64,000 nt of DNA, from assembly GCF_014189855.1 (NCBI RefSeq), contig NZ_BJFN01000003.1:124001-188000 (forward strand), written 5' to 3'. Below the pieces are notes generated by a model. It was not told where the DNA came from and made no database searches. It saw nothing but the letters and a program-made list of their open reading frames with translations. The position numbers and the translations under genes were made by a program. Origin of the DNA: Buttiauxella sp. A111 (GTDB lineage Bacteria; Pseudomonadota; Gammaproteobacteria; Enterobacterales; Enterobacteriaceae). Below, piece after piece: positions 1-64,000 of this stretch; position 1 is the stretch's first letter, and each line of letters opens with the position of its first letter.

Positions 1-1
1 A

Positions 2-1006
2 TTAGCCGGTCTTGCTATGGAAGCAGAGGTGGATAGCCGACTGGTCAGCCACACCAATGGTCAATGGCAGGCTGCGAACGGGCCTTTCGAACACTTTGAC
101 AACCTGGGTGAAACGGGCTGGTCACTGCTGGCACAAGCCGTTAACCACTGGCATGCGCCGTCTGCTGAACTGGTACGCCCGTTCCGCGTGTTACCTGACT
201 GGCGTCTGGACGATCTGATGATCTCCTTCTCCGTACCGGGTGGTGGCGTTGGCCCGCATATCGATCAATATGATGTGTTTATTATTCAGGGCATGGGCAG
301 CCGTCGCTGGCGTGTCGGTGACAAACTGCCAATGCGTCAGTTCTGTCCACATCCAGCATTGCTGCACGTTGATCCATTTGAACCGATCATTGATGAAGAT
401 CTGGAACCTGGCGACATTCTGTATATTCCGCCTGGTTTCCCGCACGATGGCTTCACTCATGAAACTGCACTCAACTACTCCGTGGGTTTCCGTGGGCCAA
501 ATGGCCGCGATCTGATCAGCAGCTTTGCTGACTACGCGCTGGAAAACGATTTGGGTGGCGAGCATTACAGCGACCCTGATTTAACCTGCCGTGAGCATCC
601 AGGCAAAGTTGAAGGCTATGAGCTAAATCGCCTGCGCGACATGATGATGGACGTCATCAACCAGCCGGAAGATTTCAAGCAGTGGTTTGGCCGCTTTATC
701 ACCACTCCACGTCATGAACTGGACGTTGCGCCAGCAGAGCCGCCATATCAGCAAGATGAAATCCTCGATGCATTACAAGGTGGTGAAAGCCTGACGCGTT
801 TGAGCGGATTACGCGTGCTGAACGTGGATGGAAAGTTCTTCGTCAATAGCGAACCGATGGAAGCGCCGGTTCCACAAGCCGCTGACGCGCTGTGCCGTTA
901 CACCACGCTGAGCCAAACTGAACTGGGTGACGCATTGCAGAACCCGGAATTTGTTAGTGTTTTGACTGAACTGGTTAACCAGGGTTACTGGTACTTCGAC
1001 GACTAA
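2..1006 (+). CDS. roxA: RoxA (YcfD), ribosomal protein uL16 arginine hydroxylase, 5' end outside the window
   Basis: This is a JmjC-type 2-oxoglutarate/Fe(II) oxygenase that hydroxylates an arginine of ribosomal protein uL16. The frame is open from base 2 and the first ATG, at 17, is internal: residues before it (LAGLA) still match the family, and the full E. coli protein is 373 aa, so about 40 N-terminal residues lie upstream of the window. Iron ligands are visible in the PHIDQYD motif and in PPGFPHDG, within the usual cupin core, followed by the C-terminal dimerisation and winged-helix region ending GYWYFDD. In E. coli roxA is not next to mlrA, so the junction with the next gene is specific to this genome. 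The family call is very secure; the start cannot be given. Confidence 0.95.
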   Translation, partial: LAGLAMEAEVDSRLVSHTNGQWQAANGPFEHFDNLGETGWSLLAQAVNHWHAPSAELVRPFRVLPDWRLDDLMISFSVPGGGVGPHIDQYDVFIIQGMGSRRWRVGDKLPMRQFCPHPALLHVDPFEPIIDEDLEPGDILYIPPGFPHDGFTHETALNYSVGFRGPNGRDLISSFADYALENDLGGEHYSDPDLTCREHPGKVEGYELNRLRDMMMDVINQPEDFKQWFGRFITTPRHELDVAPAEPPYQQDEILDALQGGESLTRLSGLRVLNVDGKFFVNSEPMEAPVPQAADALCRYTTLSQTELGDALQNPEFVSVLTELVNQGYWYFDD

Positions 1007-1034
1007 CACATTTAATGTCAGCTACCGCTACGCG

Positions 1035-1069
1035 AATCCGCCCTACGTTATCTTTTCGTAGGGCGGATT
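1035..1069. repeat. REP-like palindrome downstream of roxA
   Basis: A perfect 13-bp inverted repeat (AATCCGCCCTACG at 1035-1047, its complement at 1057-1069) surrounds a 9-nt loop. The CGTAGGGCGGATTA core resembles the REP/BIME-type palindromes common after enteric genes, and a related element sits at 53767-53824. It may also stabilise or end the roxA transcript, although no strong T-tract follows. Confidence 0.7.
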
Positions 1070-1116
1070 AACGCAAGAAACATTCCCCATTTCCCCTCAA
1101 TGTACTCATAAAACAC

Positions 1117-1141
1117 TTTTAGTTGCGCTCCGTAACTAAAA
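1117..1141. promoter_or_regulatory. 8-bp inverted repeat in the mlrA upstream region
   Basis: TTTTAGTT (1117-1124) and AACTAAAA (1134-1141) form a perfect inverted repeat 67 bp before the mlrA start. It could be an operator or a hairpin in the mlrA leader. No known regulator was recognised. Confidence 0.3.
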
Positions 1142-1208
1142 ATCCCACAGAGTCTTTGCCACTGACTACAGTTATACGGGGGCTTCCCGGGAAGACTTTG
1201 GGGATAAC

Positions 1209-1964
1209 ATGGCGCTTTATACTATCGGTGAAGTGGCTCTGCTTTGTGATATCAATCCCGTAACGTTGCGGGCGTGGCAACGCCGTTACGGGCTACTGAA
1301 ACCTCAGCGCACGGATGGCGGTCATCGATTATTTGACGATGCCGACATCGAACGTATTCGCGAAATCAAACACTGGATAGAGAACGGCGTTCAGGTCAGC
1401 AAAGTGAAAGCCTTGTTGAGCGGTGAACTTCAGGATCTGGAAAGCGGCTGGCGTGAACGTCAGGAGCAATTGCTTCAGCAATTACAAAGCGGCAGCCCGA
1501 ACCGGTTACGCAGCTGGATTGCCGACATTGGCCGCGACTACCCAGCAGAAATTCTCGTCAACCAGCTCTACATCCCTCTGCGTCGTCGCCTGCAATGCCA
1601 TCAAGTCACCCTTAACACCCTACTCAGCCTGCTGGATGGCGCGCTGATCAATTACATTGCGCTGTGTCTGGCATCGGCCCGCAAGCGCAGTGGTAAAGAT
1701 GCGTTATTGGTCGGATGGGATACACCTGACACCACCCGTTTGTGGATGGCAGCATGGATGGCAATACAGCAGGGTTGGCGTATTGATGTATTGGCACATC
1801 CACTGCATCAGCTGCGCCCCGAGCTTTTCGCTCAACAAACGTTATTAGTGTGGTGTGGCGATACGCCGACCCATAACCAGCTTGATCAACTGGAACTCTG
1901 GCGCTGTGCTGGATTACAAATCTTCCCACTGATGAGCAATGGGCATTCGACTCAACGCGCATAA
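1209..1964 (+). CDS. mlrA: MlrA, MerR-family activator of csgD (curli/biofilm)
   Basis: MlrA is a MerR-like DNA-binding activator which in E. coli and Salmonella acts at the csgD promoter, so it controls curli and extracellular matrix. Residues 1-70 are the winged helix-turn-helix (YTIGEVALLCDINPVTLRAW, then RRYGLL and GGHRLF), nearly identical to E. coli. The rest is the MlrA-type effector region, with LRRRLQCHQ and LINYIALCLASARK. At 251 aa it is slightly longer than the E. coli protein (243 aa). The ATG follows a GGGGA ribosome site. The small gene yohO comes next, as in E. coli. Confidence 0.95.
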   Translation: MALYTIGEVALLCDINPVTLRAWQRRYGLLKPQRTDGGHRLFDDADIERIREIKHWIENGVQVSKVKALLSGELQDLESGWRERQEQLLQQLQSGSPNRLRSWIADIGRDYPAEILVNQLYIPLRRRLQCHQVTLNTLLSLLDGALINYIALCLASARKRSGKDALLVGWDTPDTTRLWMAAWMAIQQGWRIDVLAHPLHQLRPELFAQQTLLVWCGDTPTHNQLDQLELWRCAGLQIFPLMSNGHSTQRA

Positions 1965-2038
1965 GACAAACTTAATAGTTCATTAACAAGCCTGCTTCGT
2001 CTTATAATCGCCCCTGTAACATTTGGAGCGAACTGAAT

Positions 2039-2146
2039 ATGAAATTAAGTAAAATTGCCCTGGTGGGCGGTATGCTGGTCATGGCTATCGGCGGGATTGG
2101 CGGCGTAATGCTGGTAGGCTATATCGTCATCCTTCATGGCGCGTGA
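2039..2146 (+). CDS. yohO: YohO small membrane protein (35 aa)
   Basis: This is a 35-residue single-span membrane protein with the sequence start [19 protein letters not shown] and an end GYIVILHGA. It matches E. coli YohO in length, in the GGIGGVML core and in its place between mlrA and yehW. GGAG lies 10 nt before the ATG. Its last 20 bases overlap the end of yehW on the other strand, so the two genes converge tail to tail. No function is established. Confidence 0.88.
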
Positions 2147-2858
2147 TGTAACGTAACAGGCGCTCAAACAGGCGGTCGATCACCACTGCCGCCAGCGCGA
2201 CCAGCAAAGCCCCTTGAATCACATAGGCGGTGTTAAAGCCGCTCAGCCCGATGATTATCGGCGAACCCAGGGTACTGGCACCGACGGTTGAGGCAATCGC
2301 TGCGGTACCGATATTAATGATTACCGAGGTGCGGACCCCCGCCAGAATCACCGGCGCGGCGAGAGGGAATTCTACTTTTCGCAGCATTTGCCAGCGGCTC
2401 ATCCCGGCCCCCAACGCAATCTCTTTTGTCGATTCTGGCACCGCCCCCATTCCGGCCAACGTCCCCTGTAAAATCGGCAGCAGGCCGTACAGCACCAGCG
2501 CAATAATCGCAGGCTGTTGACCAAATCCCATCACCGGAACGGCAATTGCCAACACCGCGACGGGCGGAAAAGTTTGCCCAGCCGCCGCGATAGTCTCAAC
2601 CAGTGAGCGAAATTCAAGCCCTGCCGGTCGAGTTACCGCAATTCCCAGCCCTACCCCAATCACAATGGCGACCAGACTGGAAATCCCCACCAGCATGAAG
2701 TGCTTTAGCGCCAGCGCTACAAAACTGTCTTGCTGATACAACGGCCTTTCAAGATCCGGGAAAAGCCAACTGAACAAAGGGCTGCTGTAGGGCATCACGA
2801 CTAACAGCCCGATAAATAGCGCAATGAGCCATAACAAGGGATCACGGAGCAGACGCAT
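2127..2858 (-). CDS. yehW: YehW, inner-membrane permease of the YehZYXW ABC importer
   Basis: YehW is one of two permeases of a compatible-solute (OpuC/ProW-like) ABC importer. The protein is about 243 aa from the chosen ATG at 2858 ([10 protein letters not shown]), the same length as E. coli YehW; GAGG lies 5 nt before it, and longer in-frame starts extend past the conserved N-terminus. Hydrophobic segments cover most of the length. The permease loop that contacts the ATPase is visible at [12 protein letters not shown]. It overlaps the end of yehX by 17 bp and is the last gene of osmF-yehY-yehX-yehW. Confidence 0.93.
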
Positions 2859-3801
2859 TTTCACCTCGCATTTTTTCCCCCTGAACCAGATCGCTAAAAT
2901 GCAAAACACCGGAAGGTTCGCCATGCTGATTCACCACCGGTAACTGCTCGCACTGGCGGAAGACAAATAACGACAACGCCTCGCGTAGACTTAATGTTTC
3001 ACTGATGGGTTCGCCCGCCATTCGCTCCTCGACTCGCACGCGATCGGCGACCTGGCGAAGTGACAATAGCCGCACGCCAAGCTCGCTGCGACCAAAGAAA
3101 TCACGCACGAAATCTGTCGCCGGGCGCGTTAATAGCTCCAGCGGCGTGCCTTGCTGAATCACCTGCCCGCTATCCATAAGTACAATTCGGTCGGCAAGCG
3201 TCAGTGCTTCATCGATATCGTGAGTAACCAACACAATTGTGCGCCCAAGAAGTTGATGGATGCGGATAATCTCTTGTTGCAGCGCGCCGCGTGTCACCGG
3301 ATCAAGCGCACCAAAAGGCTCATCCATCAGCAACACTTCCGGATCGGCTGCCAGCGCACGCGCCACGCCGACTCGTTGCTGTTGCCCACCTGAAAGTTGA
3401 TGCGGATAACGGTCGCGAAATTGCGCCGCCTCAAGCCCGAGCAGATGCAGTAATTCGTCAATTCGCGCACTGATTCGCGCTTTCGGCCATTTCAGCAATT
3501 GCGGTACGGTGGCGATATTTTGGGCCACGCTCCAGTGAGGAAACAGGCCGATTGACTGAATCGCATACCCCATGCGGCGGCGCAGGACTTTCGCGTCAAA
3601 GTTGCGGATCTCTTCTCCGGCAAAACGAATACGCCCGCTATCGTGTTCGATCAGGCGGTTTATCATTTTCAGCGTGGTGGATTTTCCGGAGCCAGAGGTG
3701 CCAATGAGCACAGTGAACTCCCCTTCCTTGATATTCAGCGACAAGTTACTGACTGCCGCCTTGCCCTGGAAAGACTTGCTGACATTCTCAAATTCAATCA
3801 T
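2842..3801 (-). CDS. yehX: YehX, ATPase of the YehZYXW ABC importer
   Basis: YehX is the nucleotide-binding subunit of the importer (319 aa; E. coli 308). Walker A is GTSGSGKST at about residues 34-42, the signature is LSGGQQQR near 137, Walker B is [12 protein letters not shown], and the H-loop is VLVTHD. A C-terminal CBS-type extension (about 245-319) follows, as in OpuA/ProV-type ATPases where it senses ionic strength. Its start overlaps the end of yehY by 4 bp, which indicates translational coupling. Confidence 0.94.
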
Positions 3802-4961
3802 GGCTGTTTTTCCTCAAGTAATGAGATAAACAGTTTAAAAAATGCATCCAGGATAACCGCCAGCGCAATCACCGGGATCACGCCGAGCAACACCAGGTCG
3901 AGCGCGCTACTGAGTAATCCCTGGAAGATAATCGCCCCGAAACCACCCGCACCAATCAGGGCCGCGATAACCGTCATACCAATGGTTTGTACGCACACGA
4001 CGCGCAGGCTGCGTAATAAAACCGGCAGCGCGAGCGGCACTTCGGCCTGCCAGAACACCTGCCAACGCGACATCCCCATACCTTCAGCGCTTTCAATGAT
4101 ATTGCGCGGAACTTGCTGCAACCCTGACACCACGCCGCGTACCAGCGGCAACAACGCGTACAGCACTAGCGCGATCAACGCAGGCGCGACGCCAATCCCA
4201 CTCACGCCCAGGGAGCCTAACCATGGAGCCAGTTTGACCAGTCCCGCCAGCGGTGCGATTAACAAACCGAACAGCGCCACCGAAGGCACCGTTTGAATCA
4301 CATTGAGCACCGAAAATACAGATGATTGCCAGCCTGGGCGGTTGTAACACAGTACGCCCAAGGGCACGCCAATCGCCAATGCGGGCAATAACGTCCCCAA
4401 TAGCAGAGCCAGATGACGAGACAGTGAGTCATTAAACACGTCCTGACGATTGGCGTACTCTTTTAGCAACGAGAGTGAATCAAAATACCCACTCACCAGC
4501 AGCGCCACCGGCACAATCCAGATTTGCAGATTCAGTAGCAAGCGCCAGAGTGCTTTAGGCGTCAGGCGGCTAATAGCATCGGCGCACAATAACAAGCAGA
4601 GCGTTAATGAAAGCCACAGCCCGCTGCCTGGAGACGTGCGTGCAAGCGTGCTGCCATGCGCGGCGAATTGCGATGCGGTACGCCCCATCACCAACAAGAT
4701 GGCAATAAACAACAGTTCGCCCACCAGCAACGTCGACACCAGGGAGGTTGGCCGACACGGAAAGAGAGTAAGACATGCCAGAATGAAAACCGGAATGGAA
4801 AGAATCAACCAGGCATGGGCGGGGAGTTGGTTAAGCGCAATAGATTCCCCGGAAACCAGACGGTTGGGTGCAAAGTTGATAAACGGCAGTACCGCGCCCG
4901 CCACCACCAGTAAAATCACCAGCAGCAGCAGGACGCGGTTATGAATCTTTAGCAAACGCAC
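3798..4961 (-). CDS. yehY: YehY, inner-membrane permease of the YehZYXW ABC importer
   Basis: YehY is the larger permease (387 aa; E. coli 385). Its N-terminal half adds several membrane segments before the conserved BPD-transport domain in the C-terminal half, where the [20 protein letters not shown] loop docks the ATPase. It lies 7 bp downstream of osmF and overlaps yehX by 4 bp. The E. coli operon depends on RpoS and osmotic conditions; the promoter was not traced here. Confidence 0.94.
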
Positions 4962-4968
4962 ATCCTGT

Positions 4969-5880
4969 CTATTTAACGAAACCTTTCTGTTTCAGGTAAT
5001 CAGCAGCCACTTTCTTCGCATCCAGGCCGTCCACCGCAATGCTGGCATTAAGCTGTTGCAGGGTTTTCTCATCAAGCGAGGCAAAAACAGGTTTTAACCA
5101 TTCGCCCATTTCCGGATACGCTTTCAGAACGCTTTCACGTACCACAGGCGTTGGGGCATAAATCGGCTGCACGCCTTTTGGGTCGCTCAGAGTTTGCAAA
5201 CCGAGCGCGGCCACAGGTCCATCGGTACCGTAAGCCATGGCTGCATTGACACCCGAAGTTTGCTGCGCGGCAGCTTTAATGGTTACGGCAGTATCGCCCC
5301 CGGCCAGTGACAGCAATTGCGGCTGTTCGAGTTTAAAACCATAGGCTTTTTCAAAGGCAGGAAGTGCGTCGGAGCGCTCAATAAATTCAGCGGACGCCGC
5401 CAGTTTGAATTCACCGCCCTTTTTCAGATAAGCGCCGAGATCGTCAAGCGAGGTAAGTTTGTTTTTCTCAGCCAGGTCTTTGCGAACAGCGATGGTCCAG
5501 GTATTGTTCGCCGGAGCGGGGGTTAACCACACCAGATGATTTTTCTCAGCATCCAGTTTTTTGACTTTCTCATAGCCAAGTTGAGCGTTTTTCCAGGCAG
5601 GGTCGTTTTCATCTTTAAAGAAAAATGCCCCGTTACCGGTATATTCCGGGTAGATATCCAGTTCGCCCGCAGTAATGGCCCCGCGCACAACCGGAGTGGT
5701 CCCTAACTGGACTTTATTAACGGTTTTGACGCCGTGACTATCGAGCACCTGCAAAATAATATTACCGAGCAATGAACCTTCGGTATCGATTTTAGAACCC
5801 ACTTTCACGGGTTCTGCTGCCTGCACTCCTGCGGCCAACAACACTAATCCCGCCACACCCCAACGCGCTGATAAATTCAT
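4969..5880 (-). CDS. osmF: OsmF (YehZ), periplasmic binding protein for compatible solutes
   Basis: OsmF is the periplasmic substrate-binding protein of the importer; the E. coli protein binds glycine betaine only weakly. A Sec signal peptide covers roughly residues 1-22 ([21 protein letters not shown]), followed by the OpuAC-type domain with [24 protein letters not shown] and [12 protein letters not shown]. The ATG at 5880 was chosen because AGGA precedes it at normal spacing and the signal peptide starts there; a longer in-frame extension is not part of the family. The protein is 303 aa (E. coli 305). It is the first gene of the four-gene operon. Confidence 0.94.
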
Positions 5881-5977
5881 TATGCTTCCTCGCTGTTGTT
5901 CTCTCTTAAAAATCATGGAGTCGCAAAAGTTTAGCCGAAAATTAAGTGGTTGTGGGCGCATGGGGGGCAGAATAAGA

Positions 5978-6001
5978 AAAGGGCCGGTAAGCCGGCCCTT
6001 T
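5978..6001 (-). terminator. Rho-independent terminator after bglX
   Basis: A 10-bp stem (AAAGGGCCGG / CCGGCCCTTT) with a 4-nt loop is followed on the minus strand by TTTTCTTATT. It sits 32 bp beyond the bglX stop and separates bglX from the osmF operon. Confidence 0.85.
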
Positions 6002-6032
6002 ATTTGGAAAAAGGAAAAGTGGCTAGCGTGAA

Positions 6033-8330
6033 CTAGTTCAGTTCAAACTCGCCCTGTTTCACGCGAGCTGAATCCAGCCCAATAAACACATTGAATTTGC
6101 CTGGTTCAGCAACATGCTTCATCTGCGCGTTCCAGAACTTCAGTGCTTCAACGTCAATCGGGAAACTTACCGTCTGAGTTTCACCCGGTTTCAGCGACAC
6201 TTTCTTAAAGCCTTTCAGCTCTTTGACCGGACGACTCATTGAAGCGGTGACATCTCGCAGATACATCTGCACAACGGTTTCACCCTCGCGGTCGCCGGTG
6301 TTTTTCACTTCAACACTCGCTTCCACTTTGCCGTCAGCATTCATCGAAGGCGCAGACATTTTCACATCAGAAACGGTGAATGTGGTGTAGCTCAGGCCAT
6401 AACCGAATGGGAACAGCGGGCCGTTAGCTTCGTCGAAATAACGGGAAGTGTATTTGTTCGGTTTCTCCGGATTGTACGGACGCCCGGTATTTAAGTGGCT
6501 GTAGTACGTTGGGATCTGTCCGACAGAACGCGGGAAGGACATCGGCAATTTGCCTGAAGGGTTGTAATCGCCAAACAAGATATCAGCAACAGCGTTACCG
6601 CCTTCGGTGCCGCTATACCAGGCTTCCAGCAGTGCATCAGCCTGTTGATTTTCTTTGACCAGTGCCAGTGGGCGACCATTCATTAATACCAGAACTAACG
6701 GTTTGCCGGTCGCTTTCAGCGCGGCAATTAAATCGCGCTGGCTTTGCGGCAGGACGAGGTCGGTACGGCTGGAGGCTTCGTGCGCCATACCTTGCGCCTC
6801 GCCCACTACGGCAACCACCACATCAGCTGATTTCGCAGTGTTGACAGCTTCGTCAATCATCGCTTGGGCAGAACGGCTGTCGACACTCACCGCCGGCTCG
6901 TACTGGTTCAGGAATGCCACAATGTCTTTTTCGTCGGTGACGTTAGCGCCTTTGGCGACCACGATCTTAGCGTTGTCACCCACCGCATTTTTGATGCCCT
7001 GCAACACGGTAATGGTTTGATCGGCCACACCCGCAGCAGACCAGCTTCCCATCATGTCGCGTTTGCTATCGGCCAGCGGCCCCACCACGGCAATAGTGCC
7101 CGATTTTTTCAGCGGCAAGGTTTGCAGGCGGTTTTTCAGCAGAACCATACTTTCGCGTGCCACTTCACGAGCTTCTTTACGATGCAGGCGGCTTTCAGCG
7201 TTAGTATCTTCCGGGTCAGACTCTTTCGGCCCTAAGTGGCTGTAGGGATCATTAAACAGACCCATATCATATTTCACGTTCAGCACGTGACGCGTTGCGT
7301 CATCGAGTTCCGCCATCGGCACCGCGCCACTTTTCACAAGCTCAGGCAAGTATTTGCTGTAGTACTCATCGCTCATACTCATGTTGATGCCGGAATTCAG
7401 TGCGACACGCACCGCATCTTTCGGATCACTCGCCACACCGTGCTTGATCAGTTCTTTGATTGCACCGTGGTCAGAAATGGTGATGCCTTTGAATTTCCAC
7501 TCATCGCGCAGCAAATCTTTGAGCAACCAGGTATCCGACGATGCCGGTGTACCGTTCAGCGAGTTCAGCGCCACCATTACGCCACCGCTGCCCGCATCAA
7601 GCGCAGCTTTGTATGGCGGCATATAGTCGTTGAACAAGCGTTGGGTGCTCATATCCACGGTGTTGTACTCTTTGCCACCTTCGACCGCGCCATAGGCTGC
7701 GAAGTGTTTGACGCTGGTCATCACCGAGTAGCGTTCTGCCGGGCTTTTGCCTTGCATCGCTTCCACCATGGTGCGCCCCATGATTGAAGTCAGATAAGTA
7801 TCTTCACCAAATCCTTCAGACACACGGCCCCAGCGCGGGTCGCGGGAAACGTCAACCATCGGTGCCCACGTCATGTTCAGGCCATCGTCTGCGGCTTCAT
7901 AAGCAGAAACGCGCCCTACCGTTTTCACGGCATCCAGATTAAAGGATGAGGCTAAACCCAGGCTTATCGGGAACACGGTACGTTGACCATGCACGACATC
8001 GTAGGCGAAGAATAATGGAATGTGCAGACGGCTCAGGCTCATCACCTGGTCCTGCATGGCACGGATATCGTGGCGGGTTACGGTGTTGAAAATCGCCCCA
8101 ACCTGCCCGTCTTTGATCATCTCGCGAATGGCTTCTTTCGGGTTATCCGGCCCGACGCTGATTAACCGCAGTTGACCGATTTTCTCGTCAGTGGTCATTT
8201 GTTTCAGCAAATCGGTGACGAAGGCGTCACGTGCTTCTGGCGTTAACGGGTGCGGGCCAAACATTTCAGACGCTACCGCAGGTTGCAGCGCAAGGCTAAC
8301 TGCGAAACTTACAGAACAGAGCCATTTCAT
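6033..8330 (-). CDS. bglX: BglX, periplasmic beta-D-glucosidase (GH3)
   Basis: BglX is a family-3 glycoside hydrolase of the periplasm that cleaves beta-glucosides. The chosen start (8330, MKWLCSV) gives 765 aa, the E. coli length. AGAGAG lies 8 nt upstream and a signal peptide follows directly (to about residue 20). The (beta/alpha)8 domain holds the nucleophile motif TISDHGAIKEL, with KHFAAYG before it. The second alpha/beta domain (about 390-560) and a C-terminal fibronectin-like domain (from about 660) follow. The gene is divergent from dld across a 193-bp gap. Confidence 0.96.
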   Translation of the reverse strand: MKWLCSVSFAVSLALQPAVASEMFGPHPLTPEARDAFVTDLLKQMTTDEKIGQLRLISVGPDNPKEAIREMIKDGQVGAIFNTVTRHDIRAMQDQVMSLSRLHIPLFFAYDVVHGQRTVFPISLGLASSFNLDAVKTVGRVSAYEAADDGLNMTWAPMVDVSRDPRWGRVSEGFGEDTYLTSIMGRTMVEAMQGKSPAERYSVMTSVKHFAAYGAVEGGKEYNTVDMSTQRLFNDYMPPYKAALDAGSGGVMVALNSLNGTPASSDTWLLKDLLRDEWKFKGITISDHGAIKELIKHGVASDPKDAVRVALNSGINMSMSDEYYSKYLPELVKSGAVPMAELDDATRHVLNVKYDMGLFNDPYSHLGPKESDPEDTNAESRLHRKEAREVARESMVLLKNRLQTLPLKKSGTIAVVGPLADSKRDMMGSWSAAGVADQTITVLQGIKNAVGDNAKIVVAKGANVTDEKDIVAFLNQYEPAVSVDSRSAQAMIDEAVNTAKSADVVVAVVGEAQGMAHEASSRTDLVLPQSQRDLIAALKATGKPLVLVLMNGRPLALVKENQQADALLEAWYSGTEGGNAVADILFGDYNPSGKLPMSFPRSVGQIPTYYSHLNTGRPYNPEKPNKYTSRYFDEANGPLFPFGYGLSYTTFTVSDVKMSAPSMNADGKVEASVEVKNTGDREGETVVQMYLRDVTASMSRPVKELKGFKKVSLKPGETQTVSFPIDVEALKFWNAQMKHVAEPGKFNVFIGLDSARVKQGEFELN

Positions 8331-8523
8331 CGACATTACTCTCTTGCTCAAGCCGCCACCCAGGGCAGCACGAAGTGTTAAGAGATGCAGTGTGCCACAA
8401 CGTCATGTCGGTAAGAAGAGCGAGTCTGATGTTATATGCTGATTTTTCGAGCGTTTCGGAAGATTCATTACCCATTTTCAGGCTATGCTTGAAGACTTCA
8501 CTATTTTCACAAGGAGTGGATAG

Positions 8524-10248
8524 ATGTCTAACCCGTTTATTAATGAGCTAAGCCGCCTGGTGGGCAGTCAACATGTGCTAACCGATGCGGCAAAAACGGC
8601 ACGTTATCGTAAAGGCTTCCGCTCCGGCCAGGGCGATGCGCTGGCGGTCGTTTTCCCCGGTACTTTGCTTGAGTTATGGCGAGTGCTGAGCGCGTGTGTC
8701 AGCACCGACAAAATCATTCTGATGCAGGCGGCTAATACCGGTTTAACCGAAGGCTCAACCCCAAATGGCAACGATTACGATCGTGAAATTGTCATCATCA
8801 GCACGCTGCGTCTGGATAAATTACAGTTGTTGGATGGTGGAAAGCAGGTACTCGCGTTTCCCGGCAGCACACTCTATCAACTGGAAAAAGCGCTTAAACC
8901 CCTTGGACGTGAGCCGCACTCCGTTATCGGTTCGTCTTGTATTGGGGCTTCGGTCATTGGCGGGATTTGTAATAACTCCGGCGGCTCCCTGGTAAAACGT
9001 GGGCCAGCCTATACAGAGATGGCGCTGTATGCGCGTATTGATGAGCAAGGCAAATTAACCCTGGTGAACCATCTGGGAATCGACCTCGGTGCCACACCGG
9101 AGCAAATTCTCGGCAAGCTCGATGACGAGCGAGTGAAGCCAGAAAATGTGCTGCACGACCAGCGCCAGGCATCAGATAAAGACTATGCCGAGCGCGTGCG
9201 CAACGTTGATGCGGACACGCCATCACGCTTTAATGCTGATCCAAGCCGCCTATTTGAAGCCTCTGGCTGTGCCGGGAAACTCGCCGTCTTTGCTGTACGC
9301 CTCGACACCTTTGTTGCCGAAAAGCAAAACGAAGTGTTTTACATCGGCACCAACAAACCTGAAGTCCTGACCGAAATCCGCCGCCATATCCTGGCAAATT
9401 TTGAAAACCTGCCCGTCGCGGGCGAATACATGCACCGGGATATTTACGATATTGCCGAGGTGTATGGAAAAGACACGTTCATGATGATCGATAAACTCGG
9501 TACCGACAAACTGCCGATGTTCTTCACCCTGAAGGGCCGGACGGATGCGTGGCTTGAAAAAGTCCCGTTCGTTAAGCCTCACTTCACCGATCGTGTTTTA
9601 CAGCGCCTGAGTCGCTGGACTCCGGGCCATTTACCGCCGCGTATGAAAGAGTGGCGTGGAAAATACGAACATCATCTGTTGTTGAAGATGTCCGGTGAAG
9701 GGATTGCTGAAGCACGCAACTGGCTGGAAAGTTATTTCCAGCAGGCGGAAGGTGGCTTTTTCGTCTGTACGCCAACGGAAGGGGCGAAAGCATTTTTACA
9801 CCGCTTCGCCGCAGCGGGTGCCGCGATACGTTATCACGCGGTACATGCTAACGAAGTCGAAGATATCCTGGCGTTGGATATCGCTCTGCGTCGTAACGAC
9901 CAGGAGTGGTTTGAGCATTTACCGCCGGAAATCAGCAGCCAGATAAGCCATAGCTTGTATTACGGCCACTTCATGTGCCATGTCTTCCATCAGGATTACA
10001 TTGTGAAGAAAGGGGTTGATGTTCATGCGTTGAAAGAGCAGATGCTCGAGCTGCTTCGCGCGCGCGGGGCGCAGTATCCGGCTGAACATAACGTCGGGCA
10101 TTTGTATGAAGCGCCAGACAGCTTAAAACAGTTTTATCAGGCCAATGACCCGACTAACAGCATGAACCCAGGCATTGGTAAAACCACCAAGCATAAATGG
10201 TGGGAGGAAAAGGACTGTAACCATACGCATCACCACGGCCCTCATTAA
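8524..10248 (+). CDS. dld: Dld, quinone-dependent D-lactate dehydrogenase
   Basis: Dld is a peripheral membrane flavoenzyme that oxidises D-lactate to pyruvate and passes electrons to quinone. It is 574 aa (E. coli 571). The N-terminal FAD-binding PCMH domain shows TGLTEGSTPNG and IGSSCIGASVIGGICNNSGGS. The substrate/cap and membrane-binding regions follow, then the C-terminal segment with HNVGHLYEAP and a histidine-rich tail (HTHHHGPH). AAGGAG lies 7 nt before the ATG. Confidence 0.96.
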   Translation: MSNPFINELSRLVGSQHVLTDAAKTARYRKGFRSGQGDALAVVFPGTLLELWRVLSACVSTDKIILMQAANTGLTEGSTPNGNDYDREIVIISTLRLDKLQLLDGGKQVLAFPGSTLYQLEKALKPLGREPHSVIGSSCIGASVIGGICNNSGGSLVKRGPAYTEMALYARIDEQGKLTLVNHLGIDLGATPEQILGKLDDERVKPENVLHDQRQASDKDYAERVRNVDADTPSRFNADPSRLFEASGCAGKLAVFAVRLDTFVAEKQNEVFYIGTNKPEVLTEIRRHILANFENLPVAGEYMHRDIYDIAEVYGKDTFMMIDKLGTDKLPMFFTLKGRTDAWLEKVPFVKPHFTDRVLQRLSRWTPGHLPPRMKEWRGKYEHHLLLKMSGEGIAEARNWLESYFQQAEGGFFVCTPTEGAKAFLHRFAAAGAAIRYHAVHANEVEDILALDIALRRNDQEWFEHLPPEISSQISHSLYYGHFMCHVFHQDYIVKKGVDVHALKEQMLELLRARGAQYPAEHNVGHLYEAPDSLKQFYQANDPTNSMNPGIGKTTKHKWWEEKDCNHTHHHGPH

Positions 10249-10320
10249 GTTATGCCGCCAAATAACAGGATTGAGTTGTTGCTCGCTTGTTTTTTGTACT
10301 AGATTAAGATGCGACACAAA

Positions 10321-10333
10321 GTGGTGTGACCAC
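10321..10333. promoter_or_regulatory. TGGT-N3-ACCA palindrome upstream of pat
   Basis: GTGGTGTGACCAC is a 5+3+5 palindrome of the TGGT-NNN-ACCA type used by FadR/PdhR-subfamily GntR regulators. It is nested in a wider inverted repeat (AAAGTGG at 10318, CCACTTT at 10337). It lies between dld and pat, 36 bp before the pat start. The regulator is unknown, and a hairpin ending dld transcription is an alternative. Confidence 0.35.
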
Positions 10334-10368
10334 ATGCCACTTTACTATCTTGCGTACAGGAGCCAGAG

Positions 10369-10920
10369 ATGTCAGTGCTCGAAACCGTGCCGAGTGTACG
10401 ATTACACGTTCGTGATGCCACCGCCGACGACATTCCCGCCATCGCTGCCATTTATGAATGGCATGTCCTGCATGGCCGCAGTTCTTTCGAGGAAGTCCCG
10501 CCCACACTTGCTCAAATGGCCGAACGTCTTACTGCGGTTCATGTCCAGCAGCTTCCATGGTTGGTCGCGGTGTACAGCGGAATTGTAGTGGGTTTTAGCT
10601 ATGCGACGCCCTATCGCTCACGTTCAGCGTACCGTTTTACCGTTGAAGACTCGGTTTATATTGACGCCAGTATGACGGGAAAAGGCGTAGGGCGAGAGCT
10701 ATTAAGCACGCTGATTACCCGCTGCGAACAGGGCCCGTGGCGGCAAATGGTGGCAGTGATCGGCGATGGTGAGAACAATTCAGGTTCGTGTCGTCTGCAC
10801 AAACAGCTCGGTTTCGAAGTGGCTGGGCAACTTCGCAATGTGGGATTCAAGCTGGGTGGCTGGCGAGATACCTTGATTATGCAGCGCCCGCTCAATGATG
10901 GAGACAGGACGCTGCCGTAA
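10369..10920 (+). CDS. GNAT N-acetyltransferase of the phosphinothricin/methionine-sulfone type
   Basis: This is a 183-aa GNAT acetyltransferase of the Pat/YncA (MnaT) group, which acetylates phosphinothricin, methionine sulfone or related amino-acid analogues. It shows IRDATADD-type N-terminal features (VRDATADDIPAIAAIY), WLVA, YRFTVEDSVYID, the acetyl-CoA loop TGKGVGRELL, and the C-terminal GFEVAGQLRNVGFKLGGW. CAGGAG precedes the ATG. The gene lies between dld and pbpG, where E. coli K-12 has none. Substrate is inferred from family only. An ERIC-derived repeat begins at the base after its stop codon. Confidence 0.88.
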   Translation: MSVLETVPSVRLHVRDATADDIPAIAAIYEWHVLHGRSSFEEVPPTLAQMAERLTAVHVQQLPWLVAVYSGIVVGFSYATPYRSRSAYRFTVEDSVYIDASMTGKGVGRELLSTLITRCEQGPWRQMVAVIGDGENNSGSCRLHKQLGFEVAGQLRNVGFKLGGWRDTLIMQRPLNDGDRTLP

Positions 10921-11000
10921 TACCCTTCATACTTCAAGTTGCAGGGTTGTTGGCTGCTCTCTCAATTGCCGCCTTGCTGCAACTCGAATTATTTAGGGTA
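10921..11000. repeat. Internally deleted ERIC element (80 bp)
   Basis: Both ERIC ends are present (TACCCTTCATACTTCAAG and, inverted, TTCGAATTATTTAGGGTA-like sequence) but the central block with the AAGTAAGTGACTGGGG core is missing. It fills the gap between the convergent pat and pbpG genes and starts directly after the pat TAA. Confidence 0.82.
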
Positions 11001-11007
11001 TTTATCG

Positions 11008-11949
11008 CTAGTCGTCTATTGCATTGCCTTGATGACTGTTATTTGCCATCTGTGCAGATTTTTGCTTTTTATACGCCAGAGCCGATGAAGGAACAGGCGT
11101 CACCTTGCCCGTCTCCATCCAGTTACGTAAACGGTTTGCATCGGCAAAGTGGGTATATTTCCCGAAGGCATCCAGCACCACCAGCGCCACCGGGCGGCTG
11201 TTAATCATGGTACGCATGACCAGGCAATGCCCTGCGTTGTTGGTAAAGCCCGTTTTGGTGAGCTGAATATCCCATTTGTTGTTATAAACCAAATGGTTGG
11301 TATTGCGGAACGGCAGCGTATAGGCCGGATTAGCAAAGGTCGCCATATCTTCTTTCGTCGTGCTCAACTGGCCAAGCAGCGGATATTGCCGGGAAGCAAT
11401 CAGCAGTTTGGATAAGTCACGCGCGGTGGAAACGTTTTGAATCGACAACCCGGTTGGTTCAACGTAACGGGTGTGTGTCATGCCCAGGGATTTGGCTTTT
11501 GCATTCATTGCGCGAATAAATGCGTTATACCCGCCAGGATAATGATGAGCCAGACTTGCAGCCGCACGGTTTTCTGACGACATTAACGCCAGCAACATCA
11601 TGTCTTTACGGTTAATCTTACTGTTCAAACGTACGCGCGAATAAACACCTTTCATTTCCGGTGTCTGGCTGATATCGACACTCAGCATTTCATCCATCGG
11701 CAGGTTCGCATCCAGAACCACCATCGCTGTCATCAATTTGGTTATCGAGGCAATGGGGCGCACCAGATCGGGATGGCTGGAATACAAAATTTTATTGGTT
11801 TGCAGATCGACGATCATGGCACTGCCGGAAGCGATTTCTTGCCCGGCACTAACCTGTTGTACAGTGGCTTTTGTCGCAGCCTGAGAAGCGAATGGAACGG
11901 CAATCATCAGCGCGAGGCTGAGCAACGAGAGACGAATTTTTGTCGGCAT
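11008..11949 (-). CDS. pbpG: PbpG (PBP7), D-alanyl-D-alanine endopeptidase
   Basis: PbpG is a periplasmic, low-molecular-weight penicillin-binding protein that cuts peptide cross-links in murein. From the ATG at 11949 it is 313 aa, like E. coli (310-313); the in-frame extension upstream lacks family similarity. A signal peptide ends near residue 24 (ASQA|AT). Catalytic motifs are S68-I-T-K71, S125-E-N127 and KTG in QLTKTGFT. The C-terminus is Lys/Ala/Gln-rich, as in E. coli. The SD before this ATG is weak. Confidence 0.95.
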
Positions 11950-12090
11950 GGTGACACTTCTGTAATGATTCAGGTATGTGATGTGTCCATCGAATCTGTT
12001 CACAGCACGTATGAATAGAGCGAGGCGCCAGCATAATACTCTGACGCCCCGGAGAACTACCACAATTGAATCGTAATTGTTTTATACCCT

Positions 12091-12678
12091 TCAAAACAGC
12101 CGGTATCCATAACCCCACAAAATGACACTCATGGCTAAAAGCACTTCAAGAACCAGTACACCAATGGCGAGCGTGGAGCTTGAAAAGCTCATCCCCTCTT
12201 CTTTATTGATACCCAGGAACTCAGGCACACCGACGTACAGCAAATAGCCGGTGTAAATCAGCGCAATAGCACCAACTAAAACACATAACCACACCAGTGG
12301 ATACAGTGCCACAAGGCCGCTTAGAAACAGCGGAGTCGCAACATATCCGGCAAACACCATACAACGCGCCAATGACGGACGATGAGGATAGTTACGAGCC
12401 ATCCACCAAATGACACGTCCCATCACGGCAACACCAGCCAACATCAGTGCATAAAACAGTACGCCTAAATAGAATCCGGTAAACATCGACAATTTAACGA
12501 AGGTACCATCACCAAAATTCCAGCCAATTTGGGTTGTGCCAATAAACGCACAGATAACCGGAATGGCCGCCATGATTAACACATGGTGCGTGTAGTGATG
12601 TGTTACCGTTTCGTTCTCGCGTTTTATGTTCTGCATTTCACGATTAGGATGGGAAAAAAGCCCCCAGACATGACTCAT
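12091..12678 (-). CDS. yohC: YohC, inner-membrane Yip1-domain protein
   Basis: This 195-aa protein has the same length as E. coli YohC and nearly the same sequence (MSHVWGLFSHPNREMQ, TTQIGWNFGDG, NKEEGMSFSSSTLAIG). Five hydrophobic segments give a Yip1-type membrane domain. No biochemical role is known. It is divergent from yohD across about 100 bp. Confidence 0.93.
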   Translation of the reverse strand: MSHVWGLFSHPNREMQNIKRENETVTHHYTHHVLIMAAIPVICAFIGTTQIGWNFGDGTFVKLSMFTGFYLGVLFYALMLAGVAVMGRVIWWMARNYPHRPSLARCMVFAGYVATPLFLSGLVALYPLVWLCVLVGAIALIYTGYLLYVGVPEFLGINKEEGMSFSSSTLAIGVLVLEVLLAMSVILWGYGYRLF

Positions 12679-12786
12679 AACGCCTCCTGAGATGCCAAAA
12701 AAAATCGATTAAGCACAGATAAAGTATAATGCACAACGGCTGGATTGTTTTTTAATCAGTTATAAATTGGAGTGACCAGATTCACT

Positions 12787-13350
12787 ATGGATATCAATAA
12801 TCTCATCGCGCATTACGGTTATGCCGCTCTGATTCTGGGCAGCATGGCTGAAGGGGAAACGGTGACGCTGTTGGGTGGCATTGCTGCACACCAGGGGTTG
12901 CTGAAGTATCCGCTGGTGGTGCTGTCTGTCGCACTGGGCGGAATGATTGGCGACCAACTGCTGTACCTGATTGGCAGACGTTTTCGCGGCTCCATTCCAG
13001 AACGTTTTAATAAGCACAAAAAGAAAATCACCAAAGCCCAGGATCTGATCAACCGCCATCCCTATTGGTTTGTCATTGGATCGCGCTTTATGTACGGCTT
13101 TCGGGTGATAAGCCCTATTTTGATTGGCGCCAGTCACCTGCCTCCCAAAATCTTTCTCCCCCTCAACATTGTAGGCGCACTACTTTGGGCAACCATTTTC
13201 ACCACCCTGGGGTATTTGGGCGGTGAAGTTGTTGGCCCATGGCTACATAACCTGGACCAACATATTAAGCACTGGATTTGGCTGGTAGGCGTGGTTGCGG
13301 TGGTGTGGCTGGTGCGGTACTGGTTTAAACGCCGGGAGAGCGATAAATAA
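12787..13350 (+). CDS. yohD: YohD, DedA-family inner-membrane protein
   Basis: YohD belongs to the DedA/SNARE-associated (VTT) family, membrane proteins linked to lipid carrier recycling and membrane potential. It shows EGETVTLLGG, GGMIGDQLLYLIGRRFG-like (GRRFRG), and SRFMYGFRVISPILIGAS, the conserved re-entrant arginine/proline motif. The ATG at 12787 (MDINNL) matches the E. coli N-terminus; a GTG at 12772 in frame lacks a ribosome site, although GGAG is 14 nt from the chosen ATG, so the start is moderately sure. The product is 187 aa. Confidence 0.92.
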   Translation: MDINNLIAHYGYAALILGSMAEGETVTLLGGIAAHQGLLKYPLVVLSVALGGMIGDQLLYLIGRRFRGSIPERFNKHKKKITKAQDLINRHPYWFVIGSRFMYGFRVISPILIGASHLPPKIFLPLNIVGALLWATIFTTLGYLGGEVVGPWLHNLDQHIKHWIWLVGVVAVVWLVRYWFKRRESDK

Positions 13351-13352
13351 GC

Positions 13353-14126
13353 TCACCCTTTCGGCTTAAAATGCGGGTTGGCGAACATAAAACCGCCGTC
13401 GACGATAAACGATTGTCCGGTGGTATAGCTGGCGCTATCAGAACACAACCATGCGACAAGGCTCGCAATTTCTTCAGTTTCCCCCGCCCGACCTAAGGGG
13501 ATCTCAGGGATTCTGCTTTTGCTTCCGTCACCTTCACTCATGTTATTCATCGGCGTGGCAATGGCTCCAGGCGCGACGGCATTAACCAGAATTTTATGCT
13601 GTACCAACTCCATCGCCATTGATTTGGTTAACCCGCCCAACGCATGTTTCGCTGCGGTGTAGGCGCACGCTTCAGGCAGCGGGGTGTGCTCGTGAACCGA
13701 CGTGATATTAACAATTCTGCCGCCACTGCCCTGGGCAATCATGGCGCGCGCCACCTTCTGCGAACAGACAAATGCGCCATCAACATCCACGGTGAACAGC
13801 TCACGCCACTCCTCCAGCGTGACATCCAGGAAAGGATTTTTGCTCATTGCCCCGGCGTTATTCACCAGCGCGTCCACGCGCCCGAAACGGCAAATCAATT
13901 CATCAATCCCCACCGCACCGTCAGGAAGATGGGCTAAATCGAGTTGCACTGTCTCAGCACGACGACCAAAACCGCCGACTAATCGTGCCGTTTCTTGTGC
14001 GCCCTGCTCATCCGAATGCCAGGTGATGCCGATATCGAACCCCTGCTGGGCCAATATCAGCGCACATTTTTTGCCAATACCCGAATCCGACGCCGTGACG
14101 ATAGCCACTTTGTTAGCCGTTCTCAT
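13353..14126 (-). CDS. yohF: YohF, short-chain dehydrogenase/reductase
   Basis: This classical SDR (257 aa) shows the nucleotide motif TASDSGIG, NNAG at the usual place, a catalytic Ser in NITSVHEH and YTAAK. It is close to E. coli YohF, whose substrate is not firmly known (acetoin/diacetyl-type activity has been proposed). The ATG at 14126 has AGGAG 7 nt upstream; an upstream in-frame ATG is less likely. It converges with yohD (2-bp gap). Confidence 0.92.
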   Translation of the reverse strand: MRTANKVAIVTASDSGIGKKCALILAQQGFDIGITWHSDEQGAQETARLVGGFGRRAETVQLDLAHLPDGAVGIDELICRFGRVDALVNNAGAMSKNPFLDVTLEEWRELFTVDVDGAFVCSQKVARAMIAQGSGGRIVNITSVHEHTPLPEACAYTAAKHALGGLTKSMAMELVQHKILVNAVAPGAIATPMNNMSEGDGSKSRIPEIPLGRAGETEEIASLVAWLCSDSASYTTGQSFIVDGGFMFANPHFKPKG

Positions 14127-14138
14127 CCCTCCACTCCT

Positions 14139-14157
14139 CTTCATACTTCAAGCTGCA
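14139..14157. repeat. ERIC terminal fragment
   Basis: CTTCATACTTCAAGCTGCA matches one ERIC end (compare 10925-10943 and 59739-59757) with no second end detected nearby. It lies between mdtQ and yohF, close to the yohF start. Confidence 0.6.
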
Positions 14158-14190
14158 TCTAATTATAGGAGGTGGCGAGAATCCCGTACG

Positions 14191-15636
14191 TTACGCTTTA
14201 CCGGCCTGATAACCGCCGCCTAATGCGGAGATTAACTGCACATCGGCGTTAAGCCATTGGCCGTGAAGCTGGATGGCGTGTGCCTGTTCTGACAAATCCG
14301 GCAATGTCGCCGCACTCATCCGCGCACCGGAAATAATTCCTGCATGGTACTTTGCCTGCGCCAGGGCTTTGAGCTTTTGCGTACCCTGCATGATGGTAAG
14401 TTGATGCTCGTTTTCCGCCGCAACCGCATTCAGTTGGCTGGCCGCTTTCTCGACATCGTTAACTGCGCCAACCACCGCCTTGTTGTAGCTGGCAATCGAC
14501 AAGTTGCTTTGCGCACGCACGATATCGAGATTGGCGTTCAGGCGTCCGCTGTCAAAAATAGGTAGCGTGAAGCCCCCGATGACGCCCATTTGCTGTGCTG
14601 AACCACGGAACAAATCGCTCAGATGTAACGCATCATTTTGCAAAAAGGCACTCAGGTTTACATCGGGATAAAACGCCGCTTTGGCAGCATCGACGCTGCT
14701 GAGAGAGGATTCGATGTACCAGTGTGCTTCCTGAAGATCAGGACGACGGGCCAGCAGTTCATAACCCATATGATCTGGCGCACGGCTACTCACCTTAGGC
14801 AACGGTACAGGTTTTATCGTCGAGGCTGCATGCGCATCCCCGGTTATCGCAGCAAGCTGCGCTTTAGCGATGTTGATGCGCCCGTCGATATCATCAATCT
14901 GTTGCTGAGTTTTCACGAAATCGATATTGGATTCTACGTCGTCAGTCGACGAGTTAATTCCCTCTGCGTACAGACTGGTTTCGACATCAACGATTTTTTT
15001 CTGTGCCGCCAGCGTTTGTTGCTTCACATCTTTTAACGCCAACAGCGTTTGCATATCCCAATACAGACGCACGACATTGGTAGAAATGACCTGTTTCGCC
15101 TGCGCAAGCTCGGCCTGCTTCGCTCGAATAACGCCGACTTTCGCTTCCACTTCTGCGCGATTCTTGCCCCACAAATCCAGATCCCAACTGGCTGTCAGTC
15201 CAAAATTGCCGTTGGTGTAGTACGGCCCTGTGGTGCCTGCCGCGGGATCAGTCAGAGCAAACGGCCCCATCACCCCTTCCTGGGACATTTTCTGGCGCTC
15301 GAGATTGGCTGAGAAATCCATTTGCGGGCCATCGTTAGCTTCCTGCATCTGTGTTTGCGCTTGTGCAAGCTTGATACGCTGCTGCACCACAGCGAGATCC
15401 GGCGAATCTTTAAGCGAACGTTCCACCAGACGGTCTATTTGGCTGTCGTGATAACCTCGCCACCAGTCGCTGCCCGGCCAGCCATGCGCCAGTTCCGGAG
15501 GAAGCTGGGTTTCGAGTTGTTGTGGAGGCGTTTTTTGTGCAAGAGGTGCATCGTCATTGTGCATGGGTGCGCAGCCGGATAAAGCCAGCATTAACGCAAC
15601 GCCAGTCGCCGCGAGAGGGAAACGTGAGGAAGTCAT
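14191..15636 (-). CDS. mdtQ: MdtQ, outer-membrane efflux lipoprotein (TolC/NodT family)
   Basis: MdtQ is an outer-membrane channel of the RND/MFS efflux type. A lipoprotein signal peptide ends at LALSGCAPM (Cys about residue 22). Two OEP repeats follow, with long coiled coils and the GIINSS/GIISGARMS-type hairpin-tip motifs seen in NodT proteins. At 481 aa it is full length, whereas the K-12 copy is a pseudogene. In E. coli it is associated with resistance to puromycin and acriflavine. The operon promoter should lie in 15637-15877, which contains no other gene. Confidence 0.92.
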   Translation of the reverse strand: MTSSRFPLAATGVALMLALSGCAPMHNDDAPLAQKTPPQQLETQLPPELAHGWPGSDWWRGYHDSQIDRLVERSLKDSPDLAVVQQRIKLAQAQTQMQEANDGPQMDFSANLERQKMSQEGVMGPFALTDPAAGTTGPYYTNGNFGLTASWDLDLWGKNRAEVEAKVGVIRAKQAELAQAKQVISTNVVRLYWDMQTLLALKDVKQQTLAAQKKIVDVETSLYAEGINSSTDDVESNIDFVKTQQQIDDIDGRINIAKAQLAAITGDAHAASTIKPVPLPKVSSRAPDHMGYELLARRPDLQEAHWYIESSLSSVDAAKAAFYPDVNLSAFLQNDALHLSDLFRGSAQQMGVIGGFTLPIFDSGRLNANLDIVRAQSNLSIASYNKAVVGAVNDVEKAASQLNAVAAENEHQLTIMQGTQKLKALAQAKYHAGIISGARMSAATLPDLSEQAHAIQLHGQWLNADVQLISALGGGYQAGKA

Positions 15637-15877
15637 AAATAGCCATAGAGTATAAGAAAGCGCTCAGATTACGCATTCAGGCACTGAAACTTTTAGGTAT
15701 CAGTGGTAATACACCAATGGTTAATAAGGGATACAATTTGAAATTAGTTCCAACGGTAATTATAAGCGTCAAATAAATAATCATAGGTAAATATAATCAT
15801 GATAATGATAGGTCACTTTCACCCGTAACGTTCTTTAATTAAACTGCCCACGTTACCGGAAATGTACAGGAGTGCTA

Positions 15878-16615
15878 ATGACACAAAATATCTATGATAA
15901 CCCGGCTTTTTTTGAAGGTTACGCCACCCTTGACCGCTCAATTAAAGGATTGGATGGCGCACCAGAATGGGCAGCCATTCAGTCACTGTTACCTGAACTT
16001 CGCGGCAAGAAGATCGTTGATTTAGGCTGTGGCTATGGTTGGTTTTGCCGCTATGCGCGCGACCAGGGTGCAGCACAGGTTGTAGGTCTGGATGTCTCAG
16101 TAAAAATGCTGGATAAGGCACGTGAGATGACCGCGGGCACCGGCATTGTTTATCGTCGTGAAGATCTCGAACGGTTAGATCTTGATGCGCAAAGCGTTGA
16201 TCTGTTTTACAGCTCACTGGCGCTGCATTATCTGGAAAATATAGACACATTATTTGCCACCCTTTACCAGTCTCTGGTTCCTGGGGGCAGGTTAGTTTTT
16301 TCAGCGGAACATCCGATTTACACCGCGCCGTTGCAACAGGGATGGCTTGCCGATCAGTCCGGGCAAAAATCCTGGCCGGTTAATCATTATCAGCAAGAAG
16401 GCGAGCGCATCAGTAACTGGTTTTCTGACGGCGTGAAGAAGCAGCATCGCAAACTTTCGAGCTGGCTTAACGCGTTGATTGCCAGCGGCTTTGTTATCGA
16501 AAAACTCGATGAATGGGGGCCTAGTGCGGAGCAAATTGCGCAAAACCCTGCGCTTGCTGAAGAAAAAGAACGCCCGATGATTTTCCTGCTTGCGGCGCGC
16601 AAACCGCTCATCTGA
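15878..16615 (+). CDS. Class I SAM-dependent methyltransferase
   Basis: This 245-aa protein has a Rossmann methyltransferase fold: motif I VDLGCGYGWFCRYA (about 49-62), motif II VGLDVSVKML, motif III region EDLERLDL, and motif IV LFYSSLALHYL, then LVPGGRLVFSAEHPIY. It resembles the UbiE/BioC/YafE group of small-molecule methyltransferases. AGGAG precedes the ATG by 5 nt. E. coli K-12 has no gene here. The substrate cannot be deduced; a LysR regulator lies downstream on the same strand after yohP. Confidence 0.85.
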   Translation: MTQNIYDNPAFFEGYATLDRSIKGLDGAPEWAAIQSLLPELRGKKIVDLGCGYGWFCRYARDQGAAQVVGLDVSVKMLDKAREMTAGTGIVYRREDLERLDLDAQSVDLFYSSLALHYLENIDTLFATLYQSLVPGGRLVFSAEHPIYTAPLQQGWLADQSGQKSWPVNHYQQEGERISNWFSDGVKKQHRKLSSWLNALIASGFVIEKLDEWGPSAEQIAQNPALAEEKERPMIFLLAARKPLI

Positions 16616-16722
16616 TTACCTTCAATTTGTCTTAATTTCCGTTCACGGGGAGGCTTCTCCCCGCGCTTCCCGTCATCCTTGCCTATACTCATTAAACACT
16701 AGCCATTCACCAGGGAACCTCG

Positions 16723-16806
16723 ATGAAAATTATTCTTTGGGCAGTTTTAATTATCTTTATTATTGGCTTACTGGTCGTGACAGGCGTGTTTAAGATGATT
16801 TTCTAG
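16723..16806 (+). CDS. yohP: YohP small membrane protein (27 aa)
   Basis: This 27-residue protein (MKIILWAVLIIFIIGLLVVT, then GVFKMIF) is almost identical to E. coli YohP, a single-span inner-membrane protein used as a model for post-translational SRP-dependent insertion. AGGGA lies upstream and a strong terminator follows 5 bp after the stop, so it is a complete one-gene unit. Its place before dusC is as in E. coli, but here a LysR gene and the bgl operon lie between them. Confidence 0.93.
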   Translation: MKIILWAVLIIFIIGLLVVTGVFKMIF

Positions 16807-16810
16807 TCAC

Positions 16811-16839
16811 AAAAGGTGCCACTCCTGTGGCACCTTTTT
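16811..16839 (+). terminator. Rho-independent terminator after yohP
   Basis: A 12-bp perfect stem (AAAAGGTGCCAC / GTGGCACCTTTT) with a TCCT loop ends in five Ts. Confidence 0.93.
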
Positions 16840-16957
16840 GATTTTCCCTTCTGCACAATCACTTTTGAGTTTGCCTTCATTTTGCCCGCATAACGCAGTT
16901 CAACTTGCAGACACTCTGCGCGAAGCTTTATTATCACTCCAATTGATTGGAGACATA

Positions 16958-17872
16958 ATGACTATCAAAGAAAGTGATTTCCGCAAAATCGACCTCAATT
17001 TGTTGATTGCCTTTGCGGTGTTATTTCGCGAACAAAGCGTGTCGTTGGCGGCGGATAAACTGCATCTTGGTCAGCCTGCAGTGAGCGGGTCACTCGCCCG
17101 CTTGCGGGAAATGTTTGACGATCCGTTGTTTATTCGCAGCGGTCACCGCATGCAGCCTACCGCGCGAGCAACAGAACTGCACACCGAGCTGATGCCACTG
17201 CTTGAGCAGTTGCAAAGCGCACTGTTCCAGCAGGCAGATTTCAATCCCGCCAACGCCAAAGCGACGGTCACTATCGGTATGACCGATTGGGTGGAAATGT
17301 GGCTGATGCCGCGTCTGGTGCCTGCATTGCGTGAACATGCTCCCGGCGTGCGTTTGAATGTGGTTTCAAGCGACCCGTTTACCGATGCGCAGCGTCTGGA
17401 AGGGGGTGACCTGGATATGGCAATCAGCGTGGCAAATCAGTCAGCACGCTGGATGGAACGCGAATTATTGGCGTCGATGCCGTTTGTTACGCTCTGGCAC
17501 CCCGCGCAGTTACAGCTCGATACCCCGCTGTCTGTTGAGGTTTATGCTGCACAACAACACGTGTTGGTCAGTTACCGTGAAGCCGCCAGCAGTCATATCG
17601 ATACGCTGTTAGCGAAACAAGGTCTGAAGCGGGAAATTAGCTACACCACGCCGCATTTTTCCGCGCTGCCCGGTCTGCTTAGCAAAATGCCAACGCTTGC
17701 AACGGTGCCGCAGGGTTTATGTGAAAACTGGCAGCAAATATGGGGGTTACAGAGCAGCCCCGTCCCGCTGGAGATGGCCCCGTTTGACGTGGCGCTGCTG
17801 TGGCATCAGCGCCATAACAGTGATGCGGCGCTGATGTGGGTTCGCGGATTTATCAAGCGGTTAGTGGGGTAA
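16958..17872 (+). CDS. LysR-family transcriptional regulator
   Basis: This 304-aa protein has an N-terminal winged helix (IDLNLLIAFAVLFREQSVSLAADKLHLGQPAVSGSLARLREMF region, residues 11-53) and a C-terminal effector domain of the PBP2 type, most like NodD/PcpR-type LysR proteins. The ATG at 16958 follows GGAGA and precedes the conserved MTIKESDFRKIDLNLL; longer in-frame starts run back into the yohP terminator. Neighbours do not reveal a target: the bgl operon has its own regulator (BglG), and no divergent gene is present. Confidence 0.88.
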   Translation: MTIKESDFRKIDLNLLIAFAVLFREQSVSLAADKLHLGQPAVSGSLARLREMFDDPLFIRSGHRMQPTARATELHTELMPLLEQLQSALFQQADFNPANAKATVTIGMTDWVEMWLMPRLVPALREHAPGVRLNVVSSDPFTDAQRLEGGDLDMAISVANQSARWMERELLASMPFVTLWHPAQLQLDTPLSVEVYAAQQHVLVSYREAASSHIDTLLAKQGLKREISYTTPHFSALPGLLSKMPTLATVPQGLCENWQQIWGLQSSPVPLEMAPFDVALLWHQRHNSDAALMWVRGFIKRLVG

Positions 17873-17877
17873 TTGCC

Positions 17878-18028
17878 CCCTCATCCCAGCCTTCTCCCCA
17901 GGGAGAAGGGGAAAGCCATACCGATTCTCTCCTGGATGAAAGGGGAAAACAGGATAATACCCTCTCCTGGGGGAGAAGGGGAAAAACAGGACAATCCCCT
18001 CTCCTGGGGGAGAGGGTTAGGGTGAGGG
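17878..18028. repeat. GC-rich mosaic repeat (CCCTCA..., locus 1)
   Basis: The element starts CCCTCATCCCAGCC and ends GGGTTAGGGTGAGGG, so its ends are inverted copies. Inside are several CTCTCCTGGGGGAGA-type hairpins separated by AAAACAGGA-like spacers. It fills the space between the convergent LysR gene (stop 17872) and bglB (stop 18045). Related copies are at 23618-23702 and 34576-34691. Confidence 0.8.
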
Positions 18029-18044
18029 CGTCCGGACTAAAAAC

Positions 18045-19439
<1,395 letters not shown>

Positions 19440-19454
19440 CTACTTCTCCTTGGT

Positions 19455-21326
<1,872 letters not shown>

Positions 21327-21360
21327 TCACTTTTCAGCGTATGTGTCTGAGTAATAATCA

Positions 21361-21434
21361 AAAAAAAACCTGAGTCCAGCTTCCCGCGAGGGAAGCCAGA
21401 GCTCAGGTTTTGCCTGCCGAAGCAGTAACAATCC
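21361..21434 (-). promoter_or_regulatory. BglG antitermination target (RAT2) and overlapping terminator before bglF
   Basis: Reading the minus strand, GGATTGTTACTGCTTCGGCA is followed by GGCAAAACCTGAGC, a hairpin region and CTCAGGTTTTTTTT. The first part is the BglG/LicT RNA antiterminator and overlaps a terminator whose stem is AACCTGAG / CTCAGGTT with an eight-T tract. BglG binding would open the terminator and let RNA polymerase into bglF, as in E. coli. Confidence 0.92.
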
Positions 21435-21508
21435 TTTTATCTTTCGTAATTCGAGCCGCAGATGCGTTGACTGCGACGCGAATTATTTTGGATGTTTATT
21501 TCAATCAA

Positions 21509-22543
<1,035 letters not shown>

Positions 22544-22552
22544 AACGAAGAC

Positions 22553-22613
22553 AATCTATCAGCTTCGTAACATCACTCAAATAGAGAGATTAAAAAACGT
22601 GATGAAGATCGCG
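22553..22613 (-). promoter_or_regulatory. Predicted bgl promoter with CRP-like site
   Basis: A -35 TTGAGT (22580-22575) and a -10 TAGATT (22558-22553) are 16 bp apart. A CRP-like CGTGA-N6-TCGCG (22598-22613) is centred near -60, the position of the activating CRP site at the E. coli bgl promoter. The CRP match is imperfect, so this is a prediction. Confidence 0.5.
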
Positions 22614-22622
22614 AGTTGATGA

Positions 22623-23555
22623 TTAATGGGCGCAAATCACGCGGGCAATTTCCGCAGAATGCTTCAGCGTACGGATTTCAGTAAACAGATCTGTCGCCTC
22701 AACGTATTCCTTACGCAAATAACCCAGCCACTGTTTGATACGTGCGACATGATACATTCCGGTATCACCCTGCTTCTCAAGTTGGCTATATTTTTGCAGT
22801 AATTTCACTACGTCCGGCCACGGCATACGCGGCTCGTTGTATTTAATCACGCGGCTTAAATTTGGCACGTTAAGCGCACCACGTCCGATCATCACAGAAT
22901 CACAGCCCGTTACGTTCATGCAGTCTTGTGCGCTTTGCCAGTCCCAAATTTCACCGTTAGCAATCACCGGAATCGACAAGCGTTTGCGGATTTCACCAAT
23001 CGCTGCCCAGTTAATACGCTCGGCTTTGTAACCGTCTTCTTTGGTACGCCCGTGTACCGCAAGTTCAGTGGCACCAGCCTGTTGAACGGCATCAGCAATT
23101 TCAAACTGGCGCGCATCGCTGTCCCAACCGAGGCGGATTTTAACCGTCACCGGTAAATGCGCAGGCACCGCTTCCCGCATCGCTTTTGCGCCACGGTAAA
23201 TCAAATCGGGATCTTTGAGCAGCGTAGCTCCGCCACCGCTGCCGTTAACCAGTTTGGACGGGCAACCGCAGTTGAGATCAACGCCCCAGGAACCGAGTTC
23301 CACCGCACGGGCTGCATTTTCAGCCAGCCATTGCGGATGCTGCCCCAGCAACTGAATACGCACCAGCGTACCTGATGTCGTACGGCTGGCGTGATGAAGC
23401 TCCGGGCAAAGTTTGTGAAATGATTTTACCGGTAAAAGCTGATCGACCACGCGCAGAAACTCGGTGATACACAAGTCGTAGTCATTAACCTCAGTCAGCA
23501 GTTCACGAACCAGTGAATCGAGAACCCCTTCCATTGGCGCGAGCAGTACACGCAT
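22623..23555 (-). CDS. dusC: DusC, tRNA-dihydrouridine(16) synthase
   Basis: DusC is an FMN enzyme that reduces uridine 16 of tRNA. The 310-aa protein begins [11 protein letters not shown]. It has the catalytic cysteine C98 in LNCGCPSK, the flavin-binding IANGEIWDW and VMIGRGAL motifs, and the small helical C-terminal domain with KQWLGYLR. E. coli DusC is 315 aa. Only a weak ribosome site (GGAAAA) precedes the ATG, and a terminator ends 13 bp upstream, so its promoter must be very close. Confidence 0.95.
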
Positions 23556-23568
23556 AGTGTTTTCCGGT

Positions 23569-23599
23569 AAAAAAAAGAGGCGCTATGTTAGCACCTCTT
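23569..23599 (-). terminator. Rho-independent terminator between rhlE and dusC
   Basis: On the minus strand AAGAGGTGCTA-ACA-TAGCGCCTCTT (11 pairs, one G-U) is followed by an eight-T run. It would stop rhlE transcription just before dusC. Confidence 0.85.
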
Positions 23600-23617
23600 G
23601 ATTGAGTCTTAAAACTA

Positions 23618-23702
23618 CCCTCACCCCGACCCTCTCCCTCAGGGAGAGGGGGAAGATCAGCCAGTCCCCTTTCCTGATACCAGGAGAGGGTTAGGGTGAG
23701 GG
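23618..23702. repeat. GC-rich mosaic repeat (CCCTCACCC..., locus 2)
   Basis: The element starts CCCTCACCCCGACCCTCTCC and ends GAGAGGGTTAGGGTGAGGG, inverted copies of each other, with an inner CTCCCTCAGGGAG hairpin. It begins 8 bp after the rhlE stop, at the place where the E. coli 48-min and 17-min blocks join. Confidence 0.8.
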
Positions 23703-23710
23703 CTTAACGA

Positions 23711-25081
23711 TTAGTTTGCAGCCGCTGGCTTACGCGGTGGACGACGACGACCGTTAGCACCCGCAGGTTTTGGCGCGCCATCACCTTGTGGACGTGATGG
23801 ACGACGCGGTGCACTGCTGCGATCGGACGATGCGCCGCCATTGCCACCACGACGTTGCCCCTGGCCTTGACCGCCGCCGTTTCCACGACCGCCGCCACGC
23901 TGTTGCTGGCGACCGTTAACGATCGGTTCAGCAGGAATGGATGGATCCACTTCGTAGCCTGGGAGTGCCATACGCGGAACTTCGCGCTTGAGCAGGCGTT
24001 CGATGTCGCGCAACAGTTTGTGTTCATCAACACAAACCAAAGACAGCGCTTCACCCGTTGCCGCTGCACGACCAGTACGGCCAATACGGTGCACGTAATC
24101 TTCAGGTACGTTTGGCAACTCGTAGTTCACAACATGTGGCAACTCTTCGATATCAAGGCCACGTGCCGCGATGTCCGTTGCAACCAGCACACGAATGCCA
24201 CCGTTTTTGAAGTCAGCCAATGCACGCGTACGAGCGCCCTGGCTCTTGTTACCGTGAATTGCCGCCGCGGTGATACCGTCTTTGCCCAGCTGTTCTGCCA
24301 GGTGGTTCGCACCATGTTTGGTACGGGTAAACACCAGCACCTGCTGCCAGTTACCTTCGCCAATCATCTGGGACAGCAGTTCTCTTTTACGTTTCTTATC
24401 AACGAAATGAACGTGTTGAGTGACTTGCTCAGAAGCCGTGTTGCGACGCGCAACAGACACTTCTTCCGGGTTATGCAGCAGTTTTTCTGCCAGCCCTTTG
24501 ATGTCGTCCGAGAAGGTCGCGGAGAACAGCAGGTTCTGGCGACGTGCTGGCAGTTTGGCCAGTACGCGACGAATATCGTGGATGAAGCCCATGTCCAGCA
24601 TGCGGTCAGCTTCGTCCAGTACCAGGATTTCGACCTGGTCGAGTTTCACGGCGTTCTGGTGTTCCAGATCTAACAGACGGCCAGGTGTTGCCACCAGCAC
24701 ATCCACACCGCTACGCAGTTTCATCATCTGCGGGTTAATGCTCACGCCGCCGAAAACCACCAGCGAACGGATATCTAAATATTTGCTGTAGTCACGCACA
24801 TTTTCGCCAATCTGAGCGGCAAGCTCACGGGTTGGCGTCAGGATCAGCGCGCGCACCGGGCGGCGGCCTTTGGCGTGCGGTTCTTTATTGACCAGGCGCT
24901 GTAACAGCGGCAAGGTAAAACCTGCAGTTTTGCCGGTGCCGGTTTGGGCACTGGCCATCAGGTCACGACCTGCTAAGACGACCGGGATCGCCTGGCGTTG
25001 AATAGGGGTAGGCTCACGATAGCCCTGCTCTTCCACTGCACGCAGAATATCGGCGTTCAGGCCGAGAGAATCAAAAGACAT
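23711..25081 (-). CDS. rhlE: RhlE, DEAD-box ATP-dependent RNA helicase
   Basis: RhlE is a DEAD-box helicase that acts in ribosome maturation and RNA turnover. From the ATG at 25081 ([16 protein letters not shown]), preceded by GGAG at 7 nt, it is 456 aa (E. coli 454). Visible are the Q motif [10 protein letters not shown], Walker A AQTGTGKT (45-52), [21 protein letters not shown], and motif [11 protein letters not shown]. The C-terminal 80 residues are a low-complexity RGG/Gln/Pro-rich tail. In-frame codons upstream of 25081 are not part of the protein. Confidence 0.96.
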
Positions 25082-25295
25082 AGGTACTCCAGAATCGCCC
25101 TGACCGCGAGGTGCGGTGTAGTTTCCAGGGGTTCGTATGACGCCAGTCATTCTGGCGCAAGAGAGGGGCACAAACCACGGTGCCGTAAGCCGCGCAGTGT
25201 AACAGGTTTTGTGACTTTGCGCACAAATTCTATTTTCCGACGCATTCACAAGATAAATACCACGGACTAGACAGATATGGGCATCAAGCCTACTC

Positions 25296-25315
25296 TTAAT
25301 CAATCGATTGATTAA
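25296..25315. promoter_or_regulatory. Predicted CecR operator
   Basis: TTAATCAATCGATTGATTAA is a perfect 20-bp palindrome 18 bp before the cecR start. TetR-family autoregulators usually bind such sites, and the position between rhlE and cecR fits control of both genes, as described for E. coli CecR. Confidence 0.8.
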
Positions 25316-25333
25316 CTTTTTTAAGAGGTCGGT

Positions 25334-26029
25334 ATGAATGCGACACCGGCACCTGTCACGACCCGTGGTGAGCAGGCAAAAAAGACACTGATTGCTGCGG
25401 CACTCGCGCAATTTGGTGAATACGGATTGCATGCCACCACGCGCGATATCGCCGCACTGGCCGGGCAGAACATTGCCGCTATCACCTACTACTTTGGCTC
25501 AAAAGAAGAGCTGTATATGGCCTGCGCGCAATGGATCGCTGATTTCATCACGCGTAATTTTAAGCCTCACGTTGAACGCGCCGAGGCCATTCTCAGCCAA
25601 CCGCAAGTCGATAAGTCACAGATTCGGCAGCTGATTCATACTGCATGCAATCACATGATTATCCTGCTGACTGCCGATGAGACGCTTAATCTCAGCAAAT
25701 TTATCTCTCGCGAGCAGCTCTCGCCAACGCCTGCTTATCAGCTCATTCACCAACAGGTGATTGCGCCAATGCATACACATCTCACCCGCCTCGTCGGGTG
25801 TTATACCCATCGCCACCCGGATGACACCGAAACAATTCTCCATACTCACGCGTTGCTCGGGCAGGTGCTGGCTTTCCGTCTGGGACGAGAAACCATTCTG
25901 CTTCGTGCCGGATGGACTGCCTTTGATAGTGAAAACGTTAAAAAAATCAGTGATGTGGTAGGCAGCCATATCGACTTCATTTTACAAGGGTTAGCTTGCC
26001 AACAAGGAAACAACGGCAATGAAAAGTAA
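25334..26029 (+). CDS. cecR: CecR (YbiH), TetR-family regulator
   Basis: CecR is a TetR repressor which in E. coli regulates the ybhGFSR exporter and rhlE and affects sensitivity to cefoperazone and chloramphenicol. The 231-aa protein has an N-terminal helix-turn-helix ([19 protein letters not shown]-like start, [28 protein letters not shown], residues 34-62) and a TetR C-terminal domain. AAGAGG precedes the ATG. Its end overlaps the ybhG start by 11 bp, so it is the first gene of a five-gene operon. Confidence 0.94.
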
Positions 26030-27017
26030 GAAACCGATCATTATCGTCGCAATTGTGGTGTTGATTGCAGCAGGGATTGCCGGCTGGATGTGGTACCAAA
26101 GTCAGCAGGATAAAGGGCTGACGCTATATGGCAATATTGATATTCGCACCGTGAATTTAAGCTTCCGCGTCGGCGGGCGTCTTGCAGCTTTGCAGGTGGA
26201 TGAAGGGGATTCGATTAAAGCCGGTGAAACCCTGGGCGAGCTGGACCAGGGGCCGTATCAAAACGCGCTGCTTCAGGCTCAGGCCAATGTCGCGGCAGCG
26301 CAGGCCAAGTTTGACCTGATTATCGCCGGCTATCGTGACGAAGAAATCGCACAAGTTGCAGCCCAGGTGAATCAGGCTCAGGCGGCGTACGATTACGCGC
26401 AGAACTTTTATCAACGTCAGCAGGGTTTGTGGGCACGACGCGTGATTTCCGCCAACGATCTGGAAAACGCCCGTTCATCAAGCGATCAGGCTAAAGCGAC
26501 GTTAAAAGCGGCGCGCGATAAATTAAGCCAATACCGCTCGGGTAACCGCCCGCAGGAAATTGCTCAGGCGCAGGCCAGTCTGCAACAAGCGAAAGCCCAG
26601 CTTGCTCAGGCGCAACTGGATTTGCAGGACACCACGCTCATTGCCCCATCGGATGGCACTTTGCTCACCCGTGCTGTTGAACCCGGCAGTATGCTCAATG
26701 CTGGAAGCACAGTATTAACCCTCTCGCTCACTCGTCCGGTTTGGGTACGCGCTTACGTTAACGAAGTGAGTCTGAACCAGGCGAAACCAGGCACCGAGCT
26801 GTTGGTTTATACCGATGGCCGTCCTGATAAGCCGTATCACGGCAAAATTGGCTTCGTCTCCCCTACCGCTGAATTCACACCGAAAACCGTCGAAACGCCA
26901 GATTTGCGCACCGACCTGGTGTATCGCCTGCGGATTATTGTCACGGATGCCGACGACGCGCTACGCCAGGGCATGCCTGTCACAGTGAAATTCAACAGCG
27001 AGCACCCGCATGAATAG
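26019..27017 (+). CDS. ybhG: YbhG, HlyD-type membrane-fusion protein of the YbhGFSR exporter
   Basis: YbhG is a periplasmic adaptor joining the inner-membrane ABC exporter to an outer-membrane channel. It is 332 aa, as in E. coli. A signal anchor covers about residues 5-25. The lipoyl half-motifs, a long coiled coil rich in Gln/Ala ([13 protein letters not shown] to [10 protein letters not shown], about 85-210) and the beta-barrel with [13 protein letters not shown] follow. The gene overlaps cecR upstream and ybhF downstream. Confidence 0.95.
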
Positions 27018-28758
27018 CCAGGATGGCATCATCCACCTGCAAGGGTTGATGAAACAGTTTCCAGGCCAGGACAAACCGGCGGTGGCCAGTCTGAATTGTG
27101 AGATCCTCACTGGCGCCGTGACAGGCCTGGTTGGCCCGGATGGTGCAGGAAAAACCACACTGATGCGCATGCTCGCGGGTCTGTTAAAGCCCAGCGCAGG
27201 AAGCGCTACGGTAATTGGCCTGGATCCGGTGAAAGACGACCGCGCCCTGCATGCTGTTCTGGGATATATGCCGCAAAAATTTGGCCTGTATGAAGATTTA
27301 ACGGTGATGGAAAACCTGAATCTGTATGCCGATTTGCGTAGCGTCACAGGGCAAGAACGTGAAGCGACGTTTAAGCGGTTGTTGGAGTTTACCGCGCTAG
27401 GCCCGTTTACCTCGCGCCTTGCGGGGAAGTTATCCGGCGGGATGAAACAAAAACTCGGCCTCGCCTGCACCCTGGTCGGTCAGCCTAAAGTCCTGTTGCT
27501 TGATGAACCCGGAGTTGGCGTCGACCCGATTTCGCGCCGCGAACTGTGGCAAATGGTGCATGAGCTGGCCGGTGACGGCATGTTGATTCTTTGGAGCACC
27601 TCGTATCTCGACGAAGCCGAGCAATGCCGCGACGTTTTACTCATGAACGAAGGCGAACTGCTGTATCACGGCGCGCCGAAGGAGTTAACCCAGCAAATGG
27701 CTGGACGCTCGCTGCTGGTGAGCCATCAACAAGAAAATAACCGTAAGCTACTGCAACGCGCGCTCAAATTGCCGCAGGTCAGCGATGGCGTGATTCAGGG
27801 GCGTTCGGTTCGCCTTATCCTCGCAAAAGAGTCGACGGTTGACGAACTCAGCCAGGCGCTCAACCTCACTCCTGAAAGTATTTCGCAAACCGAACCGCGT
27901 TTTGAAGATGCGTTTATCGATCTGCTGGGCGGCGCGGCAACACAAGAATCTCCGCTGGGTAAAATTTTACATACCGTTGAAGGCTCACAGGGCGAGACGG
28001 TTATCAAAGCGGAAGCGTTAACCAAAAAGTTTGGTGATTTCGCCGCCACCGATCACGTTGATTTCACGGTCCAGCGCGGCGAAATTTTCGGCCTGCTGGG
28101 GCCAAACGGTGCCGGGAAATCCACCACGTTTAAGATGATGTGCGGGTTGCTGGTGCCCACCTCAGGCAAAGCGCTGGTACTGGATATGGATCTAAAAACC
28201 AGTTCCGGGAAAGCCCGCCAGCACCTGGGTTACATGGCGCAGAAGTTTTCGTTGTATGGCAACCTCACCGTCGCGCAAAACCTGCGTTTTTTCTCCGGTG
28301 TCTATGGCCTGCGCGGCAAAGCGCAGGAGGAGAAAATTAACCGTATGAGCGAAGCGTTTAGCCTGCAACCGATGATGAACAGCGCCACGGATGCGCTGCC
28401 GCTAGGGTTTAAACAACGTCTGGCACTGGCGTGTTCGTTGATGCATGAGCCAGATATTTTGTTTCTCGATGAGCCGACTTCTGGCGTCGACCCCATCACC
28501 CGTCGTGAATTTTGGCTGCATATCAATAGCATGGTGGAAAAAGGCGTCACCGTAATGGTGACTACGCACTTTATGGATGAAGCAGAATATTGCGACCGGA
28601 TTGGGCTGGTTTATCGCGGCAAGCTGATTGCTAGTGGCACGCCGGATGACCTTAAGGAGCAAGCCGCCGACGACGCGCAAACTGACCCGACAATGGAACA
28701 GGCATTTATTACGCTTATCCATCAATGGGATAAGGAGCACGAACATGAGCGAGCATAA
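27010..28758 (+). CDS. ybhF: YbhF, tandem ABC ATPase of the YbhFSR drug exporter
   Basis: YbhF carries two ATPase domains in one chain (582 aa; E. coli 578). The first has Walker [10 protein letters not shown] (about 43) and LSGGMKQK with [12 protein letters not shown]. The second has GPNGAGKST (about 366), the weaker signature LPLGFKQR and [12 protein letters not shown]. In E. coli YbhFSR exports tetracycline-type drugs and Na+/Li+. It overlaps ybhG by 8 bp and ybhS by 14 bp. Confidence 0.95.
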
Positions 28759-29884
28759 TCAGGCCGTTTCCTGGCGACGGGTTCGCGCTCTGTGTGTGAA
28801 AGAGACGCGTCAGATTGTGCGTGACCCCAGCAGTTGGTTGATTGCCGTGGTGATCCCGCTATTGCTGCTATTTATATTTGGTTATGGCATCAACCTCGAC
28901 TCCAGCCGCCTGCGCGTCGGGGTTTTGCTGGAGCAACAAAGCGAAGAGGCGCTTGATTTCGCTCACACCATCAGTGCCTCCCCCTACATCGAGCCGACCA
29001 TCAGCGACGATCGCCAGCACCTGATTCAATTAATGCAGGCGGGGAAGATTCGCGGCCTGGTGGTTATCCCGACTGATTTTGCGCAAAACATGGCGCGCGC
29101 GGGTGCGACTGCGCCCGTTCAGGTGATCACCGATGGCAGCGAACCGAATACCGCGAACTTCGTGCAGGGTTATATGGAGGGGATTTGGCAAATCTGGCAG
29201 CAACAGCGAGCTGAAGATCGGGGTGAAAAGTTTGATCCGCTGATAGACGTGCAGTTGCGCTACTGGTTTAACCCCGCGGCTATCAGCCAGCATTTTATTA
29301 TCCCCGGAGCGGTGACCATCATTATGACGGTGATCGGCGCGATTCTTACTTCGCTGGTGGTGGCGCGTGAATGGGAGCGCGGCACCATGGAAGCGCTACT
29401 CTCAACCCAGGTGACACGCACCGAACTGCTGCTGTGCAAACTGCTGCCCTATTACGTGCTGGGAATGTTAGCGATGCTGCTGTGTATGCTGGTGTCGGTG
29501 TTTATTCTCGGCGTGCCGTACCGCGGTTCACTATTGATTTTATTCTTCATCACCAGCCTGTTCTTACTCAGCACCCTCGGCATGGGTTTATTAATTTCCA
29601 CGATTACGCGTAACCAGTTTAATGCCGCGCAGGTGGCGCTCAATGCCGCATTCTTGCCGTCGATTATGCTGTCCGGTTTTATCTTCCAGATAGACAGCAT
29701 GCCGGCGATTATCCGTGCGGTGACCTACGTTATCCCGGCGCGTTATTTCGTCAGCACGCTGCAAAGCCTGTTTCTGGCGGGGAATATTACGACCGTATTA
29801 GTCATCAACATCCTGTTTTTAATTGCCTCGGCGGTGATGTTTATCGGCCTGACGGCTTTGAAAACCAAACGCCGTCTTGATTAA
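28745..29884 (+). CDS. ybhS: YbhS, ABC-2 permease of the YbhFSR exporter
   Basis: This 379-aa ABC-2 type permease has an N-terminal membrane segment ([18 protein letters not shown]), a periplasmic domain (about 60-190), and five C-terminal spans with the ABC-2 signature [25 protein letters not shown] precedes the ATG at 28745, which lies inside the end of ybhF. It pairs with YbhR. Confidence 0.95.
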
Positions 29885-29892
29885 GGAAGGCT

Positions 29893-30999
29893 ATGTTTTA
29901 TCGACTCTGGACGCTGATCCGCAAAGAACTGCAATCCCTGTTGCGTGAGCCGCAAACCCGCGCGATTTTGATATTGCCCGTGGTATTGCAGGTGGTGCTG
30001 TTTCCGTTCGCCGCAACCCTTGAGGTGACGAACGCAACCATCGCCATTTATAACGAAGATAACGGCAGCCATTCCGTAGAACTCACCCAGCGTTTTGCCC
30101 GCGCCAAAGCCTTTAGTCATGTGTTACTGCTGAAAAGCCCGCAGGAAATCCAACCGACTATCGACAACCAGAAAGCGCTGCTGCTGATTCGCTTCCCGGC
30201 AGAGTTTTCCCGCGATATTGCCAGCCAACAACAGGCAAAACTGCAAATCATTCTGGACGGGCGAAATTCAAACAGTGCGCAAATTGCCGCAAATTACCTG
30301 CAACAGATTGTGAAGAATTACCAACAGGAACTGATGTCCGGCCAACCAAAACCGAACAATAGCGAGCTGGTGGTGCGCAACTGGTATAACCCGAATCTGG
30401 ATTACAAATGGTTTGTGGTGCCGTCACTGATTGCGATGATAACGACGATTGGCGTGATGATTGTCACCTCGCTTTCCGTTGCCCGTGAACGCGAGCAAGG
30501 GACGCTCGATCAACTGCTGGTTTCCCCACTGGCGACCTGGCAGATTTTTGTTGGCAAAGCCGTCCCCGCGCAAATCGTAGCCATTGGCCAGGCAACCATT
30601 GTGCTGGGTGTCGGGATCTGGGGTTATCACATTCCGTTTTCCGGCTCGCTGTTGCTGTTTTACTTCACGATGCTGATTTACGGTTTGTCATTGGTAGGCT
30701 TTGGTTTATTGATTTCGGCGCTCTGCTCAACGCAGCAGCAGGCGTTTATCGGCGTGTTTGTCTTTATGATGCCGGCCATTTTGCTCTCGGGTTATGTATC
30801 GCCCGTCGAGAACATGCCGGTATGGTTGCAAAACCTGACGTGGGTGAACCCGATTCGGCATTTCACCGACATCACCAAGCAGATTTATTTGAAGAACGCG
30901 AGTTTTGATATTGTCTGGGGAAGTGTGTGGCCACTATTGGTCATAGCAGCCACCACGGGTTCAGCGGCGTATTGGATGTTTCGTCGCAAAATTGCCTGA
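29893..30999 (+). CDS. ybhR: YbhR, ABC-2 permease of the YbhFSR exporter
   Basis: YbhR is the second permease (368 aa, as in E. coli), built like YbhS: an N-terminal span, a periplasmic domain, and C-terminal spans with [20 protein letters not shown]. It starts 8 bp after ybhS and ends the cecR-ybhGFSR operon. Its TGA is followed at once by an ERIC element. Confidence 0.95.
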
Positions 31000-31124
31000 T
31001 GCCCGTCACCCTTCAAGTTGCATGTGCGTTGGCTTTACTCGCTCACCCCAGTCACTTACTCAAGTAAGCTCCTGGGGACTCACTGCGTCACCGCCTTCCT
31101 GCAACTCGAATTGTTTTGGGCATA
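31000..31124. repeat. Full-length ERIC element between ybhR and ybhQ
   Basis: A 125-bp ERIC in inverse orientation to the bglG copy carries the core CTCACCCCAGTCACTTACTC and AAGTAAGCTCCTGGGGACTC. It starts at the base after the ybhR stop and ends inside ybhQ, whose last 11 codons and stop it encodes. Confidence 0.95.
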
Positions 31125-31489
31125 TCTTTGGTAAGCAGCGAATAGATAATCGGGCCTGCAATCATCGCAAGCCCGGCGCCTGCAATAAGGAATTTATTTT
31201 CGACGACGCGTGACAGCAGCCACAACGCAATCATCGCTGAACCGAAATACCAGGTGGTAGTCAGCTCTTCAAGAAAATCACCAATATCACGTAAGCGCCC
31301 TGTGCGAACACCTTGCAGGGCAAACATCAGGATAACTGTCGCGATATACAGCAAACATAACCCGATGCCGACCGGTATGAGGGTGGCGGTTTTCCAGCCA
31401 ACGAGCAGCGCACAAAGCACAGAAAGATGCAGCATAATTTGCCAGCAGCTCAGGCCTGTTTTCACTTGTACGCGTTGTTGCCATTTCAT
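31088..31489 (-). CDS. ybhQ: YbhQ, inner-membrane protein with an ERIC-encoded C-terminus
   Basis: YbhQ is a four-span inner-membrane protein of unknown function (133 aa; E. coli 136). The ATG at 31489 ([20 protein letters not shown]) follows GGAGAG at 5 nt; longer starts do not match the family. Spans lie at roughly 17-35, 38-58, 84-102 and 105-122. The conserved part ends near YSLLTKD, and the final [11 protein letters not shown] is read from the ERIC repeat, replacing the normal basic tail. Whether the altered tail matters is unknown. Confidence 0.9.
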
Positions 31490-31621
31490 TATTTCTCTCC
31501 TGGCCACTATTTCCTATCCTTCAGAGTACCGCAGTATGCGGAAAATTCCGTAACCCGACACCTATTTGTGACAGAGACTACACTTTATTTTCATCGGGAT
31601 GTTAACAATGCCGGGAGAAGC

Positions 31622-32380
31622 ATGGGTAATAAGACTCAGCACTTTTCTTTTAAAGTGCTCACAATTAACACACACAAAGGCTTCACCGCGCTCAATCGGC
31701 GTTTCATTTTGCCGGAGCTGCGCGATGCGGTACGCGCCGTTTCCGCCGATATTGTCTGCTTGCAGGAAGTGATGGGCGCCCACGAAGCACACTCCCTGCG
31801 GGTAGAAAACTGGCCGGAAAGCAGCCATTACGAATTCCTCGCGGATAGCATGTGGAGTGAATTTGCTTATGGCCGCAATGCGGTTTACCCCGAAGGCCAT
31901 CACGGTAATGCGGTGTTGTCACGTTTCCCCATCAGCCATTTCGTCAACCGCGATATCTCGGTCGAAGGTCATGAAAAACGCGGCATGCTGCACTGCCAGA
32001 TAAACCTTCCTGGCGCGAACATTCGTGCGCATGTCATTTGTGTGCATCTCGGCTTACGTGACGCCCACCGCCAGTCGCAACTCAACATGCTTTGCCAACT
32101 GGTGAATGAACTCCCGGAAGGAGAGCCTGTAGTGGTGGCCGGTGATTTCAATGACTGGCAACAACGCGCAACCCATCAGCTCAAGCAAACCGGGTTAGAT
32201 GAAGTATTTACCCGCGCACAGGGTCGCCCGGCACGTACCTTCCCGGCCCGTTTCCCCGTGCTTCGGCTGGACAGGATTTACGTTAAAAATGCCTCTGCCA
32301 GCGCCCCGACAGCCCTCCCGTTACAGCATTGGCGGCATCTATCCGACCATGCGCCATTAGCCGTGGAGATTCATATATGA
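31622..32380 (+). CDS. ybhP: YbhP, endonuclease/exonuclease/phosphatase-family protein
   Basis: YbhP (252 aa; E. coli 253) has the EEP fold of DNase I-like phosphoesterases: LTINTHKG (Asn, metal site), CLQEVMG (catalytic Glu), [22 protein letters not shown] and LSDHAPL. Its substrate is unproven; neighbours clsB and ybhN suggest a link to phospholipids. GGGAGA precedes the ATG. Its TGA overlaps the clsB ATG (ATGA). Confidence 0.92.
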
Positions 32381-33603
32381 AAAATAACTGGCGCGATGGC
32401 AACCGTATTTCGTTACTCGAAAACGGCGATCAGTTTTTCCCTGAGGTGTTTGACGCCATCAGCAATGCGCGTAGCAAAGTGATTCTTGAGACATTTATTT
32501 GGTTTGAAGATGATGTTGGGCGAAAGCTACATGAAGTGATACTGACTGCCGCTTCTCGTGGCGTGAGCGTAGAAGTGTTGCTCGATGGCTATGGCTCACC
32601 CGATTTAAGTGACGAATTTGTCAGCCAACTGACCACCGCGGGTGTGAAGTTCCGCTACTACGACCCTCGCCCATTACTCTTTGGCATGCGCACCAACCTG
32701 TTCCGCCGTATGCACCGCAAAATCGTGGTGGTCGACGGCACCGTTGCGTTTGTCGGCGGCATTAACTACTCCGCAGAACAAATGAGTGATTACGGCCCAG
32801 AAGCCAAGCAGGATTATTCCGTCAAAGTCGAAGGCCCTGTGGTGGAGGATATTTATCAGTACGTTATTTCCAATCTGCCAGGGCACGACGTTAAGCGCCG
32901 CTGGTGGCGGCGTCATCGCAATCCAGCCCAGGAAAACCTCACGCCAGGTGAAGCGCAAGCCCTGTTCGTCTGGCGCGACAACAACCAGCATCGCGATGAT
33001 ATCGAACGCTACTACCTGAAAATGCTCAGCAAAGCGAAGCGTGAGGTGATTATCGCCAACGCCTATTTTTTCCCGGGATATCGCCTGTTACATGCCATGC
33101 GCAAGGCTTCACGCCGAGGCGTTTTAGTACAACTGATTGTGCAGGGCGAACCGGATATGCCGATTGTCAAAGTAGGCGCACGTCTGCTGTACAACTATCT
33201 GGTGCGTTCGGGCGTGAAAATTTATGAATATCAGCGGCGTCCGCTGCACGGCAAAGTGGCGCTGATGGACGACCACTGGGCAACGGTCGGTTCCAGCAAT
33301 CTTGATCCGCTGAGTTTGTCCCTCAATCTGGAAGCCAATCTGATTATTTATGATCGAAATTTCAATGAGGCGCTCAGTCAAAATCTTAACGGCCTGATTG
33401 CGCAGGACTGCAAACCGGTTGATGAGTCGATGATCCCCAAACGTACATGGTGGAATCTGGGTAAAAGCGTGCTGGCGTTCCACTTTTTGCGCCACTTCCC
33501 GGCAATGGTTGGCTGGCTTCCCGCACATAAAGCAAAACTTGCGCAAGTGATGCCGCCAGAACAGCCACAACTCGAAACCCAGGACCGGGTTGAGACGGAG
33601 TGA
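32377..33603 (+). CDS. clsB: ClsB, cardiolipin synthase B
   Basis: ClsB is a phospholipase D-superfamily cardiolipin synthase (408 aa; E. coli 413). Two HKD motifs are clear: [18 protein letters not shown] (about 112) and [18 protein letters not shown] (about 290). Unlike ClsA it has no N-terminal membrane spans. It is translationally coupled to ybhP and followed 7 bp later by ybhN. Confidence 0.95.
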
Positions 33604-33610
33604 AATATTA

Positions 33611-34570
33611 ATGTCGCACTCGCATCCTAAATGGCGAAAAGCAAAAAAAGTCCTCACCTGGCTGTTTTTCGTTGCCGTCATTGTGTTGCTGGTCGTGTAT
33701 GCAACGAAAGTAGACTGGCAGGAAGTTTGGCAGGTGATTCGCAACTACAACCGTACGGCACTGTTTAGCGCGGTCGGTCTGGTTATTCTGAGTTACCTGA
33801 TTTATGGCTGTTACGATCTGTTAGCACGCGCGTACTGCGGGCATAAATTAGCAAAGCGGCAAGTCATGCTGGTGTCGTTTATCTGTTATGCCTTCAACCT
33901 GACGCTCAGTACCTGGGTGGGTGGTATTGGAATGCGCTACCGGCTTTATTCGCGTCTCGGCCTGCCCAGCGCGACCATTACTCGCATCTTTTCGTTAAGC
34001 ATTTCAACTAACTGGCTGGGTTACATTCTGCTGGCGGGCGTGATTTTTACCGTGGGTGTAGTGCAATTACCGCCTCACTGGTACATCGATGAGACAACGC
34101 TGCGGATTTTAGGTGGCGTACTGCTGGCGTTTATTGCGGTTTATTTGTGGTTTTGTGCCTTTGCAAAGCATCGTCACATGACGATAAAAGGCCAGCGTCT
34201 GGTGCTGCCGTCGTTTAAATTTGCTCTGATTCAACTGGCTATTTCAAGTGCCAACTGGATGGTGATGGGCGCAATTATCTGGCTGTTGCTGGGCCAGGAA
34301 ATTCATTATTTCTTCGTTTTAGGTGTGCTTTTGGTGAGCAGTATTGCCGGAGTGATTGTGCATATTCCTGCGGGAATTGGCGTGCTGGAGGCGGTATTTA
34401 TCGCTTTACTGGCAGGCGAGCATATCAAGAATGGCACTATTATTGCCGCACTTCTGGCTTACCGTTTGCTCTACTTTATTGCCCCGCTGCTGCTGGCGTT
34501 GGTTTGCTATTTATGGCTGGAGAGTCGAGCGAAGAAGATGCGGGTGAAAAATGTGGAAAGACTCGGGTAA
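33611..34570 (+). CDS. ybhN: YbhN, UPF0104 (LPG-synthase-TM-like) membrane protein
   Basis: YbhN is a 319-aa polytopic inner-membrane protein (E. coli 318) with about eight spans, related to the flippase half of lysyl-phosphatidylglycerol synthases. Visible features are STWVGGIGMRYRLYSRLG and VIVHIPAGIGVLEAVFIALL. Moving or anchoring a lipid product of the ybhP-clsB-ybhN unit is a reasonable inference, not a shown function. The ATG at 33611 has GGAG 10 nt upstream. Confidence 0.9.
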   Translation: MSHSHPKWRKAKKVLTWLFFVAVIVLLVVYATKVDWQEVWQVIRNYNRTALFSAVGLVILSYLIYGCYDLLARAYCGHKLAKRQVMLVSFICYAFNLTLSTWVGGIGMRYRLYSRLGLPSATITRIFSLSISTNWLGYILLAGVIFTVGVVQLPPHWYIDETTLRILGGVLLAFIAVYLWFCAFAKHRHMTIKGQRLVLPSFKFALIQLAISSANWMVMGAIIWLLLGQEIHYFFVLGVLLVSSIAGVIVHIPAGIGVLEAVFIALLAGEHIKNGTIIAALLAYRLLYFIAPLLLALVCYLWLESRAKKMRVKNVERLG

Positions 34571-34575
34571 AACAA

Positions 34576-34691
34576 CCCTCACCCCAGCCCTCTCCCTGAG
34601 GGAGAGGGGGTTGTTCAGCTTTCCCCTTCTCCTGAGGGAGAGAGGCTGTTCAGCTTTCCCCTTCTCCTGGGGGAGAAGGCCGGGATGAGGG
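34576..34691. repeat. GC-rich mosaic repeat (CCCTCACCC..., locus 3)
   Basis: The element starts CCCTCACCCCAGCCCTCTCC and ends AAGGCCGGGATGAGGG. It contains two tandem GTTCAGCTTTCCCCTTCTCC units. It separates the convergent ybhN (6 bp away) and ybhL (10 bp away). Confidence 0.8.
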
Positions 34692-34700
34692 CGACAAAAA

Positions 34701-35411
34701 TTAACGGCGGTTGCCGAAAATACGCAACAGCATCAGGAACAGGTTGATGAAGTCGAGATACAGCGTCAGCGCACCAAGAATGGAATATTTGCGCATGGTT
34801 TGCGTATCACGGGTATCAATTTGCTCGCCAATGTTTTTCAGCTTTTGCGTGTCATAAGCCGTCAGACCGACAAATACGATTACGCCGATATATGTCACCG
34901 CCCACATCAGCGCCGTGCTTTTGAGCCACATGTTCACCAATGAAGCCAACACAATACCAATCAGCGCCATAAACAGCATATTGCCAAAGCCGCTCAGGTC
35001 GCGCTTGGTGGTGTAGCCATACAGGCTCATGGCACCGAACATCCCGCCTGCAACCACAAACGTACTGGCGATGGATGAATAGGTGTAGACGATAAAAATG
35101 CTGGAAAGCGTCAAGCCAGTGAGTGCCGAGTACAACATAAACAAGCTGGTTGCCATACCCGCGCTGAGTTTATGCACCATGCCGGAGAGCACAAACACCA
35201 ACCCCAACTGCACGATGATCAACCCGAAGAAAGTGATTTTGCTGGAAAAGACGAATTCCATCACAGCTGGCGTATTCGCAGCATACCAGGCGACAAATGC
35301 CGTCAGTAACAGGCCGCAGGTCATCCAACCATAAACTTGTGCCATATATGCCTGCAAACCCGTGCGCGCTTGCTGGACAATAGTGTCATTGGAACGTGGG
35401 AATCGATCCAT
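34701..35411 (-). CDS. ybhL: YbhL, Bax inhibitor-1 family inner-membrane protein
   Basis: YbhL (236 aa; E. coli 234) is a seven-span BI-1/TMBIM protein; bacterial members act as pH-sensitive calcium leak channels. The family features GYTTKRDLSGFGN and LTAYDTQKLKNIGEQ, and the C-terminal LTLYLDFINLFLMLLRIFGNRR with its conserved Asp, are present. It lies downstream of moaE on the same strand, across an 88-bp gap. Confidence 0.94.
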   Translation of the reverse strand: MDRFPRSNDTIVQQARTGLQAYMAQVYGWMTCGLLLTAFVAWYAANTPAVMEFVFSSKITFFGLIIVQLGLVFVLSGMVHKLSAGMATSLFMLYSALTGLTLSSIFIVYTYSSIASTFVVAGGMFGAMSLYGYTTKRDLSGFGNMLFMALIGIVLASLVNMWLKSTALMWAVTYIGVIVFVGLTAYDTQKLKNIGEQIDTRDTQTMRKYSILGALTLYLDFINLFLMLLRIFGNRR

Positions 35412-35499
35412 GATGCTTCCTCTTTGTATTACGTTAACCTGATTTCAGGCTTTACAGCCTACCATGTTTAAGATTAACACAACTCCAACAGGGTGCCTG

Positions 35500-35952
35500 T
35501 TACCAGCGTTTCGCCGCCTGTTTGTCGGTATCGCGCGCTTCGACCCAACGATCGCCGTCAGTGGTGGCTTCGCGCTTCCAGAATGGGGCTTTGGTTTTCA
35601 GATAATCCATAATGAATTGTGCGGAATCAAACGCGGAACTGCGATGCGCGCCAGTCACCCCAACAAACACAATTTCATCTCCTGGCCACAACTCGCCAAT
35701 ACGGTGAATCACACTGACACGTTGTAGTGGCCAGCGCTTGCGGGCTTCCTCGACAATTTCTGCCAACGCTTTTTCTGTCATTCCTGGATAGTGCTCAAGT
35801 GTTAATGCGCTGACGCTATCGCCAAGATTGTGATTACGCACTTTGCCGGTAAACGTCACAACGGCACCGTCTTCATCACATTGCGCGAGCCACTGGTACT
35901 CATCACCGACGTTAAAGTTTTCATGGCTGACGCGGATTCGTGTGTTTTCCAT
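35500..35952 (-). CDS. moaE: MoaE, molybdopterin synthase catalytic subunit
   Basis: MoaE (150 aa, same as E. coli) inserts two sulfurs from MoaD into precursor Z to form molybdopterin. It shows FTGKVRNHNLGDSV, LEHYPGMTEKAL, VIHRIGELWPGDEIV and the active-site MDYLKTKAPFWKRE. It follows moaD by 1 bp and ends the moaABCDE operon. Confidence 0.97.
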   Translation of the reverse strand: MENTRIRVSHENFNVGDEYQWLAQCDEDGAVVTFTGKVRNHNLGDSVSALTLEHYPGMTEKALAEIVEEARKRWPLQRVSVIHRIGELWPGDEIVFVGVTGAHRSSAFDSAQFIMDYLKTKAPFWKREATTDGDRWVEARDTDKQAAKRW

Positions 35953-35953
35953 T

Positions 35954-36199
35954 TCAGCCTCCGGTGACTGGCGGAAAGAACGCTATTTCATCGCCATCGT
36001 TAAGGGGATGGTCAAAGCTCACCAACGTCTGATTGACCGCCGCCAGCAGTTTGCCGGACTCCAGTGCCAGTGCCCAGCGCTCGCTTTTGGCTGCCAGATT
36101 TTGACGCAATTGTTCGACATCGCTGAACGTGGCATCGAGTTGCAGACGATCGCAATCAACCAGTTCGCGCACCTGGGCAAAAAACAGGACGTTAATCAT
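35954..36199 (-). CDS. moaD: MoaD, molybdopterin synthase sulfur carrier
   Basis: MoaD is a ubiquitin-fold sulfur carrier (81 aa) ending in the essential Gly-Gly (FFPPVTGG), where the thiocarboxylate forms. The ATG at 36199 ([12 protein letters not shown]) was chosen on family length. It overlaps the moaC end by 8 bp. Confidence 0.97.
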
Positions 36200-36689
36200 T
36201 GCTGCCCACCTTGCTCTGCGCCTTAAAGTCACCTGATTTACCGCCGCTTTTGGCAAGCAGGCGCACCGGGCCAATTACCATGTCTTTCTGCACCGCTTTG
36301 CACATATCGTAGATGGTTAACGCCGCTACCGACGCGGCGGTTAGCGCTTCCATCTCAACGCCGGTTTTACCGGTCAGGCGGCAGACAGATTCGATGCGTA
36401 CGCGATTATGCTCAGGCTCAGCGGCCAAATTCACTTCGACTTTGCTGAGCATCAGCGGGTGGCAAAGTGGAATCAAATCCCAGGTGCGCTTAGCCGCCTG
36501 AATCCCGGCGATTCGCGCCGTGGCAAATACATCACCTTTGTGATGACTGCCTTCAATAATCATCGCTAACGTTTCGGCTTGCATGGTGATAAACGCTTCG
36601 GCACGCGCTTCACGCACGGTTTCAGCTTTGGCGGAGACATCAACCATGTGCGCTTCGCCAGCGGCATTAATATGAGTCAGTTGCGACAT
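36192..36689 (-). CDS. moaC: MoaC, cyclic pyranopterin monophosphate synthase
   Basis: MoaC acts with MoaA to make cyclic pyranopterin monophosphate from GTP. The 165-aa protein (E. coli 161) shows [25 protein letters not shown] and [26 protein letters not shown], with KDM in the active site. It starts 3 bp after moaB. Confidence 0.97.
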
Positions 36690-36692
36690 AGT

Positions 36693-37205
36693 TTATTTCT
36701 TGAGATGTGGATGGAAATTACAAGGGCGCACGCGGGCATCCAGTTGTGGCTGGATAATATTTTCCCATGCGGTATGACATGCCTTAGTGGAGCCGGGCAT
36801 AGCGAAAATCAGGGTGCGATTTGCGACACCGGCCAGTGCCCGAGATTGCAGCGTCGATGTACCGATCTCTTCAAAAGAGAGCATGCGGAAGATTTCGCCA
36901 AAGCCTTCTATTTCGCGGTCAAACAGTGGCAACAGCGCTTCAGGAGCCTGGTCACCATCGGTAAAACCGGTCCCTCCGTTGATGAGCACCACCTGCACTT
37001 CGTCATCAGCAATCCATTGGGAAACTTGCGCGCGAATGGCGTAGCGGTTTTCTTTCACAATCGCTTTGGCGACCACTTTGTGACCCGCGTCAGTCGCGGC
37101 TTCACGTAAATAGTGACCTGAGGTATCGTCGTCTTCACCGCGGCGGCTTGAAACAGTCAGAATGGCGATATGCACCGGAATAAATTCACTGCTCACCTGG
37201 CTCAT
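36693..37205 (-). CDS. moaB: MoaB, MogA-like molybdopterin-binding protein
   Basis: MoaB (170 aa) belongs to the MogA/MoeA adenylyltransferase fold; in E. coli its role is not essential. It has TVSSRRGEDDDTSGHYL, NGGTGFTDGDQAPEALLPLFD and AMPGSTKACHTAWENII. It lies between moaA and moaC, 54 bp after moaA. Confidence 0.95.
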   Translation of the reverse strand: MSQVSSEFIPVHIAILTVSSRRGEDDDTSGHYLREAATDAGHKVVAKAIVKENRYAIRAQVSQWIADDEVQVVLINGGTGFTDGDQAPEALLPLFDREIEGFGEIFRMLSFEEIGTSTLQSRALAGVANRTLIFAMPGSTKACHTAWENIIQPQLDARVRPCNFHPHLKK

Positions 37206-37259
37206 TGGTATTTTCCTTTTTATCTGGTTTTACCCGTTTAATTGGTTCAACCCGCCACT

Positions 37260-38249
37260 TTACCCACCAATATAGGACAGGTTCTGGGTGATGCCGGTTT
37301 CACCGTCATGCAGGAAATGGGTCTGTTTTTTTTGCGTCAACGCTTCGGCAATACGCGCTTCAAGCTCGTCGATTTGCCCGTCATCCGCCAGCAAATCACG
37401 CAATGAAATGCCGTGGTCGCCAAACAAACACAGATGCAGATTACCGACTGACGAAACGCGCAGGCGATTACAACTGGCACAAAAGTCTTTCTCATACGGC
37501 ATGATAAGGCCGATTTCGCCCTGATAATCCGGATGGCAAAAGACTTGCGCGGGGCCATCGCTGCGGCTGCGAAGCTGATGAACCCAACCACGAGCCAACA
37601 ACTGGTCGCGGATGGTTTTTCCTGAAACGTGGTGTTTGCGGAACAATTCGCCGCCGTCGCCGGTTTCCATCAGCTCGATGAAACGCAACTGGATAGGACG
37701 TGGTTTTATCCACGCAAGGAAGGTATCGAGTTCGTGGTGATTCACCCCACGCATCAGCACGGTATTTACTTTTACGCGCTCAAATCCGGCGGTGAATGCA
37801 GCGTCAATGCCGTCCATCACCTGGCGGAATTTATCTTGCCCGGTAATGGCGTGGAACTGGCGAGCATCGAGGCTATCAACGCTGACATTGACCGCGGTAA
37901 GACCCGCATCACGCCATTGCTGGATATCACGCGCAAGGCGATAGCCATTGGTTGTCATGGCAATCTGGCGGATGCCAGGGTTTTCACGCACGGCAGCGAT
38001 GATGTCAGTGAAATCTTTACGTAAAGAGGGTTCGCCTCCCGTCAGGCGTACTTTTTCAGTACCGAGGGCGGCAAATGCGCGCGTGACGCGGCGAATTTCA
38101 TCGACGTTGAGGAAACTTTTATTTGCCACACCGTGAGGCTTGTAGCCATCCGGCAGACAATAGTTGCAACGAAAATTGCAAACGTCGGTAATAGACAGAC
38201 GCAGATAAAAAAACTTACGAGCGTAAGCGTCGGTAAGTTGGGTAGCCAT
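37260..38249 (-). CDS. moaA: MoaA, GTP 3',8-cyclase (radical SAM)
   Basis: MoaA is a radical-SAM enzyme that starts molybdenum cofactor synthesis from GTP. It is 329 aa, as in E. coli, starting at the ATG 38249 ([19 protein letters not shown]) after an AGG site. The N-terminal cluster cysteines are C24, C28 and C31; the C-terminal cluster lies in [11 protein letters not shown] with LHLCLFG. The C-terminus keeps the GG pair (SYIGG). The Moco riboswitch precedes it. Confidence 0.97.
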
Positions 38250-38258
38250 GTACACCTT

Positions 38259-38353
38259 CCAAATACGGGAGATGCAGGCATTTCTTTCTGCACCCTGGTG
38301 ACTCAAGGTCACGGCCAAAGCACCGTATCTTTCGACTTAGGTCCAGAGGCTTA
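38259..38353 (-). ncRNA. Moco riboswitch (moaA leader)
   Basis: The minus-strand leader carries the conserved Moco-motif blocks in order: ATACGGTGCTTTGGCCGTGAC, a hairpin, CACCAGGG, a TGCAG...CTGCA stem, then CTCCCGTAT, which pairs with ATACGG, and GGAAGGTGTAC directly before the moaA ATG. This is close to the E. coli moaA leader. When the cofactor is present the element lowers moa expression. Confidence 0.93.
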
Positions 38354-38570
38354 GTGTGTGTTAGAGCGATAGTAGCGCGTGATGACATTATTCGCCATAG
38401 CCGCTTTCGCTGTATAATTACATACATAACGAACTAATTGCTCAATTTCGCAACAGACTACGCGAAAAGTGAACTTTTGCATTGATATACATCATTATCG
38501 TTTGAGCCTGAATCGTATTTTTAGATCTTTTACGCTACCTTATTTCGATAGTTCGTCATTAGGAATAGTT

Positions 38571-39479
38571 ATGCGCAATCGTACGTTTGCTGATTTGGAC
38601 CGAGTGGTTGCTCTCGGCGGTGGACACGGTCTGGGCAGGGTTATGTCATCCCTCTCCTCTTTAGGCTCACGTTTAACTGGCATTGTGACCACCACGGACA
38701 ATGGCGGTTCTACAGGGCGAATTCGTCGCTCTGAAGGCGGCATTGCCTGGGGCGATATGCGCAACTGTTTAAATCAGTTAATTACTGAACAGAGCGTGGC
38801 TTCAGCGATGTTTGAGTATCGTTTTGGCGGTAATGGCGAGCTTTCAGGGCATAACCTTGGAAATCTGATGTTAAAGGCGCTAGACCATCTGAGCGTACGC
38901 CCTTTGGAAGCCATAAATCTCATTCGTAACCTGCTTAAGGTGGATGCGTTTCTGATCCCGATGTCCGAACAACCGGTTGATTTAATGGCAACAGATGCAG
39001 ACGGCCATTTTATTTACGGTGAGGTGAATATTGATCAGCTTTCATCGCCGCCGCAGGAGTTATCGTTATACCCGAAAGCCCATGCCACTCGTGAAGCTGT
39101 ACAGGCGATTGCCGAAGCAGATTTGATTCTGATTGGCCCTGGCAGTTTCTATACCAGTTTGATGCCATTACTGTTGCTGGAAGATATGGATCAGGCGCTG
39201 CGCCGCACCCCTGCCCCAGTGGTGTTTATCGGTAATCTTGGAAAAGAGTTAAGCACCGCCGCCGCAAGCCTGTCGCTTGGGCAAACGCTGGACATTATGG
39301 AGCAGCGTGTTGGTAAGCGCATCATTGATGCCGTGGTGGTTGGCCCCCAGGTAGATGTTTCCGAAATCACCGACCGGGTCGTGATTCAGGAACCGCTGGA
39401 AGCTTGTGATATTCGTTATCGCCACGACCGGCAATTGCTTCGCCAGGCGCTGGAAAAAGCCATTCAGCAGCTCGGTTAA
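38571..39479 (+). CDS. ybhK: YbhK, YvcK/CofD-fold protein (gluconeogenesis factor family)
   Basis: YbhK (302 aa, as in E. coli) is a CofD/YvcK-like protein that binds a nucleotide sugar in its Gram-positive relatives and supports growth on gluconeogenic carbon sources or cell-wall homeostasis. It shows [43 protein letters not shown] and [16 protein letters not shown] precedes the ATG at 38571. The 321-bp gap from moaA contains the Moco riboswitch and presumably both promoters. Confidence 0.93.
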
Positions 39480-39492
39480 ACAATTCATACGT

Positions 39493-39517
39493 GGCGGGTA
39501 AACCAGACTTACCCGCC
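39493..39517. terminator. Stem-loop between convergent ybhK and uvrB
   Basis: GGCGGGTAA (39493-39501) and TTACCCGCC (39509-39517) form a 9-bp stem with a 7-nt loop between the two stop codons. T-tracts are weak on both strands, so it may be a bidirectional or processing hairpin. Confidence 0.6.
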
Positions 39518-39536
39518 CTCACCTCATGGCTTATAA

Positions 39537-41552
39537 TTACGACGCCGCAATAAATAACTGCCGTAGTTGATGCAATTGATCGCGCACCTGCGCAGCTTCT
39601 TCAAATTCCAGATTCTGCGCATGCTCCAGCATTTTCCCTTCCAACTGATGAATTTTCTGCTGTAGGGCTTTAGGAGTCAGAATAATTTCATCATCTTCAA
39701 TCACGCTGCGCGCTTTGCTCTTCATACGGCCTTTGGTTTTCGCCATCCCTTCGCCAAGCTGAAGGATGTCCACGACCTTTTTATTCAGCCCTTGCGGTGT
39801 AATGCCATTTTCTTCGTTGTAACGCTGCTGTTTCTCACGGCGACGCTCCGTTTCACCAATCGCCTTCGCCATAGAAGGTGTGATTTTGTCACCATACAAA
39901 ATGGCTTTACCGTTGATGTTACGTGCCGCACGGCCAATCGTCTGAATGAGTGAACGCTCAGAACGCAGGAAACCTTCTTTATCAGCATCCAGAATCGCCA
40001 CCAGCGACACTTCAGGCATATCCAACCCCTCTCGGAGTAAGTTAATGCCCACCAGCACGTCGAACTCGCCAAGGCGCAAATCACGGATGATTTCCATACG
40101 CTCAACGGTATCAATATCGGAGTGCAGATAGCGCACCCGCTCACCATGCTCTTCCAGATACTCAGTTAAGTCCTCGGCCATACGCTTGGTCAGAGTGGTG
40201 ACCAAAACACGTTCGTTAATTTCAACGCGTTTGCGAATTTCAGAAAGCAGGTCGTCAACCTGAGTCGCAACAGGACGCACTTCGATAATCGGATCCAGCA
40301 AGCCGGTTGGCCTGACAACCTGGTCGACAACATCGCCTCCAGACTTTTCTAGCTCATAGTTGCTCGGCGTTGCTGAGACATAAATCGTTTGCGGAGCAAG
40401 CGCTTCAAACTCTTCAAATTTCAGCGGACGGTTATCCAGCGCTGAAGGTAAACGGAAGCCATATTCCACCAGCGTCTCTTTACGCGCCCGGTCGCCGCGA
40501 TACATCCCGCCAATTTGCGGAATGGTGACGTGTGATTCATCGACCACCAGCAGGCCATCTGCGGGCAGGTAATCGAAAAGTGTTGGAGGTGGCTCACCAG
40601 GGCCACGGCCAGACAAGAACCGCGAGTAGTTTTCAACGCCCGAGCAGTAGCCCAACTCATTCATCATCTCTAAATCAAACTGAGTACGCTGAGTGAGTCG
40701 CTGTTCTTCAAGTAATTTGTTGTTTGCCAGCAGGACCTTTCTGCGGTCTGCCAGTTCAACCTTTATCTCTTCCATGGCTTGCACAATACGTTCACGCGGC
40801 GTGACGTAATGCGATTTTGGATAAACGGTGAAACGTTGAATAACCTGGTCTATCTGCCCGGTCAGTGGGTCAAACAACGAAAGCCGTTCCACTTCTTCAT
40901 CAAACAGCTCCACACGTAGCGCTAAATCATCCGACTCTGCCGGGAAGATGTCGATGACTTCGCCGCGAACGCGGAAAGTCCCGCGCTGGAAAGCCTGGTC
41001 ATTACGGGTGTATTGCAGTTCGGTCAAACGGCGCAAAATAGAACGCTGATCGATGATCATCCCTTTGGTGAGATGCAGCATCATTTTCAGGTAGAGATCT
41101 GGGTCGCCCAGGCCGTAAATCGCTGACACTGAAGCCACCACGATCACATCGCGCCTTTCCAGTAATGCTTTGGTCGCAGACAGACGCATCTGTTCGATAT
41201 GCTCATTCACCGATGAGTCTTTTTCGATAAACGTATCGGAACTCGGAACGTAGGCTTCTGGCTGGTAGTAATCGTAATACGAGACAAAAAACTCGACCGC
41301 GTTATCAGGAAAGAACTCTTTCATCTCGCCGTACAACTGTGCCGCAAGGGTTTTGTTCGGCGCCAGCACCATCGTAGGGCGTTGCAAATCAGCAATCACA
41401 TTCGCCACGGTAAAGGTCTTACCGGAGCCCGTCACACCTAATAACGTCTGATGGGCAAGCCCGTCTTGTAGACCCTCTTCAAGGCGACGTATGGCTTCGG
41501 GCTGATCGCCAGAAGGTTTGAAGGCTGAATTTAATTTGAACGCTTTACTCAT
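39537..41552 (-). CDS. uvrB: UvrB, excinuclease ABC subunit B
   Basis: UvrB is the damage-verifying helicase of nucleotide excision repair. From the ATG at 41552 ([20 protein letters not shown]) it is 671 aa (E. coli 673). Visible are Walker A GVTGSGKT (39-46), the beta-hairpin [26 protein letters not shown], the helicase motifs [14 protein letters not shown] and QTIGRAARN, and the C-terminal UVR domain that binds UvrC. A LexA box lies upstream. Confidence 0.97.
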
Positions 41553-41629
41553 GAAGAGGCTACCTGATGAAGAAACGAGCGGGCCGGAGGATAATTTTAC
41601 TCGGCACAGGAAATTTTGCCAGAAAAAGA

Positions 41630-41649
41630 TACTGGATGAAAAACCAGTT
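41630..41649 (-). promoter_or_regulatory. LexA box of uvrB
   Basis: AACTGGTTTTTCATCCAGTA on the minus strand fits the SOS-box form CTG-N10-CAG and is close to the E. coli uvrB operator. It is 78 bp before the start codon. Confidence 0.88.
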
Positions 41650-41741
41650 CCTTGCACTGTTGTTTATGATATCGCCTCTCGCTGCCGTCTGGTTTGGAGG
41701 TAAAACATTCCTCTTTCAGCGATTTCAGCTGACCTAAATGG

Positions 41742-41973
41742 TTATCCCCAGATTTTTTTACCTTTTAACAATTGTCAAGCAGTGTCATAAAAGCGTAAGG
41801 AACATCTGATGCACTTTCATTGCAGCGATTGATTTTATTCAACTCGTTAATTTTAAACAGCTATTTGTAAAAGTCTGGTTTCGCGCCAATTCATGCGTAA
41901 CCCGCGCCAGCCCTCGCTTACCGCAAGTTTTCTAACTCTAATGCACATGGTTATCCACAGGAATAGTGGATAA
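41742..41973. promoter_or_regulatory. DnaA-box cluster, DARS1-like
   Basis: A perfect DnaA box TTATCCACA (41951-41959) faces an inverted near-box (AGTGGATAA, 41965-41973). Weaker boxes are TTATCCCCA (41742-41750) and AAATGCACA (41939-41947). In E. coli the DnaA-reactivating sequence DARS1 lies between uvrB and bioD, the same interval as here. The box pattern and the location support a DARS1 homologue; the boundaries are approximate. Confidence 0.65.
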
Positions 41974-42168
41974 CTGCTCTCAGCCCTTTTGCAGCGCAGA
42001 CCGCAAAAAACCCTAAAATCTCTGTGCCGGCCCCAAAAAATATTTTTCAGCATTATTTTCACCCCTTTTTTACCTGCTAAAGGCACGCAATTTCTTATGA
42101 TCTTGCTCACGAATTGCGCATTCTCATGGAGCAGCCCGAAGACATTGCACCAAACCTATCTACGGCCA

Positions 42169-42185
42169 GGCACTGACACAGTGCA
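42169..42185 (+). promoter_or_regulatory. Predicted NtrC enhancer site
   Basis: GGCACTGACACAGTGCA matches the 17-bp NtrC pattern TGCAC-N7-GTGCA except for the first base. It is centred about 130 bp before the predicted sigma-54 start, a normal enhancer distance. A TGCAC half site lies at 42146. Confidence 0.6.
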
Positions 42186-42280
42186 TTCGGCTTTTCGAGT
42201 TGTAGATGGCGAAACTTTCCTCAACCTTTTTCATGAGCCTTTTCCCAAAGTTGCAATGTTCCAGCGCGCAAAAAGGTTAG

Positions 42281-42296
42281 TGGCAAGGGAATTGCA
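42281..42296 (+). promoter_or_regulatory. Predicted sigma-54 promoter of the urtE-like gene
   Basis: TGGCAAGGGAATTGCA fits the -24/-12 consensus TGGCACG-N4-TTGCA, with GG and GC exactly 10 nt apart. It points to the ATPase gene 73 bp downstream. The interval 41974-42368 contains no other recognisable gene. Confidence 0.7.
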
Positions 42297-42368
42297 CTGT
42301 TTTACTCGTCCTGGATCGCATAGCGGATGTTAATGCGCGTTCTTAACCCTGTCCGAAGGAGAGTATCG

Positions 42369-43079
42369 ATGTTGAGTCTGCGAGCTGTTAATCAGTTTTA
42401 TGGTGAAAGTCATATTCTGTGGAATCTGGATCTTGAGCTGACACCAGGCCAATGCACCTGTGTGCTGGGTGCACCTGGGATGGGTAAAACGACGTTGGTT
42501 AACTGCATCACCGGTTACTTGCCTGTTCAGAGTGGCAGTATGACCTGGCTTGAGGCTGGCCACCCTCCACAAGATTTACTGACGCAACCGATTGAAGGCA
42601 GAGCGGCGCTCGGGATGAGTTACGTCGCCCAGGACCGGCGGATATTTTCCCAGCTGAGCGTTGAGGAAAACCTGCAAATTGCACTGCTGGCGGCCCGTGA
42701 ACGGCCACGCGCTATCCCATCCATGATCTATGAACTGTTTCCTGAACTTTACAACTTGCGCCACGTGCGCGCAGGCGAGTTGTCGGGCGACCTTCAGCAG
42801 CAACTGGCATTAGCAAGGGCGCTAGTGACCGAACCAAAACTGCTGATTCTCGATGAACCCACTTTCGGTAGCGGTCAGCGTTTTATTCATGATCTCGGTA
42901 ATATTATTCGGCGGCTAAGCCGTGACTTTGGGCTGACTGTCCTGTTGGTCGAACAACGGTTGCCCTTTATTCGCCGTGTAGCCGACCGCTTCTGCTTGCT
43001 CCACCGTGGACGTAACGTCGCTCAAGGTCATGTCGCACAGTTAGATGACAAACTGGTTTCCAGTTGGATTGACCCATGA
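42369..43079 (+). CDS. Orphan UrtE-type ABC ATPase, probable remnant of a urea transporter operon
   Basis: The 236-aa protein resembles UrtE, one of two ATPases of the urea importer UrtABCDE (typical length about 230 aa). Matches include VNQFYGESHILW, RIFSQLSVEENL, a LLVEQRLPF H-region and VADRFCLLHRGR. None of urtA-D is in the window. Walker A is intact (GAPGMGKTT) but the signature is LSGDLQ instead of LSGGQ, and the D-loop area after LDEPTF is altered. GAAGGAGA precedes the ATG. The sigma-54/NtrC-type promoter upstream fits a urea or nitrogen operon. I infer a decaying remnant; recruitment to another transporter is possible. Confidence 0.78.
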   Translation: MLSLRAVNQFYGESHILWNLDLELTPGQCTCVLGAPGMGKTTLVNCITGYLPVQSGSMTWLEAGHPPQDLLTQPIEGRAALGMSYVAQDRRIFSQLSVEENLQIALLAARERPRAIPSMIYELFPELYNLRHVRAGELSGDLQQQLALARALVTEPKLLILDEPTFGSGQRFIHDLGNIIRRLSRDFGLTVLLVEQRLPFIRRVADRFCLLHRGRNVAQGHVAQLDDKLVSSWIDP

Positions 43080-43123
43080 TGGCGAGCCAACCGACGGCAA
43101 GAATGGAAAGTCCGGTTTTGCCG

Positions 43124-43642
43124 TCACAACTGCCCTAACTGCTTCTGTACAGTTTTATCGAGATCGGCAAGTTCCCGTTGTAAATTGCATTGTCGTGTCA
43201 CGGCGGAGAGCTCCACCAGCGGCAAAGGGACTTTCGACACCCCAGCTTCGCGCATCCAACGTAACACCGGTTCCAGATGCCAGATAGCGGTTTTCCCGTC
43301 ATGCACGGGTTGAGGGAATGCCTCCCGACTGACCATCACTTTACGCATATACTGGCGTGAAAATCCCAGCAGTTCGGCAATATCCGTTAGCCCAACTAAA
43401 TCGGGCATCACTTCGACCAATACTGCACTTGGAATAATTCGCTTTACGTCTTTGATGGCGGACACCACGGCCAGCCTTGCCTCTTGCGCTTCGCGGGTGA
43501 AATTCAGCGCTATGCGCCCGGTCACTCCCACACCAACCAGTGCGTCATCACAGCCTTGTGCGCCTAACGCCTCTACCCATTCTGCGGGATCCTGGCCTTT
43601 TTCTGGCAAGGTAAAAATCAATGTGAAACTAAATTCTGACAT
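43124..43642 (-). CDS. Helix-turn-helix DNA-binding protein, second gene of a HicA-like cassette
   Basis: This 172-aa protein has an N-terminal alpha/beta domain (FSFTLIFTLPEKGQDP, GCDDALVGVG, LNFTREAQEA; residues 1-90) and an AlpA/MerR-like helix-turn-helix (LTDIAELLGFSRQYMRKVM, about 95-125) with a short Gln/Leu-rich tail. The ATG at 43642 has AAGGAG at 6 nt. It starts 17 bp after the cysteine-rich gene upstream and is probably cotranscribed with it. By position it could be an antitoxin or autorepressor; this is inference. Confidence 0.75.
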   Translation of the reverse strand: MSEFSFTLIFTLPEKGQDPAEWVEALGAQGCDDALVGVGVTGRIALNFTREAQEARLAVVSAIKDVKRIIPSAVLVEVMPDLVGLTDIAELLGFSRQYMRKVMVSREAFPQPVHDGKTAIWHLEPVLRWMREAGVSKVPLPLVELSAVTRQCNLQRELADLDKTVQKQLGQL

Positions 43643-43659
43643 GTTCTGCTCCTTGAAAC

Positions 43660-43923
43660 TCAATGTCTGATGGTGGGCGGAATGCCTTGTTGGCTACAGT
43701 TATCGACGACACGACGTATTTGCCTGGCGTGGTTATAAGCACTACGTGGCGAGCTCCATATGCAACTAATACAAAACTCACCGCAGCGACAGGCTTTGTT
43801 ATTCCAGGGGCAATACATCCTCCCCCAACAGTGCGCACCGCCAGGACGCACTTGCCAGCCCTGGCACTCGGCATAGCTTAATGCGGCTTCGATATCCTTA
43901 TTCGGGTGTAAACGCCGTGTCAT
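43660..43923 (-). CDS. Small cysteine-rich HicA-like protein, possible toxin
   Basis: This 87-aa protein has the HicA/YcfA-like features of an N-terminal helix (KDIEAALSYAECQGW), a strand and the Gly-Gly-x-His motif PGGAHCWG, where HicA mRNA interferases keep a catalytic histidine. It also has a cysteine block YCPWNNKACRCGEFC (probable metal site) and a basic helix HARQIRRVVDNC. The strong AGGAGG site sets the ATG at 43923. Toxin activity is not shown; the order small gene first, HTH gene second is that of hicAB. Confidence 0.7.
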   Translation of the reverse strand: MTRRLHPNKDIEAALSYAECQGWQVRPGGAHCWGRMYCPWNNKACRCGEFCISCIWSSPRSAYNHARQIRRVVDNCSQQGIPPTIRH

Positions 43924-43951
43924 AAAACCTCCTGAGCATACTCGCAAAAAA

Positions 43952-43967
43952 GTTGTCATGTGACAAC
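43952..43967. promoter_or_regulatory. Palindromic operator candidate of the HicA-like cassette
   Basis: GTTGTCATGTGACAAC has perfect 7-bp arms around a TG centre and lies 28 bp before the first gene, within a likely AT-rich promoter. It is a natural site for autoregulation by the HTH protein. Confidence 0.6.
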
Positions 43968-44094
43968 ATAAATTTAAAAGTAATTTACTCGCTTCGGTTT
44001 AATGTTCAAGCGGAAGAATGGACAATTGAACGCATCAGGAAGCGCGCCCGAAATATTTTCCGGGCGTTGCAGAAATGATCAAAAGATCTGCGAG

Positions 44095-44778
44095 TTATGC
44101 AGAAAGAAGAGAAATATCCAGATAGTGACCGAGCGCCGTTTGCTCGCTAAGTTGCGGGCAAAACGGAATTTCACCCAACATGGGGGCGTGTAACACATCG
44201 CGCAACGTGGCGATGTATTCTGCGTGGCGTTTCCCCGTTGGCTGAACGTCATTGGCAATCCAACCCACCAGATGCAGGCCTGCATTTTTCACCGCATGAG
44301 CAGTAAGCATTGCATGGTTAATGCAGCCCAGTTTCACCCCAACAACCAGAATGACGGGCAACTGCTCCTGGATAACCCAATCGGCGAAAGTAGCGGTCTG
44401 TGAAAGTGGTGTAAACCAGCCTCCCGCCCCTTCAACCTGTAACCAGTCAGCGTGTGAAGAGAGCGCTTCAAGCCCTGCTGATAGCTGCGAAAACTTGATA
44501 GGTCGATCTTCTAACGCGCTCACAATATGCGGTGATGTCGGCTCCAGAAAGGCAAACGGATTGACCTGTTCATAGACTAATGTGGCGCTGCTATTGCGCT
44601 GCAATGCAAGCGCATCGCTGTTACGAATACCTGCTGCCGTCATTTCGCTGCCAGAGGCCACCGGTTTATAGCCCGCAGTGCGGTAACCCGCGAGCGTTGC
44701 GGCTTGCAGCAATGCACAACTGGCGACAGTTTTACCCACTTCGGTATCGGTTCCGGTCACAAACCATCTTTTAATCAC
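44095..44778 (-). CDS. bioD: BioD, dethiobiotin synthetase
   Basis: BioD (227 aa; E. coli 225) closes the ureido ring to make dethiobiotin, using ATP and CO2. It shows the P-loop GTDTEVGKT (9-17), KPVASG, VEGAGGWFTPL and GWIANDV. It overlaps bioC by 8 bp and ends the bioBFCD operon. A weak hairpin (CGCCCG / CGGGCG at 44045-44066) lies downstream. Confidence 0.96.
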   Translation of the reverse strand: MIKRWFVTGTDTEVGKTVASCALLQAATLAGYRTAGYKPVASGSEMTAAGIRNSDALALQRNSSATLVYEQVNPFAFLEPTSPHIVSALEDRPIKFSQLSAGLEALSSHADWLQVEGAGGWFTPLSQTATFADWVIQEQLPVILVVGVKLGCINHAMLTAHAVKNAGLHLVGWIANDVQPTGKRHAEYIATLRDVLHAPMLGEIPFCPQLSEQTALGHYLDISLLSA

Positions 44779-45529
44779 GTTCTATTACTCCACAAACGAG
44801 CTGCCAGGTCAGGGGGAATTGCCCCTCTTTTTGTGGCCAGGCGAGACTTAATTTTTGTAATTGTTGGCGGGTCATCAATGACGCTTTGCGTCCATCATGC
44901 AGATGCGTTGCTCCAATGCCTTTTAGCGAGTGCATGGCGCTCATTACGCTGACGTAGGACTGGCTAATCTCGTGGACTTGCAGGGAACAACGCCAACCTC
45001 CGCAAGCATTCTGAATCTGCTCAAACGAGAGAAACTGATTCGCATGAGAGCGTTCATCCACCGCATGCCACGCGGTATGAAGTTCGCTTAGTGAATCCGC
45101 AGCAAGCGTGGTAAATGCCACGCAACCGCCAGGGCGAGTGACGCGGTAAAGTTCACTCAAACCACTGCGTAAATCATTGCACCACTGCACAGCCAGATTA
45201 CTCCAGGCTAAATCCACTTGCCCATCGGGCAGTGCGATTGCCTCGATATCACCTTCGAGATAACCATCTGCCGACTCCTGTTGTGCAGCATAATTCAGCA
45301 TGTCAGGTGAGAGATCCAACGCGGTCACATAGCAGCCTTTTTTGCGCCATGCGCGGCTGTACCAGCCAGTGCCACATCCCGCATCCAGCATCGTAGCGAT
45401 GCGTCGTCCTTCAAGCATGTCGGCAAGCAATTCACCACTGGTGCGTTGCAATTCGGCGTGACTGTCATAGGTGGTTGCCGCGCGTCCAAATGCCGCCGCG
45501 ACGGCAGCTTTGTTAACGTGTTGCGTCAT
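44771..45529 (-). CDS. bioC: BioC, malonyl-ACP O-methyltransferase
   Basis: BioC (252 aa; E. coli 251) methylates malonyl-ACP to disguise it for pimelate synthesis by the fatty-acid machinery. SAM-binding motifs are [13 protein letters not shown] and [11 protein letters not shown], with [11 protein letters not shown] in the BioC-typical place. It overlaps bioF by 17 bp. Confidence 0.96.
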
Positions 45530-46664
45530 ACAGCGCCTCCAGAAGCAGGTCGATATCCTCGCGGGTATGGCTTGCAGTCAGCGTCACACGCAGCCGCGCC
45601 GTGCCGGGTGGCACCGTGGGTGGGCGAATTGCCGTCAGCCAAAATCCGCGCTCGCGCAGCGTGGCAGCAAGGTTCACCGCCGCCTGATTCTCACCGACAA
45701 TCACTGGCTGGATAGCCGTTTGCGAGGCCATTAATTTCAGCGGTAACTTTTCCGCCCCGGCACGGAAATGGGCGATATTGGCCTGCAATTGCCTCCGTCT
45801 TGCATCATCACGACGTATCACCTGCAACGCAGCCGTTAACGCGCAGGCCTGGGCTGGCGGCATTGCTGTGCTGTAAATGAGATGTCGGGCAAACTGGAGC
45901 AGATAATCAGCGAGCGACTCACTGCACAGCACCGCAGCACCACTGATGCCAAATGCTTTTCCGAAGGTCACGACCAGCAAATCTGGCTTAATTTGTTGCT
46001 GGTCACAACTTCCTCGCCCTTCTCTCCCCACAACACCGATGCCATGAGCATCATCAACCATCAACAATGCCCCTGCGTCACGGCTGGCCCTGGCGATATC
46101 AGCCAACGGTGCAGCATCACCATCCATGCTGAACACCCCTTCGGTAATGACCAGTTGTTGGCCGTCAATGGGTTGCGCCAGCAAAGTTTGCAGTGATTGC
46201 ACATCGTTATGCGCAAAACGCCGCAGTTGCGCCGGGCTATGCATTGCGGCTTCCAGAAGCGAGGCATGGCTGAGCTTATCGGCAATAATCCGATCTGATT
46301 TTTCAGTTAGCGCCGCAATCAACGCCTGATTCGCCGCAAAACCTGAAATAAACAGCAGCGCACGAGGATAGCCGAGCCAATCCGCAAGCTGCTGTTCACA
46401 GTGTTGATGCGCCTGGTGATAGCCCGTGACATGCCCCGAGCCGCCACTGCCGACACCGTAAATCTCAGCCCCTTGCTGCCAGGCTTGAATGACCTCCGCA
46501 TGGTGGCTCATTCCCAGGTAGTCATTGCTGGAAAAATTCAGGTAACGAATTTCATTTTGAACAAGATAGCGCCCGCTCCCTTGCTCATTCACCTGACGAA
46601 TACGGAAACTGTCATTCGTGCGCCGTTGTTCAAGGGCGCTATCAATTCGTTGCTGCCAACTCAT
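45513..46664 (-). CDS. bioF: BioF, 8-amino-7-oxononanoate synthase
   Basis: BioF is a PLP enzyme condensing pimeloyl-ACP (or -CoA) with alanine. The 383-aa protein (E. coli 384) has NDYLG, the substrate-loop [23 protein letters not shown] and the PLP lysine in [13 protein letters not shown]. The ATG overlaps the bioB TGA (ATGA). Confidence 0.97.
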
Positions 46665-47701
46665 ACAGCCGCCGCGTTGTAGTAATTCTCCGTATCTGCT
46701 GAAAGCAATTGATCGGTCAGTTGCTGCTGTTGTTCGTTATCGCCCGCGTGAGTCGTCGTTTGTTGCGGGTTAAGCCCCAATTTGCGGAACAATTGCAGGT
46801 CTTTGTCTTCTTCAGGATTTGGCGTGGTAAGCAGTTTGCAGCCGTAGAAAATCGAGTTGGCACCCGCCATGAAGCACATGGCCTGAGTTTGCTCACTCAT
46901 CTGTTCGCGCCCGGCAGAAAGACGCACGAATGACGTTGGCATCATGATGCGCGCCACGGCGATAGTACGAATAAAATCAAACGCATCGACGTCTTCATTA
47001 TCCGCCATCGGTGTGCCTTTCACTTTTACCAACATATTAATCGGCACGCTTTCTGGCGGCGTCGGCAAATTGGCAAGTTGCAGCAGCAATCCGGCACGGT
47101 CAGTCACCGTTTCACCCAAACCAACAATGCCGCCTGAGCACACTTTAATCCCGGCACCGCGCACTTTATCCAGCGTGTCGAGACGCTCCTGGTAGGTGCG
47201 AGTGGTAATAATATTGCCGTAGAATTCTGGCGAGGTATCGAGGTTATGGTTGTAGTAATCCAGCCCTGCGTTGGCGAGGCGCTGCGCCTGGGAATCGGTT
47301 AGCGTGCCAAGCGTCATGCAGGTTTCCAGTCCCATTTCGCGCACGCCCTGCACCATTTGTTCAAGGTACGGCATATCGCGATCGTTAGGGTTTTTCCAGG
47401 CCGCGCCCATGCAGAAACGGGTAGAACCGGCGTTTAGCGCTTTACGCGCCGAGTCCAGAACCTGCTCAACTTCCATCAAACGTTCGGACGCAAGACCGGT
47501 TTTGTATCGCGCGCTTTGTGGGCAATATTTACAGTCTTCCGGGCAAGCGCCGGTTTTAATCGACAGCAATGTGCTGACCTGAACATGACGGGGATCAAAG
47601 TGCTGACGGTGAACTTGTTGCGCCTCAAACATCAGTTCGAGGAAAGGTTTCTCAAATAAAGCAGTGACCTGCGACATTGACCAGCGTGCGTGGTGAGCCA
47701 T
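46661..47701 (-). CDS. bioB: BioB, biotin synthase
   Basis: BioB is a radical-SAM enzyme that inserts sulfur into dethiobiotin. It is 346 aa, as in E. coli. The cluster cysteines are C53, C57 and C60 (CPEDCKYC); [13 protein letters not shown] and the Arg of [11 protein letters not shown] that binds the [2Fe-2S] cluster are present. It is the first gene of bioBFCD, divergent from bioA over the BirA operator. Confidence 0.97.
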
Positions 47702-47746
47702 TGGGCGTCTCCAAAAAGGGTGTTGTTAGCCGTTGATTGACGTTAT

Positions 47747-47784
47747 ACTTGTAAACCTAAATCTTTTTTAAATGGTTTACAAGT
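47747..47784. promoter_or_regulatory. BirA operator (bioO) between bioB and bioA
   Basis: ACTTGTAAACC (47747-47757) and GGTTTACAAGT (47774-47784) are perfect 11-bp arms separated by 16 bp. This is the enteric BirA operator, controlling both divergent bio promoters in response to biotinyl-AMP. It ends 6 bp before the bioA ATG. Confidence 0.95.
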
Positions 47785-47790
47785 CACCCT

Positions 47791-49080
47791 ATGACCCCTG
47801 CTGATTTAGCGTTCGACCAACAACATATCTGGCACCCGTACACTTCCATGACCCAACCGTTACCGGTTTATCCGGTGGTGGCGGCAACGGGCTGCGAACT
47901 GCAACTTGCTGATGGTAAAGCCCTTGTTGATGGGATGTCATCGTGGTGGGCGGCGATCCATGGCTACAATCACCCGCGCCTGAATCAAGCGATGAAAGAT
48001 CAGATTGAGCAGATGTCGCATGTGATGTTTGGCGGTATCACACACCCGCCCGCCGTTGCGCTGTGCCGCAAACTGGTCGCCATGACGCCGGAAAATCTTG
48101 AATGCGTTTTCCTTGCCGACTCCGGCTCTGTTGCCGTTGAAGTGGCAATGAAAATGGCATTGCAGTACTGGCATGCCAAAGGCGAGCCCCGCCAGCGGTT
48201 TCTCACCTTCCGCCACGGTTATCATGGCGATACCTTTGGCGCGATGTCGGTTTGCGATCCCGATAATTCGATGCACAGCTTGTGGCAGGGATATCTCCCT
48301 GAGCATCTGTTTGCACCTGCACCAAACTGCCGCTTTGACGACGAGTGGGATGAGATGGACATTGTGCCATTCGCACGTTTAATGGCCGCACATCGTCATG
48401 AAATCGCGGCCGTCATCCTTGAGCCGATCGTTCAGGGTGCCGGCGGAATGCGTTTTTATCATCCTGAATGGCTCAGGCGCATTCGTCGCATGTGCGACCG
48501 CGAAGGGATTTTGCTGATTGCCGACGAGATAGCAACCGGCTTTGGTCGCACTGGCAAGCTGTTTGCCTGCGAGCATGCGGGCATTTCACCGGATATTTTA
48601 TGTCTTGGTAAAGCGCTGACCGGCGGCACCATGACACTCTCCGCCACATTGACCACGCGCCTGGTGGCAGACACCATCAGCAATGGTGAAGCCGGATGCT
48701 TTATGCATGGCCCAACGTTTATGGGCAATCCGTTAGCCTGTGCGGTGGCGAGCGAAAGCCTCGCGATACTTGAATCAGGCGAGTGGCAGCAGCAAGTGAA
48801 TGCACTAGAAGAGCAGTTGTTGGCGGGGCTGAAACCGTTGCAGGATTGCGCACAAGTGGCGGATGTCCGCGTGCTTGGCGCGATTGGCGTCGTGGAAACA
48901 CACCATCCGGTGGACATGGCGGCACTTCAGGCGTTCTTTGTCGAGCAGGGCGTGTGGATCCGTCCTTTCGGGCGTCTGATTTACCTGATGCCGCCTTACG
49001 TCATCGCGCATGAGCAACTGGCAAAACTGATTAAATCCGTGGCAAATGCGGTGGAAAATCCTGCATTTTTCAAAAGCTGA
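47791..49080 (+). CDS. bioA: BioA, DAPA aminotransferase
   Basis: BioA converts 8-amino-7-oxononanoate to 7,8-diaminononanoate with S-adenosylmethionine as the amino donor. It is 429 aa, as in E. coli. It shows [50 protein letters not shown] and the PLP lysine in CLGKALTGG. It is divergently controlled with bioB. Confidence 0.97.
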
Positions 49081-49148
49081 GCACCAGCAAGCCGCTCGCG
49101 GATGCACTACACTTCGAGGATCGTTTCACGCCCTTAAGGGAGAATCAG

Positions 49149-49829
49149 ATGAAGGTCCTCATGGTTTTAACCTCGCACGATCAACTGGGCAATACCGGCA
49201 AACCCACAGGCTTTTGGCTTGAGGAGTTTGCCGCGCCCTATTATGTCTTTCGCGATGCAGGTCTGAAAATCACCCTCGCCTCACCAAAAGGTGGGCAGCC
49301 GCCGCTTGATCCCAAAAGCGATGCGCCAGATGCGCAAACTGATGACACCCGTCGTTTCCGTCATGATTCCGACGCACAACAACGGTTAGCCAATACCGTA
49401 AAACTCGACAGCGTCAGCGCTGAAGATTTTGATGCGGTGTTTTATCCCGGCGGCCATGGGCCGTTGTGGGATTTGGCAGAAGATAAACACTCGATAACAC
49501 TGATTGAGCAATTTTGGGCCGCAGGGAAACCCGTTGCCGCGGTATGCCATGCGCCAGGGGTTTTGCGCAATGTGACAAAACCGGATGGCTCACCGCTGGT
49601 TAAAGGTAAACGGGTGACGGGTTTTACCAACAGTGAAGAAGATGGCGTTGGCCTGACGGCAATCGTGCCATTTTTGGTGGAAGATGAACTGAAAAAAGCC
49701 GGTGGGTTGTTTGAGCGCACTGATGATTGGGGAGAATATGCGGTCGTTGACGGGCATCTGGTGACCGGTCAAAACCCAGCGTCATCAGCCATTGCCGCCG
49801 AAGAATTGTTGAAGTTACTGAATCTCTAA
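49149..49829 (+). CDS. DJ-1/PfpI-family protein (Hsp31/glyoxalase III-like)
   Basis: This 226-aa protein belongs to the DJ-1/PfpI superfamily, near the short Hsp31-like or class I glutamine-amidotransferase-like group. The catalytic cysteine C133 and histidine H134 lie in AVCHAPGVLR, with an acidic partner in GFWLEEFAAP (E25/E26) and YPGGHGPLWDL. Such proteins act as methylglyoxal-detoxifying enzymes or protein repair factors; the activity here is inferred. The gene stands between bioA and ybhB, where E. coli has none, and ybhB follows 15 bp later. Confidence 0.85.
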   Translation: MKVLMVLTSHDQLGNTGKPTGFWLEEFAAPYYVFRDAGLKITLASPKGGQPPLDPKSDAPDAQTDDTRRFRHDSDAQQRLANTVKLDSVSAEDFDAVFYPGGHGPLWDLAEDKHSITLIEQFWAAGKPVAAVCHAPGVLRNVTKPDGSPLVKGKRVTGFTNSEEDGVGLTAIVPFLVEDELKKAGGLFERTDDWGEYAVVDGHLVTGQNPASSAIAAEELLKLLNL

Positions 49830-49844
49830 CCCTCAGGAGCGGCT

Positions 49845-50321
49845 ATGAAACTGATAAGCCAGGATTTCAAAGAAGGGGATAAACTTCCCTGGCGCCAGGT
49901 ATTTAATGGCATGGGATACGATGGCGATAATATTTCCCCGCATTTAGCATGGGACGATGTCCCGGCGGGAACGAAAAGTTTTGTCGTGACCAGTTACGAT
50001 CCTGACGCACCAACGGGTTCGGGCTGGTGGCATTGGGTGGTGATAAATCTTCCCGCCGACACCCGTGTTTTGCCGCAAGGTGCTGGCTCAGGGCTTGCTC
50101 AATTACCTGAACCTGCAAGAGAAACCTGGACCGATTTTGGCAAACCCGGTTACGGCGGCGCGGCACCACCAAAAGGGGAATCACACCGCTACATTTTCAC
50201 CGTTTACGCCCTGGACGTTGAAACGTTGGATGTCGGCGACACCGCTTCTGGCGCAATGGTCGGTTTTAACGTCCATTTCCACGCGTTAGGCAGCGCCTCT
50301 ATTACCGCTATGTTCAATTAA
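49845..50321 (+). CDS. ybhB: YbhB, phosphatidylethanolamine-binding (PEBP/RKIP-like) protein
   Basis: YbhB (158 aa, as in E. coli) is a bacterial PEBP; relatives bind phospholipid head groups or act as kinase or protease modulators, but its role is unknown. It has DGDNISPHLAWDDVP, YDPDAPTGSGWWHWVV, GYGGAAPPKGESHRY and a conserved C-terminal beta region. CAGGAG precedes the ATG. Confidence 0.94.
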   Translation: MKLISQDFKEGDKLPWRQVFNGMGYDGDNISPHLAWDDVPAGTKSFVVTSYDPDAPTGSGWWHWVVINLPADTRVLPQGAGSGLAQLPEPARETWTDFGKPGYGGAAPPKGESHRYIFTVYALDVETLDVGDTASGAMVGFNVHFHALGSASITAMFN

Positions 50322-50432
50322 TCCTATCTTTACGAAGCCGATTTGCATAATCGGCTTCCCGTTTCGCTCAACTTAGTATAAAAAAGCAGGCTTTAAGATC
50401 CCCTTTTAAACTTGCACTGCAAGGAGCAACCC

Positions 50433-51725
50433 TTGAACACATTCTCTGTTTCTCGCCGGGCAGCCGTGCTCGCTTTTGCTGTGGCGCTCTCTGCCTGTAG
50501 TTCTACATCGCCAGATGAGCGCCCTTCTACTCAAGCGGCGCCAGGCACTCAATCTCGTCCGATTTTATCTTCCGATGAAGCTCAGAACTTTGTTCAGGCG
50601 CGCTACTTCTCATCAAAGAATAAAGATGAAGCGCCATGGGCACCGTCGTCTATTCGCATTCCTCAGCAGCCTGATTTTGTCGTGGGTGCAGCGGGTGGCG
50701 CAGGTGTGACGCACACCTCTATTCAGGCCGCCGTTGATGCCGCCATTATGAAACACAGCAATACCCGCCAGTACATCGCGATTCAGCCTGGCGAATATGT
50801 CGGCACTGTTTATATTCCGGCAGGCTCTGGCAGCGTGACGCTATATGGCACGACCGACAATGCCAGCGATGTAAAAATCACCATGCCGCTGGACTCTGAA
50901 ATCGACGTAAACACCTGGCGTCGTGCGGTTAACCCAGCAGGTAAATATATGCCGGGTAAACCTGCGTGGTACATGTTTGATAGCTGCCAGAGCAAGCGTA
51001 GCGCGACCGTAGGTATTATGTGCTCTGCTGCTGTGTGGTCACAGAACAATGGCTTACAGCTGCAAAACCTGACCATCGCTAACACGCTGGGTGACAGCGT
51101 TGATGCCGGTAACCATCAGGCCGTCGCATTGCGTACCGATGGCGATAAAGTCCAGCTGAACAATGTTCACCTGTTAGGTCGTCAGAACACCTTCTTTGTG
51201 ACCAACAGCGATGTTCAAAACCGCCTGTTGAATGACCGTCAGCCACGCACATTAGTCACCAACAGCTACATTGAAGGTGATGTGGATGTGGTTGCAGGCC
51301 GCGGTGCGGTGGTGTTTGAGAATACCGATTTCCGTCTGGTAAACAGCCGTACTAAAGAGGGTTCTGTGTTTGCTCCGGCAACGCTGCCAAATATTTATTA
51401 CGGTTTCCTTGCGATTAACAGCCGCTTTACCGCAGCGGGTGACGCGCAGTTGGGTCGCGCCTGGGATGTTGAAGCGACTGAAAATGGTTATACCGCAGGC
51501 CAGACTTCAAACGGCCAGGTGGTTATCCGTGATAGCGTGATTAACGAAGGTTTCAATATCGCGAAGCCGTGGGGTGATGCCGCCAGTTCTAAACGTCCAT
51601 TCACCGGTAACACCGGAACGAAGGGCGAGAAAGACGCAATCCAGCGCGATTTGAATGATGCTAACGCAAACCGCATGTGGGAATTTAACAACCGTGGCGT
51701 AGGTAGCCAGGTCGTTGCTGAGTAA
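50433..51725 (+). CDS. ybhC: YbhC, outer-membrane pectinesterase-family lipoprotein (TTG start)
   Basis: YbhC is an outer-membrane lipoprotein of the pectin methylesterase fold (GH-like beta-helix); E. coli YbhC hydrolyses acyl-CoA esters weakly. The predicted start is TTG at 50433, with AAGGAG exactly 6 nt upstream, giving MNTFSVSR as in E. coli; the product is 430 aa (E. coli 427). The lipobox is ALSAC with Cys22. Helix motifs are QNNGLQLQNLTIANTLGD, GRQNTFFV and YIEGDVDVVAGRG. A strong terminator follows. Confidence 0.93.
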   Translation: MNTFSVSRRAAVLAFAVALSACSSTSPDERPSTQAAPGTQSRPILSSDEAQNFVQARYFSSKNKDEAPWAPSSIRIPQQPDFVVGAAGGAGVTHTSIQAAVDAAIMKHSNTRQYIAIQPGEYVGTVYIPAGSGSVTLYGTTDNASDVKITMPLDSEIDVNTWRRAVNPAGKYMPGKPAWYMFDSCQSKRSATVGIMCSAAVWSQNNGLQLQNLTIANTLGDSVDAGNHQAVALRTDGDKVQLNNVHLLGRQNTFFVTNSDVQNRLLNDRQPRTLVTNSYIEGDVDVVAGRGAVVFENTDFRLVNSRTKEGSVFAPATLPNIYYGFLAINSRFTAAGDAQLGRAWDVEATENGYTAGQTSNGQVVIRDSVINEGFNIAKPWGDAASSKRPFTGNTGTKGEKDAIQRDLNDANANRMWEFNNRGVGSQVVAE

Positions 51726-51747
51726 ACATCCGCGCTTTGCTTAAAAC

Positions 51748-51775
51748 AAAAAACCTCGCCGCGGCGAGGTTTTTT
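51748..51775 (+). terminator. Rho-independent terminator after ybhC
   Basis: AAAAAACCTCGCC and GGCGAGGTTTTTT form a 13-bp stem with a 2-nt central GC, 22 bp after the ybhC stop. Because of the A/T ends it may work in both directions and also serve pgl. Confidence 0.92.
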
Positions 51776-51777
51776 AT

Positions 51778-51799
51778 GCAACTTTAAGTATGACGGGTA
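51778..51799. repeat. ERIC terminal fragment at the pgl stop
   Basis: GCAACTTTAAGTATGACGGGTA matches the ERIC end at 21609-21630. It ends at the base before the pgl stop codon (51800-51802). The other end of the element is missing. Confidence 0.7.
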
Positions 51800-52798
51800 T
51801 TAGTGTGCGTTAACGACCACCCACATCGGCCCCTGCCCAACGGCATAACGGCCTTTCTCTTCCAGTAAACCTTGCTCACCGGTGATTTGATACACCGCGA
51901 TATGGTGAGATTTTTGGCCCGCGGCAATCAAATATTTACCTGAGTGATCAACGTTAAAGCCGCGTGGCTGCGTTTCGGTCGGCTGATAGCCTTCGACGGC
52001 CAGGACACTGCCATCTTCAGAGACGCTGAATACCGTGATGATGCTGGCAGTACGGTCGCAGGTATACAGGTGACGACCATCAGGTGTGATGTGAATATCT
52101 GCGGCCCAACGGGTGTCAGAGAAGCCTGGAGGCATCATATCCAGCGTTTGCACGCATTCAATTTTGCCGTAGGCATTTTTCAGTTCCCACACGTCGACAG
52201 AACCGTTCAATTCGTTAACGCAGTAACCGTATTGCTGGTTCGGGTGGAACACCATATGGCGTGGGCCAGCCCCTTCAACGGTGGTCACTTCCGCCGGAGT
52301 TTGTGCGACCAGATGACCGTCGTCAGACAGGGTAAACTGGCAGATGCGATCTTGTTTCAGCGCCGGAACCCACAAGGTGCGATTGTCCGGGGAAATATTG
52401 GCAGAGTGGCAACCTTCTAAACCTTCCACCACTTCAACCACTTCACCTGGTAAACCATCGTTGCTCAGGCTCACCACACTAACGCTGCCCGCATTGTAAG
52501 ACGCGCTGAACAGGAAGCGGCCTTGACGGTCGGTCGAAATGTGCGTTGGGCTGCCAGGGATCGCCGTTACACCCGCTTCGGTGAGCATGCCATCGTCCGG
52601 CGCAATGCGGTAAGCAATGACGCGAAATTCAGGGCGCACACCTACGTACAGATAACGTTTGTCGGGGCTGATCACCATCGGCTGAACCTGACCTGCAACA
52701 TCCACCACCTGCACCAGAGTTAACTCGCCGCTGGAGTTAAGTTGCCAAACGTGGATTTGCTGGCTTTCCGGGCTAGCGGTATAGACTGTTTGTTTCAT
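51800..52798 (-). CDS. pgl: Pgl, 6-phosphogluconolactonase
   Basis: Pgl (332 aa; E. coli 331) is a seven-bladed beta-propeller lactonase of the oxidative pentose-phosphate pathway. It has the repeated blade ends ([31 protein letters not shown]) and ends MWVVVNAH, as in E. coli. It is divergent from ybhA across 142 bp. Confidence 0.96.
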
Positions 52799-52940
52799 GG
52801 AATCTCTCTCCTACCAACGTCTTGAGTAATAGTCACAAGGGTAGTGCCAATTGCTGCTTCGTGTTGGGATTTTGAACAACGCTGCAAGCGGTGTAACATC
52901 GGCACAGGCCTTATGATTCTGAATTTGACTGGAACCCTAA

Positions 52941-53759
52941 ATGACTTTTCGCGTAATCGCCCTTGATCTCGACGGCACGCTACTCACGCCGCAAAAAACT
53001 ATTCTTCCTGAATCACTGACAGCATTACAGCGCGCACGTGACGCTGGCGTGAAAGTTGTCATTGTGACAGGCCGTCATCATGTTGCCATCCATCCTTTTT
53101 ATCAGGCACTGAACCTGGATACACCTGCAATTTGCTGTAATGGGACCTATTTGTATGATTATCATGCAAAAAAGGTACTTTCGTCTGATCCATTACAACC
53201 TCAGCAAGCTAATCAGTTGATTGATTTGCTTGATACCCACAACGTTCATGGGCTGATGTATGTCGATGATGCCATGCTGTATCAGGAAGCAACAGGTCAT
53301 GTTTTGCGTACAGAAAATTGGGCAAAATCCTTACCGGAAGCGCAGCGCCCGGTGTTCCGCCATGTGGCTTCTCTGCGCGAAGCCGCGCATGAAGTGGACG
53401 CAATCTGGAAATTTGCGCTGACTGATGAAGATACGGTGAAATTGCAGAACTTCGCCGAAGTGGTGGAACATGAGCTTGGCTTGTCTTGCGAGTGGTCATG
53501 GCATGATCAGGTCGATGTGGCACAACGCGGCAACAGCAAAGGTAATCGATTAGCGCAATGGGTTGAATCTCAGGGCTTATCAATGAGTCAGGTCATTGCC
53601 TTTGGCGATAACTTTAATGACTTGAGTATGCTCGAAAGCGCAGGGTTGGGTGTCGCGATGGGGAACGCCGATGAGGCGATTAAAGCGCGTGCCGATTTGG
53701 TGATTGGAACCAACCTGGAAACCGGTATTGCTGAGACGATTTATAAGCATTTGCTGTAA
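52941..53759 (+). CDS. ybhA: YbhA, HAD-family sugar/pyridoxal phosphatase
   Basis: YbhA (272 aa, as in E. coli) is a Cof-type HAD phosphatase. E. coli YbhA dephosphorylates pyridoxal phosphate, erythrose-4-phosphate and fructose bisphosphate in vitro. HAD motifs: DLDGTLL (nucleophile Asp), VIVTGRH, a KGNRL lysine motif and AFGDNFNDLSML. It converges with modC across a REP-like repeat. Confidence 0.94.
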   Translation: MTFRVIALDLDGTLLTPQKTILPESLTALQRARDAGVKVVIVTGRHHVAIHPFYQALNLDTPAICCNGTYLYDYHAKKVLSSDPLQPQQANQLIDLLDTHNVHGLMYVDDAMLYQEATGHVLRTENWAKSLPEAQRPVFRHVASLREAAHEVDAIWKFALTDEDTVKLQNFAEVVEHELGLSCEWSWHDQVDVAQRGNSKGNRLAQWVESQGLSMSQVIAFGDNFNDLSMLESAGLGVAMGNADEAIKARADLVIGTNLETGIAETIYKHLL

Positions 53760-53766
53760 AGCGGTA

Positions 53767-53824
53767 GATGTCGCCTGGCTAATCCGTCCTACAGACCGTA
53801 GGTTGGATTAGCGTAAGCGACATC
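53767..53824. repeat. REP-like cruciform repeat between ybhA and modC
   Basis: Nested inverted repeats GATGTCGC/GCGACATC and CTAATCCGTCCTAC/GTAGGTTGGATTAG fold into a two-part hairpin. It is related to the palindrome at 1035-1069 and is typical of REP/BIME elements between convergent genes. Confidence 0.85.
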
Positions 53825-53834
53825 CGACAAAATA

Positions 53835-54893
53835 TCAGGCGGTAATTGAGACGCTTTTGATTTGCGCATACAGCCACTGACCCGGTTTTATCATTAGCTC
53901 GTCCCTTGCCCACGGGCTAATCCGCGCCCACAACGTCCTTGAACCCACCTCCAACTGGACTTCCACCTGCCCTTCATCGTCGTAACATTGGGCAACTTTC
54001 GCCCGCAACACGTTACGAATACTGCTATTGACCGGTGGCTGGAGAACCAACGAAACGTCCGATGCCTGAATGCGAATGCGTAACGCGGACTGTAACGGTT
54101 TATCCAGTTTATTGACCCACAGATGCTGGTCGCCAAGCGCCAGAGCGGTCATCGCGTAATGCGGATGGTGTTCCAGCACAGTCACTTTTAACACGCTACT
54201 TTGCTGCTCTTTGGGCAACCACGGGTGCATCACGCTGCTGCCCCACACCTCTTCAAGATGACCAAAGGCTTTTACTGCGCCAGCATCAAGCACCAGGACT
54301 TTATCCGCCAAATGCAGGATCTCTTCCAGCGAGTGGCTGACATACAGCATCGGGATATTGATTTCCCGCGCCAGGCGTTGCAGATAGGGCAGCAATTCGC
54401 GTTTACGTGGGATATCCAGCGAGGCCAGTGGCTCATCGAGCAGCAGCAATTCAGGCGAGGTTAACAACGCGCGGCCAATCGCCACACGCTGTTTTTCGCC
54501 ACCGGACAAACTCCACGGGAATCGGTCCAGAAGCGGTTCAATCCCCAGTAATGCCACCAGTTTATCGAACTGCCCGGCAGCACTTCTCGGCATGCCATAT
54601 TTCAGGTTTCCACGCACACGGTAATGTGGGAACAGGCGCGCATCCTGGAATACATAACCAATGCGACGTTTTTCCGGTGTCAAAAAACGCTTATTTTCTG
54701 CATCACTCAGCACGCGGCCATTAAGGACAATGCGGCCTTGCTGTGGATGAGTCAGACCACTGATCGCGTTAATCAACGAGGTTTTACCCGCGCCTGAAAC
54801 GCCAAAAATAGCGGTAATTCCCTGCCCCGGTAAGGTTTCATTTATCTCAAGACGATGCTCGCCCAGCGTCTGAACGAAATTGAGCTCCAGCAT
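53835..54893 (-). CDS. modC: ModC, molybdate ABC transporter ATPase
   Basis: ModC (352 aa, as in E. coli) energises molybdate uptake. Walker A is GVSGAGKTS (about 31-39), signature LSGGEKQR, Walker [13 protein letters not shown]; the C-terminal MOP domain (about 285-352) binds oxyanions. It shares one base with the end of modB. Confidence 0.96.
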
Positions 54894-55585
54894 CAGACTG
54901 CCCCTATCCGCTTACGGCTCTGTCGTGCAAGCCATTCCGCAACCAGCAATGACGCCAGCGCCAGCACAATTGAAATCACGCACAAACGCGCCGCCGCATT
55001 TTCGCCACTAGGGGTTTGAATCAGTGTGTACATCGCAGAAGGAATGGTGCGTGTTTCACCGGGGATATTGGAAACGAAGGTGATGGTGGCGCCAAACTCG
55101 CCCAGCGAGCGAGCAAATGCCAGCACGGTTCCGGCAATAATGCCCGGCAACGTCAAGGGTAACGTAATCGTGCAAAACACCCGCCAACGTCCCGCGCCGA
55201 GCGTGCGAGCTGCCTGTTCGAGCTTCATATCCACACTTTCGAGAGCCAGGCGAATCGCTCGCACCATCAGCGGGAAGGACATCACCGCCGCCGCAAGCAC
55301 CGCGCCGCGCCAACTAAAGGCGAACGTGATACCGAAGACGTCGTAAATCCAGGCTCCAATCACACCCCGCCGCCCCATCGCAATCAGCAGTAAGTAACCA
55401 ACAACAACAGGTGGGAGCACTAACGGAAGATGGATAATACTGTCGAGTAAAGCTTTGCCCGGGAAGCGGCAACGCACCAGCACCCAGGCAAAGAAGATCC
55501 CAAAAGGAAGGCTAAACAGCACCGCAAGGGTAGAGACTTTCAGGCTCAGCAGTACTGCCTGCCATTCGGGATCGGTTAATATCAT
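54893..55585 (-). CDS. modB: ModB, molybdate ABC transporter permease
   Basis: ModB (230 aa) has five to six membrane segments and the ATPase-docking loop [15 protein letters not shown]. Its ATG overlaps the modA stop and its stop overlaps the modC start (each by one base), a tightly coupled arrangement. Confidence 0.96.
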
Positions 55586-56364
55586 TATTTTGTTATTGTC
55601 GTAAATCCGTAACGTTGGAAGATAGCTGCCGCTTCCGGTCCTTTCAGATACGTGTAAAAGGCACTCACGGTTGGGGTGTCGTGGCCTTTCACAATGGCAA
55701 TCGGGTATTCCACTTTCTTATGAGAATCTTCAGGGAAAGTCCCGACAACTTTCACGCCTTTGCTTGCGACCGCATCAGAGCCATACACAATACCAAGCGG
55801 TGCTTCATCACGTTCCACCAGCGCCAACGCGCCACGTACATCTTCTGCCGGAGCAAGTTTTGGCGATAGCGTATCCCACGCGCCTAATTTTTGCAGCGCT
55901 TCTTTAGCGTAAATACCTGCCGGAACGTGATCAGGGTCACCCACCGCCAGACGGCCGCCTTTCAGCAATGAAGCCCATTCAGTTTTAGCGTTAATCGCAA
56001 TATCGCCAATTTTACTGGATTTCGGTGCGACAACTACCAGGCTGTTGCCGAGCAGTGTTTCACGAGAATCTGTTTTAATCGCGTCTTTGCTCACCGCGTA
56101 ATCCATCCATTTCTGGTCCGCAGATATGAATAAATCGGCCGGAGCACCCGCTTCAATTTGACGCGCAAGCGTGGACGATGAAGCAAATGAAGAGGCGATT
56201 TCAACGGTTTTGCCTTTCTGATATTGCGTCGCAATATCCTGCATCGCATTGGTCAACGATGCCGCAGCAAATACCGTGATTTTGCTGTTATCGGCGAAGG
56301 CTTGCCCTACCAGAGTGGCGCTCAATACCGCGCCGAATGCCAGACGTACCCACTGCTTAGCCAT
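55585..56364 (-). CDS. modA: ModA, periplasmic molybdate-binding protein
   Basis: ModA (259 aa; E. coli 257) is the periplasmic molybdate receptor. A signal peptide ends at GQAFA|DNS (about residue 24). It has AAASLTNAM, the oxyanion-site serines (SFASSSTLARQIEAGAPADLFISAD region) and GIVYGSDA. It is the first gene of modABC. The usual neighbours acrZ and modE are absent; mgtE begins instead. Confidence 0.96.
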   Translation of the reverse strand: MAKQWVRLAFGAVLSATLVGQAFADNSKITVFAAASLTNAMQDIATQYQKGKTVEIASSFASSSTLARQIEAGAPADLFISADQKWMDYAVSKDAIKTDSRETLLGNSLVVVAPKSSKIGDIAINAKTEWASLLKGGRLAVGDPDHVPAGIYAKEALQKLGAWDTLSPKLAPAEDVRGALALVERDEAPLGIVYGSDAVASKGVKVVGTFPEDSHKKVEYPIAIVKGHDTPTVSAFYTYLKGPEAAAIFQRYGFTTITK

Positions 56365-56383
56365 GTGTTACTCCATTGAGTTT

Positions 56384-56407
56384 CGTTATGTACGACATAA
56401 TATAACG
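56384..56407 (-). promoter_or_regulatory. ModE-type operator upstream of modA
   Basis: On the minus strand CGTTATATTATGTCGTACATAACG-like sequence gives CGTTATAT and ACATAACG arms with an 8-bp centre, the form of the ModE box at E. coli modA. It is 20 bp before the modA start, placed to block the promoter when molybdate is plentiful. Confidence 0.78.
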
Positions 56408-56486
56408 GTACTAAGACGGAATTTACAGAACTTATCGGCAAGGCGAACGGAAAGTTTACCCGCCGAGGTCGTTCAAGCGGCGGTGA

Positions 56487-57914
56487 TTACAGCAAGAAGA
56501 GGGTCGCAAGGCCGAGGAATATAAAGAAGCCTCCGGTGTCCGTGATGGCGGTGATCATCACGCTCGAGCCGACCGCCGGGTCTTTGCCCATGCGCGTCAT
56601 GATCATTGGGATCAACACGCCCATCAGCGATGCCACGAGCAAATTGAGTACCATCGCCAGCGTCATGACGCCCCCTAAAGCGAGGTCATCGTAAAGTAAC
56701 CAGGTGACGCACCCCATTACGCCGCCCCAGATGATGCCGTTAATTAACGCCACGCCCAGTTCGCGCAGCACCAGGAAAGAGAAGTTCCCCGGCTGAATAT
56801 GTTGCAGCGCCAGCGCTCGCACAATCATGGTAATGGTTTGGTTTCCGGTGTTACCGCCGATGCCCGCGACAATCGGCATTAGCGAAGCTAAAGCCACCAG
56901 TTGTGAAATCGTATGTTCAAACAAGCCGATAACGCGCGAGGCGACAAATGCGGTGCACAAATTAAGGGCAAGCCAGGCCCAACGCGCTTTAACCGCTTTG
57001 CTGACCGGGGCAAACACGTCTTCTTCGGCGCTCAAGCCACCCATACGGCGCAAATCGTTATCGGTTTCTTCATAAACCACATCGACGATTTCATCGATGG
57101 TCAGGCGGCCAATCAGTTTGCCGCTACTGTCGATAACCGCCGCACTGATTAAGTCATCGCGCTCAAATGTTCGCGCTGCGGCTTCATCGTGGTCTTCGGG
57201 AGCAAAACAGGTAGGGTTATCGTCCATCACATTCAGCACCAACGTTTGCGGCGCGTGCAGCAAAATGGTGGTGAGTCCCAACTCCCCAAGCAGCGTTTTA
57301 TCGCGCGTGGTAACAAAAACTTTATCGGTGTTTTGCGGCACTTTACCGCGTAAGCGCAGAAAACGTTGCACTACCGCCAGCGTGACATCGGCTCGCACCG
57401 TGATCACTTCGAAATCCATGATCGCGCCGACACTGTGTTTTTCGTAGTGCAGCACTTGCCTGACGCGAGCGCGCTCTTCTTGCGGCAGGGTTGCCAGCAA
57501 ACGCCCCATCAAATCGCGAGGCAGATATTGTGCAAGGTAGATTTGGTCGTCGATATCCAGCGGGCGAATAATATTAAGCAGAGCTTTATCGCTCATGCCT
57601 TCAATCAAGTCGTCCCAGACGGTTTCCGAGGCTTCAATCAATACTTTGCCGCGCTGGTCCTCTTTGACCAGGCTCCACAATGCATGACGCTCTTCGGAGG
57701 GGAGTGCTTCTAATACGTCGGCCAGATCGCCCGCGGGCAGTCTGGCCACCAGCGCCACGATTTCGGCGATATCTTGCTCAGGAGTATGGGCATCGGGCTG
57801 CGGGAGTTTACCGAGAATACCGGTGGCAACCGCTTTATTGGTTAAAAGAATCTGGAGGATTCGCGCTCGGTCTTGCGCACGCTGTTTAGTGCTGTACTTT
57901 TGAGTGACAGACAT
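56487..57914 (-). CDS. mgtE: MgtE, magnesium transporter
   Basis: MgtE (475 aa) is a Mg2+ channel/transporter. The soluble part has the MgtE-N superhelix (about 30-135) with PAGDLADVLEALPSEE, and two CBS domains (about 140-265) ending in VVYEETDNDLRRMGG. The five-helix membrane domain (about 290-475) carries the pore motifs MPIVAGIGGNTGNQT and DPAVGSSVMITAITDTGGFFIFLG. It lies where E. coli has acrZ/modE next to modA, so it is extra here. No Mg2+ riboswitch was recognised in the 97-bp gap upstream. Confidence 0.93.
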   Translation of the reverse strand: MSVTQKYSTKQRAQDRARILQILLTNKAVATGILGKLPQPDAHTPEQDIAEIVALVARLPAGDLADVLEALPSEERHALWSLVKEDQRGKVLIEASETVWDDLIEGMSDKALLNIIRPLDIDDQIYLAQYLPRDLMGRLLATLPQEERARVRQVLHYEKHSVGAIMDFEVITVRADVTLAVVQRFLRLRGKVPQNTDKVFVTTRDKTLLGELGLTTILLHAPQTLVLNVMDDNPTCFAPEDHDEAAARTFERDDLISAAVIDSSGKLIGRLTIDEIVDVVYEETDNDLRRMGGLSAEEDVFAPVSKAVKARWAWLALNLCTAFVASRVIGLFEHTISQLVALASLMPIVAGIGGNTGNQTITMIVRALALQHIQPGNFSFLVLRELGVALINGIIWGGVMGCVTWLLYDDLALGGVMTLAMVLNLLVASLMGVLIPMIMTRMGKDPAVGSSVMITAITDTGGFFIFLGLATLFLL

Positions 57915-57972
57915 CTGGCCATTTTCCCTAATTGCGACCCGCTAAGTTATAGCGCTTCGTGGCACAGAAAAC

Positions 57973-57999
57973 AAAAAACCAGCCGATTAAGGCTGGTTT
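57973..57999 (-). terminator. Rho-independent terminator after yojI
   Basis: On the minus strand AAACCAGCC-TTAATC-GGCTGGTTT is followed by TTTGT. It ends 13 bp past the yojI stop and separates yojI from mgtE. Confidence 0.88.
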
Positions 58000-58011
58000 A
58001 CATGATGGAGA

Positions 58012-59658
58012 TTAGTTTTCCGTTCGGGCGACCGCATCGCGCGACGCATGTTCGCGTTCATGTCCCGTTAATTCACTCAGCTGTCCCTGGCGCATTTCCA
58101 GCAACCGATCGGCATGCACAAAATAGTGATCGTCATGGCTGATGGCAAAAATGGTTTTGCCCATTTGCTGCATCAGCGGTAGCAGCACCTGATAAAACTC
58201 GCGACGGAAATGCGGGTCCTGGTCGGCGGCCCATTCATCAAGCAAAATGATGTCGCGCTCTTCAGCCAGCGCCAGCAGCAACGCCACTCGTTTGCGCTGC
58301 CCTTTTGAGAGCTTCAGATTCAGGATTGTGCCGTTTTCCAGTTCAAGTTTTTCGCTCATTTTCAGGCGTTCAAGCCAACTCGACACTAATTCTGGATTAG
58401 CTTGCGCGCCTTGCGGTCCCAGCAGGCGATCAAACAGCCAAACGTCGGTAAACACCGCAGAAAACAGTTTGCGATAGTCATCCTGATTGCTGGCATCAAT
58501 CTTTTTGCCATCCAGATAGATTGCACCGGATACCGGCTGGTAAAGCCCGGTCAGCAACATCGCCAGCGTCGATTTACCGCTGCCGTTTCCGCCAATCAGG
58601 AACAGCAATTCACCACGCTCAATGTTGAGATTCAACGGCCCAACGGAGAAGGTGTTATCCGCATACTGGAACACCACATCACGCATCTCAAGCGTTTGCC
58701 AGCGAGCCGGTTCAAGGCTTCGCGGGAATTCAGCTTTGTATGGCGCAAGATGGAATTTATTCAGTTTATTGAATGCCACTTGCGCTGTCAGCAACGTGGG
58801 CAGAGCGCCAATCGCGGACAGCATCGGCGTGCGCAGGAACAGCAGCGTCAGGGAAAAGGTGGCCGCGACATTGGTATCAGACCAACCGAGGCTGTTGGCC
58901 ATCCAGAATACCAGGCCGATGGCGCCGAGCATCATGATATTCGACCAGTTAACCGCGCTCAAATGATAGGTATCAGCGCGAATAATATGGCGACGGTAGT
59001 CATTGGCGTGGGGAATATAAGTATCTTCATAGACACGCTCCGCACGTTCGCGGTTTAACGCCAATTCTTTGCGACCTTCAATGACGGTCTGATAATCGTT
59101 GTACAACTGGTCTTCAATTTCACGCAGTTGCGCGAGGTGTTTGTATACTCGCGCCACCAGCACGTAGCCGCCATAAATGGTGACTGCGACCCAAAGTGCT
59201 GTCACGCCGAGCATTTTCGGTGACAGCCACGCCAGATAAGCCGCTGAACCCAGGGTCAAAATAATGCCTTGTACCAGTTCAGGTAAGCGCACAAATGCAA
59301 TCGTAATATTGCGGACATCGCTGGTTAGACCGGCTAATAGCGCAGCGCTGCCGAGCTTTTCGATTCGCTCCACACGCGTGTCCATCAGGCGTTTAATAAA
59401 CTCACTACGCAGACGGTAGACAAAGTGGTGGCCGAGTGTGGTCAGCGCCCACTGTGAGCCGAGTGTCACCGCCATGAGCAGCAGTAACAGGCCAAGAAAT
59501 TCGGGTAATACCGATAGAGAAATATCCGGCGTTTCAATCAGTCGCAGATTGATAAAGGCGATTAACCCGATACCTAACGCCGCGCTGAGCAGACTGAGTG
59601 CCATCACCATCAAGAAAGGCCAGCGATACTGCCGGTAAACCACACGCAAAAGTTCCAT
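58012..59658 (-). CDS. yojI: YojI, ABC transporter (microcin J25 exporter type)
   Basis: YojI is a fused permease-ATPase (548 aa; E. coli 547); in E. coli it exports microcin J25 with TolC and L-cysteine. Six membrane spans lie in residues 1-310, then the ATPase domain with Walker [10 protein letters not shown] (about 356), the signature LSKGQRKR (LSGGQ variant) and [12 protein letters not shown]. The ATG at 59658 matches the E. coli start; a GTG one codon upstream is less likely. An ERIC element separates it from alkB. Confidence 0.94.
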
Positions 59659-59733
59659 CACTCAAGACCCGTAAAACGAAAACAGCGAGCAGTTTAAACG
59701 GCTCGCCATCAACAGCAAGAATAATTCTTATTA

Positions 59734-59858
59734 TTATCCTTCATACTTCACGCTGCCTCTTTGTTGGCTACGTTTACTCACCCGAATCACTTACTCTAGT
59801 AAGCTCATCGGGATTCGTTCTCTTGCCGCCTCGATGCAACGTGAATTATTTCGGATAA
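59734..59858. repeat. Full-length ERIC element between alkB and yojI
   Basis: A 125-bp ERIC with the core CTCACCCGAATCACTTACTC and AGTAAGCTCATCGGGATTCG has terminal inverted repeats TTATCC...GGATAA. It ends 4 bp before the alkB stop codon (59863-59865). The core is more diverged than in the copies at 21.5 and 31.0 kb. Confidence 0.93.
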
Positions 59859-59862
59859 TTAT

Positions 59863-60504
59863 TTAGCGTGTACAGCGGAATGTAAGGTTGAAACGATACT
59901 CGCCGGTGGCAGGATGATCAGCGGGTTTGAGGGGCAAAATACCGTGGTAAAACAGGCGCGACGCCCCGCCCCACACAACCACATCACCGTGCTCAAGCAT
60001 GACTCTTTTCAGTGGGTCGTTGCGTTTAAGGCCACCAAACTGAAACACCGCTGGCACTCCGAGTGATACAGAGACAATCGGCTGTTGCAGATTGAGCTCG
60101 TCTTTGTCCTGGTGTAGTGACAATTTCGCGCCTGGTGCATATCGGTTAATGAGACAGGCATCGGGGCTAAACCCGTTATAGCCCGCCGCCGCTGATGCGG
60201 TATCAGACAACGCCCTGAACAGATCCGGCATTGCAGGCCAGGGTTGCGACGTTAATGGATCAATCGGCGAGTAGAGATAACCGTGTTTATCAGTAGTCCA
60301 GCCAACCTCACCGCAGTTAGTCATCGCCACCGACATCGTATAGCCGCCGGGGGTGACCATCTGACGGAAAGGTGAAATTGCGGCGAGCGCCGATATTTGC
60401 GCGATCAATGCCTGCGCGTCAGCACAGGCAAACCGGCGCAGGATCACCGCACCTTCCGCCAGTGGCTCCTGCCAGGGCGCTTCATCGGCAAATAAATCGA
60501 GCAT
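59863..60504 (-). CDS. alkB: AlkB, DNA/RNA demethylase
   Basis: AlkB is an Fe(II)/2-oxoglutarate dioxygenase that removes 1-methyladenine and 3-methylcytosine lesions (213 aa; E. coli 216). Iron ligands are H131 and D133 (HQDKDE) and H187 (FYHG); 2-oxoglutarate contacts are at NRYAPG and R210 in RFNLTFR. The ATG at 60504 has an AGGAGG site, and the TGATG overlap with the ada stop couples translation, as in E. coli. Confidence 0.96.
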   Translation of the reverse strand: MLDLFADEAPWQEPLAEGAVILRRFACADAQALIAQISALAAISPFRQMVTPGGYTMSVAMTNCGEVGWTTDKHGYLYSPIDPLTSQPWPAMPDLFRALSDTASAAAGYNGFSPDACLINRYAPGAKLSLHQDKDELNLQQPIVSVSLGVPAVFQFGGLKRNDPLKRVMLEHGDVVVWGGASRLFYHGILPLKPADHPATGEYRFNLTFRCTR

Positions 60505-61574
60505 CACTCCTCCTGCTGTTCGGCTTCAATCTCAAGCAGTTGGCGCTTACGTTCAACGCCCCAACGGTAGCCCGAAATTGCGCCGTCGTTACGCACCACT
60601 CGGTGACAGGGGATAATCACCGCCAGTTTGTTTGCGGCACAAGCCCCGGCGACGGCACGAACAGCCTGCGGTTTGCCGATACGCTGCGCAATATCGCGGT
60701 AGCTGGCGGTTTGCCCGACAGGGATTTCGCGCAAAGCTTGCCACACTTGCTGCTGGAAGGCGGTTCCCTGAATATCGAGCGGCAGAGAAAATGGCTGGCT
60801 TGGGTGTTCAAGAACACTCACGACCCTTGCCACACGCTGAGAAAAAAGCTCGTCGCCAGCCACTAATGCAGAATTCGGGAACAAACTTTCCAGCTCATTA
60901 ACCAGCGTCTGACCGTCGTTGCCTAATAGTATGGCGCATATCCCGCGTTCGCTCTGGGCGACCAGGAATTCACCCAGCCGACAAGACCCCACCACAAATT
61001 GAATCACGGTGCGTTCACCGCCCTGCCGGTATTGTTTCGCCGTCATCCCTAATACCTTATCCGCTTGCTGGTAATAGTTGCTGCCCGATTGATAACCGGC
61101 ATCGAAAACCGCACGCGTGACGGGTTCGCCCTGCGCGAGTTGTTCACGCAGCCGTTTTTCACGCAACGCTTTTTGCCAGGCGTGGGGCGTTAGCCCTGTG
61201 ACCTGTTTAAAAAGCCGGTGAAAATGAAACGGGCTCATCGCCACAAGCGCTGCGAGTTCTGCAAGAACCATCGGCTCACTGCGGCTTTCTAAGATTCGGC
61301 AGGCTTGAGTGATGCGATCGATACGCTGTTGTTCGGCAGTTTGTTTGTCAGGCTGGCAGCGTTTGCATGGGCGAAAACCGGCCCCCACTGCCGCTGCAAC
61401 ATTTTCGAAGAACAGAACATTTTTGCGCAAGGGATGACGTGCGCGACAAGATGGGCGGCAGCAGATCCCGGTGGTTTTCACCGCAAACACAAACTGCCCA
61501 TCAGCGCGATTATCGCGGGTTTCCACAGCCTGCCAGCGACTTTCATCGTTGGCTTTGTCAAAAAACGCGTTCAT
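60504..61574 (-). CDS. ada: Ada, methylation-response regulator and O6-methylguanine methyltransferase
   Basis: Ada is a dual repair protein and activator (356 aa; E. coli 354). The N-terminal zinc domain has C39, C43, C70 and C73 (GICCRPSC, RPCKRC); the methyl acceptor equivalent to E. coli C38 is C39, and the residue before it is an extra cysteine. An AraC-type helix-turn-helix (about 95-190) and the methyltransferase domain with acceptor Cys in IIPCHRV follow. The ATG at 61574 has AGGAG at 6 nt. It is cotranscribed with alkB. Confidence 0.95.
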   Translation of the reverse strand: MNAFFDKANDESRWQAVETRDNRADGQFVFAVKTTGICCRPSCRARHPLRKNVLFFENVAAAVGAGFRPCKRCQPDKQTAEQQRIDRITQACRILESRSEPMVLAELAALVAMSPFHFHRLFKQVTGLTPHAWQKALREKRLREQLAQGEPVTRAVFDAGYQSGSNYYQQADKVLGMTAKQYRQGGERTVIQFVVGSCRLGEFLVAQSERGICAILLGNDGQTLVNELESLFPNSALVAGDELFSQRVARVVSVLEHPSQPFSLPLDIQGTAFQQQVWQALREIPVGQTASYRDIAQRIGKPQAVRAVAGACAANKLAVIIPCHRVVRNDGAISGYRWGVERKRQLLEIEAEQQEE

Positions 61575-61643
61575 GACTGGCTCCTGTATTTTGCTGTCAT
61601 GGCCAAATATTGACAGCTTACGCATAGCGAAAAACCCGCAATC

Positions 61644-61656
61644 TTGCTTTCTAATT
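61644..61656 (-). promoter_or_regulatory. Ada box upstream of ada-alkB
   Basis: On the minus strand AATTAGAAAGCAA matches the Ada binding pattern AAT-N6-GCAA, about 70 bp before the ada ATG. It touches the apbE stop codon at 61657. Confidence 0.72.
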
Positions 61657-62697
61657 CTACTCGGTTAGCAGAAAAGTTTTGAACTGTGGCGACATCCACG
61701 TAGTAAAACTATCGCCTTCTTTGGTGATCAGATAGACCGCCAGCCCCTCTTTCTGCGCGACCTGTTTGGCTTTTTCCGTGCCAAGAACCATCAAGCCCGT
61801 ATCCCAACCATCGGCTTCCAAAGCGGTCGTCGCAATCACGGTCGCGGAAACTAATTTGTGTTGAATGGGTTGTCCGGTTTGCGGATCGATCACGTGCGAA
61901 AGGCGTTTGCCATCAAGCTCGTAGTAATTGCGATAACTTCCGGAAGTGCTGATACCGTGACCGTTGAGATCCACCACCGCCTGCACCGCGTTTTCACGAT
62001 CGGTCGGTTTTTGAATCGCCACACGCCAGGCTTTGCCTTCGGCATTGGTGCCACGCGTCACAACGGCTCCGCCAACGGAAACTAAATAGCGGCTGATGCC
62101 GTTTTGTTCCATTAAACGAGCCAGATGATCGGCGGCGTAACCTTCACCGACGGTAGAAAGATCAACATACAAATCAGGGAGATCTTTCTGTAGCCATTGT
62201 TTCCCTGACTGGTTAATCACCGTCAAATGATGTAAGCCAGTTAACGCTTTCGCGGCATCAATTTGCGCCTGAGTGGGGGTTTTGACGGGCTGTTTATCCG
62301 GGCCAAATCCCCACAGGTTCACCAACGGCCCAACGGTAATGTCCATCGCGCCCTCTGTTTTTGCGCCAATGCGCAAAGCCATGGTCACGATATCGCTCAT
62401 CGCTTCATCAACCGCGTAAGGCGCCGTCGAGCGGGATTGGTTGAAACGTGATAATGCGGAGTCCGGTTTATATGTCGACATCAGGCGATCGTCGCCGTCT
62501 AACTGCGCCTGAATTTTTTCCCGTAACTCTGCCTGCCGAGCATTATCTACACCCGCGAGGCTTGCACGCCAGTATGTGCCCATGGTTTTGCCTTCCAGCA
62601 CCATGCCGGAATTGCCTTTCGCTGTTGGGTTATCACAACCAGCCAAAGCGCCAACGACTATGGCAAACAGGCCATAGCGTAATAAACGTAAATCCAT
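61657..62697 (-). CDS. apbE: ApbE, FAD:protein FMN transferase
   Basis: ApbE attaches FMN to threonine residues of flavoproteins (for example the Na+-NQR and Rnf subunits) using Mg2+. The 346-aa protein is a lipoprotein: MDLRLLRYGLFAIVVGALAGC, Cys21 in LAGC. It has GKTMGTYW, a DDRLMSTYKPDSALSRFN start of the catalytic region, VDLSTVGEGYAAD, LVSVGGAVVTRG and SHVIDPQTGQP. The ATG at 62697 has GGAGAG; longer in-frame starts run upstream into the intergenic region. E. coli ApbE is 351 aa. Confidence 0.95.
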   Translation of the reverse strand: MDLRLLRYGLFAIVVGALAGCDNPTAKGNSGMVLEGKTMGTYWRASLAGVDNARQAELREKIQAQLDGDDRLMSTYKPDSALSRFNQSRSTAPYAVDEAMSDIVTMALRIGAKTEGAMDITVGPLVNLWGFGPDKQPVKTPTQAQIDAAKALTGLHHLTVINQSGKQWLQKDLPDLYVDLSTVGEGYAADHLARLMEQNGISRYLVSVGGAVVTRGTNAEGKAWRVAIQKPTDRENAVQAVVDLNGHGISTSGSYRNYYELDGKRLSHVIDPQTGQPIQHKLVSATVIATTALEADGWDTGLMVLGTEKAKQVAQKEGLAVYLITKEGDSFTTWMSPQFKTFLLTE

Positions 62698-62787
62698 TGT
62701 TTCTCTCTCCTGTTTGAGCGCAAAAGGGTACACCAACTGGCTTAGAATTTGGTTAAAAGTGCATGTTTGTTGAGAGTACAGACGTAA

Positions 62788-62811
62788 AAAAGGCGCCCTA
62801 AGGCGCCTTTT
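62788..62811 (-). terminator. Rho-independent terminator after the porin gene
   Basis: AAAAGGCGCC and GGCGCCTTTT form a perfect 10-bp stem with a 4-nt loop; on the minus strand it is followed by TTTTTACGTC. It lies 25 bp past the porin stop. Confidence 0.93.
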
Positions 62812-62836
62812 ATTGCTAATACTGCGAGAGCAGAAA

Positions 62837-63928
62837 TTAGAACTGGTATACCAGACCAACACCTACGATGTCATCAGTACCGATGCCAGCGTTGCGGGTG
62901 AAGTTGTTTTCGTCCAGCAGGTTGATTTTGTAATCAACATAGGTGGACATGTTTTTGTTGAAGTAGTAAGTCGCGCCAACATCAACATATTTAACCAGAT
63001 CCTGGTCGCCGTAACCTTCCAGGTCCTTACCTTTAGACTGCAGGTAAGCAATGGATGGACGCAGACCGAAATCGAACTGGTATTGAGCTACAACTTCGAA
63101 GTTCTGTGCTTTGTTAGCAAAGCCCAGGTCACCCGCGCGAGTTGCGTTGTAAGTCTGGGTGTACTGAGTTGCCAGGTATACGTTGTTAGCGTCATATTTC
63201 AGACCACCGGTGTAAGTTTCAGCGCGATCGCCTTCACCTACAGCCATGTTGTTCTGATCAACAGTACGCTTGGAGCTAGAGATAGCTGAACCCAGGCTGA
63301 AACCTTCGCCCAGATCATAAGTTACGGAGCCGCCGAAGCCGTCACCATTCTGTTTCAGAGGTTTACGACCGTTTTGGGTAGCGCCTTCACCCTGAGTACC
63401 GCCGTTTTCGCCTTGATATTGCAGAGCAAAGTTCAGGCCATCAACCAGACCGAAGAAGTCGGTGTTACGGTAAGTTGCAACGCCGTTAGCACGGGATTGC
63501 AGGAAGTTATCAGAACCGTAGGTGTCGCCGCCAAATTCTGGCAGAACGTCAGTCCATGAAGTTACATCGTAAACTACGCCGTAGTTACGACCGTAATCGA
63601 ATGAACCGTAATCAGCAAAGCGAACACCAGCAAACGCAAGACGAGTCCACGCTTGATCGCTGCTACCTTCAACGTTGTTTGCTTGAACGTTGTATTCCCA
63701 CTGGCCGTAACCGGTCAGTTGGTCATTAATCTGAGTTTCGCCTTTGATGCCTACACGGAAGTAAGACTGGTCACCGTCAGCGCCTTTGTCGTCAGAAAAG
63801 TAATGTAAGCCATCTACTTTACCGTACAGATCTAATTTATTGCCGTCTTTGTTGTAAATTTCGGCCGCATGAGCGGTGCCTGCTACCAGCAATGCTGGAA
63901 CCAGGAGGGACAGTGCTTTAACTTTCAT
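62837..63928 (-). CDS. ompC: OmpC-type outer-membrane porin
   Basis: This general porin (363 aa; E. coli OmpC 367) is a 16-stranded outer-membrane trimer for small hydrophilic solutes. Signal peptide is [21 protein letters not shown], then [24 protein letters not shown]. Loop 3 carries PEFGGD, the constriction motif, and the C-terminus is VGLVYQF with the terminal Phe needed for assembly. Position next to apbE, as in E. coli, supports ompC rather than ompF or phoE. The leader and regulatory region run off the window; a CTGATTA/TAATCAG inverted repeat at 63973-63992 lies upstream. Confidence 0.94.
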
Positions 63929-64000
63929 GTTATTAACCCTCTGTTATATGCCTTTTTATATGCCACTGCTTACTGATTAAATTACTAATCAGTCGGCGAA

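Follow-up and report, generated by a model that had tools for sequence, protein, structure and literature searches.

A stand-alone, UrtE-derived ABC ATPase with a lost ABC signature and a conserved NtrC/sigma-54 control region between uvrB and bioD in the Enterobacteriaceae

A single gene for an orphan ABC ATPase, lying between uvrB and bioD and behind an NtrC/sigma-54 control region, is best explained as an ancient UrtE derivative that now stands alone and may act as a nitrogen-starvation-induced, ATP-dependent regulatory or asymmetric subunit that tunes a partner (a reading to which we give a probability of roughly 0.55). The common origin of the orphan genes, their location, the promoter architecture, the purifying selection, the retained Walker A and B motifs and the lost ABC signature can all be read from the sequences themselves; the function that would connect them is a proposal. 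According to that proposal, a descendant of UrtE became established between uvrB and bioD at an early stage of the Enterobacteriaceae (in the GTDB sense) and was then maintained on its own, with a control region that would mark it for NtrC and sigma-54 RNA polymerase. The protein would bind ATP in its own P-loop, would be unable to supply the trans half of an ATP site to a second subunit, and would dock on a partner (an Urt or Liv (‘HAAT’) permease or nucleotide-binding domain (NBD) where one is present, and another protein elsewhere) in order to tune it during nitrogen starvation. Transport-linked and transport-free versions of such a partner-tuning cassette are both possible.

The gene was found in a window of 64,000 nt (the whole stretch of DNA that was analysed), and its features are collected in Table 1. 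An earlier note on this DNA had described a UrtE-like ATPase without urtABCD, and that description holds: the gene, its ATG preceded by AAGGAG, is alone on the plus strand after uvrB (minus strand) and before two small minus-strand ORFs and bioD, and the uvrB-bioD interval of the window contains no urtABCD. The top NCBIfam match of the protein is the UrtE model TIGR03410 at 233.5 bits, which does not reach the curated cut-off of 285.8, whereas the UrtE of the host genome itself scores 351.7 bits; the LivF model NF008626 gives 122 bits (cut-off 441), and the domain model PF00005 is matched at 84.2 bits (cut-off 25). An AlphaFold2 model predicts an ordinary NBD fold (mean pLDDT 92.6), and the nearest solved chain is 1ji0 (TM 0.90), which we take to be a LivF-like ATPase. 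The two small ORFs that separate the gene from bioD have no match in Pfam or NCBIfam; the shorter presumably resembles a HicA-like toxin, and the longer a partner with a DNA-binding motif. Within the source genus (L009-L019) the 173-aa ORF is found in 11/11 genomes and the 87-aa ORF in 10/11, and both are present also in L050-L053, L075 and L087.

Table 1. Features of the orphan ATPase gene, its control region and the small ORFs that follow it (coordinates are positions within the window).
Feature	Position	Strand	Remarks
Orphan UrtE-derived ABC ATPase, 236 aa	42369..43079	+	ATG at 42369, stop ending 43079
Possible second NtrC half-site TTGCACCAAAC	42145..42155	.	By eye kept in many alignment rows
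NtrC-type dyad GGCACTGACACAGTGCA	42169..42185	.	1 mismatch to TGCAC-N7-GTGCA
Sigma-54 -24/-12 element TGGCAAGGGAATTGCA	42281..42296	+	Strict match in 71/73 loci
Walker A, residues 34-42, GAPGMGKTT	42468..42494	+	Pattern in 73/73 loci
Lost ABC signature, residues 138-143, LSGDLQ	42780..42797	+	LSGGQ in 0/73 orphan loci
Walker B with catalytic Glu, residues 159-164, LILDEP	42843..42860	+	DEP in 72/73 loci
Divergent D-loop, residues 166-170, FGSGQ	42864..42878	+	Variable in orphans
Small ORF, 173 aa	43124-43645	-	Between ATPase and bioD
Small ORF, 87 aa	43660-43923	-	Between ATPase and bioD

The -24/-12 promoter proposed in the earlier note proved to be an exact sigma-54 site. Taken singly such a match is weak (three strict matches were observed in the window, against 1.34 expected), and it is therefore conservation across loci that counts. 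In the 71 loci of Table 1, that of the window among them, the gene is preceded within 450 nt by a strict TGGCM-N6-TTGCW, as compared with 27 of 7300 first-order Markov shuffles, although the 73 loci are not independent because they are related by descent; of the two that remain, L074 has its strict match further out, at -472, and L177 has a relaxed match at -63. Four of the 73 loci repeat a protein (leaving 69 distinct proteins), and the set leaves out L122, a Leclercia copy that looks broken and in which uvrB and bioD are fragmented as well.

The NtrC-type site that had been noticed further upstream is likewise a real dyad (the NtrC consensus being TGCAC-N7-GTGCA). Its start precedes that of the -24 element by 112 nt, and the distance of about 130 bp given for it fits if it is counted from the midpoint of the dyad to a transcription start placed by inference near 42306. 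When one mismatch is allowed, the dyad occurs within 450 nt in 59/73 loci versus 24/1460 shuffles; in a search to 650 nt, run without a shuffle control, 72/73 loci have a dyad with up to two mismatches 40-220 nt ahead of the promoter, and in 65 of these there is no more than one mismatch. The spacing between dyad and promoter falls into clusters near 81, 91, 101, 112, 123, 135 and 145; values of 57, 158 and 173 are outliers. A Rayleigh statistic on the 26 distinct spacings gives R 0.56 at 10.75 bp, the best of seven periods, with a p of about 0.0003 that is optimistic because the spacings include neighbouring values from related loci. The variation is mostly in steps of about one helical turn, as would be needed if the activator loops in from a single face of the helix. 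The sigma-54 element itself lies from 53 to 472 nt ahead of the ATG across loci, and these differing distances, together with the differing spacings, indicate that the region has largely turned over while the elements stayed. Both ntrC and rpoN are present in 5/5 genomes searched. The comparison thus supports a conserved NtrC/sigma-54 control region, which would mark the gene for nitrogen limitation.

That this promoter was inherited from a urt operon is unproven. None of six urt upstream regions (those of urtA in four operons of other families, and two places in the host genome's own operon) holds a strict sigma-54 match. Such an inheritance stays within reach because one of the regions, that of L040, has a near match at -59 (score 10, which 32/1200 shuffles reach), and because the passages available from a study of Klebsiella oxytoca suggest NtrC/sigma-54 control of urt and describe UrtABCDE as increased in nitrogen fixation (PMC8381380); the orphan ATPase gene is not named in those same passages.

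The coding sequence combines a preserved half of an ATP site with a dismantled one. The altered signature and D-loop pointed out in the earlier note are real: the corresponding positions of UrtE rows read LSGGQQ in 13/13 and E-G-I-Q-P in 13/13, and the signature position of the orphans is occupied by 48 different hexamers among the 69 distinct proteins. The Walker motifs are kept, the one locus without DEP being a metagenome assembly (L097). Residues that are both conserved and specific to the orphans (S94, Q95, A105, A108 and R131) are located in the Q-loop and helical subdomain, and a five-residue insertion at 64-68 sets the protein apart from nine UrtE rows. The signature of an ABC cassette works in trans, on the ATP of the other subunit; retention of the Walker motifs with loss of LSGGQ therefore suggests a protein that binds its own ATP and completes no site for a partner. 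For the same reason, an ordinary symmetric transport motor is, to judge from these motifs, an unlikely role.

The same note had read the altered motifs as a sign of relaxed selection, and this is correct for the signature and D-loop, which are the freer parts of the protein, and not for the gene as a whole. Across 55 pairs from 11 congeneric genomes the median dN/dS is 0.032 (by Nei-Gojobori count), a value that is approximate because dS approaches saturation in many pairs (median 1.5) and that nevertheless indicates strong purifying selection, which rules out relaxation over the whole gene. Mean dN is 0.0017 in Walker A, 0.0 in Walker B, 0.105 in the signature and 0.074 in the D-loop, as against 0.052 overall, so that the signature changes at about twice, and the D-loop at about 1.4 times, the whole-gene rate. 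A few copies evolve fast (branch lengths of 1.15 for L177, 0.76 for L028, 0.64 for L097 and 0.64 for L180); L177, from a 3.1-Mb genome (G180) without UrtB or LivF, may show decay in progress.

The distribution of the gene, which is carried by 84/246 genomes of the family (a carrier being defined by a best E below 1e-60, the weakest accepted being G180 at 1e-62), goes with that of urt, though not strictly. UrtB is present in 62/84 carriers and in 15/162 other genomes. Among LivF-positive genomes (E at most 1e-110), 61 have both the orphan and UrtB, 17 the orphan only, 15 UrtB only and 40 neither (Fisher p 5.6e-9). Ancestry was handled in these counts by a genus contrast only, over 133 LivF-positive genomes and 50 genera with two or more of them: where the orphan varies within a genus, UrtB varies in step in 4/5 genera (p 0.018), and in 10 other genera UrtB varies and the orphan does not. 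Urease or urea carboxylase is found in 75/84 carriers. Strict dependence on Urt is ruled out by the 22/84 carriers without UrtB, and strict dependence on urea catabolism by the nine of these that also lack urease and urea carboxylase. As a separate observation, one genome, G220, has two UrtB genes above cut-off about 36 kb apart (C1:1334037 and 1370418), perhaps marking two urt loci.

UrtB and LivF are both missing from five carriers, of which G014 and G139 contain a different permease of the HAAT type; a third, G180, has one weak UrtB-like match (2.4e-12) together with its fast-evolving copy and no strict promoter match. The remaining two, G126 and G232, belong to one genus, and both have an intact orphan gene with both promoter elements (L175 and L178) and a dN/dS of 0.043. 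At a threshold of 1e-8, G232 has no UrtB-like permease and G126 one weak partial match; the PF02653 permeases that they do contain (two in G126, one in G232) were taken to be of another type from those weak or absent UrtB scores. G232 is also without LivF, urease and urea carboxylase. Since this pair keeps the gene without a recognisable HAAT permease, no HAAT transporter seems to be strictly required, and, together with the 22 carriers without UrtB, the pair weakens the case for any single transporter partner; the fast-evolving G180 copy, with its missing strict promoter match, points the other way. That the gene was kept because it powers another importer, an alternative offered in the earlier note, is possible.

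Sharper versions of the preferred explanation, which overlap with it, can be weighed against these data. One, which we regard as possible though not favoured, is that a widespread enterobacterial nitrogen-starvation protein has left transport altogether, keeping only the cis ATP-binding half of its site and serving as a nucleotide-dependent switch on a partner. A related form, a soluble nucleotide switch that acts outside transport and binds another protein or a nucleic acid in nitrogen starvation, we consider doubtful: the intact gene, promoter and purifying selection in G126 and G232 and the free variation of the signature would suit it, but the protein still has the Q-loop and helical subdomain of an NBD that serves a transporter, and PF02653 permeases remain in both genomes.

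The same retained surfaces, where a permease would dock on an NBD, argue instead for an alternative NBD of the Urt or Liv importer, which would form a half-active heterodimer with UrtD or LivG in which the orphan Walker site pairs with the signature of the partner and the facing site of the partner is dead. The association with UrtB, both overall and within genera, and the frequency of urea catabolism among carriers are consistent with such a heterodimer. It is nonetheless equally doubtful, given the carriers that lack UrtB (among them the five without LivF), the intact gene of G232, the purifying selection in that genome and its relative, and the 10 genera in which UrtB varies without the orphan.

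With regard to descent, the UrtE ancestry claimed for the gene is borne out by the tree, which supports it as right but old. All 39 orphan rows (author-selected from the 73 loci) form a single clade (100/100), and its sister consists of eight UrtE rows from other groups, including Vibrio and Oceanospirillaceae (99/94). Under midpoint rooting, the family's own UrtE falls outside these two (100/99), and the orphans group with all UrtE rows at 99/96, as descent from UrtE predicts. Four of the sister rows (L038-L041) lie in operons of urtABCDE order that are followed by genes judged urease-like by eye; in L039, one UreD-like ORF follows before the contig ends.

The position of the gene is equally stable. 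Counting the window's own locus, uvrB is upstream in 63/63 loci and bioD downstream in 62/63 (L028 was assessed by way of L043, and in L058 the fetched DNA ends inside an insertion); ten more loci (L175-L184) entered the promoter count with their neighbours unchecked, apart from the ORFs of L177. Named carriers among the matches listed (at least 80 loci) include Klebsiella pneumoniae, K. michiganensis, Citrobacter portucalensis, Kosakonia, Phytobacter, Pantoea, Erwinia, Serratia and Rahnella, the closest of those listed being Dryocola boscaweniae at 85 percent. In E. coli K-12 the uvrB-bioD interval is 578 bp, contains neither the gene nor either promoter element, and can be aligned with carrier DNA on the uvrB side (76 percent over 433 columns against Citrobacter); a Citrobacter copy used as a blastn query at 1e-5 matched none of 5,426 E. 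coli genomes. A check for mobility returned 11 records of a plasmid collection at 1e-45, of which four also touch bioD (one record being chromosome-sized) and the other seven come from other genera; three of the records label the orphan only as an ‘ATP-binding cassette domain-containing protein’.

The earlier note had proposed that a deletion joined the promoter of a urt operon to its last gene at this site. The host genome contains a urt operon of its own, on another contig and beside urea carboxylase (UrtB and UrtE score above their cut-offs, and UrtA, UrtC and UrtD were assigned by ORF order), so that the orphan is an extra and not a last survivor. By spacing and ORF content, no uvrB-bioD interval examined holds urtABCD: most are too small for it, and the wider ones (L058, L077, L083, L084 and L043) hold other ORFs. 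A urt operon elsewhere and intervals without urt genes, as judged by spacing and ORFs, correspond to the first of the outcomes that the earlier note had named as counting against its proposal. The neighbours, the K-12 interval and the tree together rule out a recent deletion at the site, and the reading of the gene as a recent remnant is not supported. A decaying remnant of a urt operon is disfavoured and very improbable, since UrtE ancestry, loss of the signature, absence from E. coli, the long branches of L028, L097 and L180 and the fast-evolving L177 with its relaxed promoter match are outweighed by the low dN/dS, by frames of 235-244 aa with Walker A in 73/73 loci and by the conserved promoter. 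Among the wider intervals, those of L077 (Enterobacter sp. Bisph1, 5163-6493) and L058 have an insertion with small ORFs between the ATPase and bioD, one of which presumably resembles an Hcp-like type VI secretion protein; two Serratia loci (L083:4884-6515 and L084:4902-6572) have an ORF of about 550 aa there, and in a third, L085, bioD directly follows the ATPase gene.

Set beside known systems, the orphan shares with UrtE its best family match, sister clade, Walker A and B, Q-loop and length class, but is not filed as UrtE because the score cut-off, the operon context and the signature all fail; the lost D-loop, the insertion and the position behind NtrC/sigma-54 sites are further differences. 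LivF has the same fold, whereas LivF-like rows fall outside the UrtE-plus-orphan group (at the midpoint root). The ‘multitask’ ATPases of the MsmK type, for which a literature search returned nothing, are also encoded apart from the importers that they might serve, but they keep the ABC signature, whose LSGGQ is missing from all 73 orphan loci. Asymmetric ABC transporters have one degenerate ATP site, and a degenerate signature with intact Walker motifs would likewise leave a heterodimer with one working and one inactive site; unlike them, the orphan gene has no partner subunit or permease encoded with it.

No description of the orphan ATPase was found in the accessible portions of the literature searched, and PMC8743547 and PMC3844500 contained no matches to the terms used.

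Klebsiella, Citrobacter, Kosakonia, Pantoea, Erwinia, Serratia and Rahnella carry a gene that is likely to be under nitrogen control and that is absent from E. coli K-12, in which most of the work on enteric nitrogen control was done. A half-dismantled ATP site under strong selection would, in addition, serve as a natural experiment on the abilities of one ABC cassette that has lost its signature.
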